Position numbers and translations under genes: made by a program. From assembly GCF_963675165.1 (NCBI RefSeq), contig NC_087378.1:1481525-1545524 (forward strand): a stretch of DNA of 64,000 bases, given 5' to 3'. Of the stretch, positions 1-64,000 are shown piece after piece; the stretch's first letter is position 1; every line of letters starts with the position of its first letter. The notes under the pieces were generated by a model. The model saw nothing but the letters and a program-made list of their open reading frames with translations, had not been told where the DNA came from and ran no database searches. This DNA is from Halichondria panicea. Lineage: Eukaryota > Porifera > Demospongiae > Suberitida > Halichondriidae.

Positions 1-33
1 ATATGTAATCTTAATTATGTAACCACCACACAG

Positions 34-200
34 GTATTGCTCCCTCGGAGGCCAACAGAGAGCAGCGTATGCAGGACATAGTGACTAGACGGCGATTAGT
101 GGAAGCGGCTAAAGGCCATGACCAAGAGATATCAGTCCTCAGGACTGAGCTGGAGAGACAGAGGATGCGAACATTCCCTGCCCTTGTGCAAGTAGACTGA
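34..200 (+). CDS. C-terminal exon of a coiled-coil protein (partial)
   Basis: An acceptor (CACACAG) at 31-33 is followed by an open frame to TGA at 198-200. The last 55 residues are rich in Arg, Glu and Gln, with a heptad-like stretch (IVTRRRLVEAAKGHDQEI) and the ending RTFPALVQVD. This is a coiled-coil C terminus. It reminds me of large axonemal coiled-coil/WD proteins of the CFAP43/CFAP44 kind, but that is only an impression. A polyadenylation signal AATAAA lies at about 347. The rest of the gene is to the left of the window. Confident that it is coding, not of its identity. Confidence 0.6.
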
Positions 201-489
201 ATGAACTATTGAACATAATTATCTAGATTTAGCTCTTCTGACTTATATAATTACAGTCTCATAGAGCATTTTCTTTATGTATACTGTTATAGTTATATTA
301 TACATACACGTACATGCACTTGCTGTCTGTTGTTATAATTATTTGAAATAAAGAAATTGAGTGCAAAATTAATGTTGATTTCAAGTATAACGTAATTAAA
401 ACAAAAGTGATTAAAAATCCTCTAAAAATAATAATTGTTCAATTCAAGACAGGCAATAGTGTATAAGCTAAAAATGAATTGCATAATTT
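201..489. other. 3' untranslated and convergent intergenic stretch
   Basis: AT-rich sequence between two convergent stop codons (200 on +, 490 on -). It holds the AATAAA at about 347 for the left gene. Nothing else recognised. Confidence 0.5.
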
Positions 490-1123
490 CTACAGATAGT
501 CATCGAAGTAGTTATCTGGGTCAGTCTCCACCTTGTCCATCCACTCGCTCTGCATCTTGATCCAATCGTGCCACTTGTCTCTCCTCCCTGGATCAATTGG
601 AGGTCCCAACTCAGCCAACTTGGCATATGAACGTGCCACATTCCTCTCCTTCTCTGACACATCAGCCTCCACCTCCATCTCATCATCGGACCTGGTTAGT
701 GGGACATCCCCTGGTCGGAGGAAGCTACTCTGTAGACTGGGGAGGACCAGGCTAGTTGTTAGCATGTCTCCTTCGTCTTCAGAGTCGGCTGAGAGTGGCT
801 GATCTATCCACTCGTCTTCAGGGACGTTGAGGGAGGGAGGGTCCCACATGACTGTGTGTGCGTGCATGCGTGTGTGTGTGTTTGGGAAATTGGAAATAAA
901 AATAAATGTGAGTGTGTACATTCGTTAATTTTTATGTATCTATGTATCTAGAACTCTAGACTCTCTTGTAAGGTTGGAATAGGACATTATAAGATTTCTA
1001 TAACCAGTGATACTAATTGGAATGGGATAAACAACAGTAAACACTCTTCCGTTAGCTAATCTGACTGTTACTGACAACCCGTATCACGTGAGATATTTGC
1101 TGCGTCAGGAAAGAAGCCAAGAG
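490..1123 (-). CDS. Unrecognised acidic protein, two-exon model
   Basis: The main exon (about 490-852) encodes roughly 118 residues. It is acidic in the middle (SADSEDEGD, RSDDEMEVEADVSEKE) and ends in a Trp-rich stretch (KWHDWIKMQSEWMDKV) followed by DNYFDDYL. A possible 3' splice site (CACACACAG) lies just before residues MWDPPSLN. A candidate first exon starts at ATG 1123 (MALGFFPDAANIS) and ends at a GTGATA donor; this join keeps the frame but is only a proposal. I recognise no family. Its start lies head to head with the small gene at 1150, so they may share a promoter. The C-terminal exon is probably real; the 5' part is uncertain. Confidence 0.4.
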
Positions 1124-1149
1124 CCATTGTCAAGTGAGAATACATAAGA

Positions 1150-1591
1150 ATGAATTGCACACCCAAAAAAGGTAAGCTCACTATTTGTTGTTGATAGATA
1201 CAGTGTAGCCGATATCCGGCTATATAATATCTTGTCATGATCTCAAAAGCTTAACACAATCTTAGATAGAGTTCATTTATTAGGTTTCAGTGATCTAAGA
1301 CGGATAATTTTGTTTACACCAAAGAATTAGCCTATAAGACTTCCTTTTCTAGATGCTAATTTGGTTAAGAGCCCACTTAATTATACTAGCAAGTGTGCCG
1401 TTTGTTTTTCAGGAGAGAAGAAGCTAAGTGGATCATCGGTCCAGGTGGAGGGAAAGGAAACGAGTCGGGAGGAAACAAACAGAAGTCGTGACAAGTCCTG
1501 TTTTGTGACGCACAAGCAACTATACACCATGGACCAGACGAGGGAGACGGGGCAAGAGCAGCCACAAGCCAGCTGGTGCCGTATTCTTTAG
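1150..1591 (+). CDS. Small basic 66-residue protein, two exons, possible CaaX end
   Basis: Exon 1 is 1150-1171 (MNCTPKK plus one base, donor GGTAAGCT). Exon 2 is 1413-1591, after a good acceptor (TTTGTTTTTCAG). Together they make 201 nt with no frame break. The product is polar and charged (GKETSREETNRSRDK), has no signal peptide or membrane helix, and ends SWCRIL. The final CRIL fits a CaaX box with a terminal Leu, the form usually geranylgeranylated, although Arg at a1 is unusual. Upstream coding exons cannot be excluded. I do not recognise the protein. Confidence 0.45.
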
Positions 1592-2594
1592 TGGTTGCAG
1601 GAACTTACACTTACACCATACTTGTGTTGTTGTTTTACTTGTGCTGAGTTGCTAAAATGTGCTATGGAATGCCAACATCACAACTTTTGTTACAGGGAGC
1701 CATTCCATTAGTAGCCAGGCTAGTATGTACTGTACGTACTACTGTTAGTAACAGTACAAGGGGAAGTACTGAAACTGATCTCTCGAACCAGATCTGCCGG
1801 GGGGCCTTGGTCTCTGACTCAAACAGGCTGTTATTAATTTAAACAGGAAGATGACCACCCTCCAGTTCATAGAATACATCTTATTAGATTAAGGCTGGTG
1901 TGAGCAAATAGGTACATGTAGGTTAACATAGACTCGCAAGTCGTCACTGTTGTATGGCGAACGGTAGACTGGTCAAACTCTGTGTAGAGACTCGTGTAAC
2001 GTTTGCCACGATATTTGTGGCAACTCAAGTGGCTAGACCGCATGCGGTTTGGGGGATCTAGTAGCTGATCGATACATGGAATGGAAACCTCAAGTCCTCT
2101 AGCATCTTGGTTTAACAATTAGGCTGCAGGCATTAGTCAAAATAAATAGATATCAGTGTGTGTATGTGTGTATAAGGTGTGATAGGTGGTGTGGACAGTA
2201 AGTGTTTAGACATATATACTGTACATGTCCGCACAGGAAGTTAAATGTCCACAGATATTTGTGACCATTTTACATGAAGTACTAACCCACCTCTTAGCTA
2301 TCAACACTGTGTAGTAAACACATTTCTACATGTACATGTATGTACCATAATAATTATACAGGATCGCCAAATTTAAAACCGCCAAATTACAGCGTTTTGG
2401 TGGAAGCAACGTCGCCAGACGTAAAAAACGACAGACAAGTTAGTTCAAATAGTTCATTCGCCAAATACCCGCTAACTTTTCCAGTTACACGGTATATACA
2501 ATGTACCACTCCAACACTATCTCACCAGTTTCCTTGTTCTCAATTTGTCTTGGAAGTTGAGCAACCTACACAATTTACAAAATCGGAACAGCCC
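1592..2594. other. Gene-poor stretch between the small gene and the NALCN 3' end
   Basis: About 1 kb with short open frames only and no convincing splice pairs or protein similarity. It should contain the 3' UTRs of two convergent genes. Many TACATGTA-like palindromic words occur, as throughout this genome. Confidence 0.4.
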
Positions 2595-5500
2595 TTATTC
2601 AAATAACTCTTGGCCTACCGTTTGCCTTCTGTGCTTTTCCTGTTTGATAATGACCGGCTTCACGAATCGTTGCATCCACTTGAAGATGCAGTCCTCAGCC
2701 ACGTCAAACTGCACACTCTGTTCCAACTCTTCCCTGACGTACAACTCGTGTGGTACCAACCTCTTACTAATGTCTTCTACACGATACGCTACCATCCTGC
2801 AAGGTCAAACAAAGAGAAGTGTACATGTACTAGAGGTACACAAGTTGAGAGTATAAGAACATGTTCAGAACACAGTGCATATTGCTTTGTTTATGGCAAA
2901 TGACAAAAGTTGGTTAGGGTAAACACGTAATTCATGATTCATATTCCAGTCAAGATTGTAAGTGGCTTACTTAAGAACATTTTGGAAAGAGTGATGCTCT
3001 TTATTTGGCTCCACTTCCTGTTGTAGACCACTCCCCCCAGTCTCCTCTGCCTTGGCCCCGTGCTGACGATGGTCCCTTCGTAACTCCTCTGCCATTTCCC
3101 TGAGAAGAAGGGAGTCACTGAGCACACCACTTCCTTGTCGCTCCTGTGTGTGTGATTTATTTAGGGGGGGGGGGCACTGCACAAAGGCCTACAATATGCA
3201 TCTTTAATAAATACACGAGCAGCCCATTTTGGAAAAATCACTAACCTAAATACGTTATTATCATTAGTGGACCTAAGATCTTGGGCAACAAAGCTACAAA
3301 TCAACGTAGGACCAAAGAAATGTACATGGCCTTGATGATGAGAGGTGATTCGAATCAAAAGTATACGTATGCACGCTCTTGCTAACCTTGACTCCATTCT
3401 CGTTGATTTTGTAAGTGTAGAACACTTTTATCCTGAGCATTCTTAGGAAGAGTTTGACTGTCAGACTGGAGATCTTCCCAGTGGCCTTCTTGTCAAAGTA
3501 GAACCAGTTCTGCTTAAAATCTTTTACTGCACTTCGATTCAGCTCTGTGTCATCGTCCTCGTAGAAGATAGAGAAGTTTTCCAGCAAAACAGCTGCAGTG
3601 TGTGAACGTGGGTGCATGTCGTATCAACACTATACAATCACAGTTGCCGAAATAGCTCAGTTGGGAGAGCGTTAGACTGAAGATCTAAAGGTCCCTGGTT
3701 CGATCCCGGGTTTCGGCAGATTTTTTGCTCAATCAATATTTTTTCTAAATAAACTGAACTCACCGATAATTACATTGATGAGGAAAAAGGAGACAAGGAT
3801 GTAGAATGATATGAACCATAACACAGCCACAGCCACGTTACCGCAGTTACCAAGCGAATCAGAGCAATATGGCTCACCAACCTACGGGTGAAAGTGGTTT
3901 ATTTCGAGTGCATAGTATTTATACAGTAACCCCCAAATACGTACACAAATCCTATATATACATAATACACAGCCCCTGGGACACAATCCCCAATAACACA
4001 CCATTGTATCCCAGAATATCTGATACCAGTCCTCGCCCGTCATGATTCGTATGACAAGGTGAATCGACACAAAAATCCCGTTGAAGTTGACCAAGCTGTA
4101 GTCCAGGGCCTCACCAGATCGAATATTGCCAAAGAACAATGTTCCCACAAAGGAGTACAAAGCCATGGTCATGGCCAGTACAAATAATAGACGCAAGCTT
4201 CGGTAGATAGTTTTCACTACAGTCTCCATAAGATTCTGGAACACACGCTGCATGGGGTAGGGAATATAGACGTACTTGTATAAAATTACGAGTCATTCAA
4301 GTTTGGGTCATAGAGGAGACAATAGCAATTATTAATGGTGGGCAGTGTGTAGAGTGCTTACAGAACTCACATATTTCATGAGAATGGTAAATAACCTGAG
4401 CACTGATATGGAGAGAGCCATGTCTGTCACGTATTGTAGATCCTGTATATAGTACACAGGGAGCAGCTTCTCAATGGGTGTACTATACTTCACAAAAGGC
4501 ACAAAGTACATGTAGTAATTTGGACTCACTAGATTTTGTCTATTGCCTGGAGTCATGTAGTAGCTTGCCATGGCAATAAAGGCGACGCTGAGCACACACA
4601 GCAAAAAGTCGTACACATTTCTAAAACTGTTGAAGTAGTTGGGTCCGAAAGCAATCAGCTTCAACACCAGCTGTAACAAGAGCACACAATTAATATTATT
4701 ATTAATTTCAGCACGAAGGTCCAAACAATTAAACAGCTGAAAGTGTACTAATCTGACAATAAATAAGGGCTTACCTCAATTATGAAGAGGACTGAAAAGC
4801 CTATGGACACGTAGATGAGTGCCATGGTGCTGGTAGTCAGTTCATCGATAGTAGTCCACTGGAGGGAGGGGTTAGACGCAGTATGTCATATGATCACTAT
4901 TCACCACACCCACTTACCGGGACCCAGAACACGGCTGAGCTGAAGAGGACAGCAAAGGCAGCAAAATTACGATAGCCAAGGTAGGAGAAGACTCGATACA
5001 GGGCTTTTCTCACTGAGCTGTGACCTGCATTGTAAGAGCATGATTGTAAATTAAGTACATCCTCTATTGAGATCAGATCCGTGTATACATATACACGTTA
5101 CCTCACAAAGGCAGAAGGAATACTTGCTGCTTAGGCAAATGGACTGGCCTAGAAATACGAAAATGCTGAAAAGAGGAGCTGTAAAGTTCTACAACAAATG
5201 AAAAAAAGGAGGAATGAGGGGAATGAGGCTATACTAGGCTACACACAGTCAGAGATGTGCCCACACTGGTCGGTGGTGGTTGGTACTAACCACCTGTATA
5301 CAAAAAGAACCACCTCTTGGGACCTAGTTTACTGTGTGCTGAGATTAAGGCCACCACTTCGACAATTCTGGGCATATCATCATCACAGTATAATAGCGAT
5401 AATGTGCCTGACAACGTACGTGGCACTGGTGGTTTCTTGATGGGTCGAGTGAGGGAGATCCTCTCAACGAGGTCGAACCAGCGTTTCTGGGACACAGTGA

Positions 5501-8500
5501 GGAGGGCAGAGTGGTTGGGTTTGTGCTCGTTGTAGTTGTTGACGACGATACCCACAAACAGCTGCAGAACTATGTTGACTCCAATGAACACAAACAGGTG
5601 GATGTAGATGGACATGATCTGTAGAAAAAAACATATGTCTACTACAGTGTACACAGTAGGACCACCATAGGCTCTGTACACTATTCTATATACATTTGAG
5701 GTCAACTTTTGCTTTTTGCACGTAGAGGTGAAAGGGTTTATTATAGAGAGTGATCACAAAAGACACGTACGTACATACATACACACACTTACCCAGGAAT
5801 TTAGAGGTCGTGTACTGAATGGCTCTGAGTCAAACAAGTTTCGGACCTGTGGCCACCCCTCTGTCGTGAGCACCTGGAACAGGGTCAACAGAGCTACTCC
5901 AATGTTGTCAAATCGAAAGTCTCTACGATGGTCGTACCTGGGGTGTATGAGTACAATGGGTAATGAGGGAACGGTAAAAAAGCTACAACTGAGCAACTGA
6001 GCTGTGTAAATAATGTACATATAAAAATATTATGAGCCAGAGGTGAACTAGTTGTACAGTATGCTGTATATAACACAAATGCGGCCACATAAATTATGGT
6101 GTGTAAATCTTGCATGAACTGTCTGTTGCACTCACCAGACTCTCGGTACAAACATGGAGGTGGCTATATCATCAGTGGGTATAAGCTCGTGGGGGGATAT
6201 GTCAATGAAAATCTCAAACTCCCCCACACAATCCTCCATGTTGATCATGTTGGGGTCGTTACAGAACTTCTGGGGACTGTTCTCTCCTGCAAACAGTTGT
6301 ACTCCGAGACTAGCAAACAGGAACAAAAAGAGGAGGAACAAAAACAGAGCCAAGACGAAAGATCTCCATCCTTCTATGATGTCAAGGACCACTCTACGCA
6401 TGCTCGGGATCAAGCTGATCATTCGAATAGGACGAAAGGCTCGAATCGTCAGCAAGGCTCTGTATTCAAGAAGAAAGACACAACAACGATGGAGACTGAC
6501 CGACACAATTAAGAAACAATGAGCACATTAATAGTGGCATATTGTAATACAGAGCAGAATGCATGCTTTAGTTTAATTTCCCAATCCAAAACTATCGGAC
6601 TTGATACGTAAGGGCAGCCAGTCATACATGTACTGTACTGTCAGTAGTGCAAACTACTGTAGTAGGAAGATATTTTATGTGTCGTACTTGAACTCTTCAT
6701 CACTTGTAGCGATACTCTGACTTACCACACCCACAATTTTTTTTTACACGTGAAATGTACTGTAGACACTACTAATGCTGTGTGTGCATACTTTACTCCT
6801 ATGATTGTGTAACTCACTGCATGTATGGTAACACAAGTGCTGGGCTGAAGGTCACCTCAAACGAAATCATACACCCACAGGCAACAAGGTAGACAATCAT
6901 GACGATGAGGGTAGCCAACATGATAAGCCAGTCCAGCCATCCCCAGAGACAGCGCAGGGCACCATTCGGGTTGAGCAGGACACCGTTCACAATGATCTGG
7001 AGTGTAAGGGAGAGCATGTAGGTGATTATGTTGTACATCTTGAAAGTACGGATTCATAGGAGACTACAACAAAGAATGCCAAACTGTACTATGTACTGCA
7101 TGAGTAGAAGAACACACTGTCAATAAGTGAAGGCCTATAAAATTAATGCCTGAGGATAATTATAAATACATGATTGTATACTCTGGTGTACATGGTAAAT
7201 TGAGGGCAGGAGAGGCCACACACATGCAGAGAGGCCACACACATGCAGAGAGGCCAGACACATGTACATGCAGAGGGGCCTACCTTGAGTACAAGCTCAG
7301 TGAGAGTGGCTAGAACAAACACAAGGTCGCTCATCCATATGTAAGACGGATTTGGAGTAGTATCTTCGTGAGTCCAGAGCTCCCACGCTTGAACAAAAAG
7401 AGTGGCCAATGTTAGCAGATCTATGCACCAGTAGAACACAGGTGCACTGCTCACTACATATCTGATGTGTGTGTGTGTGTGGGGGGGGGGGGGTGGTGGT
7501 CTATAGCAAATACACAACCTTTGTATCAGCTGAGACCATAAGCTTTTGAGTTTAGTTGTGCAATGAAAATACATGCATACATGTGCACACGTGGTCTACC
7601 TTATGAAGTAGGCGAAATAGCTCCACCATTTCCCGGGAATTTGGCGCCAATTCGAGGCTGGATTATTGGTGGGGTTGGACTTGGGGAGGGAGACACGATA
7701 CGTGATGATCTTCTTACATACTCTCCTCAACTTGTGCTCCGGGGGCAGACAGAACAGGGCACTGTCGAAGAGACGATACTTCTCTCGATATTCATCATAC
7801 TCACTCTGTCCCTGTCTGTGAGAGGGAGATGTGTACAACGTAAAATCAACTGCTAAGAGCTATAATTAAGAGCCAGTGTGAAGGGTATGGAATTACTGGT
7901 ATGCACGATTAATTACAATACATTGTACAAAGGTGTACCTTTCCTTACAACGGTTAAGGAATGGGTTGCAACCCACTCAAAGATCATATGCATGTATAGA
8001 CATATTTTATATTCCTCTATACACTACCTACATGTACTGTAAAAGAGGTTCAAACTCACAAAGTAGAGTCGACCTGTCCCCCCACTCCACCCACAGTGCT
8101 CCTCCCACTCACGCCTTGACCACGCCTACTTCCTTCGACAGCCTGGCTGTGTTCTCGGAATGCTTTAATGTAGTTGAGTATCCCCTGTATCCCGTAATAC
8201 CATCCGTGATGACTGGACACACTGGACTGGAGCAAATGGCTCTTGTCCTCCGTGAGTAGATCAATATCAGAGAGAACAGAGCTCTGACGTTCAGCTGAAA
8301 AGTCGGACACAAGATGTGCCGGTTCAGATTCATTATCATAAGACACAGGGAAATCAGTCGCCTCTCCCACATTGTAAAAGTTCCTTACGTCTGCTTCAGT
8401 TAAGTTAGGCACATCGATTGAGGAAATTTTAGGGCCTGAGATTTTCTTTTGCCCAAACTGTTTGAAGAGTTTAAGATCACGAGGCACTTTCTCAACCTTT

Positions 8501-11500
8501 TGTTTCTTAAGATCCTCTTCGAGTTTCTGCCTCTTTGTGTCGTCATCATACTCCAAATTATCGAGAATGGCGGCCACAAAAATGTTGAGGAGGATGAGTG
8601 AGCCGAGGAGGTGGAGTCCGATAAAGGCAGCGTTAATGAGGACCCACGAGCCGGTACGATGACACATGACCTCTCCCATCAACTCCGTCCATCCTTCCTG
8701 CATTACCAGCTGGAACATGGACTGGAAACCCTGCGAGCGAGCGTGTGTGTGTGTGTGTGTGAGGGGTGGCAAAATTTGTGATTTAGTTTTACTCCCGGGG
8801 CATACTTCCATTTACTGTAGACAAATTATTCTTTGTCAATTAAGTAGAAGCCTACAAAAATTGTAGTGCAATGACTGCAGACTTACAGTAAAGAAGTCAC
8901 TGAACTGTCCAGCACCAGTTCTCTCACAGCCAGGCTCCACAGGAAGGTAGCCAAACACCTGCACAGCCACTACAGAGAACACCCCTAGTAACACCAGCAC
9001 CGCCACTGTGACCATGATCAGTCGAGACCCGTTGCCAAACACACGCTTAAAGAACTGGTTGATGAGCGGGAGACGAAGCACTCTAGGACCACGGGCAGCC
9101 TGGGGGGTGGAGTGGATGGGTGTGGCGAGTGGAGTGGGTGGGTGGGTGTGGTAAGCATTCATCTACAACTCTCTCTACAGGCTAACAAAAATTAACATCA
9201 GTACATATGACATGAATCGACATCCTTATCTAAAACAAGATCCCTCTTATAAGAACACTAGTTAATTATGAGCTCTTGTAGGCACTCCACCACCCAACGA
9301 ACCTGAGAGACTGCAAGAACGTTTACACCAGAGACCATATTGGTTCTGTAAAGTCCAGCTGACACTAGACTCGTCACGGCGACGATCATAAGGTACCAAA
9401 AATATTTGCTCTCAAAGAACAATCGTGGCTGCTTGTAAAACAGATGAACCACCAGTACACCGCCAATCTCTAGGAAGAAGATAATGCTGACAGCAATCTG
9501 GGGTGGAGGGGTGGGTGGAGTTATTTGTGTTATATGCACTTGTAGGAGATCCTACACACAATTATACCACAATCATGCTTTTTTCGAGAACGGAAAATTT
9601 CGATCCAAAGAAGTCACTGATCTAACAACATCATTAGATAGGTCTTTAAAAAGACTAGAAATTGTTCAATGGATAATCCTAACTCAAATTATGAGCACTC
9701 CAATGTTAGCTATCAAAACAGGCTCACAAAGCCCAGATATTCACACTTTAAACACAATGACTACAGTTTTATATACGTTTACACTATACCTGCCAGTAGT
9801 CTAGTATTTCTCCCCATACTGACGACATGTTACTGCTCTTAGAGGCAAAGACGATGGCGTCCACAATGACCAGGAAAATGAAAGCGGTCTCAATGCCCAC
9901 CCACCCACGCCACCACGAGTAGTAGTACTTGTTGAATTTTCTGCAGAACAAAGAACTTGTACATACTGTTTCAATTTGCCTATTGAGTTAGCTAGCAATT
10001 GCAGAAACCAATTATATGCTTATGTACAGTATGTAACTTGTGCATTGGGGGTACAGCTTATTTACAGCTATATAATACAACAAAGGATATACACCTACCC
10101 TGAGAAAGGCCAACTGCTGTATAAACGGCCAGGGACCTAGGTCCCAAATGAACAGTTTGTTTTGTGTACAAAACAATCCCTCAACAAAAAGGCCACTTCT
10201 GTATTTGTATCTCAACTGTGTCCATTGTTACGCCACCGTATAATCTGGCTAATAAGCGTACATCAACTAATAGGCGCATACTGGTTAGCAGACCAAGAGC
10301 CTTGATAGAAGGTGCATGGTTCTCTGCCCAACAGCTGGTCTCCACACTTCTATATAGCTCTTTCACTACCTACTGCTGTCAGATATGACTATAGACTTCT
10401 TGCAGACAAACGATCGAGCTAGGTATGGAGATTTGCTTCATTGAAAAGTCATGGGCGTGGTTAATCTCTATAAGCGCATCTGGATAATAGGCGCATAGAG
10501 ACCTGCTCTTTCCCTATAGGCGCATGCGCTTACTAACCAGATTATACAGTATGTTGATAGTGCTCAGTACATACGGTGCATGTACCTCTGGAAGGCATTA
10601 GAGGACTCCTTCTTGATGAGGGTGAGGTGGAGTTCGTTGCCCTGGCCCAGAGGGTCAGAGAGAACGATGGCTGGTTTGTCTGTGACTGGTTTGGTAGAGT
10701 CAGAGGAGGACTCCACACGGAGGTCAGCAAATGATTCAATGATCACCACCAAAAAAATGCTTTGCTGTGTGTGTGGGAAAGGAGTACATGAAGCCAATGT
10801 ACAAGTACTTTGTCTTCCTAGTCCTAATTCATGAGGGGAAGAGAGTCTATAGGGCAACTCGTGATTAACGAGATTGAGATATAAACGGTCCTTCTTTTGA
10901 GTGTGGATGCACTCCTCTGAGGAAAAGCCATACAGAAAGTACAAACAAAAGGCCAGAAACCTCTCATTGCTCACCTGGATGAAGATGACGAGGAAGGAGA
11001 AGAGGAGGCTATAAAAGATAAAAATGGAGAACTGTGTTCGCGGGGCGCCACTAGCAGCGTTGTACCACATGAAGATCCATAGCTCCCAGCTGGACGCCTC
11101 GTACACTCCAAACATGGCATCCACTGGAGAGATGGAATTATGTACATGTAAGAACTAAGCGATGAATTACAAGGCTTTGGCACTAGATACAGCGTGCTGT
11201 ATACCGTATAGCAGGTAATTTCGTGGGGTAAAAAAAACAGCGGTGATTTTTGTGAGTAAAAAATTTCGCTTGCTGCATTGCATACGTTCCAGTACCACCT
11301 ACGTTTTCGTGGTAAATTTTGATCGAGGGCAGCTTACCGACGAAAATAACGAATTTTTACCCACAAAAGTACCTGCTATACGGTAGTGACTTTTCTGAAA
11401 ACGGCAGCTACCTTTATCACCGGTAACTTGAGTTGATGGGAGTACATGTATAGTTATTACATGCATAATTATATTTTAATTATTGTTGTAATACGGACAT

Positions 11501-13990
11501 CTCAGTGATGATGACTCACGTATAGTCCTGAACTGTCCGAGGTAGACTGTGTTTCTCTTGTTAATGTCTAGAGCTTTACCCTTGCCTTGGCAGTCGAAAC
11601 TGTCACCATTCTCATTAGCAAAACAGGTCCTCTCTCGAGGCATTAAGTCACTTTCAGTTATCACACAGTGAGTCACAGGAATAGCTAGACTAAAGCTGTA
11701 AGGGAAGGCAATAACCCTAACAACACAGGGGGTTACTAACACAACAACAACAACAACCAGGGGGTTACTAACACAACAACAACGCAGGGGGTTACTAACA
11801 CAACAACAACAACAACCAGGGGGGTTCACAACAACAACACAGGGGGTTACTAACACAACAACAACGCAGGGGGTTACTAACACAACAACAACAACAACAC
11901 AGGGGGTTACTAACACAACAACAAAAACAACCAGGGGGTTACTAACACAACAACAACGCAGGGGGTTACTAACACAACAACAACACATACCGTATAGCGC
12001 GAAATTTTCGAGGCACTTATATTTCGTGGATTGGCCTCTAAAAGCATTTCGTTGCACAATGTTCGCGGAATGACTGTTTACCGGAAGCCACGCCTTTAAA
12101 TCTTTGCACGTTACAGCAGGTAATTCTAATTAAAAAACAATTTTCGTGGTGTGGACTTAATTTTCGTGTAGGATTGCTAACCCACGAAATCCGCGAAAAT
12201 TAAGCCCCTCGAAAATTTCGCGCTATACGGTAATCATTTGAAATGTGGCATACACTTACTTGTTGGAGTCGTTATGCATACACTTTGTGTCAAGGCCACC
12301 GATCCACTGCACTCCAACCAGAGCAAACACATAGATGAAGAATAGGTAGAACAGAGTCACCACTAAAAGCTGGTAAAACCTGATGAAATCACAAATCACA
12401 ATGCATGAGGCTATACAACGTACATATAATATATTATTAGTTTACCGCTTTTTGTTTTTCTTAAGGTTGTTTAGAGCCTTCCTGTAAGCGAGAGCAGTTT
12501 TAAATCATCAAAGCAGGAAATGGTTGAAATTTGACTATACTGAACATACACAGACAGCACTCACTGAATATTGTCGAGGATATCTCTGAAGTCGGATGAT
12601 TTGATGAGGGCCAGATACCTCAGAAGCTTCACCGCTGTGAACAAGGAGAGCATTCTGAACGGCAGACCCCAGTAGTAAGCCCAGTGGATCTGGGGGTCAG
12701 CTCGATTGGTCGCCACAATGTATGTACGATACACCTGCAATAGATACACATCCACATGTGTGTACTAAACCAGCAGTGTATACACATCTAAACACTGCAC
12801 ATTGACATAAATGCATACGTAATAAACCAGTACAGTGGCGTAGGGAGTGGGGTGGCTCCAGGGGCTGGAGCCACCCCTTGTTGGAGAGCAATGTTTAGCT
12901 TGAACTGATGAGCTAGCTTAGCTACAGCATGCTGGCTGCAGCCAGCTAGCTGTAAATTACGTGATTCAATGATGGGCTAGGTTTCAAAAGTCTAAAGTGC
13001 AAAGTGATAGATCTACCACAGAGATAATGATCGATCTATGAGCCTAGTCTCGAATTCCAGCCTCTTTGTCTTTGCAAGAAAACGAAGTTGGGGAGGGCGT
13101 GGCCAGACTACTATGAACCCCCCTGCAAAAAATCTTCCTACGCCACTGCAGTAGTGCATGCATTGATATAAAACCATAGTTTTGTCAATAGTAGCTGTTT
13201 ACAGTAGCTTACCCCAATGCCCACTGAGTACCACAGAGCCAGTGTGATAATGATCAGGTTGATCAATCTCAAAACAGATCCATAGCTCTCATCCTGTATT
13301 GGGGAGTTGTCTGGGCCAAACCGAATCTCAGGGACTTCCAGGGACTGTGCATGTGAGAGAGAGGGAGTGTATGTGCACTGTAGTGTCTGTGTGGGTCTGA
13401 TTGTAGTTTACCTTTCGGCTCTTGGTACGTCGGAGATATATAAGATACTCAATTCTAGCCAGAGTTTGGAGGGTGTAGAACACAGCAAGGAGAAAATCCA
13501 CCACCGTGATGATAGAGTACTGTATGAACACGTTGTTGCAGCTTTTTAAACCATCAAATTCATTGTGGCTGAGGTTTCCCCCGGGACTTGAGCCTAGTGG
13601 CAGAGAGGGTGTACCAGGAAGGTCCTTTGGACAGATGAAAAAAGGGGCTGAGAACACTAGGGAGAGAATGTTAAAGATGGCACAAAATCGAAACAATAGA
13701 CGTATAGTCTTGGATTCCACTTGTATACGGCAAAAAAAGCACCAGTTTCTTGATTGCTTCTCTCCAGCCTGATCAGTCTGAATCAAGGCACCCTCTGCCT
13801 TGGATGACTCATCATCACTTTGATGATCATCATTATCTTGGATGTCAAACTTTGTGTGTCGCTGTGGTTTTGGACTAGCCTTTGGACTGGGATCTTCACT
13901 ATCGAGACATACATCTTCTGAGTTCGCTCTACTTGTCCTCTGTCGGCGAGTAGCCAAAGCTCTTTTAAGAGTGTTTTGATTAGAAGCCAT
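2595..13990 (-). CDS. NALCN: NALCN sodium-leak channel, four-repeat pore protein
   Basis: Coding exons, 5' to 3': 13990-13412, 13344-13213, 12734-12565, 12481-12446, 12379-12260, 11695-11520, 11123-10975, 10764-10586, 9940-9790, 9497-9303, 9099-8887, 8730-8060, 7815-7600, 7461-7284, 6996-6818, 6459-6136, 5937-5793, 5618-5420, 5024-4918, 4858-4775, 4670-4371, 4247-4002, 3881-3764, 3592-3387, 3143-2971, 2796-2595. They total 5448 nt, 1815 residues, close to animal NALCN (about 1740). Diagnostic matches include YEASSWELWIF (repeat I pore), IRAFRPIRMI (repeat III S4), FASLGVQLFAG, MTGEDW (repeat IV) and the post-repeat-IV EF-hand-like region. Voltage-sensor S4 segments carry few Arg/Lys, as in NALCN. 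The family forms a plasma-membrane leak channel with UNC79/UNC80/FAM155. The four pore-loop residues read E418, E712, E1249, E1573, so the filter is EEEE where vertebrates have EEKE. Confidence 0.95.
3646..3718 (+). tRNA. tRNA-Phe (GAA anticodon)
   Basis: A 73-nt cloverleaf. The acceptor stem GCCGAAA/TTTCGGC is fully paired, with discriminator A. The D loop is AGCTCAGTTGGGAGAGC, the anticodon loop ACTGAAGAT gives GAA, and the T arm is CCTGGTTCGATCCCGG. There is no intron, and a T-run just downstream (3721-3726) serves as a Pol III terminator. It lies in an intron of NALCN, on the opposite strand. Confidence 0.96.
10235..10551. mobile_element. MITE-like element with imperfect terminal inverted repeats
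   Basis: The left end CGTATAATCTGGCTAATAAG and the right end CTTACTAACCAGATTATACA are inverted copies with a few mismatches, about 317 bp apart. The inside repeats related words (AATAGGCGCATACTGG, TATAGGCGCATGCGC). There is no coding capacity. It lies in a NALCN intron. This is a non-autonomous DNA-transposon-like repeat; I cannot assign a superfamily. Confidence 0.65.
11202..11385. mobile_element. MITE, 184 bp, 16-bp perfect inverted ends
   Basis: The left end TACCGTATAGCAGGTA and its exact reverse complement at the right end enclose 184 bp of non-coding sequence. It shares the outer word TACCGTATAGC with the element at 11988, so the two probably belong to one family or superfamily. It lies in a NALCN intron. 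Confidence 0.75.
11718..11985. repeat. Minisatellite in a NALCN intron
   Basis: Tandem units built from GGGGGTTACTAACACAACAA plus a variable number of CAA triplets, about 8-9 copies of roughly 25-36 bp. Unit length varies through the CAA count. It abuts the MITE at 11988. A long minus-strand open frame through it is repeat-generated and not a protein. Confidence 0.85.
11988..12232. mobile_element. MITE, 245 bp, 26-bp perfect inverted ends
   Basis: The ends begin TACCGTATAGCGCGAAATTT and continue to a 26-bp arm ending CGAGG; the right end is the exact reverse complement. The interior is GC-poor, with repeats of TTTTCGTGG. Perfect arms suggest a fairly recent insertion. It lies in a NALCN intron, next to the minisatellite. 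Confidence 0.8.
12833..13148. mobile_element. Non-autonomous hAT-like element
   Basis: It starts CAGTGGCGTAGG and ends CCTACGCCACTG, a 12-bp inverted pair of the CAGTGGCG type common in hAT-like non-autonomous elements. About 316 bp, non-coding. An internal palindrome (GTGGCTCCA...TGGAGCCAC) lies near the left end. I could not see a clean 8-bp target duplication, so the superfamily call is tentative. Confidence 0.6.
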
Positions 13991-14229
13991 TTTCTAATCT
14001 CTCAGGCCAGGAGTGGTAATGATCATTGATCTTTATAAAAATGTTTGGTAAAGAGCGTATAATTACAGGCTGGTAATGATCATTGATCTATAAAACTAAT
14101 ATTAAAGATGTTTGGTGTATTTCGAGGGTAGTTTTCAAGAGTTATAGAAAATAATTATTAGTAACCATAAATCATGCACACACAAAAACAAAAAGGAGAT
14201 TAAAACATGAGCTGTTCGAGATGTGTTTG

Positions 14230-16177
14230 TCACTTGGCGTATGATTTCAGTGTACCCACCACGTCCTTCATAGAGTGATAGATGATGTTTCGAGTCTAGG
14301 AGAGTGGAATACACTTAATAAATTAAGCAACACAAACATGGCAGATGCTTACCTGTAGCTTGTCTTCTCTGTTGACATGCTTCTCTGAGAGTTGTCTAAA
14401 TTCTTCAGTCAACGTGAGACACTCGCCAATTTGCTGAAGGTAAGTATTATAATTTATGTACATATATATAATTATAGTTACTATATCCTGTAGCTTACCT
14501 CAGGAGAAACAAAGTCAAGCGCAACCTTTATACAGTCCCTTAGATTTCGAACCTAGAAAGGATGGATCAATAGGTCGACACTTGAAACGAATACAGTACA
14601 CTAACATGTGTACATGTATACAAGATAGAACTAAACATACTTGATGAGGAGCTCCGGCCGGTATGAAAATAGCGTCCCCTGGACACTGGGCAATCGACCA
14701 GCCTCTCACACCATGCTCTCGATACAGCCGCTCTCGGAGGTCAGAGTCCAAGTACATGAGTTGGTCGTGAATGGGGTCAGTGTTGGGCGGTACATGCACA
14801 CCTCTCTCCTCGTTGACCTGTAGGGGAGGGGAGGTTATAACAATCTGTCAATGTTGAGCTGCTTACGTACCTTTCTGAGGAAGGTCCGCAGTTTGTCAGC
14901 TTCAGCTGCATGGTAGATATGCCAGATAGCACCCTGTGGTGCACAGTGTGTGAAAAGCTGTTCGGTTCTATCCACTTATAGAGAGTCACTCACCACTTCT
15001 GCTCCAGTCTCGCTGAGTCTCTTGGCAGTCTCGGGACAGCACTCATTGGCCATCACATCAGACACCAACTTCCTTGTTTGGTTCTCCAGTGATGACGGCA
15101 CACTGCTGTACACCTACATGTACGTACACACCAAGGGGTGACTTGACTAGCTCTTAATTTAGGAGGGAGGCTATAACAAACGTACCATCACATTAACTGC
15201 TGATGCAATGTCTAGGTGGAGGTTGGTAGTACCAAGAGTAGCATTCACTGCAGAACCTATCGAAACAAACACATACAGTTGTACATAATTTTAGTAATTC
15301 TATTCAACTCCCTCTTACCATAAGCACAGTACAACTTGGGCCCCAGGTCAGGCTTCACAAAGAAACTGGGCAGACTGGAAGCCATGTTGAACTTTCCTTC
15401 TCTCCTGGTGTACTCCTGAAGTGGTAGGGCATTCATCAAGTCTTGGTATCTGTTGGGTAGCTTCTCTCCAAAGTCATCACATGTCGGCCAGTCTTTGAGT
15501 TTGAGTAGCCGTGCCTCGTTACTGACAGGGTCAACCAGTCTCACTGTAGGTACGTGTAGGTAGGGGGGAAGCAGTCGATTAGTCTAAGCATGTATACGTT
15601 GGTGGGTGTATTATGTCCCAGGTGTGTGCACCCCAACTCACAGCTTGCTTTGGAGAAGCCTGACCAGAACACTCTACTGGGCAGTTGCTGCAACAACAGG
15701 CCATTCCTACAGTCCACAAGGTCAGCTAACTCCTCGCCTGAAGAAAAAGTAGAGTTTTTGAAAGATGTGGTTCAAGTTAGTTTGAAAGATTTGATTCAAG
15801 TACAGGAATGGATGAGACAGAAATATACACTCACCGAAGTCTCTCTCAAAAGATTGTGGAGTCCAGAGATCTTGAGACAATGTGGCGTCCACTCCAGACA
15901 CCATCACCACCTGTCCTTCACTCCAGGCCTCTTGAAATGCAATCAAGTTGTCCGGATGGGTGGGGTCTTGTAAACAAAGGAGACGACCATTACATAGCCA
16001 AGTGTGGGTGGCTGTCACTATGTGAGGGTGGTGGGGTATGTGGAGATTGTGTGGGTAGGGGAGGGAGCGGGAGTGTGTGAAGCTGTTGGAGAGATCAGAG
16101 GAGGTGGGGTCACTGGAGACAAGCTGTGGAGGTAGCTGTGTGTTTACGTGTGTGTGTGTGTGTGTGTGTTTGCGTGC

Positions 16178-16213
<36 letters not shown>

Positions 16214-19200
16214 GTGCGTGTGTGTGTGTGTGTGTGTGTGCGTGTGTGTGTGTGTGCGTGTGTGTGTGTGTGCGTGCGTGTGTGTGTGTGCGTGTGTGTG
16301 TGTGTGTGCGTGCGTGTGTGTGTGTGTGTGCGTGTGTGTGTGTGTGTGTGCGTGCGTGTGTGTGTGTGTGTGTGTGCGCGTGTGTGTGTGTGTGTGAACA
16401 TGTACAGTTACATGTTCACGTACATAATAATGTTGTGTTTAACGTACCTTTAGCAATGTGGACTTGAGGTGGAGAGAGGGAATCTTTGACTTCTTGTTAG
16501 ACTCGTTCTTGAACTTGGACTGTGGTTCCTGTGCAGCCAAACTGTTGACTAACTTTAGTAGAAGAGGGGAAGTTTTAACCTGTTTGTGTGTGTGGTATGC
16601 ACATGAAGTTCGGCCCAGGTTTGATACCATAGTATAATCGAGCGGTAGAGCAGTATTATACTAACCTGTACATTTTGCGAATCACACAACCAAAGCGCTT
16701 GCACTAAAACTTCAGCCAGAACTGGAGAAATGGAATTGTAAGCATGGAGTCTTTAGCATAATAGTGTGTAATAATTTATTGTGAATTTAACAGTTGCCAA
16801 TAGATAACAATAATTATAAGAGACACCCACTGACCATTTGCTGGTATGATCTGTGCCAGGATGAGTCCTCTCTCATTATGAGCAGCTGCAGTTGCTACAC
16901 AGTTTGGCCAGCACTGGGAGCCAGCTGTAACCACACAAGATATTCCACTTGTCAAATCAAAAACATCAAAAACATTTTTCACACACACCTTAATTAACTA
17001 CAGCCATTTAAATTAACGTACAAGCACTTGTATTGATGTACGTACATGGACAAAAGTCATGTAATTTTACCATTATATAAAAATTGGATCAAAAAACGTT
17101 TGCTGCACACCTTAATTACATACAGTCAATTAAACATACAAGCATTTGTAATGACTGTACATGGAATCTGACCACTATAAAGAGCATAGGGAGACGCTAC
17201 ATTAATTGAACACCACACACCCGGCCACCACCATTGACTGACCTTCTCCTGGCTCCATAGCTAACTGGTAGCAGGGTGGACATATACAGAACCCACAGTG
17301 TGGACACACCCAGTGGAAGTTGAATAGGGAGGTGGCACACGTGTCACACAACTCTCGTATCCCCCGTACAGGTCTCCTCCACACAGGGATCAGCGTGCCT
17401 GTGTGTGTGTGTGTGTGGGTGTGGGGGGGGGGGGGATGAATTAAAGCGATACTAGCTATCTTTATTCTATATAAAAAATTATGAAAGTAGGCACTTGTTA
17501 CAAAAGATGATGTTCAGTTGTCCTCACCTTCCATGTCTGGTATGGATCTAGCTTGCTCTGTGGCTATAGAGATAAAGTGCTCGGTGATAGAACGTAACAG
17601 GAAGAGAGCCGTTGCTTCATCCATGCTGGAGAAACCTGCATACAGTGAAATCACAATTAACCAACACATACCACATACATGTACACAAACACTGTTGTGT
17701 TGGTTGAAGTAGTAGTCTCACATACCTGCTTTCAATGGAGTCCATGGGACGAGGTCCTCTGCATTGACATCAGTGTAGTCGGCAAACCCCTTCACAGTGA
17801 CCAGAGGCTGACTGTTATCAGCAATTAACAATCTATAAACAGACACAAAACCAGACTCACATCATTAGCGGCCACAATCACACGGCGTTAGTAATTGTTG
17901 CTAATCAAATTACCTTTCTACACCTGTTAAGTATACTAGCTGCCTCTTACTTTCTGAACTCGAGGAACCTGCAGTAGCGAGAGAGCGGGAGTTCCCCCTC
18001 TGAGTTACCACAGTCAAGGCATTTGGACACTCCGGCGAAAGCACGACAGAATCCATTCTGAATGGAGGGAGTTTGGGATAGTGGGATAGAATGGGAGAGA
18101 GTGGGGGATACAAGGGAAACGCACACACCACACTAGCTTGTGTTGATACTGTAAACTGCAATAGAAAATGTGACACCAACCTGCAGTAGGATGGTCCCAT
18201 TCGGGTACTTTCTCATGTCCACATTCACAAACACTGGTTTGCCGGTGATGGCCTTGACAATGTTTTTCTTGCCTGAGCCAGGTTTACGGCCTCTCTTGAC
18301 GGGAGTGAGGATCCTCTCAGCACGAGACTGCTCCACCTCTGTCATGTGACAATTACATGATCAGCACAGATGAACGTAGTAAGCACAACACACACACGCA
18401 CACACACACGCACACACACACACACACGCACACACACACACACGCACACAAACGCACACACACATACCTTCTTTAGTCCGTCTTTTGCTGCGTTTCATGA
18501 GCCCAAGTTCTCGTAGCTCCTTCCTCCGCTGTTTCTCTTCTTCAGTTAGTCTGGGCCGCCCTCGAGGATTCTTCTTATCAGAGCTGTCCCTCTGACGAGA
18601 GAGGAACATAGGCACGTAATATAAAGTACACAATGTATACACTGACTGCATGTACATCACACAAAGTATGCATAGTTGCACAAGACTTAATTTATACAGT
18701 TGGCAATGAAAATGTAATGTCCTCTTTACGCTTAACGAGGACATAAGTACATGTACACAGCTGTAGTCACAATGTCTAGAGATTTAGACCCACCTTGACA
18801 ATCTTTGGTCGAGGTTTTCCTTTGTCCCCAGAGCCATTGCTGCCGATGGAGGAGCCAGACGGAGAGAGAACCAGGTCACCAGGCAACAGGGCTGTGTGAT
18901 CATCAACATCCCCTGTGTTGAACAAACTACCAGTTACTAGTGTGAATTTGATGACAAATACAATTATCATGATTATGCATTAATGAGGATTATATAAGAG
19001 GAAGGCTAGTACACCGTCACCCACCCACCCACCCACCACCATCCACCACACTCAACCCATCTACCACACTCATCCACCCACCACACTCAACCCACCCACC
19101 ACACTCACCTAAACTGACGTGTTGGTTGATAACCCTGGCAATGGAGAACTCCTCCTCCTCTATGGCCTCGAGGCCCTCTCCATTGTTGGCCACACCTGTA

Positions 19201-22200
19201 CCTGGAGAGAGGATCTCAGCCTCCCCTGCGATATTAGCTGCAGACCCACTGTCCAGAGACCAGCTAAGATGAGCTCCTGTTAGGAGAGATATGCACAATA
19301 CATTAAAAGATCAATTTTAGGTTGGACATTTTTACCACATGTACATACATGTAGCTAGCTAGCTAGCTATATAATTTCGATCTAACTGTACACTGTAATT
19401 ACTTTAACCTACCACTGCCTGACAGAGGAGTGACACTCTCACACATGGGGCTATTTTTCTTGGACACAATGAATCCTGAGGATAGACAATCAGAAACAGT
19501 GCAAGATTAAGACTAGTTAGCCAACAGGCACACTTTTTAAGTTAAATTAAAGAGCACTACACACTGTACTGATAGTAGGCCAGGTTACAGGCACATGGTT
19601 TTGTACAATGCACTTATCCATGCAGGAAAAGGAGACCTACACGTACATACTATGACATTGTACACATCAATACTTATCATCATAGAGAAATTAGTTCAGC
19701 ACAATTTACCTGTGGGTGTTGTCACATCCTGTGTGCCAGACATTGGGAACCTCCCGTTATGACCGTGGTGTTGATGGTGGTCCAGTCTCAGACTGAGGAT
19801 GGCCTCCAACCTTCCATTGCCCATCTTCATTGGTAACTCAAACTCTGACTCTCCAGAAATATTGTTCAGGTCATCAGAAGACAAATGGTGCACGCAGGGC
19901 GACGCATGGTGGTTCTGTGACACACTATAAGAATCACAGGGGTTGGCTTCGAATGGTTGCTCGTGTATATCTCCTAAACTGTTCGAAAGGCTGTGAGAGG
20001 TATGTAACGAGCTCCTTCGATTGCCAAAAGAAGAGAAATTTATATTTTCGTCCACACGATCACAAGCTGCTTGACAATCTCCCATAGAAGAGCTTCGAGA
20101 TCCATGAGTGAGCGGTCTGCTACAGTGCTCCTGTTTTACTCCCAGACAAGATTCGTAGCTCGGTGGACTCTCTAGGCGTGAGAAGTCAGGTGCACTGAAA
20201 TAGTTGGCCTTTAAAACGTGATGAATGCTTTCGTCGTTAGACGGGAGAATGGGTAGAGATGAGAAGTTGTTAATGTGTGAGAGAGAAAGGGATCGACCGT
20301 GTGCATCATTAATCTGACCAGCAGACTCAGGGGGTAGTGTTGTTTCATCAGTCTCAATAATCTGGTTGATAATGTCCAGATCATCTTCGGGCTTGTTGAC
20401 AGACTTCAGTTTAGCAATTTGCGAACGCTTGGGAGGGAAAATGGCCGGTTGAGAGTAACTTCTTGAGAGGGGGGCATTTCTCTGTGAGCTGTCTCCAATG
20501 CCCTCGTGCGGATCAGCTGATATGGTGGGCAGGACCTCAAACCTGTCATCAAAAATACGTACAAATAAACACACAAAACCAATACCGGTGCTGTAGTATT
20601 TATTATACTGTTCACTGTGTATACAATTATTGTAACTGTACTACCCAAATATGCTATACTTAGTAAAAAAAACGCTTCGCCAAGCACATCAAAGGTGGCA
20701 AACACCTAACACAATCAATTACAGCTCTACCAAAGCCATTCAACTACACAAGAATGTTCTAAATTTGGCGAATGACATCAACTTTAGAAACCTCTTAAAA
20801 GCAATATAATACACATGTACATGTAGCAACACTCACCTTGGCTTCTTGACAGTGCCTCTCCCCAGTGAGCTCTGGCCTCTCTTCTGTCCTCTCATACCAG
20901 ACTGGAAATATCCTGGACCATCTTCTCCTCCATAAGAGCTGGCATGCTGCAATGGTTGCTGACCAATGCTGGTGAATAAGTTACCAAGAGATTTCGAGCG
21001 TTCGTTGAATGGGAATTCATCGGGGGAAGGGAAAGTGGGAAAAGAGTGTAGTGAAGGAGTGTGATCGTTTATACTTGTGTTTGAGCCATGGTTACTTAGC
21101 TGAGTGATCGAACCATGATTACTTAGTTGTGAGGTGGAGCTTTGTCTGCTGAGGTGGTGCATGTTAGGGCCGTGTGGTGTGTGTACATCGATCAACGATG
21201 AGCAGCTTATTCGACCACGTCCAGAGGGAGAGTGCAGATGAAGCTTGTTGAGAGTCACCAGACTCTGACTGTGTCCATCTAGGGGACTGTGTTCGAGAGG
21301 ACCAGCCTGGTATTTCTGTAGTGTGAGAGGGTCTAGAGAAGATCGACGATGGAGGGAGGGTTCATAGGACAGAAGGGAGGAGTTGAGATGCTGAAGACTA
21401 GAGCGTCTTTGTGAGAGATTGAGAGAGTTTCTCTTGAGAGCCAAGTCCATGGATGAGGTACGGTAGAATGACTTGGTCTGGTTGAACAGATTGGGGCTCT
21501 GACATTCCTACATGTGAACGAAGAGGGAGTCTAGCTACAACATCAATTAAAATATTGTGCACACATACCATATGAAACACGATCTATTGCACCACAAAAT
21601 CATACATTAGATCTGCCTCTAGTTTGATTAGCTACAACATCATTTGGCTAACTTGTTTGGGGGGAGGGATTACCTGAATGCCAGGGCTGTTTTGGTGAGG
21701 GGTAGCCGGAGATCTGTTCCCGACAGATATGTCCGGAGAGTTAGTGAGGGAAAGAGGGGGTGGACGAGGCCAGCCAGACTGATGATGCTGCATATGGAGG
21801 TAAGTGGTATTAGTAAAATTATTACAAGTGCATTATTTCTCACCTCTTCTTGAACTAGCACGTGGACCATAAGAGGGTTGACTGTCTGCACTGACTGACT
21901 GTGATCCTCCACCAGAGTTAGATCCTAAGAAAACGATATGTACATATCACATACCACACTATCACATTCTTGGCTCTGTGCTGTTAATTACATTCTTGTC
22001 AATACACTGACAGTACATGTATTACAATAATATCAGGAAAGTTGAGAAATATCACATGCATACATGTAAATTTCACACTATTTACGAGCACACAAATTAA
22101 AAGTAAAAGGGTACACTAACTATTGCCACCTTTGTTTGCAAGTTGTGAGTTGAGACGGCTCCTGATATCCAATTGGCGACGTTTTGGATATTGTAGACAA

Positions 22201-24040
22201 CCACCCTCTGTCCACTGATATTGATACGCCCACTGTTGAGCAACTCACGACTCCGCTGTTGCTCTTCCCACTCGTGGAGCTCGTGGAGCATCATCGGATG
22301 TTGTGCGAGTGTGGAGCGAGCCTCTGAGAGCTGTGAGGGTGGGAGGAGCTAGAGCTTGCCTACTATGAACCCTACCCTGGCATATAACACACTATTCCTT
22401 AGCGAATGCTTACTAGTCAAGTGCATGTACAACCTAGTGCACGTAGCTAAGCCCTATACCCACAGAAGAATCTCATATAAGGACAGTCCTTAGCGAATGC
22501 TTACAGGTAAGTGTATGTAGAACCTAGCTAGTGCAAGCATACATTCGATCTACAGTAGGTTTAGGTCAATCATTTTATACACTCACAAGGAGTTCTTTGG
22601 TCTCGTGCAGATAGAGCTGTGTTTTCTCCTTGTCACAGAAGTACTCCACGATCATGACATCAGGAGGAAGGTTGAGACTGCCACACAGAACTGTGAACGC
22701 CTGCAGAAACACACCACAGTGACAGGAACACATAAACATAAAACAAATGATATACAGTAGGCGGAAGCATGCAGTGTAAGCAACAGATAGAGAACACAAT
22801 TTAGGGGTGTATGCTTGCCAGAGTACCATGGCAACACACAAACTAACCCTACACAATACTAGGCTTGGCTACCGATAGTTTTAAGGAGGTGAACACGCTG
22901 ACTAGACAGACATTCACAACATGTGCATCGTCAATTTCCATCTACACATGTAAGGACCAAGCTCAGCCATCTATTTACACCACACTGATTACCTACATGA
23001 ATATAGCTATACAGATTTATACACAGAAGCCCCCCAGCAAATGATAATGCCAGTGAATCACAAGCACACGCTGCAGCTAATGTTTCATGTGCATGAAAGC
23101 ATATTTCTATTAGATACACTTGCGTCCTGTTTCTAAAGTGCCACAGAGAAGTGTTTGCAACCACCACTCCACACACAGGGGAATAATAGCCTCAGCAATG
23201 TACACACAGCCAAATTGGCTCTTAAAAATCAATTTTCACCGGGAGAAGTAGACCAGGTGCAAGGTTCACACATAGTAGACACAGATACTGTAACCAGATT
23301 GTTGCTACTCAACACACCCTAGCTCCTCAAACCACAAGAACCACACACTTAGCCATCAAAACATGCATTGGTCAATCAAAACACATGTAACAGGTCTTCA
23401 ATGGTTTTGATGCCACCTTTATAATAATGCAGGACTGTGTACTGTACATGTACAATACACACTGTACTACTACATGTACACAGGGACACAAGCAAAACTA
23501 AAGAGACCTGCTTCAAACAGAGGCCATTAACACACCTTAGCAGGCCATGCAACAGCTCTCTGCATCTCGCTGGGGAGTACTCTCCTGGCCCAGAGCAGTG
23601 TCTTCTCCAGGAAGACGGCCTGAAAGGTATCGCCATCGTTGAGGGTGACCCACTCATGGTACTCAGCATCACACCATTCCAACAGCACCTGCATCAACAC
23701 ACAAGCAAGTTCAGATGGTGACAATCCTGGCCAAATTTAGCCATGCATTACTTGCATACATTCAAGTGTTGGCTTAGACAACAACTAAGGGTGCAAAGGT
23801 ACAATATTGAGAACACAAAGCGAAGTTTTGGACCCTCATTTTGACAGCAACCTAGCCAAATTCTAAATGGCAAGAGACAATTAAAACGACTATAATACAG
23901 GCACTGCTACATGGTCAGCTCACCTTGATGCTGCTGAGGTCAGAGTCCGCATAGAGGGGTTGTGAGGAGGCTCTGATCACAGCTACTCTGAGCTGACCAT
24001 TGGAGAGCAGGATCACACAGCTCAACCCCACACAGCTCAT
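14230..24040 (-). CDS. KDM3: KDM3/JMJD1-type histone H3K9 demethylase
   Basis: Thirty coding exons: 24040-23924, 23688-23536, 22700-22587, 22330-22121, 21924-21844, 21787-21674, 21507-20837, 20542-19710, 19475-19413, 19276-19109, 18912-18794, 18591-18468, 18338-18181, 18057-17951, 17832-17726, 17635-17528, 17398-17243, 16924-16835, 16721-16666, 16579-16448, 16135-15835, 15737-15642, 15543-15319, 15247-15186, 15113-14994, 14933-14871, 14817-14641, 14552-14499, 14433-14353, 14295-14230. They total 4926 nt, 1641 residues. The N-terminal module matches KDM3B ([18 protein letters not shown]). The middle is Ser-rich and disordered. Two AT-hook-like motifs (RGRPR about 891, KRGRKP about 937) precede the KDM3 zinc finger ([13 protein letters not shown]). 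The JmjC domain keeps Fe ligands H1445 and D1447 (NLHLDI) and H1574 (GAPHQ), so it should be an active nuclear Fe(II)/2-oxoglutarate demethylase. Confidence 0.94.
16137..16397. repeat. Long (GT)n microsatellite in a KDM3 intron
   Basis: About 260 bp of TG dinucleotides with scattered TGCG variants. On the coding (minus) strand it is a CA tract that runs almost into the 3' splice site of the exon ending at 16135. Confidence 0.95.
22701..23535 (-). other. Long KDM3 intron
   Basis: An 835-bp intron between the second and third coding exons. No coding exon, RNA gene or inverted repeat recognised. Confidence 0.5.
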
Positions 24041-25436
24041 CTGTACATGCAAAGGGGAGGTGAATAGATGGAATTCCATGGAAGGGAAAACACCTTACAA
24101 CATAATATTAATATGTAAACAAAGTAGAGACCTACAAACATACAGGTCTAAAAAGCTGAAACCTAAAATGGTGATTCCTTAATAGCCTGAGGCTATCTAA
24201 ACACAGCACTGAAACACTGCAAAACCTAATGGGCCTGCATATAGTGTTACACAGGCTGCTACAGATGCATCTCTACAAATAGTCTTGTAGAGCTCTATTG
24301 ATGTAACCGCCACAATTAAACATAATCTAATCACTTCACATAATACGCCCCACCATCTTCCCAGCAACAGCATATGCATGCTCCTTTACATGATCAGCTA
24401 CAAGCAATTGTAAATGCCTACAGGGAAATTACAATGTAGACAAATGAAAAGAAACTTCAAATAATCACTCACAATGAGAATCAGAAAGTAGTTGTTTCAC
24501 GTTACTACCAAAGCCACCCAAGCTACTACATACCAACACTGTACAGGATATACTGCTTGAATAAGCAGCAAGGAATATTTCCCATGGATGTGCAATAATT
24601 ATTGCCAGCTTTATTTGATGTATGCAAATTGTGGAAAGAATCTAGGGCATTTCATTTAAAACACCCACTCTCAGTCTCGAAGGCATAGTGCAAAACAGAG
24701 TGCATTAATAATTGTTAGTAGCTGTACGATTGACAAGGACACACCTACATACAGTATAAGTGAGTGTGCATTCTGTTGCTGCATTCACTATATATAGTTA
24801 GTGTACTTAGTATTGTGCTGTTTCAGTATAGAATTCGATAAACAATACTTATTTACATCATCTAGTATATGCATTCATAACATTTGCACAATGTGGGGGG
24901 TCTTCCTTTAATAAATCCCCTCTTCCAGTGGGCTCATAGAATATATTAAATAGCTAGCTGTAAACCAGATCATCATGACTGTACTGGTACATGGCAGAGA
25001 GAGAGCAAATTTGGCAATAACAATTGCCTTATCACTTGGCATACCTTTCCTTTAGCTCAGGAGCAAGAGAGACTTGCACAGTGATCTCTTGAGCACTAGC
25101 AAGAACTACAGCTTGACACACAATGTCCTCTGGAGGCTTGTAAAAGGCATGTACTGTGGTCGTCTTGTAGATCTTCCAGACATTATCCAAATGTTCTAAT
25201 TACAGGAATAAATTCGGAATATTAAACTTCATTTAATTAAAAGAGGTGTGTGAAATTTTAATTTTTAGTGGACAGTGCCGTACTCCATTTATACGAACAC
25301 ATCACCTTGGTTAGAAATTTTGATCTAATAGCTACAAAGTCATCGAGCTGTGCTGCGCTGCACTGGGCGAGAATCAAGTCAAGAGATCGCTAATGCTTCA
25401 TTGAGGCCTAGGGTGAATTAGCAGAGGAGAGACAAG
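24041..25436 (-). promoter_or_regulatory. KDM3 5' region and divergent promoter shared with REEP
   Basis: Two stretches look like 5' exons of KDM3. One is 25195-25045 (acceptor ATTAG, donor AGGTATGC); the other ends at 25306 (AAG then GTGATG). If the first is joined to the exon at 24040, a TGA lies in frame a few codons before ATG 24040, which supports that ATG as the start and these exons as untranslated. The REEP start at 25437 on the other strand lies only about 30-130 bp away, so the two genes probably use one bidirectional promoter. Confidence 0.4.
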
Positions 25437-26958
25437 ATGGTTGCTGTCCTACTGTACCGAATAGTTATGTAAGAATTAGACTCTGCATGCATATAATATG
25501 AATGAAACCTTATTGAACTGATCTCTGTGCAGAATTGTTGCTGGAGCACTGTATCCTGCTTATTCCTCATTCAAGGCTGTTCGCAGAAGGAGCCATAAAG
25601 AATATGTAAGTGAGCGTTATTAAATAAGTGTTAATATGACTTGTGATTTGCAGACCAAATGGATGATGTACTGGATAGTGTTTGCCCTCTTTCAATCCGC
25701 TGAGACTTTTCTGGACACCTTCATATCGTGGTGAGTATTCAGTCCATGCCAAGCATTCAATGGTTAGAATTCAATGGTTGGTTAGAACCCCTTTTTTGTC
25801 ACACATTCTTGTCTAACATGGCAACTAGGTAATGAGTTGGCTTGGTCAGTTATTGTTTGTGTTGCGTTGTGTTAGTATATACACTGTGATAGTTTCAGCA
25901 TTTATTCTCCTTTGTGCAGGCTCCCTCTGTATTATGAGCTAAAGATTTTATTTGTGCTCTGGTTGGTTCTCCCTATCACTGAGGTACGTTGTACAGCAGC
26001 TTAATTAACCGCTCGTCAAATTACCATTATAGGCCTCTTTTGTGGTGGTATTACACTGATTGCAGAGAAATGTGTGTGATTGACGATTTTTATTGTTGTC
26101 TTAGGGATCCAAACAGCTGTACCGTATTGTTGTTCATCCCTACCTACTCAAATATGAGGAACAGATTGACAAGCACCTCGCAAAGGTATACTGATCAATG
26201 GTAGATAACCTGCACAGTGTATTAAAAATCATTCGTCCAACTAGATTGGCCAGTCCTCGTTCAGAGCTGTCCGACGGTTCTCACAGGCCGGATTGAGCAA
26301 AGCAGCCACTACCGTTCTCTCTTCAGCTATCAAGGTGAGATGCATGACTGTGTAGTGATACTATAGTGACATTTTCTTGCCCGGGGAGTATGATATTGAC
26401 TAGTGGTCTCCCCCTCGTATTTATTAATAGAGTGCAAATGCATACCACAGTTTAATTTGATTACTGTAGGGTCAAGCAGTGCTTGCAGAGACCCTGTTAC
26501 GCACACAAGAGGAGGAGGCCACTCAGAATGAAGGCACTGACCAGACTGACGGGAGATCAAGCTCCTCCCCTCCACCACCACAGGCTCGTGTCTCCACCTC
26601 CTCAGCGGACCTTGAGCCTTTCGAAGTACTTGATGAGGGATCAGAAGGTGAGAGTAGAGCAACTGGTGCATTTGCTGTAGACATCTGATATATAGAGGGG
26701 ACTTCTCCGTAGTTTAAAGACAATGTTGTTTCAGTATCCTAGTAAGAGGTATGCAAATACAGTCATCATTCATTGCCTATTAGAGCAGCGTGCAAAGTAT
26801 TATACTATGATTTTCATGCAGATGTGTACATGAGTGTGCAGCAAGGTACTGGCTTTGAGCCCGTTGTATTCAAAGATTCAGCAGCTAAGAGCGGCAGCCT
26901 TCTAAGCAATGGAGACCAGCTCGTTTCTGATGAGACTGACAACAAGAAACATTATTAG
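25437..26958 (+). CDS. REEP: REEP1-4-type ER-shaping protein
   Basis: Eight exons: 25437-25468, 25533-25605, 25654-25730, 25920-25983, 26105-26185, 26245-26334, 26470-26647, 26822-26958. They total 732 nt, 243 residues. The N-terminal hairpin region matches REEP1-4: [12 protein letters not shown], then [27 protein letters not shown] and a GS.QLYR..VHP block. The family bends tubular ER membranes and, in the REEP1-4 branch, links ER to microtubules. The C-terminal tail ([24 protein letters not shown]) is acidic and has no known domain. The length suits the branch (REEP1 is 201, REEP4 257 residues). Confidence 0.93.
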
Positions 26959-27279
26959 ACTCACAACAAGTACATGTGATGATGATTATTATTATTGGTA
27001 GGTATATCCTATCTGCTCTAAGTATAACTTCTGCTGCAGTTGTTACTTATCTCTTGTATTTTGTTTGTTAACCTTCTCACTTATGATATGCTGTGCACTT
27101 CTGTATTAATTTTTGTGACAACATTACATGACTGTACATGATTTTCAACATTGAACTACAAGGGGGGGTGGGGCTCACTCTTGCAAAGATCAATCAAAAG
27201 GGGGTGGGGCTCAAGCATGTAAACTCACCCACGAGGCTAAAAGTGAGCAGCAAATAGACAGTGTATTCTATCACTGTAA

Positions 27280-27708
27280 ATGGCTCTACTACTAAGATCA
27301 CTGACTGCCAGCCTACTATATCGACCCACCCTCCTACCCCACTCCTTACAGATCACTAGGCCTGTCACCCTCCTCACAAAACTCAAGCTTGTGGACAACA
27401 GTGAGAATGCTAAGAAGGTCACAAGACTAGATCAGCCATACTGCATCAAGCTCCCAGGGAGCCGAAAATCTGCTGGATTTGGAGACATCATAAAGATAGC
27501 ACATCGAGGAAAGGTTCACAATGCTTTAATCGTAAGCAACAGAAAACCAGGACGAAAGTTGCCGAGATACGATCATCACAATATCATCCTGCTCAACAGT
27601 AAACTGGAGCCTGTTGGAACTCGCATACTAGGACCTCTCCCCTCGGCACTGAGAAGAATAGAAGGCAAATACTCTAAAGTCATAGCTCTAGCTTCTAAGT
27701 TTATTTGA
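27280..27708 (+). CDS. MRPL14: Mitochondrial ribosomal protein L14 (uL14m)
   Basis: A single exon, 142 residues. The first ~25 residues are basic and hydrophobic with no acidic residue (MALLLRSLTASLLYRPT), as expected of a mitochondrial targeting peptide. The body has the uL14 signatures: VDNSENAKK, GFGDIIKIAHRGK, ALIVSNRKPG, and the C-terminal GTRILGPLPSALRR then YSKVIALASKFI, closely matching vertebrate MRPL14 (about 145 residues). It acts in the large subunit of the mitoribosome. It lies between two ER-protein genes, with a 3' end about 160 bp from that of ZFYVE27 (convergent). Confidence 0.95.
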   Translation: MALLLRSLTASLLYRPTLLPHSLQITRPVTLLTKLKLVDNSENAKKVTRLDQPYCIKLPGSRKSAGFGDIIKIAHRGKVHNALIVSNRKPGRKLPRYDHHNIILLNSKLEPVGTRILGPLPSALRRIEGKYSKVIALASKFI

Positions 27709-27868
27709 TTTGTGTTGACTGTTCATATTGATATTAATAACTATCATGACATTTTTTGTATGATTATGACGCACTCATAAATTACTATATATGCATGGCA
27801 TTAAAAAGATGACTATGTAGGACAGAATTATTAAACAAAAGATGAAGGAAGGAAAGGTTATGTTCTGT

Positions 27869-30406
27869 TCACAGCACTATTATAGTGTCTCTAGATTGGA
27901 CTTCTCTCATTACTGTTTCGAGAGTACTTTTGCAATCATTGCACACTCGTACTGACCTTTCATACGCTGCTGGAGCTGCATGAAAAAACATAATTTCTCT
28001 TATTTTGTACCAATTGTACATGTGTATGCCTTCCCTATTAAATTCTTATGCATGCTCTAACTCTAGATTTAAGTAAATGACAATTAAGCCTAGTAGGACA
28101 CATAGATTACTAGACAGATGTACAATCATGATCCTTACCAGTTGCTCCAAGAAAAGCTCTCTTCTTTTTAACAGTGCAGGAGCCACAAAATGTGTTGCCA
28201 CAGTTGGCACAATCGTGCTGAGTAAAAAACAACAACAACAGTAACAGTATTCTAGTATAGCTGATGACTCCTTACCCGTCTCTTGATTAAGGTGAACGGT
28301 GCATCACATTTCGTACAGCGTACTGGCACTACATAGATGGGAGGGAGGGGATTAATAATCACCAAGTTTTACTCAACTAACTCACCATTAGTGGTCCGGC
28401 CAGGTCTAGGGAGGTCCCTGGGAGCTGCCGGGTCAGAGGATTGCTCAGTGTCGAATGTAGTTGAAGCTACCAGCTCCTGTGATTTAAGTAGGGGGGTAGT
28501 GAATACGCTAGGTGTGGCCGGGAGGCGAGGGTGTGTGGATGGAGGGCTCAGTAGATAGTCTACTACACAGTATAATAATATTACATTTTTGACCAAATTT
28601 GGGATAAAAGTGCATGAAGATTATATCTGTGTGTGTATAACTGACAAGACAGTATACAAACCACCACTCACCACCTCCTCTTCCAACTGACTGCCCTCTC
28701 CCGTTTCCTCACACTGACCATTAGCCATCAGTTCAATGGATCTTTCTCCCTCTTCAGCTATCCCATTCTCGCTGCATGGCTTGTGGCTAGGGGTTGCTAG
28801 TTCATTCTCAGCAGGTTGTCGCTTTAACCTCACATGACTGTACACAAAGAGTCCAGCTGTCCTCCACAGGTCCACTGTTCCTATAGCATCACACAAAATA
28901 AGCATTATACAAAATCAGGAATGCAATCCTGACAAAATCCCATTCAATATATATGTACACATAGAAAATAACTCTAGAGTTTTGATAAGGCCTACTAGTG
29001 AAACTTTAGAGGGGAAAGTTACTAGTTTTTGTATCTACTCACTCTTGAGAAAGTGTCTGTTTAGACAGAGTGTTAGCACTGGAGCACAGCAAGCTATCAA
29101 TCTCAGGTAGACAGTGCAGAACAGCACAAAACACAAACAGAGCAGTACAGTGACACTGTGAATAGAAGGAAACGTATATTGTTATCAAAAAATAAACAAT
29201 AGATTGATCTTAAATATACACATTAACAATTATGTGCTATTGTAATCGGCATACACAGTAAAATAATACATACCATAGTGATACTTCAGGAGACTTCCAT
29301 AAGAAGACTCTAAAAGGAAGCATCAACACATGACATGCTGTACACAACAACAACAGGGTACTTACCTATACAAGTAGTCTAAAAATTTGGTAAGGAGTAA
29401 AAAATATCTTTCAACATTCTGCATTCTGTGGGGAGAATAAGTAGTGGAGTGTATGGAGGGACTAAAGTGGTCCAACTCACATTAGCTTGTACTCTAGTAG
29501 CAATAAGTGAGAGCTCTTCTGTTCCCTCTCTATGTGTTGCTACGTATAATAATGAGAGAAATTAATGGCTGTATGGGTCCTTACAATAAGACGTACGTAC
29601 TACACACGTATTAAAAAGAATTGGCATCTCTAAGAACAATAGCTGTTAAGTAATACTCTACGTATACACTCAATAGGGGGTGAAAATAATTATCGTGTTT
29701 ACTAGTTCTTGTAAGTCGTGGTTGAGTTGCTCGATGTTAGGTGGTTCCCTGGTCTTGAGAAGAGAGAGGCTCTTAGTGATACTGTAGTACTTGCCCACTG
29801 CCATGGCAGCAATGGCTAGCAATGTCAGACATGCCAGGAACAGTGCTGGATAGGAAATCAACAAAGTGAATACATACAAGAATTTGAGGCTCAGCTAGAG
29901 AATGGCTTCAATGAGAGGTGTGCATTAAACGTGACTCACAGGGATAATAGAGGAGCACACAGAGTACAAAGACAACAGCGACGGTTAATGGATAGTTCTC
30001 CCATCTGCAACGACAATGATATTATCTCAGACAGACAGACAAGCCACATATATAAATTATGCTAGAGTAAGGATCCACACTCCAGCAGCATCAGATGATA
30101 GATCTATGGCAATGCTAGCAAATTAAACTAACAAGAGACACTGTAGTGGTAGGTAAGGGAAACCTGAGCCTCTACTCGGCATCAGTTTATGAACAGCTTG
30201 TGCACATACCTTACGATATAATGGCTTGCATCCCAAACAACCTTGAATGGAAACAAGAGATCTTCCAGTCTTTTGTATCTCTTCACCAGTGATCCAATGT
30301 CTATAGCCTCTGATGGTGTGCCCCTTAGTCTGTCCGAGTCTTGGAGAGCATTACTAGCCGAGTTTCTGGAGACGCTTCCTCTTGACCTAACTCTTTGCAG
30401 TGACAT
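27869..30406 (-). CDS. ZFYVE27: Protrudin, FYVE-domain ER protein
   Basis: Twelve exons: 30406-30210, 30004-29940, 29845-29703, 29539-29481, 29425-29366, 29309-29274, 29155-29043, 28880-28672, 28476-28386, 28328-28276, 28217-28139, 27975-27869. They total 1212 nt, 403 residues (human 411). The N terminus has the protrudin block LVKRYKRLEDLLFPFK, followed by hydrophobic membrane segments (VAVVFVLCVLLYYP, LFLACLTLLAIAAMAVG, VTVLLCLCFVLFC). The middle is acidic. The C-terminal FYVE finger has paired cysteines CTKC, CANC, CGSC and CNDC. It carries KRRHDCANCG, closer to a canonical FYVE basic motif than the vertebrate protein. Protrudin links ER to late endosomes and kinesin-1. It starts 229 bp from the divergent NACHT-LRR gene. 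Confidence 0.92.
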
Positions 30407-30634
30407 CTTAAAAATTTCTAAATAGAGTGCACCAGCTTTGACCTTTGATTGATTGAACTGAGTTATACTTTCATGTTTTCTTGGAATTTCTTGTACAGCT
30501 ATTAAATGTAAAAGAGGTAATTATTGCTACCATTATAGACTACCATAATAATATTATAAAAATTAATAATAATAACTATATTACGATTTTACAGATTCTC
30601 CCGTTCAGCCGTTTGTCCAACGTACGTATTCAAA
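30407..30634. promoter_or_regulatory. Divergent promoter region, ZFYVE27 / NACHT-LRR
   Basis: 228 bp separate two divergent start codons (30406 on -, 30635 on +), so both 5' UTRs and promoters must lie here. The sequence is AT-rich, with an AATAATAATA-type stretch near 30550. No TATA box can be assigned with confidence. Confidence 0.5.
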
Positions 30635-33491
30635 ATGGCTACTGGACTTTTAACAAAGGAGGCTGAGGCGTTTCGAAAACATTTGCACAATCTCATGTCG
30701 TTAATTCAATCCGACGATATTTCTCCTTTTGGGGCGGCACTGTTTGGCAAAAGCATTATTAGCCTTAACGTCAAGCAGTCGATTGATAGCCAGTCATTGG
30801 AAATCTCTACAAGAAAATCCAAACTTCTTGATGCGGTGATAAGCAAACTAGAGTCTTCACCAGAAAAATTTCAGGAGGTCTTGTATGTATTCAGGGAGGA
30901 ACAAGTCTACAGGGACATTGCTGACAGCATTGAAGAAACCTACAGGAATTTAAGTAAGTGACATTAATTTTATTCCATTGCATGGTTGTGTAAACACTGT
31001 TTTACCAATTTCAGGAGATGATCCTTCTGTGCGTGTTCTTCCACCTGCGATGTTAGAGTATGCCAAATACTTGCAGAAGAGTTACAACCGAGCAGCTTTT
31101 CCGATGGTCAACAAGTGGCCCCATCCACCTTGTCAGAAAGTCATTAAGTTGGCTGCTGTGGAGACGAAAGGAGAGCAAGTCACTAGAGAAGCATTCGATC
31201 CGAAAAAGTTCAGTAGATTTGATTCCGTTAATGATTATGTCCAGGGCAACAACGTTTCATTGTTCTCACTTACTGATCTGCTTGAGACCAAAAATGAAAG
31301 TACTCTGAGCCTAGTGATTGTGCAAGGAGCTCCTGGGATAGGCAAGTCGACATTTGCGTGGAAATTCTGTCAGGAATGGGCCGAGGGTAGGCTGTATCAG
31401 AAGTATGATCTCATTGTTTTGCTTCAAACGCGAGAGAGGTATGTTCGAGAAGCCAAGGAGCTAAAAGATCTCTTCAAGCACCTTAACAAGAAGCTGTCTG
31501 TGAATGTTGCTGATGATGTTATCTCTCGAAATGGCGAAAACGTTCTCTTTTTTTTCGAAGGCCTTGATGAGCTTCCCTCTCACTATTTCTCTAAAGAGTC
31601 CCTTCTCTTGGAAATTTTTCGAGGTGCTCTTCCCCAATTGACGATTGTAGTCACCAGCCGTCCGTGGGCAGCTCAGCAGCTTGTTGATCTTACCAACAAT
31701 CAGGTCACTCGTCGAGTAGACATCATAGGTTTCTTGAAGGAAGACATTTACGATTATGTCGTGCACTCTTTCGGGAAGGGAAAAGATTTGAAGGAGTTTA
31801 TGCAGTACTTCCGTACTCACCCTCAACTGGAGATGATAATGTACTCACCTCTCAATTGTGCGTTTGTTGTCCAGATCTACAAGGATTTCAAGCAGAGTCA
31901 GACGAAAGAAGATTTCCCTCACACACTGACCCAGCTCTACACCGCTCTAGTGCATCGATTCGTTCTGCAATTCATGAGGAATATGCCTGAATTTGCCTTC
32001 ACCAAATTTGTTAATTTGGAAAAGCTCCCAGATCCTGTCAACTTTTTCTTTTACCATCTTTGCTGTACCGCTTTTATGAGTTTCACCAGAGTCAGTGTTC
32101 AGGTAGCCTTCTCTGATGCGGATGTAGGCAATGTGGAAACCTTAGGCCTCATGCAATCCCGACCTGACACATCATTCAACAGTGAAAACACTCAAACACA
32201 TTGTTTCCTTCATTTCACAATCCAAGAGTTCCTTGCAGCTTTCCACCTCTCCCGACAATCACCTGAACAGCAAGAATGCTTCTTTCAGATACATCAGGGC
32301 GACCCGAAATTCTCTGTTTTACTCACGTTTCTGATTGGCCTAAACTGCTCCATTGTCAAGCACTTGAATCGTCCTTCTCCTTCCAGCGAGTTGGAACCAC
32401 ACCTCCTACACTGGCTATTTGAGTCTCAGTCTCCAGAAGACGTTGCTGCATTTCTCGGTAAAGAGGTTGTCTTCTTCCAAACGTACTCCAAACTTGCTCC
32501 TATTGATATCTACTCCCTTACTTACTGCCTAAGACAAAGTAATTGTACTTGGAATCTCATTGTCGATCTAGACGATCTCACCACTGTGTATGAGCCGACT
32601 AGTACTGCTGCTTTCACTGGTCACATTGACGAATTATCTATCTTCAATGCCAATGCAACTGCTATTCAAAAGTTTTTTTTCTCTCTTCCCCGTCGCCTCT
32701 TTGAGAAAATTCGGTTTCTGTACTTCTACAATCGAGAAGATATCAACATCGGGTTTGAGTACTACGAGATTCTCACCTCACTTTTCAAAGAGGGTCTTCT
32801 TCAAAACTTGGTTGAATTTCAATTCAATTATGCTCCAAGTTTGTCTGGAATTGGAGGAGTAATAGGAGCCCTTCATGAGTGCTGTTCTCGTCTTGAAACC
32901 CTGAAGATTGAGCGATGCCTCTTCACTGAGTCAGACATCCTACCACTGTGTAAAAGCATCTGCTCTCCTCATAGTCGTCTGTCTCGTCTGGCTCTCATTA
33001 GCATTACCTTCGAAGAAAACATCTTGAATTTCCTCAATAGTGCTCTCCCACATGCAAGGGCTCTGAAGAGGCTCGATCTCTCATTCAATCAATTGGAACT
33101 ATCCGATATTGAAATATTGGCACTTGCTACCGAATCTTCAACCATCCAAGCACTGAGGCTACGATCATGTTCAATTGGCCCCGATGGAGCCGAACTCCTA
33201 GCAGACTGTTTAGAGAAAAACTCATCCATTATGTTCCTATCATTAGCTCAAAATCAGATTGGGTTTAGTGGTGCTTCGGCCTTGGCTGAAATGCTGAAAG
33301 TGAACACTACCCTTCAAGATATCCGATTGAACGAAGATAAGTCCATTACAACGAGTGGTGCAGGACTGTTAATTGATGTACTTCTCAAACACAATAAAAT
33401 TGTTGAACATATTGAGATTGCTGAAAGCTGTGAGCCTGTGGAGTATGGATCAGCTCTCATGACTAAAACCAGTAGGATCAAATTTATGTAG
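30635..33491 (+). CDS. NACHT-LRR (NLR) innate immune receptor with death-fold N terminus
   Basis: Two exons, 30635-30953 and 31015-33491, 2796 nt, 931 residues. Residues 1-105 form a helical death-fold-like module, most like CARD (KLLDAVISKLESSPEKFQEV, YRDIADSIEETY). The NACHT domain follows: Walker A GAPGIGKST at about 211-219, Walker B-like VLFFFEGLDELP, sensor-1 region VVTSRPWA, and a winged-helix-like stretch. The last ~250 residues hold ribonuclease-inhibitor-type leucine-rich repeats (LKRLDLSFNQL, LRLRSCSIGPDGAELLADCL, MFLSLAQNQIGFSGASALAE). Demosponges carry large NLR families with a CARD or Death domain in this order; ligands are unknown. The intron right after the death fold separates the modules. 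The gene is intact. Confidence 0.92.
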
Positions 33492-33614
33492 TACCATTCA
33501 TTCGTTTCCTTTTTGTCAATCAAATTGTGAAATTGTTTTCCCTTTAATCATTACTTAATTTTTTACACGAACAAATTAATTTTATAATAATATTGTTGGC
33601 AAACACATGTGCAC

Positions 33615-34313
33615 TCACCATACCCAACCTAGTAACCTCTCCTTAAGAATATACAAAACAACACCGAAAAATAAAGCTAGACCTAGAAAGATCAGTACTT
33701 TGTCCGTAAATTCTCTTCTATTAAACTTTGATATTAGTCTGCTGCCAATCTTTACAGTGGAGCCAATGGTGTCCATTTCCTTCTTTGTAGACTCTAACGT
33801 TGTTGATGATCCGACGAGAGCTTGCATGGTCTCCTCACTGCGTCTGACCTGCGAGTGCATGACCTGCCTCAGGCCGACCAGACTCTCCGTCACATTCTCG
33901 GCCGTCTGCTGCTCAGTTTTCCTATAATTAATAATAATGATTAAAGCATCATCTATATATTCGCATTGACTACTAGACTGGAAACCACAAAAGGGATGGC
34001 CAGGTGACAATCAACGACTTGTCGTCATTGCCACTGAACTTTGCGGAAGTGTTTCAGGTTCCTTTCCCCAAATAAAGGGGCATGGTTTCCAGTCCATGCA
34101 TTGACATGATATCATTAAACAGTAGATCTACATTGATTGCTGCCGATCACTGGCGGCCTGCATGCTGTGGTTGCTAGCTAAAGCAACAGGGTAACAGGTA
34201 TTTAGGATATAAGATTTGAACCTTTGTCTCAATGTAGCTGGGTCTGTAGCCTCTGCATCTGTGGCAAAGAGTTCCTTTCTATCACGCTCACGCTCATATG
34301 ATGAGGTCGACAT
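33615..34313 (-). CDS. BNIP1: Short BNIP1/Sec20 SNARE
   Basis: Exons 34313-34222 and 33921-33615, 399 nt, 132 residues. After a 20-residue polar start, the protein follows the C-terminal half of animal BNIP1: LRQRKTEQQTAENVTESLVG, then a SNARE-like helix (RSEETMQALVGSSTTL), a GSRLISKFNRREFTDK block, a membrane anchor (VLIFLGLALFFGVVLYIL) and a short lumenal end. BNIP1 is the Qb SNARE for Golgi-to-ER retrieval and ER structure. Human BNIP1 has 228 residues, so about 90 N-terminal residues are missing. ATG 34313 is preceded by TTTCTGAAG, which could be a splice acceptor, but no upstream exon is visible before the next gene at 34510. Confidence 0.85.
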
Positions 34314-34509
34314 CTTCAGAAACAAGTTCACAGCTTTGCATCAGATAAAGGGGTAGGAGGGAGGGGCTTGTAGGTCATTTGATTTATCCTCGATTACAAG
34401 CCGCTTGAAATGTTGTGCAAAACATTATTTTGTACAAAAAGCTCATTATTAGTGGCATAAAAATAGCAAAAAATAAATGCATTGTTGAGGGGGCATACAC
34501 AATAGCTAG

Positions 34510-36579
34510 CTACACCACAGTTGAGTATGAGGGTGGAGGAGTTTTTGTTGAGGAGACCTTTGATGACCCTCGTACAGTTCTTTGGTCTTGATGCTCCTGT
34601 GGCCGTGGAAACGCATAGTGTCCTTGATCGTTAATAGAGCTGCTAATTTCATCCGTTGTGTCTTGCAGAGGACTCTCAACTCGAGCTGCTGGTGCATTGC
34701 TCAAATAAGGAATTGGACCTGGTCGAGGGTTTGAGCTAACTGATCGTTGAGGAAAACTGTGTGCAGATCTATTGGTTGAATGATATCCACGAGGAGTGAG
34801 TGGTGACTTTTGAGGTTGGTAGGGAAGTCCACATTCAGGAATGTCAGGTGGTCTCACTATTCTGTTTGAAATTGATATCTTTTCTTGGTCTGAATCTCTT
34901 TGCTGGTGGCCAGATGCTGTCCTGGTGTTGAGTGATGCACTTCTTTGCTGCTGTGAATATTCCTTGCTACTGTTTGTTATCTTCTTGAAGGACTCTGCAT
35001 TGATTTGACTCAAATGAACCACCTTGTTATTGGAAGAGGAAGTTGGCAGTGTGTTGACAGCCTCCATTAGCTGCTGTGGGTTTTGCGTACCCGGTGTGAA
35101 CAAATATCGAGGTGGGGAGGTGAGAGTAGCTAGTGCTACGGATGTAGACAGAACGTTGGAGGGAGGGAGGGAGGCATATCGTTGCTCTCTATCACTATCA
35201 GGGTGAACACTGGTCGTGTTGTCAAGACTAGATGGTCGTAATCTATAATTCTTGGGGGACGGTTGAGGTACTAAATGTCCTCTGTTTGAGCGTCTTCGTG
35301 GATCTTGATCACTTCTACTGATCTCCACCTCGTGCACTCGGGTGGGTTTACAAGGCAGCCTACACTTACCAAAGCAGACACACAGCAGGACAACAATACA
35401 AAGAGCTATTATGAGAAACGAGAGGACAACAGCAAATCCAACGATACTTGCATTGGAGGGAGTCGAACTGTTTCCCTGACCTGCAAAATGAATGGATAGT
35501 GATGGATGTATAGGCATGCAAGTGTAAGGTGTAGCTAATGCTAAAATTGTATTCTACATGGTTTTATGTAAGGTCTATAAGGTTCCATTTTGAACAAGAA
35601 AATTGTTCTGTAATTACTCAACTATAAGCCTTGGCTACGGCAAGCCTTATACTTGCCAATAGTTGTAAATTTGATTAATTACACACTTCTTTACATGAAA
35701 CAAGACGGGTGGTATACAATGGAATGATAAACATATCTTCACACTAAGCGGCTGCACACCACTGCATATGTTTTTGCTGAGACACTGTGTACGTATACTG
35801 CTTTCCAACAGTGTTACTACTACCCAGATCTGCTCAAAGGTTTCCAAAGATTCATAACAATTAACATCAAAGGCAGTAAAAGTACATGGCATGTACACAC
35901 ATTAAAACCACATAAAAGGCCCTCGCCACTATCTACAGATGAAATTGCAGTGGATTAAAGTTTAACTGGTATGCTAATATGACATTGTGGTGAAAGATAC
36001 TCTGATGAATCACACGAACTGAGCATGTTTGTTGATGTAAACATAACACGGTATACTGTGTGTAAGTAACGATCAAAGGGAGCAGCAATCTCAACACTAA
36101 CGCTATCCAATTACACAGTGTTATGCACCTCGATACTGACAAGGTCTCAACAGTAATACAATACATTTCTCAGTCTCATGTGCATTGCTATTCTAGAACT
36201 TTATTGTTGGACATTTGAGCATAGCTAGAGTTAGGTACAACTATCTTGCAGTTATGGAAATGGTAAACTTCACGCAGAATTGGTAGAAATACCAAAGCAG
36301 CAATGAACTACCCACACAAACTGCACCAATTAGCTACCACAAATAGCTGTAGCTACTATAAATCTCGATATGAATATTAACTACACATTGCATGCATGCA
36401 CTGTAAAACTGTATTAGCATTACTGGATTCTGTTGGTACATTAATTGTGCAGTGGGTGGTCAAAATTGAAGATTTTAGGCATACAAGTGTAGCCTGAACA
36501 CAATGATTTTACCTTGCACACTGTTTGCACAGAACAGCAGTCCCAGCAAACCCAAGGCTTGTAGTCTTGAGTTCACCAT
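34510..36579 (-). CDS. One-pass membrane adaptor with tiny ectodomain, PPxY and PDZ-ligand tail
   Basis: Exons 36579-36513 and 35480-34510, 1038 nt, 345 residues. Exon 1 encodes a signal peptide (LQALGLLGLLFCANSVQG). After cleavage only about 13 extracellular residues remain (GQGNSSTPSNASI), with two N-glycosylation sequons, then a transmembrane helix (VGFAVVLSFLIIALCIVVLL) and a Cys-rich juxtamembrane stretch (CVCFGKCRLPCK) that could be palmitoylated. The remaining ~280 residues are a disordered Ser/Arg/Pro-rich cytoplasmic tail ending PPPSYSTVV. That end contains a PPxY motif for WW domains and a class-I PDZ ligand (TVV). I do not recognise the family. Confidence 0.75.
35481..36512 (-). 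other. Intron of the one-pass membrane adaptor gene
   Basis: A 1032-bp intron separating the signal-peptide exon from the main exon. No further exon, RNA gene or element recognised inside. Confidence 0.55.
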
Positions 36580-36827
36580 CTCTTTCACCAAACACTGCAT
36601 CTCATTCTGTAATTCACTGCCTCTGCTTTTAGTTTTATACAGGGCTCGCAATGCACTTGAATGTGAGGAGTGGCTTCCTTTAATTACCATTCACAGTTTA
36701 TTCACATACCCACCCTTTCCCCATATTTTCATTTGCAAAGACAAAACATTAATATTTTCTCACCATAAAATTAAAACATTGTGCAACCACACACAGCACT
36801 AAAAATTTAAATATTACGAGTTCAGTG

Positions 36828-39924
<3,097 letters not shown>

Positions 39925-40256
39925 GTCAGCTTTGTGGCTACTAGAGACCACACCTTTCTATGCCCTTATCACGATCGTTACAATAGAGAAAAGTCGGGTC
40001 AAAAACGTGTCACAAAGTCTATATTATAATTACACATGCGCACTGGAAACTCCTCTCAGAACTCTATTGGTAACTAAAGCAGTGGTCCTCTGTCCTCATT
40101 CCCCATGCTCAGAATGTTTTTTAATTCACGTGCACATTACAATTATAATGATGCAAACAAAAGGTCCGATAATACTTTTGCCTGTTTACGTTACATGGTT
40201 AGTTTGCTTGACAAAAATAATAACGACAAAAATAAAACAATTTGGTGCTTTAATTA

Positions 40257-41075
40257 TTAAGTTTGTACCCAGCCTTTCACTAATAACATAATACCCCCAA
40301 GGGACTCTTGCAACAAAGTGGGCCAGAGATACATAATAATGTCACATGAATCTTTGTTAGAGTTGAAGAATCGCTGATGCAGTTCATCATTGTAGACAGT
40401 TTCAGTTGAGTTGATGATCATGGCGGGGGTCTGAACACAGAGGTCCCAGCACACCTTAGAACACTCCACAATGTAGCTCTTTACTGCTTCCACCTCCTTG
40501 GCCTGAGCAAACACTGGATATTGGCCATATTTCTTTTCCAGGAGGTCCTCCACTCCCTGTGAATGATTACAATTTTAATATGAAAGCACCGCAGGTGCTG
40601 ATGCCTCGGTGGAGGTGCCAAAGCTACATAAAATAAAACTACTAATAGCTAGCTTTTATACACACATTGATCATGATGAACATCTTTAATTTTGCTGCAT
40701 GCAATCAACCGAGTAGTGGGTAATGATCAACTATGATTGTTGTTAAAAACGATCGATGCCAAAAGTTCAAATCTAAAATTATGGCTGCAAGTCAGCAGAG
40801 CCTTGCAGCTCTCTGCTCACTCTTGCAGCTACCAATAGCTAGCGTTCTAATTATGCAGAGCTAACTACTAAGTAGAGTAGTAACACTCGGTGAACAAGTT
40901 TTGCTACGGACTCTTCTGAAAAGGCTGCAATAGCATTCCAAGTAAGCAAAACTAGGCATAACTCGAGAACGAAGCATTATTTTGCAAATCCACGAATTAA
41001 AATCCAAGTAAACATGACTAGAAGCCTATAGAAACTCTTACTTGCACTTGATTCATCCTTGAGCAGCTGTAGCGG

Positions 41076-41115
<40 letters not shown>

Positions 41116-44100
41116 ACCGTATACCTCGCTTGCGCATGCGCACCGAGGCATAATAATTATAGTGAGAATTAAGGCGATGTTTATCACTCATTATGTGGCA
41201 TTAATTTTGTGCAAATCGGTGGGCGTTCATACTAGGACACTAACTATATACATACATACATACATTACTTTCCAGAAGGCTAATGAAGTTAAGGCCTATT
41301 AGTCTACGGCCATAATTAGCATGGGAATTGTTAAAAAAGAATGTACAGAATGAATAGGATTAATCACTCGTTAATTATACACCTACTCAAAACTCACCTT
41401 TGTGATATCAGTGACATCTTTAGAGGAGCAGATCCTTCTCAGATAGAGCCCAATTGCTGACTCCAGTTGTCTCGTGGCTACACTGTCTTCACACTCTCCC
41501 TCGACCCCCAGAGTGGAGCGCCACTCTTGTCTCACCCGATGGAGGTGTAAACAGGACATCTTGTAAGCAAACTACAGGGAGGGAGTGTATTTTGAGGGCG
41601 TGAAGGTGGGTTAGAATTACATGTCAACATCTATGTACTGTATTCCTATGCATTGCTCCACTTTTTCCGCATCACTGGACTCACCTCCAATGCATCCAGT
41701 ACATACTGTGCTGCAAACAGTTTGTTCTCCTCTTCCCCCGAGTCTTCCATCTCTCCGGTAAACTGTAGTGCTTCAATCGCATCCACAGCCTCCACTCTTC
41801 CCTGTGAGAACAGCTCTTGGTAGCGCATCACAACCAGTGTTGGTCTGTTGAGGCCTAGTTGAATGTCCTCAAACTTCTCACCATCGTGCAAGTGTCTCTG
41901 TGCTTGCTCTGAGAGTCTGCCAAAAAAATAAGAGTCAATTTGTACACTTATACATTCTTGAACTAGCTGCGTACATGTAATGAACAAGTATCAAATTATT
42001 AAAGACATCAAAGCACATTAAAAAGTACGCTGTACTGTATTGCATGCACATGCTCATTTCATTGTAAAAAAATGCAAAACAGTAGCTATATATAGGTAGT
42101 TAATATGCACACCTGTCAGTGAGTTCTCTCTCTCTTCGTCTGAGCTCGTGGAGTTGCTCTCTAGTAAATCGTAACTCCTTTGTCTTGGCTTCTAGTTCTT
42201 GCTGGATCAGCATGTAGTGTCCTACATGTATGTGCTGTGAGTCCACACTCAACTGCAAACATAATAACATGCGATCATTATCGATAAAATTAATTAGCCT
42301 AGCTACTAAAATGGCTGAAATGAACCATACGAAATTAAAGAATGCAATTTCAAGCTTATATACATGTACGTGCATTTTTCTGGCTTGGAATCAACCAGCA
42401 GGTGCAATTGTGTAATTCTATAATGGGATACAATTACATTACAAGACATAACAGACTGACCTGTCTCTCCCACGGTCCTACTTCTTCAGACTCACTGCGA
42501 AACAAGCTCTTCTGTTTCTTGACACTACTCACATTCCCCGTGGACTTAGAGCTAGAGAGAGCGTTCCAGCTGTTTCGAGATTTTACTGACAACTTTCTCT
42601 TTCCAGCGAACACCTGTACAGAATGATTCGTCTTCAGCGATTGGACTCGAGTAAATGCGAGCATATCAGATTTGTTAGTGGAATGGATGTCTCCTATACT
42701 TGAACTTGATTGGACTGCTCCAATACTTGAACTTGATTGGACTGCTCCAATGATATCGCTATTACTGCCATTGCTTGAGCTCATGGACTTTGAACTTGGA
42801 GAACGCACTGGTGGACCGCCATTGACTCGAAGTATCTTGTTAGGAGAAGCCGATCGTGGTCGATAGGTAACTGATAATCGATTTCTGTCAGTTCTTTCAC
42901 TCAGACCAATTCGTGTGTCTGCATCTTCTCCCCATGTAGTACTGGTTGTTCCTGCAATAACTGACGAGTGCCTTCGATTAATGGGAGGTGAGTGTGAGTG
43001 CTCGTTACTTCTGCTCCGGGGTCTCGCCATATTTGTAGACATGTCTTCGTCAGCAATCCCATTCATTTCTCTGTGTCTCAAATTAAACTGAGCTGGAGAT
43101 TCGGATTTCAGGATTTTGATCTCAAGGTCTTTCTCGATATCCTTGATCATGCCAATTGTACATTCGATAGAGTGTTGATGGCGTCTCAGCCAAGGTTCAA
43201 TAGACTCACTGTCAGTAATGCCGCCACTTCTCTGTCGTACACTGCCAAACACTGCAAGCACTTCTTTGTCCCCTCTTATTCGTTCGCTGAGAATCTCCAT
43301 CAATTCTGGCAGACTCCCCATTCTCCTGCCGGGCTGTAGACAAGTTAGCACACACTGGTTTTGGTAGAGTCTCTCCTGCAGTTGGACTTGGTTCGGATTT
43401 GGAGCTTGTGGGAAGTTCTGGTACCTAATTGTCACCCCTCCATCATCACCGCTGTCCTCATCAGAGCCTGAGACAATTTCCACTTTATTGTCTTCCTGCA
43501 ATATCTCATTCAGTGTGACTTCTTCCTTATCGATGATCTCTACAAGTCGTTCTTTTGCATCGCTCAAATCGACTAGAAACCCGTTGACTTCGTTTTTGAT
43601 TGCCTGTTGCAGAGACAAAGCAGTTCGAGCATCACTCCCCAATGGTATGTGTAGACCTAGAGTGTACAGTGAGTGCTGAACTCGGTCATGCTCTTTATAC
43701 AGGCGCTCCAACACTCCGTTGTATTGCATGTAGACACATTTGAGGACTCTCCTACAAGACAACACTAGCTCCTGTCCTTCTGGCGATTTTTCATCACGCG
43801 TTTCAATCAGCCAAGCGATTCTCAGCACCAGCTCGTCACAAGACTTGTATGGGAACTCGGGAATATATCCATCTTCAGAGTTATGGAGCTTAGTCAGCAA
43901 TGTCTCCCAGATGGGGAAAGCTTCTGGCACGGCTTTGTTTAGAGCACGAAATGGAAAACTCTCAAGACACTTGAGCACAAAGGTAGACGGTTGCTCTCGA
44001 AGAGTGTCCACCACTTTTTGGTATAGTTTTCTTTCCAGCAACTGTTTGATTTTGATAGACGTGAGTTCGTATTCGGTCTTGGAAAGGAGGTAATGAGGTT

Positions 44101-44185
44101 GGTTGAGTGTGCTGGGGCCCGTGATTTGATTGAGGCTCTCGGTGCTGCCTATTCGGCGCCCAAACCATTTCTTCATTCTCTGCAT
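40257..44185 (-). CDS. Mieap (SPATA18)-domain protein
   Basis: Exons 44185-42461, 42252-42113, 41916-41685, 41571-41398, 40556-40257, 2571 nt, 856 residues. The C-terminal ~170 residues resemble the conserved C-terminal domain of mitochondria-eating protein: FAYKMSCLHLHRVRQEW, then CSKVCWDLCVQTP, VYNDELHQRFF and MYLWPTLLQESLGGIML, matching the vertebrate VFND...SYDSDF...VLYHVWPALME pattern. Before it are a coiled coil (QQELEAKTKELRFTREQLHE) and a Ser-rich region with an internal 9-residue repeat (SSSSIGAVQ twice). The N-terminal ~250 residues are helical and have no family known to me. Mieap acts in mitochondrial quality control; whether this long form does so is unknown. Confidence 0.75.
40601..41151. 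repeat. Intronic repeat with inverted ends ATGCCTCGGTG
   Basis: ATGCCTCGGTG at 40601 and CACCGAGGCAT ending at 41151 are exact inverted copies. The right end extends into a palindromic TGCGCATGCGCA and a TACCGTATACC word like the ends of the MITEs at 11202 and 11988. A (CA)n run lies at about 41080-41113. Non-coding; it fills most of the last intron of the Mieap-domain gene. Confidence 0.5.
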
Positions 44186-46585
44186 TTTTCCTGCGTGTGA
44201 GTGATTTTGAATAGAGGGAGTGAATAATAATGTATACAAGGCAGTTACCAAGAATATTTAAATAGTGAGGATAATGTTTCACAAGTTCTTTGACCATTAT
44301 GTTGAATGTGGAGGGATGCTAGTTGATAGGGACACAGGTCATTGCCTTCACTTCCGATGTTTCTCTTGTTTTGCAAACAATAATTACAGCATGTGGGCTA
44401 GAGACATTCAAGTTTGAAGAGTGCAGTCAAGTGGATAATAACTCTATACAACAGTCAATTGGAACAGACAACTTAATTGTGGGCTCAAATTACAAATAGA
44501 TAAAACAATTTTAAACTTATACACATAAGAACAGTTTTGTTGACTACTTTCAAGTTACCCCTTGAACTGAGAAACCATATAAGGTCACCAGATATAAGAG
44601 GGTTGGGGGAGAACTGTTAGTTGAACAATAACCTTCCTCGAGACAACACAATTACTGCAATCCTTTGGGGCCTAGCCCTAATAACCCAGACCCAGACACC
44701 CTTTACATAGAGCAAATACAGCTGTAAGTTGTCACATTCTTACGTAGGAGAGTTTGGGTGGAGAGTGTAACTAGAGGATTGTCATAACACAAAGTTATCA
44801 TTGTATTAGAGGCAGATGGTGAACGAATCAATCCTCCAAAAAAGAATGTGTACCCGTTACGAGTAATTACAGTGATTCAGAATGAGCAGAATGAGCTCAA
44901 GTTTCATCACAATTTTGCACGAGAGAATAGAGCACCAATTAAATGTTTGTTTAGTGAAGAAAGTTATCAAAACAAAGTCACGCATATACAGTACTCCATT
45001 GGCTGTTCAATATTCCAAGAACATTCCATAATTCCTTTGAAAGCCTAGGAAACGAATTAGGGGGAACAACTCTGGTTACTTGAAGTTAAAGATACGGGAT
45101 TGATATTCATTAGCTATACTTATTAAGCACTCAAGATATACGAGAAGCTTGTTTCATGGTTGAGGAACGCTCCTATTGATTGTGTCCACCTGCTGTGTGA
45201 ATAAGTCAGTGGGAGGACACGCTCTGTTTGCTTACAAGCTTGAGGGCATTGAGTGAGATAATGCTTAAATGGTAGTTGAATCATTGAGTATTGCATGCTC
45301 TGATAGCTAACTGAAGGGGAGTAGACACAACAACAAAAGCTCCCGACATGATCTCACAAATGCTCCCACTTGATAATTAAAATTTATCACTAGAGACAGT
45401 TAGACGAATATGATTTCATAAATTTAACGGCATATCAAATACGATCCCGTTACAATACACGTTTTATCCTAATTAATTATTGGGCCTACAATGGAATTCT
45501 CGAATTACTCTCCAGCCAATAGTTATTTGAGGAGCCTGGGAGTGTGTGCTCACAGAGGTTACACTGACGCAAGTTTCACCAGGTGTGAAGCAGCTATTCA
45601 ATATCACTGATCCTACGATTTGATCTCACTAAATTAATACACATACATATACCCTGGGGGAATGGATTTCAGCAACTATGACATGTTTTGTACACTATGT
45701 GGGAAAGAATACGTCTTGTGAAATTTGAGCCATTACTATTTTGTTTCTATACGAGCCAGTCAGGTTTAAAGTGCATGAACGAGAGATTGAATGATAATTT
45801 ATATCTATTGGGATATTGCATTCTATTCAATGAGACAAACCGTACTAAGGGTGGTATGCTTCTTAGCTATAATTATTATCATGAGAGCAACCAAAACCAG
45901 TGATGCGAATCATATTCACAGCAACTTATAAAGCCCCAGGGAATAATTATATTGATCATCAACATGTTATTAGTGGCTATATGGGATAGCAAAAAGAGGC
46001 TTTTATACAGTACAGAGACAATACGCTAGTTAACAATTATATGCGCTAAAACTAGTGTCCGGTTAAAATGTACGCAGACTTTAAAGTAATAATAATTATG
46101 GAGAAGAGTAACTCTAGAGAGTAGACTCTATTCGTTGCACATGTCTCATGTCAGATGTAGCAGTAGGAAGGATGGACAAAGTTGTAGGTGATATAACTCT
46201 AATCAAGCACAATGGACTCCAATCATGCATGCACAGCTAGCTAGCTTACATGACCACATGTAGATCTGTATCTACTATACACCACGTTATACTAGTATTT
46301 ATGGTCTCACCTTGCTCAAAACTCGCAGACACAGAGTAAACTAAGATGCTTGATGCTTGCTGTATTCTTCAGCTCTCTCTCTACTTAGTCAGTAGTCGGA
46401 TTACTTTTCTCAGAAGCTTATAGCTAGCTATATACAAGACTGTGTGAGTGGGAGTTGCTCATGTAAGCAAATAAAAGGGGGCGTGGCTCACACACAATGA
46501 TTAGCAGAAACATTCTTTGCTCAAGCCACAATCAATGAACAGAAACAGCACAACATAAATTAATAGTCACTGCACTCTCTAATAG
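44186..46585. other. 2.4-kb intergenic region
   Basis: The largest gap in the window, lying between the start of the Mieap-domain gene and the stop of AARSD1. No open frame over 71 codons, no splice pairs with protein similarity, no tRNA. An untranslated first exon of the Mieap-domain gene is possible, because GCAG precedes its ATG by five bases. Confidence 0.5.
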
Positions 46586-48824
46586 TCAGTCCTTCATATT
46601 TTTTCTCAAAAGTTCTTCAGCTTCTCCTCTCTTCTCTAACTTCGATACTTTGCCTTGGAAACGACCTTTCCGACCACCACCTTTGCCATCCAGAACATCC
46701 ATAACTCTGTAAACAATTCAATATGAGAGAATTCAGGAGGAGTATTTAGCGAATCGCAGTAGGGCAGCTAAACTTACTTTGGACCCAATGCTGCAACAAA
46801 ATCGCTTTCCCCTGCAAGAAGCACCTGCCCCGGCCCACTGCTACCCCCCACAGTCACCAGCACTGTGACCCCCTGCAGATAACAATGAATAAATGCGCTC
46901 ATTGCACTATATACATGTAGTAGAAAGTGGTATTCAACAAAATTCCGCGCCAACAGTTAATACCTCTGCAGTGAGTCCATTAGCCATTACGTTCATGAAC
47001 TCATTGTCCCCATCATCACGATGCACACACGCCACAGGATCCCTTGGCGCACTATGCAGGTGCTTGTACACTAGGAGCTGGGCTATCTCCCGCAGTTGGT
47101 TCCTACAAGCCTTGCTTGTAATACGACTGTTTTTCTGTGCTTTTTCTACTGCGTCCACATGCTCAGTCATACTTACACTGTGCGTGTGAGTTGTGAGATC
47201 AAAGAATAAAAATATAAATGTGAGCAATTGGATCATAATTTCAAAAATGTACAAAATGTAACCAGCTGTGAAATTGGATTTGTCTATTACACCCAATGAC
47301 AGGGGTAAATAAATCAGGCATAAACAAGTCAGTCCCTTCATACACGTACGGTACCTGAGCAGTTTATTCAAGGCTGTTTCATTAGCAAACGCTCTCTTTG
47401 TGTAGCCGAGGATTCTGTTTCCCACTATGTAATAGAGCAGAGTGGACCCTTTCTTGCTTTCAGAGTACAGTAGCTGCACACACTGAATGCATGAAAGAGG
47501 GCACAAGTCAAATCATTCAATTTAGGTAATCATTGAGAGCACAAGGGATAGATTCTTCACATACGCGAGAGTAATTGATGTATAACCAATAATCAATTAA
47601 TTAAAAAAATGTCCCTTTAAAATCAAATGACATAATAAGCCACTAGGGACTTCATGGGCTATAAAACAATTAAATACTATACCCTGCTCACCTGCAGGTG
47701 ACTGAGACTGGAGACGTGGGTACCACAGCACATATTGACGTCCAGTCCCTCTATCTCCACCACTCTCACCTCACTGCCTTCAAAGTCATCGGGGAGACCT
47801 CTCGAGCGAACCTGAGATGAGAGAATGGTGAGCAGGACAACATTAAATTGTCAGTATGAGAGCGGTTCAATAGGCCATCTTAGGTTTGGAATGTCCAATT
47901 TAAAAAGGAATGTTGCAATCCACAGCTGTAACAATGGTGTACATATACCTCCTGGTAAATTTTCAGCATAAAGCAGAGGCTATAAACGTAACATACCAAG
48001 CTCATCAATTGTGATACTTACAGCTTCCAGTTTTGGGTCTTTGGTAGAGTACCACATTGGTGTCATGGGAACCCCTTGTCTAATTAGCTCGTTGCAGGTC
48101 CTCTCAATACTCTCCATTTCATCAGCGCTCAGTTTGGGAGTGTCCAGTTCAATATAGCACCTGTTAGTCTCTCCTATAGTGAGGTACCTGTAACAGTATG
48201 GTGTGTACATGAGGGTGTATAGTGAGGTACCTGTAACAGTATTGTGTGTACATGAGGGTGTATAGTGAGGTACCTGTAACAGTATTGTGTGTACATGAGG
48301 GTGTATAGTGAGGTACCTGTAACAGTATTGTGTGTACATGAGGGTGTATAATACACTCACAGACATATTGTATTACCATGATTTTGTCTTGTATCCATGG
48401 TCCCTATCGGCGACAGCTGTGATGAGGTGTTGTCCTGAGTGCTGCTGCATGTGGTCAAACCGCCTCCCCCAGTCAATCTCAATATTCACACTGCCCCCCA
48501 CGTCCAGGGGGGCTTTGGTGAAATGTACTGCTTTGGCCCCCTGGCGCACTACACGATGTACCTCTAGCCCATTCAATGTTCCTCTGTCATCAGGCTAGGG
48601 AATTAGATGTGAATTGCAGTGAATTGCAAAATAAATTGTGCACATAAATTGTTTTCCGATGATCTCACCTGACCTCCTCCCTCAGGAAAGAGCACTGTGT
48701 CAACCAGCACAATCTCATACTCTCCTCCTTTTCCAGGTGAGCAGGAGACCACTTGTGAGGTTAGCTGGCGTGAGTAGCAGTTCTTTTGACAGTAAAGACT
48801 GCCACAGGGGACAACTTCAGCCAT
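46586..48824 (-). CDS. AARSD1: Alanyl-tRNA editing protein AARSD1 (AlaX-type)
   Basis: Eight exons: 48824-48669, 48594-48377, 48187-48022, 47811-47692, 47482-47355, 47177-46964, 46872-46778, 46706-46586. They total 1218 nt, 405 residues (human 412). The N terminus has VDTVLFPEGGGQPDDRGTLN. The zinc/active-site motifs of the AlaRS editing fold are complete: HMQQHSGQH and CCGTHV. The C-terminal part has GGGRKGRFQGK. The enzyme hydrolyses Ser mischarged on tRNA-Ala in the cytosol. It starts 180 bp from the divergent DDRGK1. The 3' splice site of exon 3 lies inside a 43-bp tandem repeat. Confidence 0.95.
48179..48350. repeat. 43-bp minisatellite over an AARSD1 splice acceptor
   Basis: Four tandem copies, 43 bp each, starting at about 48179, 48222, 48265 and 48308, each built from GTGAGGTACCTGTAACAGTA plus a TGTGTACATGAGGG block. 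The first copy overlaps the acceptor and first bases of AARSD1 exon 3. Each further copy therefore repeats the acceptor (minus strand CTGTTACAG followed by GTACCTCAC). Confidence 0.92.
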
Positions 48825-49004
48825 TGCAGGAGATTTTCGAAACAAAGCCGCTATCACACTCCACTACGCGGCTATACCTCGGAACATTCACACTTGAAAC
48901 ACAACCGCGACTTACATGCTTTGATTCAAAGTTTGAAGTTCAAAGGTCAAAAGGAACTAACCTGCTGCTGCTTGTGCTTATTGATCTTGTGTGAAGGAAA
49001 AATC
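48825..49004. promoter_or_regulatory. Divergent promoter, AARSD1 / DDRGK1
   Basis: 180 bp between the start codons of two divergent housekeeping genes (48824 on -, 49005 on +). It must hold both promoters and 5' UTRs. No TATA-like box stands out. Confidence 0.6.
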
Positions 49005-50359
49005 ATGGATCCAGTGATTTGGCTTGTCCTCATTGCCATATTTGTGCTTACACTCTTTGTGGTACTCTACTTTCAGTTGTCTGGAAATAAGAAAAGTGAG
49101 TTTGAGCTATCAATTGCCCATAATTTATCTGTATGCCCCGCCCCCTGTGTAGTCGAGATCGAGAAAACCCGTCCCAGAGTTGTTGGTGGTGAGAGTGCAG
49201 TCATTACTGGTGGTGTGAGACGCCGCTCTCGTAACATCCGCTCTCGATTAGCCGCTGTCCAGCGAGCCAGAGGACAAGTGGAGCCAATACCCGAGGAGGA
49301 TGGTGAAGAGGATGATGGAGATGGAGGTGATGGTATAGGTGAGGGTATAGAGGAGGAGAATATACCGAGCGGAAAGATTGGTACCAAGAAGCTCAAGAGG
49401 ATTCAGGAGAAGGCTGAGAGAAAAGCCATGAGAGAGGTGACTTCTAGACAGTGTGTTGGCGTATGTTTGAAGTGCTGTGCCATTTGTAGCAAGAAGAAGC
49501 TGCAAGGGAGGATAAGAAGAAACGAGAGGCCTTGAGGGAGAAGGAGAGACAGCAAGAACACGAGGAAGAACAGGAAAGCAAGAAACAGGAGGTAAAAAAA
49601 TTTGATCTCTTTCCCAATCTGTATAATTTATAGGAGGAAGAAGAGGCGAGGCAAAGGGTGGAGCAAGAGAGACAGGAGCACGAAGAGTACCTGGCAATGA
49701 AAGAGGCCTTTATGGTGGAGGACGAGGGAGAGGGGGCAGTCGATGACACAGAGGTGAGAAGTGTACTGTGTAAATTTATAGTCTGTGTTTTGATTGCTCT
49801 TTGCTGAATCAGTATATTGATGTTTGTGCCTCATCAAGCATATTGGTTTAGCGTATTGCTCCGTGTAATGACGCATGTCCCTAATTGTCTGTTTCCATGT
49901 CTACAGGCCCGGGGAGTGAAAGACTTCATTGAACACATACAAAGAAACAAGATTGTGTACCTGGAAGACCTTGCTGCAGAGTTTGGTCTCAAAACACAGG
50001 TAGGTACAGTTGACAAACAAACATGCGTGACTACCTTTCCTAGAGGACACGTACGTAGCCATACTAGTATAGACCAAACACTGACTTGTGTTTATGCTAA
50101 CTCCCTTCTTCTAACACACACACACGCGCACACACGCTAACAGGAAGCCATTGATAGGATCCAAAGCCTACAGGAAGGGGGAGAGCTGACAGGGGTGATT
50201 GATGATCGTGGAAAATTTATCTTCATATCCCAAGAAGAGCTAGAGGCTGTGGCCACCTTTATCAAACAGAGAGGAAGAGTTTCCATCACAGACTTAGTCA
50301 CTTCTAGTAACACTCTTATCAATCTCCAGTCCGAAACTGAGACTCTAGCAGCTGTGTAA
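49005..50359 (+). CDS. DDRGK1: DDRGK1 (UFBP1), ER adaptor for UFMylation
   Basis: Six exons: 49005-49095, 49153-49436, 49490-49591, 49634-49753, 49907-49999, 50144-50359. They total 906 nt, 301 residues (human 314). There is an N-terminal membrane anchor ([20 protein letters not shown]), then an acidic linker, [20 protein letters not shown], a long charged helix and [15 protein letters not shown]. The C-terminal winged-helix PCI-like domain contains the name-giving motif [13 protein letters not shown] and RQ-type RGRVSI. The protein sits on the ER and recruits the UFL1 ligase for UFM1 attachment. Exons are tiny and in phase; the gene is intact. Confidence 0.96.
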
Positions 50360-50449
50360 ACCATGTCTCCTTTCAGACACTCTCTCTATTTGTATTTCGT
50401 GCTTTACGTTTCTGCATTCCTTACATATAGGTTCTCACAATAAGTCAAA

Positions 50450-50486
50450 CCATAGATAATAGAGCACAGAAATCTATTATCTATGG
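50450..50486. repeat. Short hairpin with flanking direct repeats
   Basis: CCATAGATAATAG (50450-50462) and CTATTATCTATGG (50474-50486) are perfect inverted 13-mers with an 11-nt loop. The word TCAAAC stands directly at both sides, like a target-site duplication. It lies 90 bp past the DDRGK1 stop. Confidence 0.7.
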
Positions 50487-50673
50487 TCAAACTAATACTG
50501 TGTGTTCATAGCTGGAATAATAGAGCTGAGGGTGGTTATTTTGGCTGGGAAGCAGTTACCTACCCACTTCAATTGCTAACTGTAGACAAGACACATTACT
50601 AGGGGGTTATATAAAAAGCTTGCAACCACACTGTAGCTATTAAGTGAGCTAGCTATAATAGTAAGAAATAGAG

Positions 50674-52167
50674 ATGCCACTCTCCACTAATGCAAGGATT
50701 ACTCTGTTGCTGGTTGTGATTGATCTGTGCACACTGGTGTCAGGTGAGAGAGGTACTCACTGTGTGTACCTATAATTATAACCAACCATTACAGGTGTTC
50801 TTGTTCCCATGGGGTTTCACTCAGTCTGTGAGAAAGGAGAGAAAGGATTAAGGGGGTACCCTGGGCCTGCAATTTACAGAGCAAACAAGGGTGAGTATAC
50901 AACTAACTATATTAGTCGTTCCTTTTTTTTTTACTTCTTATTCTGTGCATCAATGTTGCAGGTGAAAAGGGTGTTCCTGGTGTCTGCCACTCCAGATGTA
51001 CCAACTCTTTGTACCTGGGAATATGCAGCCAGATCACAGCCAGTCTGGGGGACGAAGCACATGAAAATACAGATGACACGGACAAGAGGAGTGCTTACAG
51101 CTTTAATCCTGCCTTGTTGTACAAACTCAGAGTAGGAGTACTAACTGTGGATCAGCTCAGTGTGATCGAAGCTAAGAGTATACTGCAGTCTTTCTGCCTT
51201 GGTGGTACCGAAACATGTAAGGAAATAAAACTCTCGTGAATCTTTTACATTATGATATGTGCATTTTCCAGTTGAGAAAGGACAAAAGGGAGAGCAAGGA
51301 ATCCCGGGGGTGGGGCTGAGAGGTGCGCCTGGACCTCCTGGAATGGATGGAATAAAAGGTATAGGGTACTCAACACCTATGCGATGGGCAAGCATATCTA
51401 TTAAAATTACTTATACTTGTGCAATATTCAATCAATGTACCTACTGCTTATGCTTCTACCACCCCCAGGAGACAAAGGAGACATAAGTTACCCTACGAGT
51501 GAGCCAGTGGAGGGGCCAACGGGGGAGAAAGGGAGCAAAGGTGATGATGGGGACGTGGGTCCAGTTGGCAACACTGGTCAACCTGGACCAAGGGGTACTC
51601 CTGGTCCAAGAGGTGAGCTTAATTGTCTTGGAATGTGTATATTTATTCGATCATTGACAATGTATGTATGCTGATACATACCGTGTATTTGCAGGTGTAA
51701 CCTTCATTCGTTGGGGAGAGAGTCTGTGTCCTCCGCAATCAAAGCTCCTACACAAAGGCCTTGCATTCAATGTTGGCATGAACAACAACCTCCTCTGTGT
51801 GCCTACCAATTCTAAACCCTCATTCAGTATTGGTAAAGGCTCCACCAAGCACAGACTGGTTCCAGTGTCGTACCCCATTTACCAGCACCTTTTCAACCTC
51901 AAGTGTGCACAGTGTGATGCTGAAAACAAGACCTCTATGTTCGTGCAACTAGGAACTGGAGTGTGTCCTAGTGAATGGTCTACTGAGTACAGTGGGTACG
52001 CTGTGAGTACCGCTAACTCTGATGTGGTCTGCTTGAATGGCAAGGTTGCTAAGGACATTGACTGGAATAGCAACCTCAACGATCTGAAACTGATAGATAT
52101 TTCCTGTCCAACATGCAGTGGTTATTTGTCTGGAGAAACTGTATTGTGTGCAGTTTGCACAAAGTGA
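50674..52167 (+). CDS. Sponge short-chain (spongin-type) collagen
   Basis: Six exons: 50674-50743, 50795-50890, 50962-51216, 51272-51358, 51469-51612, 51695-52167. They total 1125 nt, 374 residues. A signal peptide (ARITLLLVVIDLCTLVSG) comes first. Interrupted Gly-X-Y segments (CEKGEKGLRGYPGPA; GEKGVPG; EKGQKGEQGIPG..GAPGPPG; GDVGPVGNTGQPGPRGTPG) flank a non-collagenous Cys-containing insert of about 75 residues in exon 3. The last exon is the C-terminal Cys-rich domain of short-chain collagen C4 of freshwater sponges (GVTFIRWGESLCP, LKCAQCDAENKTSMFVQLG, GVCPSEWSTEYSGY, ending LCAVCTK). Secreted matrix protein, probably of spongin or basement-membrane-like layers. Confidence 0.88.
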
Positions 52168-52343
52168 TCACTGTTGTTAGGCAACACTCTCTTATTATTT
52201 TTTGCTGCTGTCCGTGGTATGTGTGCCAAAGACATTACAATTTTTGATGTTTATAATAACAAGCATAGATAAATGCCAATAGATATTTTAGCATAATGAT
52301 TCTAGTACTGTATCAGTTCAGATTATGTACAATGGTTCATTCA

Positions 52344-54664
52344 TCACTTCTTGTCATCTTTTTTATCCTGCATGTGTGTGTGTGTGTTGCAAATCAATGA
52401 CTGTAGTACTACTTACGCCGATGAAGTTGCCTATAAATTATATTACACAGACACCATTAACAAATTCAATTATGGCATAAGCATACAAAAGTACGTTTTG
52501 TCTGCAAGGTTAAGTATGTTAATTAGTTGTAATGTAGGTCATGTTAACCACGCCCATGAACCACACCTACCTTGCTCTTGTCCCCCTGGTCAGTCATCTG
52601 CTCTAGGTTGTGGAGTGCCTCCTCGGGGTTGACCCCCGGCAGAGAGCTGAGCACAGAGTGGAGAAACTCAGGATTTTGCATCAAGTCCTCATCGTCAGGG
52701 TCATCCGCCTGTGTGTGTGTGTGCGTGCGTGTGTGTGGGGGGGAGAGGGGAATGTATATAATGTTAGTGTTTGTATGCATGTGAAGTGTGTGAGTGTACG
52801 GTACCAAAGTGTTGTAAAAGTGGGAGGGAATATTATGGGAAGACATACAAATCCTCGAGCTACAAAAGGTTAGTACCACTGAGCCCTCCTCACCTGTTCC
52901 TCAGTGTCCATAGCTTGCTGGTCATCGTCCATCACAGCCATGGACATCTGTAGAGCCAGTGCCATTTGGTCCTCCTCTGTCATTGTAGACACATTCTGAA
53001 CACAGGAAGAGGGGATATAACATAGTGTACACACAACAATAATTAAAAATGCAAGTCCATTTAACTCTTGAAAACAGTCAAAGGTAACTACGTAGAAAAG
53101 CAAATCCATGAAATGGCAAGTGTGACACTAAGTACTCACAGAGACTCCTTGGTTCAACTGCATATCCTGTAGATTGAGACAAAGCATATGAGTAATCTGC
53201 TAAAAGTATGATGCTCTCTTACTGGATTGTACGGTAAGTCTGTCTCCTCAGCTTGTGCCAGCACTCCTCCACTGATCTCTCCACCTGATATCACTGTGTG
53301 AAGAAACAAACAAACAAACAGTCACCTAAGCGCTGCTGAATGACAAGAGACATACCTCCAGCGTCCGTTTCCATCCCCTGAATTGAGTCTACTTGCACTT
53401 TCCTGGCATCTTCTTCTTGTCTGTGTCGCTGTTCTTCCATTGACACCCTCAGAGCCTGTGAGGCGGGGGGTTAGAGGTCATCCATTAGTGCATAAATATC
53501 TCACCATAGCTAGCTCAGGGTCCTCTGAGGGGTCAATGCCAAACTCGAACCCCTGTCCCATGGGAGCGAGGGGAGCACCGTCCTCCCCGGCTAGGATAGG
53601 GGAGGAGAGGAGGACCTCGGACAGCAGGGGGCCTGGCAGAGCAGTTACAAGGTGACTGGGGTGGGGGACACTGTAAAGTACTGTGGTTGTCATACATGTA
53701 TTAGTATTTACCATGTCTTCTCCTTCCCATTGATAGTGTTAATGAAGGTGGACAGTTTGTTATTGTTCACGTCCTGAGAATGTGAGGATAATAATACTTC
53801 TTCATTAAGTGAACAAAACAATTTACCTCTTCTCCGAAGTTGATGATGTCCACACTGACCTTCTCCTTCTTCAGCCTCTTGGCCAATCGTACAAGCTGTA
53901 GGATAATTGGATATGCAATGCATACAAGCACAGGAGTACTTGAAGTACCTCTTTCTCTTCGGAACCGACTGGACTGCCCACAAACACAATGATCCTCATT
54001 TTCTGGTTCTTGTTCTGTCGGTGCTTTAGGGAAAGCTGTGGGGAGACACAGATAGTGCCAAAAAATTGAGAGAATTTAATACATGAAAACAGAGTGTGTG
54101 GAATTAAATTAGCTTACATGAGCGATTCTGACTCCAGTGACAAAATTTATTCTGCCAGCTGGCTCGACAGCCTGCAGAGCCTTGAAAATCTTATTGTTGT
54201 CATTGGTGAGGGTCACACGCAACTGGGTACTGTACGGAGGGGTCCAGTGGATATTAGACATACCTTCTAGAAAACACTGCACCCAAACCACACCCAGACA
54301 CACACTACTCACACCCTCACGTATTTACACTGCCTATACACACCGCCCACACCCTCACACTTCCAACTTCCAACACACACACCCTCACATACTCTGCTAG
54401 TGAGAGTAGTCCAACACTGTTCTCCTGATTCTGTCTGGTCTTCATGTGACAAACTGCATTGACAGCGTCTTGTTGTGCCTGGAGTCTTGTGGGAATGAAG
54501 TCACCATTACGCATCCACTCACTGTTGTCAACACTGGGGAATGAAGGAGACAATTCTATAATATATACTGTAGTAGTATAGTACAGGTGTTAAAGGTGAG
54601 CTAAGGCTATGTGGTGTATTCACTGATCTATAGCTTACCATATGACAGTAGCTTCAAGTCCCAT
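52344..54664 (-). CDS. PSMD4: 26S proteasome ubiquitin receptor PSMD4 (Rpn10)
   Basis: Thirteen exons: 54664-54639, 54533-54393, 54229-54118, 54035-53949, 53895-53827, 53773-53712, 53670-53505, 53455-53356, 53293-53223, 53166-53140, 52995-52894, 52708-52571, 52367-52344. They total 1125 nt, 374 residues (human 377). The VWA domain has [52 protein letters not shown] and [10 protein letters not shown]. Ubiquitin-interacting motifs are [19 protein letters not shown] and [15 protein letters not shown]. After the conserved [10 protein letters not shown] block, a 24-nt last exon encodes only DKKDDKK and the stop, matching the Lys-rich end of animal PSMD4. It binds ubiquitin chains in the 19S particle. 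Confidence 0.95.
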
Positions 54665-55543
54665 TATGAACAGCAATAGAGAGAGAATAGAGCTAGAACT
54701 AGAGATGGGCAGAGAGAGGTGCTAATGGCTTTTTTCACGGTGGCTTTTTAGTTTCTAATTGGAGACACCCAAGTATCTTGTCGAGTCAGCATAGCACATT
54801 GCTCAATAGCCTCCTTCACAAGGCCTCAAGAGCGGCCTGGGATCGAGGCTAATTGCTCAAGTGCTGCAACAACCACAATGAGCCCCTCCCACTAGAGTGC
54901 AACCAGCCACACCCCCCTCTCCAGTATGCACTGGCTTTAGTTTTGTGTTGTTGCAAAGCAAATCACACACTTAACTTGTACCACAAATGGTTGTGGAAGC
55001 ACCATACTTATAATGTAACTTCTGACTTTGCTGCATAGAGATGCTATCATTCACTGTCAACATGTTGTCTAGCTATGGCTTCTTCACTCTCCTCCTGGAA
55101 ACATTGGAATGTGTCATGTATTTAACTGCATGCAGCTACCAAGTTTTTCATTGGAGCTAAAGGAGAACATAATCAGAAGGCCTAGATTAAAAATTGGACA
55201 AAGCTGCCTTATCTTCACCAGCAACAAGTTACAAGTGAGCTATGCTGAAGTTTCTGTATATCTATTAGCTAAAATAGATAAGCACTTATACTTTCAATGA
55301 GCCTCAGTGGCCACAATGCAAGCTATAGGGGACATTTAAACGATTTCAGGTATAAAACCTGTGATAGCCGTAGTGTAAAGAGTTGGCATGCAAGGTGGTG
55401 AATTAGCTGTTCTATGAACTCTTGGAGATGCCACTGTCTCCATGTACTGTAATCTCTTCATACATTGGTACCAAGCACCCACTGATTTACTAATAGATTG
55501 AAACTAACTGTTTACACAGGGAGTCAACCAAGTGCTGAACGAG
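54665..55543. other. Intergenic region upstream of receptor copy A
   Basis: No gene recognised. The last ~120 bp (from about 55425) match the corresponding upstream stretch of copy B (from about 59260) in words such as GCCACTGTCTCCATGTA and CCAAGCACCCACTGATT, so the duplicated block includes the promoter. Confidence 0.6.
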
Positions 55544-57687
55544 ATGGCAAAATCTGCAAGGTTTCATCTGCTACTGATTGTAGCTTTGGAAATGGTGAGT
55601 CCCTAGACTGCAATAATCACTAATGATTCACCTGTTCTACTATCTGTGTAGGTTGTGTTTGCAATGGCTGACTACCATTTAGGCTACAACATTATCAGCT
55701 ACAGTAGCTCTAACAACACACTGGCCAATGGCACTTGCTGTGGTGAGACCTGTGATACAAGTTGTAGAACCACTCTTCGTCTGTGCTTCAGAGACGCTGG
55801 ACACCCACACAATGACGTTGATTCCAGTTGTACGATAGTGCAAAATCGTGAGAACGCAAATCAAGTCTTTTTTGATGCATCTTCGCAGAGTTCCATACCA
55901 AAATACTTCTCGGTATGTGTGCCAATTTTGGTAATGATAATTATTATTACTTATACCTACAGCAAACATTCCAGATATATGTCAGAGTCTCTCACAGTGT
56001 GAATGAGGACACAGCTACTGCCAACTTTGATCCTCCATTCACCGATCCACTCATTGATGAAATCTTCATTGAAGCCAATGTCAGTGCTGTCCTCTTTCCT
56101 AGCACTTTCTTTGTAATTACTGAAATGTACACTGTTACTGGAAACGTTGGAATAGCCACACTGACAATAGGAGTTAATGCTCGCTGTGCTGAGAACTACT
56201 TTGGTGATGGCTGTGAGATGCTTTGTGATGCAGATGGCATAACTAACTGCACTGCAGGTGAGAACACTACTAAAGTATTTACCACTTCTTACTCTCCCCC
56301 CACATATACACACAGTTCTCACTTCTCCTCAACCCCAAATAATGCCAACGGACAATCCAGAAACACCTAGTCAGACGTCCAGTTCCGACCAACCATCCAC
56401 CCCAACCACAGGCCCATTAGTACCCACTCCTGCCAACACCATAATTCCTATTGCAGTGGGTGTGTCCATTGCCGTCTTGGTCCTGATCATCATCGGAGTG
56501 ATCGTAATCATTCTCATTATTTACTGTGTTAAAAAAGGCAAGAAGGGATCTTGGAACCCCAAAAGTGAGTTTTTCTTGCGCACAAAATCCTCAACGGCTG
56601 TATCCTTCAATACCAAACAAGACTTTGTAGTGTACAACTCCCAGCTTGGGTAGATGTGCAAAAAAATTGGTACCTGTCATTTTTCTTTCAGGGAGTACTG
56701 AGCCTCAATTTACTTTGGAGAGGGCTGAAAGGAACCTCACCAGCAACATCAACAGGTTCAGTGTCATCAGTGACAATGGAGAAGAGGTGGAGTATGCAAT
56801 GGTCAACAAAAGTGAGTATTTCAGTCTACTCTTACCAATTCAATTACCCCCCTTGTCTATGTAGGTCCAGCTAGGACCTCTCGTGCTAGATCGCCTCCCA
56901 CACCACCCCCTCCTTACTCCTCTGATAAGCCCGAAGTTAGCGAAACCGAAGAGCCAGTAGAAATAGCACCAGCGATGGTAATTATCTGTTAATGTGTATC
57001 CATTATGTTATGCATGCACTCATAATTATTCCAGGACTTTGTGGTTAGGAATAAGGATACGGAAGAACGCTTTGCTGGTTATGAGACGGTAGACTTTGGT
57101 CCTTCAACAACAACAACAGAGGAAAATGTAAACATCCTAATTTAGCTATCGTTGAATGGCTCTAACCGGTAGGAAATGTGACCAACGGCAAAATACAAAA
57201 GTAGGAAATGTGGCCTTAGTAGGAATAATGGCTCAACCGGTAGGAAATGTGGCCCAGTATGAATAAATAGACGAAACGGTATAGAAAACGTTTGTTCAGT
57301 ATTAATGTTGTCTTTGAGAGGTCATACAAGTTGGATAGTTGAGTGTAGAATGTGTTGCTATGGGTAAGCCGATATGAAATGCCAGCCAATCAACCAATTA
57401 AATGTTATCCAACTTCACCACATCACAAATACTATGCACACCACTCACTCCATTCCACAGGGAGAAACTGAAGACCAGCCATCTGATATACGGTATGCCT
57501 CTCTGAACATTCACCAAGGCAACGGGTTCGGGGCTGAGAATGTGCAGGAGATTGCATTTGAAGTAGAAGCTGCTGACACTGAGGAGGACCAGGTCAGTTA
57601 AAAATTAATGTTAAATTCCCATGTCATGGAAACTTTTCAACACAGGAACCAGTGAGCTATACCGTGGTCAAGCATCAGGACAGCTAA
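55544..57687 (+). CDS. Delta-like ectodomain, one-pass receptor with ITIM tail (copy A)
   Basis: Nine exons: 55544-55594, 55652-55912, 55963-56257, 56316-56564, 56692-56811, 56865-56977, 57035-57127, 57461-57592, 57646-57687. They total 1356 nt, 451 residues. A signal peptide (FHLLLIVALEMVVFAMA) leads to an MNNL-like module of Notch ligands (YHLGYNII, NGTCCGETCDTSC, TTLRLCF) and a shortened DSL-like module (VNARCAENYFGDGCEMLC). There are no EGF repeats. A Thr/Pro stalk and a transmembrane helix (about 244-272) follow. The tail has ITIM-type motifs VEYAMV (Y320), IRYASL (Y406) and VSYTVV (Y443), plus AGYETV (Y379) and a PPPPY motif (Y343). This suggests a cell-surface inhibitory receptor recruiting SH2 phosphatases. 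The MNNL/DSL relation is my reading; the ITIMs are seen directly. Confidence 0.82.
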
Positions 57688-57858
57688 TCAAAGAGACATT
57701 TAAGCCGCTCCAAGAATAAATTTACAGGATTTTTCAATCATATATTTTTACAATTCATATTAAGCGTTGTGTATACAGATGTAATTTTTAGTTGTTCAAT
57801 ATTATAGATTGTTATGTTTATCAAAGTTGTTTTTGCTATTAAAATTTGCTAATGTAAT

Positions 57859-58650
57859 TTGACTGTTATGAAACCTGTGTGTGAAGGATGTGATGCAGAA
57901 CTGCATGCACAAAATAAAGGAATTCACCATTTAGGGATTTCTGTAATAAACAATACTCTGACACTGGATGATGACGAGCTAGTCAAACATGGACTGTGCA
58001 GACACCCTATACCCACATTACATTCCTTATCACTGGACTACCAGGTATTTCTTCACAAATAATGTGAGTCTTAATGTCACCACACAGTGTGTGCATTATC
58101 CTTATATGCAGGTTGTAGCGGACTACAGACTTAACTTTGGCGCTGACAACGTTGTACTCCTCACCTCTTGTACAATGCAGGACCACCCTCACTATGTGCT
58201 TCATGGAATCACAAAAACTACCGAGTAAAGACGAGGCTGAATGTGAGCATTAAGTGGTTGTGTAGTTAACATCGATAGCACGATTGACAACAAACTGGAG
58301 CAGCTCAGTATTTGAGCAATATTATCCAGTAAGGACTGATGCATGGTACTCAAACATAGTATCTTTACCACTGTGGTGCACTATCAGTCTATCACAGGGC
58401 ACTTTCCAGTTCTACACCAGTGTCGACTCAGAAAAATTTTCAGATAGTGTGCATGCTTATCGAGGCAGAGTTGCCAACAGATCTCTACAATCAGCCTATT
58501 TTACAGAGCGGTCAGTACAGTGGCAAAGGTGAACTAACGAGCACCAGTTTGAATGTATCTTTCACTGTTCGCTGTGAGGAAGGTTTCTTTGGTGAAGGAT
58601 GCGAGAGACTATGCAGTTTCATAATGGGTAGCTACCTGAAAAATAAGTGA
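57859..58650 (+). pseudogene. Degenerate third copy of the Delta-like/ITIM receptor ectodomain
   Basis: Between the two intact copies lies sequence with pieces of the same ectodomain in order: an HLGISVINNTL stretch, VVADYRLN after a splice-like TGCAG, a TFQFYTSVDSEKFSDS stretch (compare TFQIYVRVSHSVNED), and then IEAEL...LNVSFTVRCEEGFFGEGCERLC (compare VNARCAENYFGDGCEMLC). The pieces fall in different frames, and no transmembrane or tail exons follow before copy B. It is either a decayed copy or a very divergent, partly rebuilt paralogue. The final DSL-like motif is better conserved than the rest. Confidence 0.55.
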
Positions 58651-59454
58651 GCTGTAGATCTACTCGATCATGCATTACCTGCTATAAATGCATGCAAATT
58701 TAGGACACTATTAATTTCGTCACTAGTCTAGCTATATATACATTGAAGTTCTCCCAAATATAGTTTATGGTGTTACTGAATAATGGAATTGTTCCATGCC
58801 CTGCAGTTTAACCTGGCCCCATTGTGTACAAAGGCTACAATATTGGTGCTATAGACAGTGCAGTCGTGTTTGGAGTCCTAGGTACTAGGTATAATCGTGT
58901 GCACCACATTGGATACTCTATTTGCAACAGGCGCAGAAAGTAAACAAAACAAAAACTAATGCAATACGACATAGTTCTAGTTCATCATTTACTTCGTTTC
59001 TGTATTTTAGTATCAGGATTGTTTCTTCTCAGTCACAATACTATTACAGACATACAAATGTAGCCAGCCCCACCCCTCTCCAACAATATGCATTTACATG
59101 ATAATCAACACACATGTTCTTATCAAAGATGATTGTCCTCTTTACAAGCAACACTAAAGTGAGATGCACTCTTAGATGAGCTACAATATATGGCGTATAA
59201 AGGTAAAATAGTATTCAAGGTGGAAAATTAATGTTATACAGTAGCTCTTTAGTCTTACATGCCACTGTCTCCATGTAATCATGTACTGTATCTCACAGTA
59301 TACCTTGGTCCCAAGCACCCACTGATTGGCTATAATTGATTGAAACTAATTATGCATGACTGTTGTTGTATTACAGATCTAGAGATATAAAGTAAACACT
59401 CATGACTGCATGTACTTACACAGGGAGTTGACTGTTTACTAGTTACTGAACGAG
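58651..59454. other. Intergenic region upstream of receptor copy B
   Basis: No gene recognised. The right half (about 59260-59454) is a diverged duplicate of the region upstream of copy A, with small insertions. Confidence 0.55.
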
Positions 59455-61453
59455 ATGGCAAAATCTACAAGGTTTCATCTGCTACTCATAACTTTGGAAA
59501 TGGTGAGTTCTATTACAATAAATCGCCACTCTGTTAGTGTTATCCAATCTGTGTAGGTTGTGTTTGCAATGGCCGACTACCATTTAGGCTACAACATTAT
59601 CAGCTACAGTAGCACTAACAACACACTGGCCAATGGCACTTGCTGTGGTGAGACCTGTGATACAAGTTGTAGAACCACTCTTCGTCTGTGCTTCAGAGAC
59701 GCTGGACATCCACACAATGACGTTGATTCCAGTTGTACGATAGTGCAAATTCGTGAGAACACAAATCAAGTCTTTTTTACTGCATCTTCGCAGAGTTCCA
59801 TATTAAAATACTTCTCGGTATGTGTGCCAATTTTGGTAATGATAATCATTATTACTTACACCTACAGCAAACATTTCAGATATATGTCAGAGTCTCTCAC
59901 AGTGTGAATGAGGACACATCTGCTGCCGACTTTGATCCTCCGTTCACCGATCCACTCATTGATGAAATCTTCATTGAAGCCAATGTCAATGCTGTCCTCT
60001 TTCCTAGCACTTTCTTTATAATTACTGAAATGTACACTGTTACTGGAAACGTTGGAATAGCCACACTGACAATAGGAGTTAATGCTCGCTGTGCTGAGAA
60101 CTACTTTGGTGATGGCTGTGAGATGCTTTGTGATGCAGATGGCGTAACTAACTGCACTACAGGTGAGAACACTACTAAAGTATTTACCACTTCTTACTCC
60201 CCCCACACATATACACACAGTTCTCACTCCTCCTCCCCCACCCCAAACAATGACAACGGAAGCTCTAGAAACTAACCCTAGTCAGACGTCCAGTACTGAC
60301 CAACCAAACTTCCCAACCACAGGCCCATTAGTACCCATTACTGACAACACCATAATTCCTATTGCAGTGGGTGTGTCCATTGCTGTATTGGTTCTGATCA
60401 TCATCGGAGTGATCGCAATCATACTCATCATTTACTTCTTCAACAGAAGCAAGAACAGAGCTTGGAACCCCAAAAGTGAGAGATTTTTGCAGCAGATAAT
60501 TGTGCACATACAAAAGAATGCTTGTATAACAGCTCCCCCAAAATTTATCTTTGTAACTAGGCGATGCATGGAGCTATTATACACAACTAACAAGTGCACA
60601 ATACCTGTGCAATAATGACTGTCCATGCACTTTCTTTCAGGGAGTACTCAGCCCCACTTTACTATGGAGAGGGCTGAAAGGTCCATCACCAACAACATAG
60701 ACGAAGAGGTGGAGTATGCAACCATCAATGAACTGGTAAATGTCTGTTTTGATGCATATCAACTCACTGCATACGTACACTCACATTCCAGCACTTTGTG
60801 GTGAGCAATGAGGAAGAGGAAGATCGCTTAGCTGGTTATGAGACAATAAAGCGTCTTCCTCCAACAAAAGAAGCGAAGGTAAAGTGTTATATCGTTGAAT
60901 GGCTGAGAACCCACTAGGAAATGTGGGGTCTATAGTAGGATTGTTGTGTTTGGAGGTTAAGTGTATACAATGTCATTCATTGTGAATGCATGTGTGTTGC
61001 AATGAGTAAGCAAAGAACAACAACTTTGGAATCTCAATTATTCTAGAGTTATATCACGTTCTATAATTCCACAGGGGACAACTGAAGAACAGTCATCAGC
61101 ATTAACGTATGCGTCTCTGGACATTCAACCAAGTGGGGCAGTCATCCGTGAGATAGATTCTGAAGAGAATGACACTGAGGACGAGGTCAGTAATTATGAC
61201 AACATTCGTTCACTTTCAATATCTCTTATTGTACACTGTACTTATAATGTACAGTGAGTGTGCCATAAGAATTTTAAAGTGAATGAATGTATTATGGTGC
61301 TATGCCTAAATAACCGAATTGATTGACTCCTACTGCATCAATATACTGTATAAATTTGTGACAGCAGATCTAATCCATACTGTGTTCCAATGTCATGCAA
61401 TGCAGGATCAAAAACCAGTACGTTATGCTGTGATCAAGCAACACAGCGATTAA
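59455..61453 (+). CDS. Delta-like ectodomain, one-pass receptor with ITIM tail (copy B)
   Basis: Eight exons: 59455-59502, 59557-59817, 59868-60162, 60221-60475, 60641-60735, 60792-60878, 61075-61185, 61406-61453. They total 1200 nt, 399 residues. Signal peptide, MNNL-like and shortened DSL-like ectodomain, stalk and transmembrane helix (about 246-273) are almost identical to copy A; exons 2 and 3 have the same lengths and the 50-bp intron between them differs at two positions. The tail differs more. The exon carrying PPPPY in copy A is absent, but the tyrosine motifs remain: VEYATI (Y312), AGYETI (Y334), LTYASL (Y359) and VRYAVI (Y391). Three of the four fit ITIM. All splice sites are intact and the frame is complete, so this looks functional. 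Confidence 0.82.
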
Positions 61454-61929
61454 AGAACCAATCAAGCCAATTGCCAATAAATTGACACTTCAATGCATGC
61501 ATAATTATGTTACTGTACAGTTATTCAATACTAGCTGATCTATTACTGCTATTTGTGTCAAAATTTATAATCATAATATTCCTACATGATATGCAAATGA
61601 ACGTTTTTTGATGCAATGAATCTACTACATGTATGTGATTCATGATTACTGCCTTCATGTAAATGAAGGAGTCTTTTTATATAATTATATATTATGCAAA
61701 ATAAAAAGCAACCACCCATTAAAGAAATATTGTTCATCATACATGTATACTATCAGTGTTTCATGTCCGTTTTCATGCATGCCTATAATTATAGCTATGC
61801 ACAATGATATCATCATTTTGGAAGATTTGTCAATTCATATAATTTAATGAGTACAAGTATAAAAAATAATGCAGAATAGATATTATAACAGTACAGTTTC
61901 AACATACAAGGCTAGAACAGTCATAGAAG
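61454..61929. other. Convergent intergenic region, receptor B / YKT6
   Basis: AT-rich stretch holding both 3' UTRs. No gene or structured RNA recognised. Confidence 0.5.
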
Positions 61930-63510
61930 CTACTGTATGACACAGCATCCACCCTTTGCCTGCAAGAAGTATACAAGTGGTAAAGGGTGTCCCATTAAAA
62001 AGTCATGCATGTCCTTACTTCTTTGTAAAATGCTTTCGAGGTCCCACTCAATTTGTCAGTTTTCTGCACTAGATCGTCCAGTTTTTCTCCTCTCTCCAGA
62101 AGCTGCTCTATCGTCTCGTGCTGGGAGGGAGGCGGAGTTAGATAGCTAAATGTATGCACCAAGAGTATAATTACTTAAGCCATGGAGTGAACATGTTATT
62201 ACAATCTGGACTCACCAACACAATCTTAGTCTCATCCAAGTCACTCTGTACTCTCATCATGGGGTCAGCTTCCCTGGGGTCCTGTAGAGAAGGAGGTCAC
62301 ATGATTGAAGCTCTCATACCAGAAAATGCATTTGCCCTACTTGATATCTCTTCAGGTGTGCATCCAGGGGAGGGTATGAGAGATCACTGGAGAGAATACT
62401 TATCACTAAATAAATAGACGAAATCTATACACATTGTTGCATGCACTGACAAAGTTAGGCCAGGTCCACCCCATCACACCACACACCTGGAGGGAGTATC
62501 CCATGACGACCGTGGGAAGTCTGAGCTGAACTCCTCCATGATCTGAGTGGACACACACACTCTCCATTAATATACAAATAATAACATGGCCACAAACATA
62601 CAGTACACTATTAGGTGCACTAAGTTATGAGCTATACTATGGTAAGGGTCACCTTGCTCATGAGGGTGAAGGCTACTCTGGGCGGATAATCATTGTCTGC
62701 AATCACCACACACGCTAGAGAGTCTGATCTCACATGAACATGGCACTTATAATCTGTGCAGGAGGACAAGAGTGTATACACAAACACAATATGGCTTGAA
62801 AACAGCTGATGATAAAACCCTATCAAGTGTGTTCATACAATGTGTGAGCCAATGATGGTAATGCCAAGTACACTGTAATTGTACAATGTTCATACAATGT
62901 ATATTAGGGTAGGGCAGTGATGGTAATGCCATGCAAGTACACTGTGTACACGCAATGTGGACTAAGGGTAGGCCAGTGATGGTAATGCCAAGTACACTGT
63001 GTACACGCAATGTGGACTAAGGGTAGGCCAGTGATGGTAATGCCAAGTACACAGTGTACACGCAATGTGGACTAAGGGTAGGCCAGTGATGGTAATGCCA
63101 AGTACACTGCACTGTAATTATACAACACACAATGTGTATTAGGGTAGGCCAGTAATGGTAATGCCAAGTACACTGTGTACAAGCAATGTGGACTAAGGGT
63201 AGTGATGGTACTCCCTGTACCTTGCTCTTTCACTGATTGTCTCTGTCCACTGGCGGTTTTCTCCACTAGGATGTCACTCGTAAACGCCATGAACTCTCGT
63301 ACACTGTAGCAGTGTAACATAGGTAGTATTAGTCATTTACACACATCACTATTGTTAAGGACAGCATATTTGCAAATGTAGACCCACTTTGCAAGACATA
63401 GCTTACCCTGATCTCTGAAAGAAGCCAAACGAAGACAATTCATAGCTGGCTTTTTTCTGGACAGGCTTGGCTGACTTATACAGAATGGTGATGGAAAATA
63501 TTTTAACCAT
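61930..63510 (-). CDS. YKT6: R-SNARE YKT6 with a 7-nt microexon
   Basis: Exons 63510-63407, 63303-63221, 62753-62653, 62542-62487, 62347-62341, 62281-62216, 62120-62019, 61959-61930, 549 nt, 182 residues (human 198). The longin domain has MVKIFSITILYK, FGFFQRS, REFMAFTSDILVEKTASGQR, VRSDSLACVVIADNDYPPRV. The R-SNARE helix has READPMMRVQSDLDETKI and LLERGEKLDDLVQK. The end CCVIQ matches human CCAIM: one palmitoylatable Cys and a CaaX box. YKT6 works in ER-Golgi, endosomal and autophagosome fusion. Without the 7-nt exon (ATATCAA) the frame breaks; with it the protein reads SRYQDPREADP, like human SRYQNPREADP. Confidence 0.93.
62855..63205. repeat. 55-bp minisatellite in a YKT6 intron
   Basis: About six tandem units of roughly 55 bp containing GCCAGTGATGGTAATGCCAA and TGTACACGCAATGTGGACTA. 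The inner copies are nearly identical and the outer ones diverged. Confidence 0.9.
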
Positions 63511-64000
63511 ATTCAGTTCTGTTTCTTCAGGCTGAGGGCTAGTGCAATCCTTTGTAGCTAGCTCAGTGCTGTAGCTGAATAGCTAGTTGTGGCTGGATGA
63601 CTGTGTATTTATTTTATTCTTTTCAACATTTCACATCATTTTTCGTTTAATTGACACAAACCCAACCACCGCGGCTTGTTAGTTAGTCTTCAATATGCGC
63701 TTATAAACTAGCCGCGGTTAGTGTATCACCCCCCCTCCCCAGTCTGATGTAGATTCAACCATAGATAGACACTTTTAGCAGTATGATGTGAACATAATTA
63801 TCATCAAAACAACACTTTTAGGATAAAAATAAACAAACAAGATAAATGATTTTGGGTTGCCTCATAATGAAAATGTGAATCAAAACGATGCTTAAATACA
63901 TACATAGGTATAGGTGAAATGATATTATGTGACACGTACACACTAAACACACTACAACACGGTTGCAAGTACAGTTAGCAATACAGTTAAACTGATGAGT
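63511..64000. other. 5' flank of YKT6
   Basis: No coding sequence recognised. It holds a GC-rich inverted repeat, CCGCGGCT (63669-63676) and AGCCGCGG (63710-63717), in an otherwise AT-rich stretch, plus the YKT6 promoter. Confidence 0.5.

Follow-up and report, generated by a model that had tools for sequence, protein, structure and literature searches.

Two tandem, intact genes of the sponge Halichondria panicea, A and B (451 and 399 amino acids), are predicted to encode membrane proteins in which a Notch-ligand-like extracellular head is carried on the same chain as a cytoplasmic tail with three ITIM-type motifs. We regard A and B as probably being duplicated type I receptors, with a head derived from a Delta ligand and an ITIM tail that would damp kinase signalling via SHP-2. 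The derivation of such an ITIM-type receptor family from Notch ligands appears well supported by profile comparisons, a shared intron, shuffling of the tail sequences, the retention of motif classes between paralogues, EGF-less relatives that also bear ITIMs, and the presence of an SHP-2-type gene in the genome.

Structure of the locus

The two genes lie within the window (the whole 64,000-nucleotide stretch of DNA that was analysed), from the ATG of gene A at position 55544 to the last base of the gene B stop codon at 61453 (Table 1). Both share one domain order: signal peptide, MNNL-type module, short DSL, stalk, a single transmembrane (TM) helix and the three-ITIM tail. The spliced reading frames are open and every intron is bounded by GT-AG; open frames and intact splice sites rule out pseudogenes. 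An earlier note on this DNA had proposed two intact genes, each with an MNNL-like head, a TM segment and three ITIM-type motifs, and the splicing confirms this, with agreement from the public model of A. That model (P0001; LOC135331274 isoform X2, H. panicea) corresponds to A minus exon 7, plus a 50-residue N-terminal extension that seems doubtful, since in B a TAG interrupts the frame five codons before the equivalent ATG. The signal peptide, previously claimed for both proteins, is backed by N-terminal hydropathy in A, where windows starting at residues 4-10 (one excepted) exceed the 1.6 mark, but B falls short of it.

Table 1. Features of the A/B locus, in positions of the window.
Feature	Position	Strand	Basis
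Gene A, 9 exons, 451 aa	55544..57687	+	splice model, RefSeq LOC135331274 isoform X2
A exon 1, putative signal peptide MAKSARFHLLLIVALEM	55544..55594	+	splice model, hydropathy
A exon 2, MNNL-like module first half, phase-0 intron at end	55652..55912	+	splice model, alignment
A exon 3, MNNL-like second half and short DSL (CAENYFGDGCEMLCDADGITNC)	55963..56257	+	splice model, profiles
A exon 4, Ser/Thr/Pro stalk and TM helix	56316..56564	+	splice model; hydropathy up to 3.65
A exon 5, ITIM VEYAMV, phase 1 both ends	56692..56811	+	splice model
A exon 6, Pro-rich, PPPPY	56865..56977	+	splice model
A exon 7, AGYETV	57035..57127	+	splice model; absent from RefSeq isoform X2
A exon 8, ITIM IRYASL	57461..57592	+	splice model
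A exon 9, ITIM VSYTVV and stop	57646..57687	+	splice model
Possible third-copy relic, MNNL piece, weak	58176..58232	+	A/B tblastn E 0.07-0.08
Relic of third copy, DSL piece (CEEGFFGEGCERLC)	58516..58614	+	A/B tblastn E 3e-6 to 4e-6; genome search E 0.0036
Gene B, 8 exons, 399 aa, plan as A; ITIMs VEYATI, LTYASL, VRYAVI	59455..61453	+	splice model
B exons 1-4	59455-59502, 59557-59817, 59868-60162, 60221-60475	+	splice model
B exons 5-8	60641-60735, 60792-60878, 61075-61185, 61406-61453	+	splice model

Between A and B sits a broken third copy of the gene, detected by tblastn. The PPPPY string of A exon 6, an exon with no counterpart in the B model, is a possible SH3/WW site. Pfam matches to Stevor, Chordopox A13L and similar families were discarded as products of membrane helices or low-complexity sequence.

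Tyrosine motifs of the tails

All six ITIM-type motifs, three per gene, are present in the spliced proteins. With a strict ITIM defined as [ILVS]xYxx[ILV], the count in each tail was reached by 3 of 20000 shuffles, for A and B alike; shuffles that kept the tyrosines fixed reached it 2 and 3 times in 20000, and with a looser motif (T allowed at -2) and tail limits that differed slightly the numbers were 11 and 7 of 20000. Although the tails have diverged (dS 0.41, dN 0.31), residue class is kept at 16/16 motif positions vs 68/107 elsewhere (Fisher p 0.0013), a measure of tyrosine conservation based on the two paralogous tails. A fourth tyrosine is also common to both genes (GYETV in A, GYETI in B), and its exon is the one skipped in P0001.

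Searches beyond this pair returned little. Among 6672 candidates, full-length A protein retrieved P0001, which is gene A itself, as the sole return; protein searches found no complete tail in any other named sponge; and a genome search with the A tail, its sensitivity limited by the short exons, yielded four pieces of A, one of B (E 0.59) and no other receptor. A partial tail, P0028, shows VEYAMV and looks like an allele of A.

Tyrosines of this kind could instead serve mainly as endocytic YxxPhi signals, which are also used by clathrin adaptors, or as multi-purpose SH2 docking sites, making A and B uptake or adhesion receptors and not inhibitory ones. The residue at +3 is hydrophobic at all four common tyrosines, and YxxPhi counts in the A and B tails exceed those of most shuffles (reached by 74 and 12 of 20000). 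Variety among relatives points the same way: the tyrosines in the tails of P0002 and P0004, 16 and 14 respectively, are of many kinds, EEPxYS repeats included, and at two loci of a cluster of MNNL-EGF genes on C14 the tails carry NPIY, which is typical of PTB or endocytic adaptors. YxxPhi, however, demands neither the hydrophobic residue found at -2 of three of the four tyrosines in both genes nor the alanine found at +1 in five of the six ITIMs, and the strict ITIM count stands above that of tyrosine-fixed shuffles. We consider a mainly endocytic or general docking role unlikely.

Relationship of the heads to Notch ligands

The A and B heads are Notch-ligand-like, a supported assignment: each would consist of an MNNL module followed by the first DSL half and has no EGF repeats. 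Homology to Notch ligands is supported by three observations. A profile of A and B matched four H. panicea Deltas with probability 98.2 and E 2.7e-14 over 153 columns (hhalign); the same profile, searched alone against the PDB, had Jagged-1 as its top match, a weak one (E 0.0041), with Notch ligands making up four of the five matches; and a phase-0 intron in the middle of the MNNL module is common to A, B, P0002 and all eight further loci examined. Searched against the PDB, a profile of eight ectodomains, A and B included, matched Notch ligands in 12/12 cases (best E 2.8e-32), although profiles reaching such very low values include bona fide Deltas, and four Deltas alone score equally well. 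By Pfam the two heads fall short: MNNL scores of 17.5 and 18.2 bits (E 0.003 and 0.0019) lie under the 22.5 cut-off, DSL has no match in either, and the genome scans, with 53 matches to MNNL and 28 to DSL, picked up neither gene.

In a tree of the heads, A and B join the EGF-less receptors of their own contig (C2) at 88/90, with a long-branch warning, and with the C2 rows removed they fall weakly (65/56) beside one Delta. Two AlphaFold models of P0001, from 16-row alignments, are of low confidence (mean pLDDT 45.9 and 43.6, pTM 0.26 and 0.25).

The shortened DSL-like module described previously is present but shorter than was implied, with four of six cysteines (179, 188, 192 and 200 in A) and the second half missing from the alignment. 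By Pfam and exon structure, no EGF repeats follow it in the A and B gene models or in P0001, so the absence of an EGF exon between DSL and membrane holds in the public model as well. The DSL is likewise short in eight of nine further relatives (P0018, P0020-P0025 and P0027, the eight that cover this region; P0026 does not). P0018 and P0020-P0027 all keep their cysteines and frame, a weak point given that predicted proteins are open by construction.

These features bear on whether A and B might be divergent paralogues of Delta with Notch binding retained, acting as cis-inhibitors or as weak ligands, and with tyrosines that only regulate the ligand. The residues by which Jagged-1 contacts Notch lie in the second half of the DSL, the part that is absent from A, B and the eight further relatives; this weakens the Notch-linked role suggested earlier. 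Nor do A and B have EGF repeats, and their tail motif classes are retained while other tail positions drift. Against this stand the homology of the ectodomain to Deltas, the presence on C10 and C17 of three genomic matches to the Notch repeat (LNR), and the Deltas of Amphimedon queenslandica (PMC3482393): AmqDelta4 is a Delta-type ligand without EGF repeats, contrary to the earlier premise that Delta/Jagged proteins have them, and the tails have predicted SH2 sites in AmqDelta1-4 and predicted PTB sites in AmqDelta2-5. The missing contact half is not decisive, since essential DSL binding sites are also not conserved in the Amphimedon Deltas (PMC3482393). We judge continued Notch binding to be distinctly improbable.

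Relatives in the H. panicea genome

A and B appear to be members of a wider receptor family in this sponge, in line with the family envisaged in the earlier note: EGF-less MNNL-DSL-TM relatives with ITIMs lie on the same contig (LOC135330900, LOC135330905 and LOC135330925; C2:1.46 and 2.04-2.08 Mb). They resemble A and B in domain order and in the phase-0 MNNL intron, whereas the DSL of the three models is fuller (Pfam 26.6-33.7 bits). Strict ITIMs number four in P0002, three in P0004 and one in P0003, the last being less unusual (606/20000 shuffles).

P0002, the one paralogue compared in detail with A and B, shares their domain order, their intron phases and the exon plan of their tails. Its TM exon is followed by a tyrosine exon (LYASVNK) that is phase 1 at both ends, like A exon 5, and that has Asn at -2, hence no strict ITIM; a further exon carries IVYADL, and the last exon has an ITIM, in VQYSHIK. 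That the whole arrangement arose by chance or as a gene-model artefact, with lucky ITIM-like strings and head exons joined to unrelated tail exons, is barely credible: short motifs are common and the Pfam scores sub-threshold, yet both paralogues and the public model concur on the exons (the exceptions being exon 6 and exon 7 of A and the N-terminus), the shuffles rarely reach the motif counts, and P0002 has matching exon phases and tyrosine exons.

Proposed mode of action and significance

The H. panicea genome contains an SH2-SH2-PTP gene of SHP-2 type (C3:8404573-8406287), the SH2 pair of which matches PTPN11 at E 9.2e-81. In the inhibitory-receptor reading that we prefer, the ectodomain would descend from a Delta-type ligand that kept its MNNL C2-like module and lost the second DSL half and the EGF repeats. 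When the receptor meets a ligand on an adjacent cell or on a microbe, the tail tyrosines would become phosphorylated, presumably by a Src-type kinase; the tandem SH2 domains of SHP-2 could then dock on pairs of ITIMs (for example Y406 and Y443 in A, Y359 and Y391 in B), and the docked phosphatase would dampen tyrosine-kinase signalling in the receptor-bearing cell. Skipping of exon 7 in A would take away one more tyrosine. Inhibition itself we infer from the motifs. The earlier interpretation of these genes as contact-dependent inhibitory receptors is, overall, partly supported.

A wider scheme can be offered tentatively, as a possibility that we think doubtful. The Notch-ligand head may have been taken over for recognition throughout a large, clustered receptor repertoire (53 MNNL matches) whose branches differ in their phosphotyrosine tails: ITIMs in the EGF-less C2 receptors, the ITIM-like VSYATV in a gene on C6, and NPIY on C14. 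The ITIM branch might then act through SHP-2 to inhibit on contact, in the recognition of self and non-self or of symbionts, as a checkpoint independent of Ig and lectin domains. This branch has homogenised heads and diverged tails; it also includes a pseudogene, and additional variants are seen only outside the assembly.

Should the tails act as ITIMs, sponges would possess inhibitory receptors that signal through SHP-2 and owe their ectodomain to Notch ligands. This would help to judge whether inhibitory checkpoints date back to the origin of animals and do not depend on the Ig fold, would provide clustered candidate genes for sponge allorecognition and symbiont tolerance, and would outline a possible route from Delta ligand to receptor.

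Comparison with known systems

Vertebrate ITIM receptors (Siglec, LILR, PECAM) have Ig ectodomains, and their resemblance to A and B lies in the motif form alone, as in LTYASL of B. The Hydractinia alr ectodomain is also of Ig type, and that of Draper-II consists of EMI and EGF repeats, unrelated to MNNL/DSL. Like A and B, Draper-II is a receptor with an ITIM tail, which recruits the phosphatase Corkscrew, but its ITIM form is a splice variant (PMC4503800). With neither an Ig nor a lectin head, it extends ITIM receptors beyond the two ectodomain types that the earlier note named for vertebrates. Among invertebrate membrane receptors with ITIM motifs, PMC12065747 further lists allorecognition candidates from Hydractinia (alr) and Botryllus (FcoR); these sit at allorecognition loci, and FcoR, unlike A and B, has an Ig-type ectodomain.

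Among the closest in overall plan is AmqDelta4 (PMC3482393), with a signal peptide, the MNNL cysteine pattern, a DSL, one TM helix and no EGF repeats. A and B are set apart by their half DSL (four cysteines) and perhaps also by the three ITIM-type motifs of each tail. Among the open-licence PMC papers listed for ITIMs, DSL/MNNL and sponges, judged mostly by title and the beginning of the abstract, none describes a Notch-ligand head combined with an ITIM tail; the individual parts are already known, as an EGF-less Delta, a non-Ig ITIM receptor and ITIM-bearing allorecognition receptors of invertebrates.

Gene structure

Genes A and B lie on contig C2 of the 131 Mb genome, and both encode, in order, a hydrophobic N-terminus (in B with a hydropathy under our mark of 1.6), an ectodomain, a Ser/Thr/Pro stalk and a single strongly hydrophobic helix, followed by a cytoplasmic tail with three strict ITIMs ([ILVS]xYxx[ILV]). 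This bears out the earlier note, which had proposed two receptors of this layout, and no EGF exon separates the DSL module from the membrane in the models of A, B or P0001, the public (RefSeq) model of gene A. P0001 (‘uncharacterized protein LOC135331274 isoform X2’) is the same as our model, except that exon 7 is skipped and a 50-residue N-terminal extension is added. Since the frame of gene B has a TAG upstream of the corresponding ATG, the MAKS methionine was taken as the start; given this stop in the same region, P0001 residues 1-50, which would bury the signal peptide, are probably 5' UTR. Elsewhere in the window, an open frame with NACHT (9e-21) and LRR matches is, by its predicted domains, an NLR-type gene ∼22 kb from gene A.

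Features of the window and of the genome
Feature	Location	Strand	Description
Gene A	window 55544-57687	+	nine exons, 451 aa; splice model, GT-AG in all introns
Gene B	window 59455-61453	+	eight exons, 399 aa; splice model, GT-AG in all introns
Exons 2-3 with introns 2-3, A and B	window 55652-56315 and 59557-60220	+	96-97% identical
NACHT-LRR frame	window 30978-33488	+	837 aa
Short tandem repeat	window 62934-63230		spacing mostly 55 bp
EGF-less MNNL-DSL-stalk-TM genes	C2 1.46 Mb and 2.04-2.08 Mb		
MNNL tandem expansion	C6 3.97-4.03 Mb; C12 1.82-1.87 and 5.77-5.78 Mb; C14 5.64-5.73 Mb; C9 6.58 Mb		
SH2-SH2-PTP gene	C3:8404573-8406287	-	genome domain scans
Group of several SH2 matches	C4:5.18-5.50 Mb		
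MNNL loci with phase-0 intron	L043, L009, L047, L015, L014, L060, L055, L069		8 of 8 further loci checked

Homology of the head to Notch ligands

The MNNL and DSL labels of the earlier note fail the curated Pfam cut-off, as the MNNL scores of A and B (17.5 and 18.2 bits) fall below 22.5, DSL is not matched, and scanning the genome for MNNL (53 matches) and DSL (28 matches) picks up neither gene; the homology beneath the labels is supported by more sensitive profile tests. An alignment of A and B matches four H. panicea Deltas with a probability of 98.2 (hhalign; E 2.7e-14, 153 columns). Against the PDB, A and B alone find Jagged-1 (E 0.0041) and Delta-like proteins (0.04-0.05), with one of the five matches unrelated (a pseudoperoxidase, 0.062). 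A profile with A and B among its eight sequences finds 12 matches in the PDB, every one a Notch ligand (best E 2.8e-32), a result that describes the family rather than A and B by themselves, because the four Deltas score equally well without them. A profile led by relatives of A finds Serrate (0.0041) and Delta (0.006), and also sodium-channel beta subunits, via the membrane helix.

A phase-0 intron splits the MNNL region mid-way in A, B and P0002 (a public model of a C2 paralogue), as it does in all further loci checked, which include Deltas and MNNL-EGF genes; it can serve well as a marker in the search for other members. Together, profile and intron establish, at the level of sequence, homology of the head to Notch ligands. 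The DSL is a half domain (C-AENYFGDG-C-EML-C-DADGITN-C). Nine close relatives come from other contigs, and the eight that cover the region (P0018, P0020-P0025, P0027) share this short form.

Conservation of the ITIM tails

The number of strict ITIMs was matched by 3 of 20000 shuffles for each tail, and by 2/20000 and 3/20000 with tyrosines fixed. Four tyrosines are common to both tails, and residue class is kept at 16/16 of their positions -2, 0, +1 and +3, versus 68 of the 107 other aligned positions of the tails (Fisher p 0.0013), demonstrating conservation of the predicted motifs between the paralogues. Exons 2-3 and introns 2-3 are nearly identical, whereas introns 1, 4, 5/6 and 7 are 71-77% identical and intron 8 is 85% identical (53 aligned bases). 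The heads have thus been recently homogenised, for which gene conversion is likely the simplest cause. With homogenised heads (dS 0.037, dN 0.031 for the ectodomain) and diverged tails (dS 0.41, dN 0.31), recent duplication alone does not account for the conserved motif positions.

Related genes in the genome

The MNNL scan (E≤0.1) gave 53 matches, 39 of them above the Pfam cut-off and many in tandem clusters; all 28 DSL matches exceeded theirs. In one set of genes on C2 the DSL exon leads directly to stalk and TM. The public models P0002, P0003 and P0004 are of this type, with DSL at 26.6-33.7 bits and no match to Pfam EGF families at E up to 0.1. Their strict ITIMs (in P0002 and P0004 IVYADL, VQYSHI and others) extend the family beyond A and B: the count was matched by 27/20000 shuffles for P0002 and 126/20000 for P0004, and less clearly for P0003 (606/20000). 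In P0002, the TM exon is succeeded by a tyrosine exon (LYASVNK) with phase-1 introns on both sides, the same arrangement as for exon 5 of A (VEYAMVNK), LYASVNK having Asn at -2 and hence forming no strict ITIM; the last exons carry VQYSHIK and VSYTVVK, respectively. The spacing in the P0002 tail YSEIESETKQPQIVYADL is compatible with an ITAM-like pair (YxxI-x10-YxxL), at least one such pair also occurring in 834/20000 shuffles.

A 12-row tree joins A and B to the C2 receptors at 88/90, with a long-branch warning, and without the C2 rows they stand weakly (65/56) next to a Delta; the placement is suggestive only. Other branches retain EGF repeats. MNNL-bearing genes show a large tandem expansion on C6, C12, C14 and C9, and several of those examined read MNNL, short DSL, EGF repeats and TM, with differing tyrosine tails (VSYATV, in a downstream frame, in a C6 gene; NPIY at two C14 loci). 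Further relatives of A/B exons occur on short contigs (P0018, P0020-P0027); P0018 is near-identical, and for P0020-P0027 no close counterparts were found in this assembly other than A and B, reflecting either strong inter-individual variation or a related species.

Signalling and comparison with known systems

The receptors would meet a ligand by contact, upon which the tail tyrosines would be phosphorylated, ITIM pairs could dock SHP-2, and signalling in the receptor-bearing cell would be dampened. A predicted SHP-2-type gene is present on C3: its SH2 pair (approximately joined) has human PTPN11 as the best of 82 PDB sequences (E 9.2e-81), and the same stretch contains an exon with HCSAGIGRTG. 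Tyrosine-phosphatase domains have 176 matches in the genome, C4 holding most among the matches listed.

A and B may alternatively be endocytic receptors. They may also be cis-acting Notch ligands, in a genome with three Notch-repeat matches (on C10 and C17), but the residues of Jagged-1 that contact Notch lie in the DSL loop that A and B have lost, so the half DSL speaks against such a role. However, the Amphimedon Deltas also do not have the binding residues that are essential in bilaterians (PMC3482393).

For putative inhibitory receptors with a Notch-ligand-like head, the individual parts are already known. The main text of the H. panicea immune repertoire paper (PMC8242945) contains none of Notch, ITIM, Delta or DSL, excerpts of two reviews (PMC11999971, PMC9505182) mention ITIMs and sponges without linking them, and among the matches listed from open-licence literature no description combines such a head with an ITIM tail; the finding is of a family reaching beyond A and B. 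As excerpts of the respective papers state, Draper-II recruits Corkscrew via an ITIM (PMC4503800), ITIMs are reported in allorecognition receptors of Hydractinia and Botryllus (PMC12065747), and SH2/PTB sites are predicted in the tails of Amphimedon queenslandica Deltas, of which Delta4 resembles A and B in having a head of MNNL and DSL without EGF (PMC3482393).
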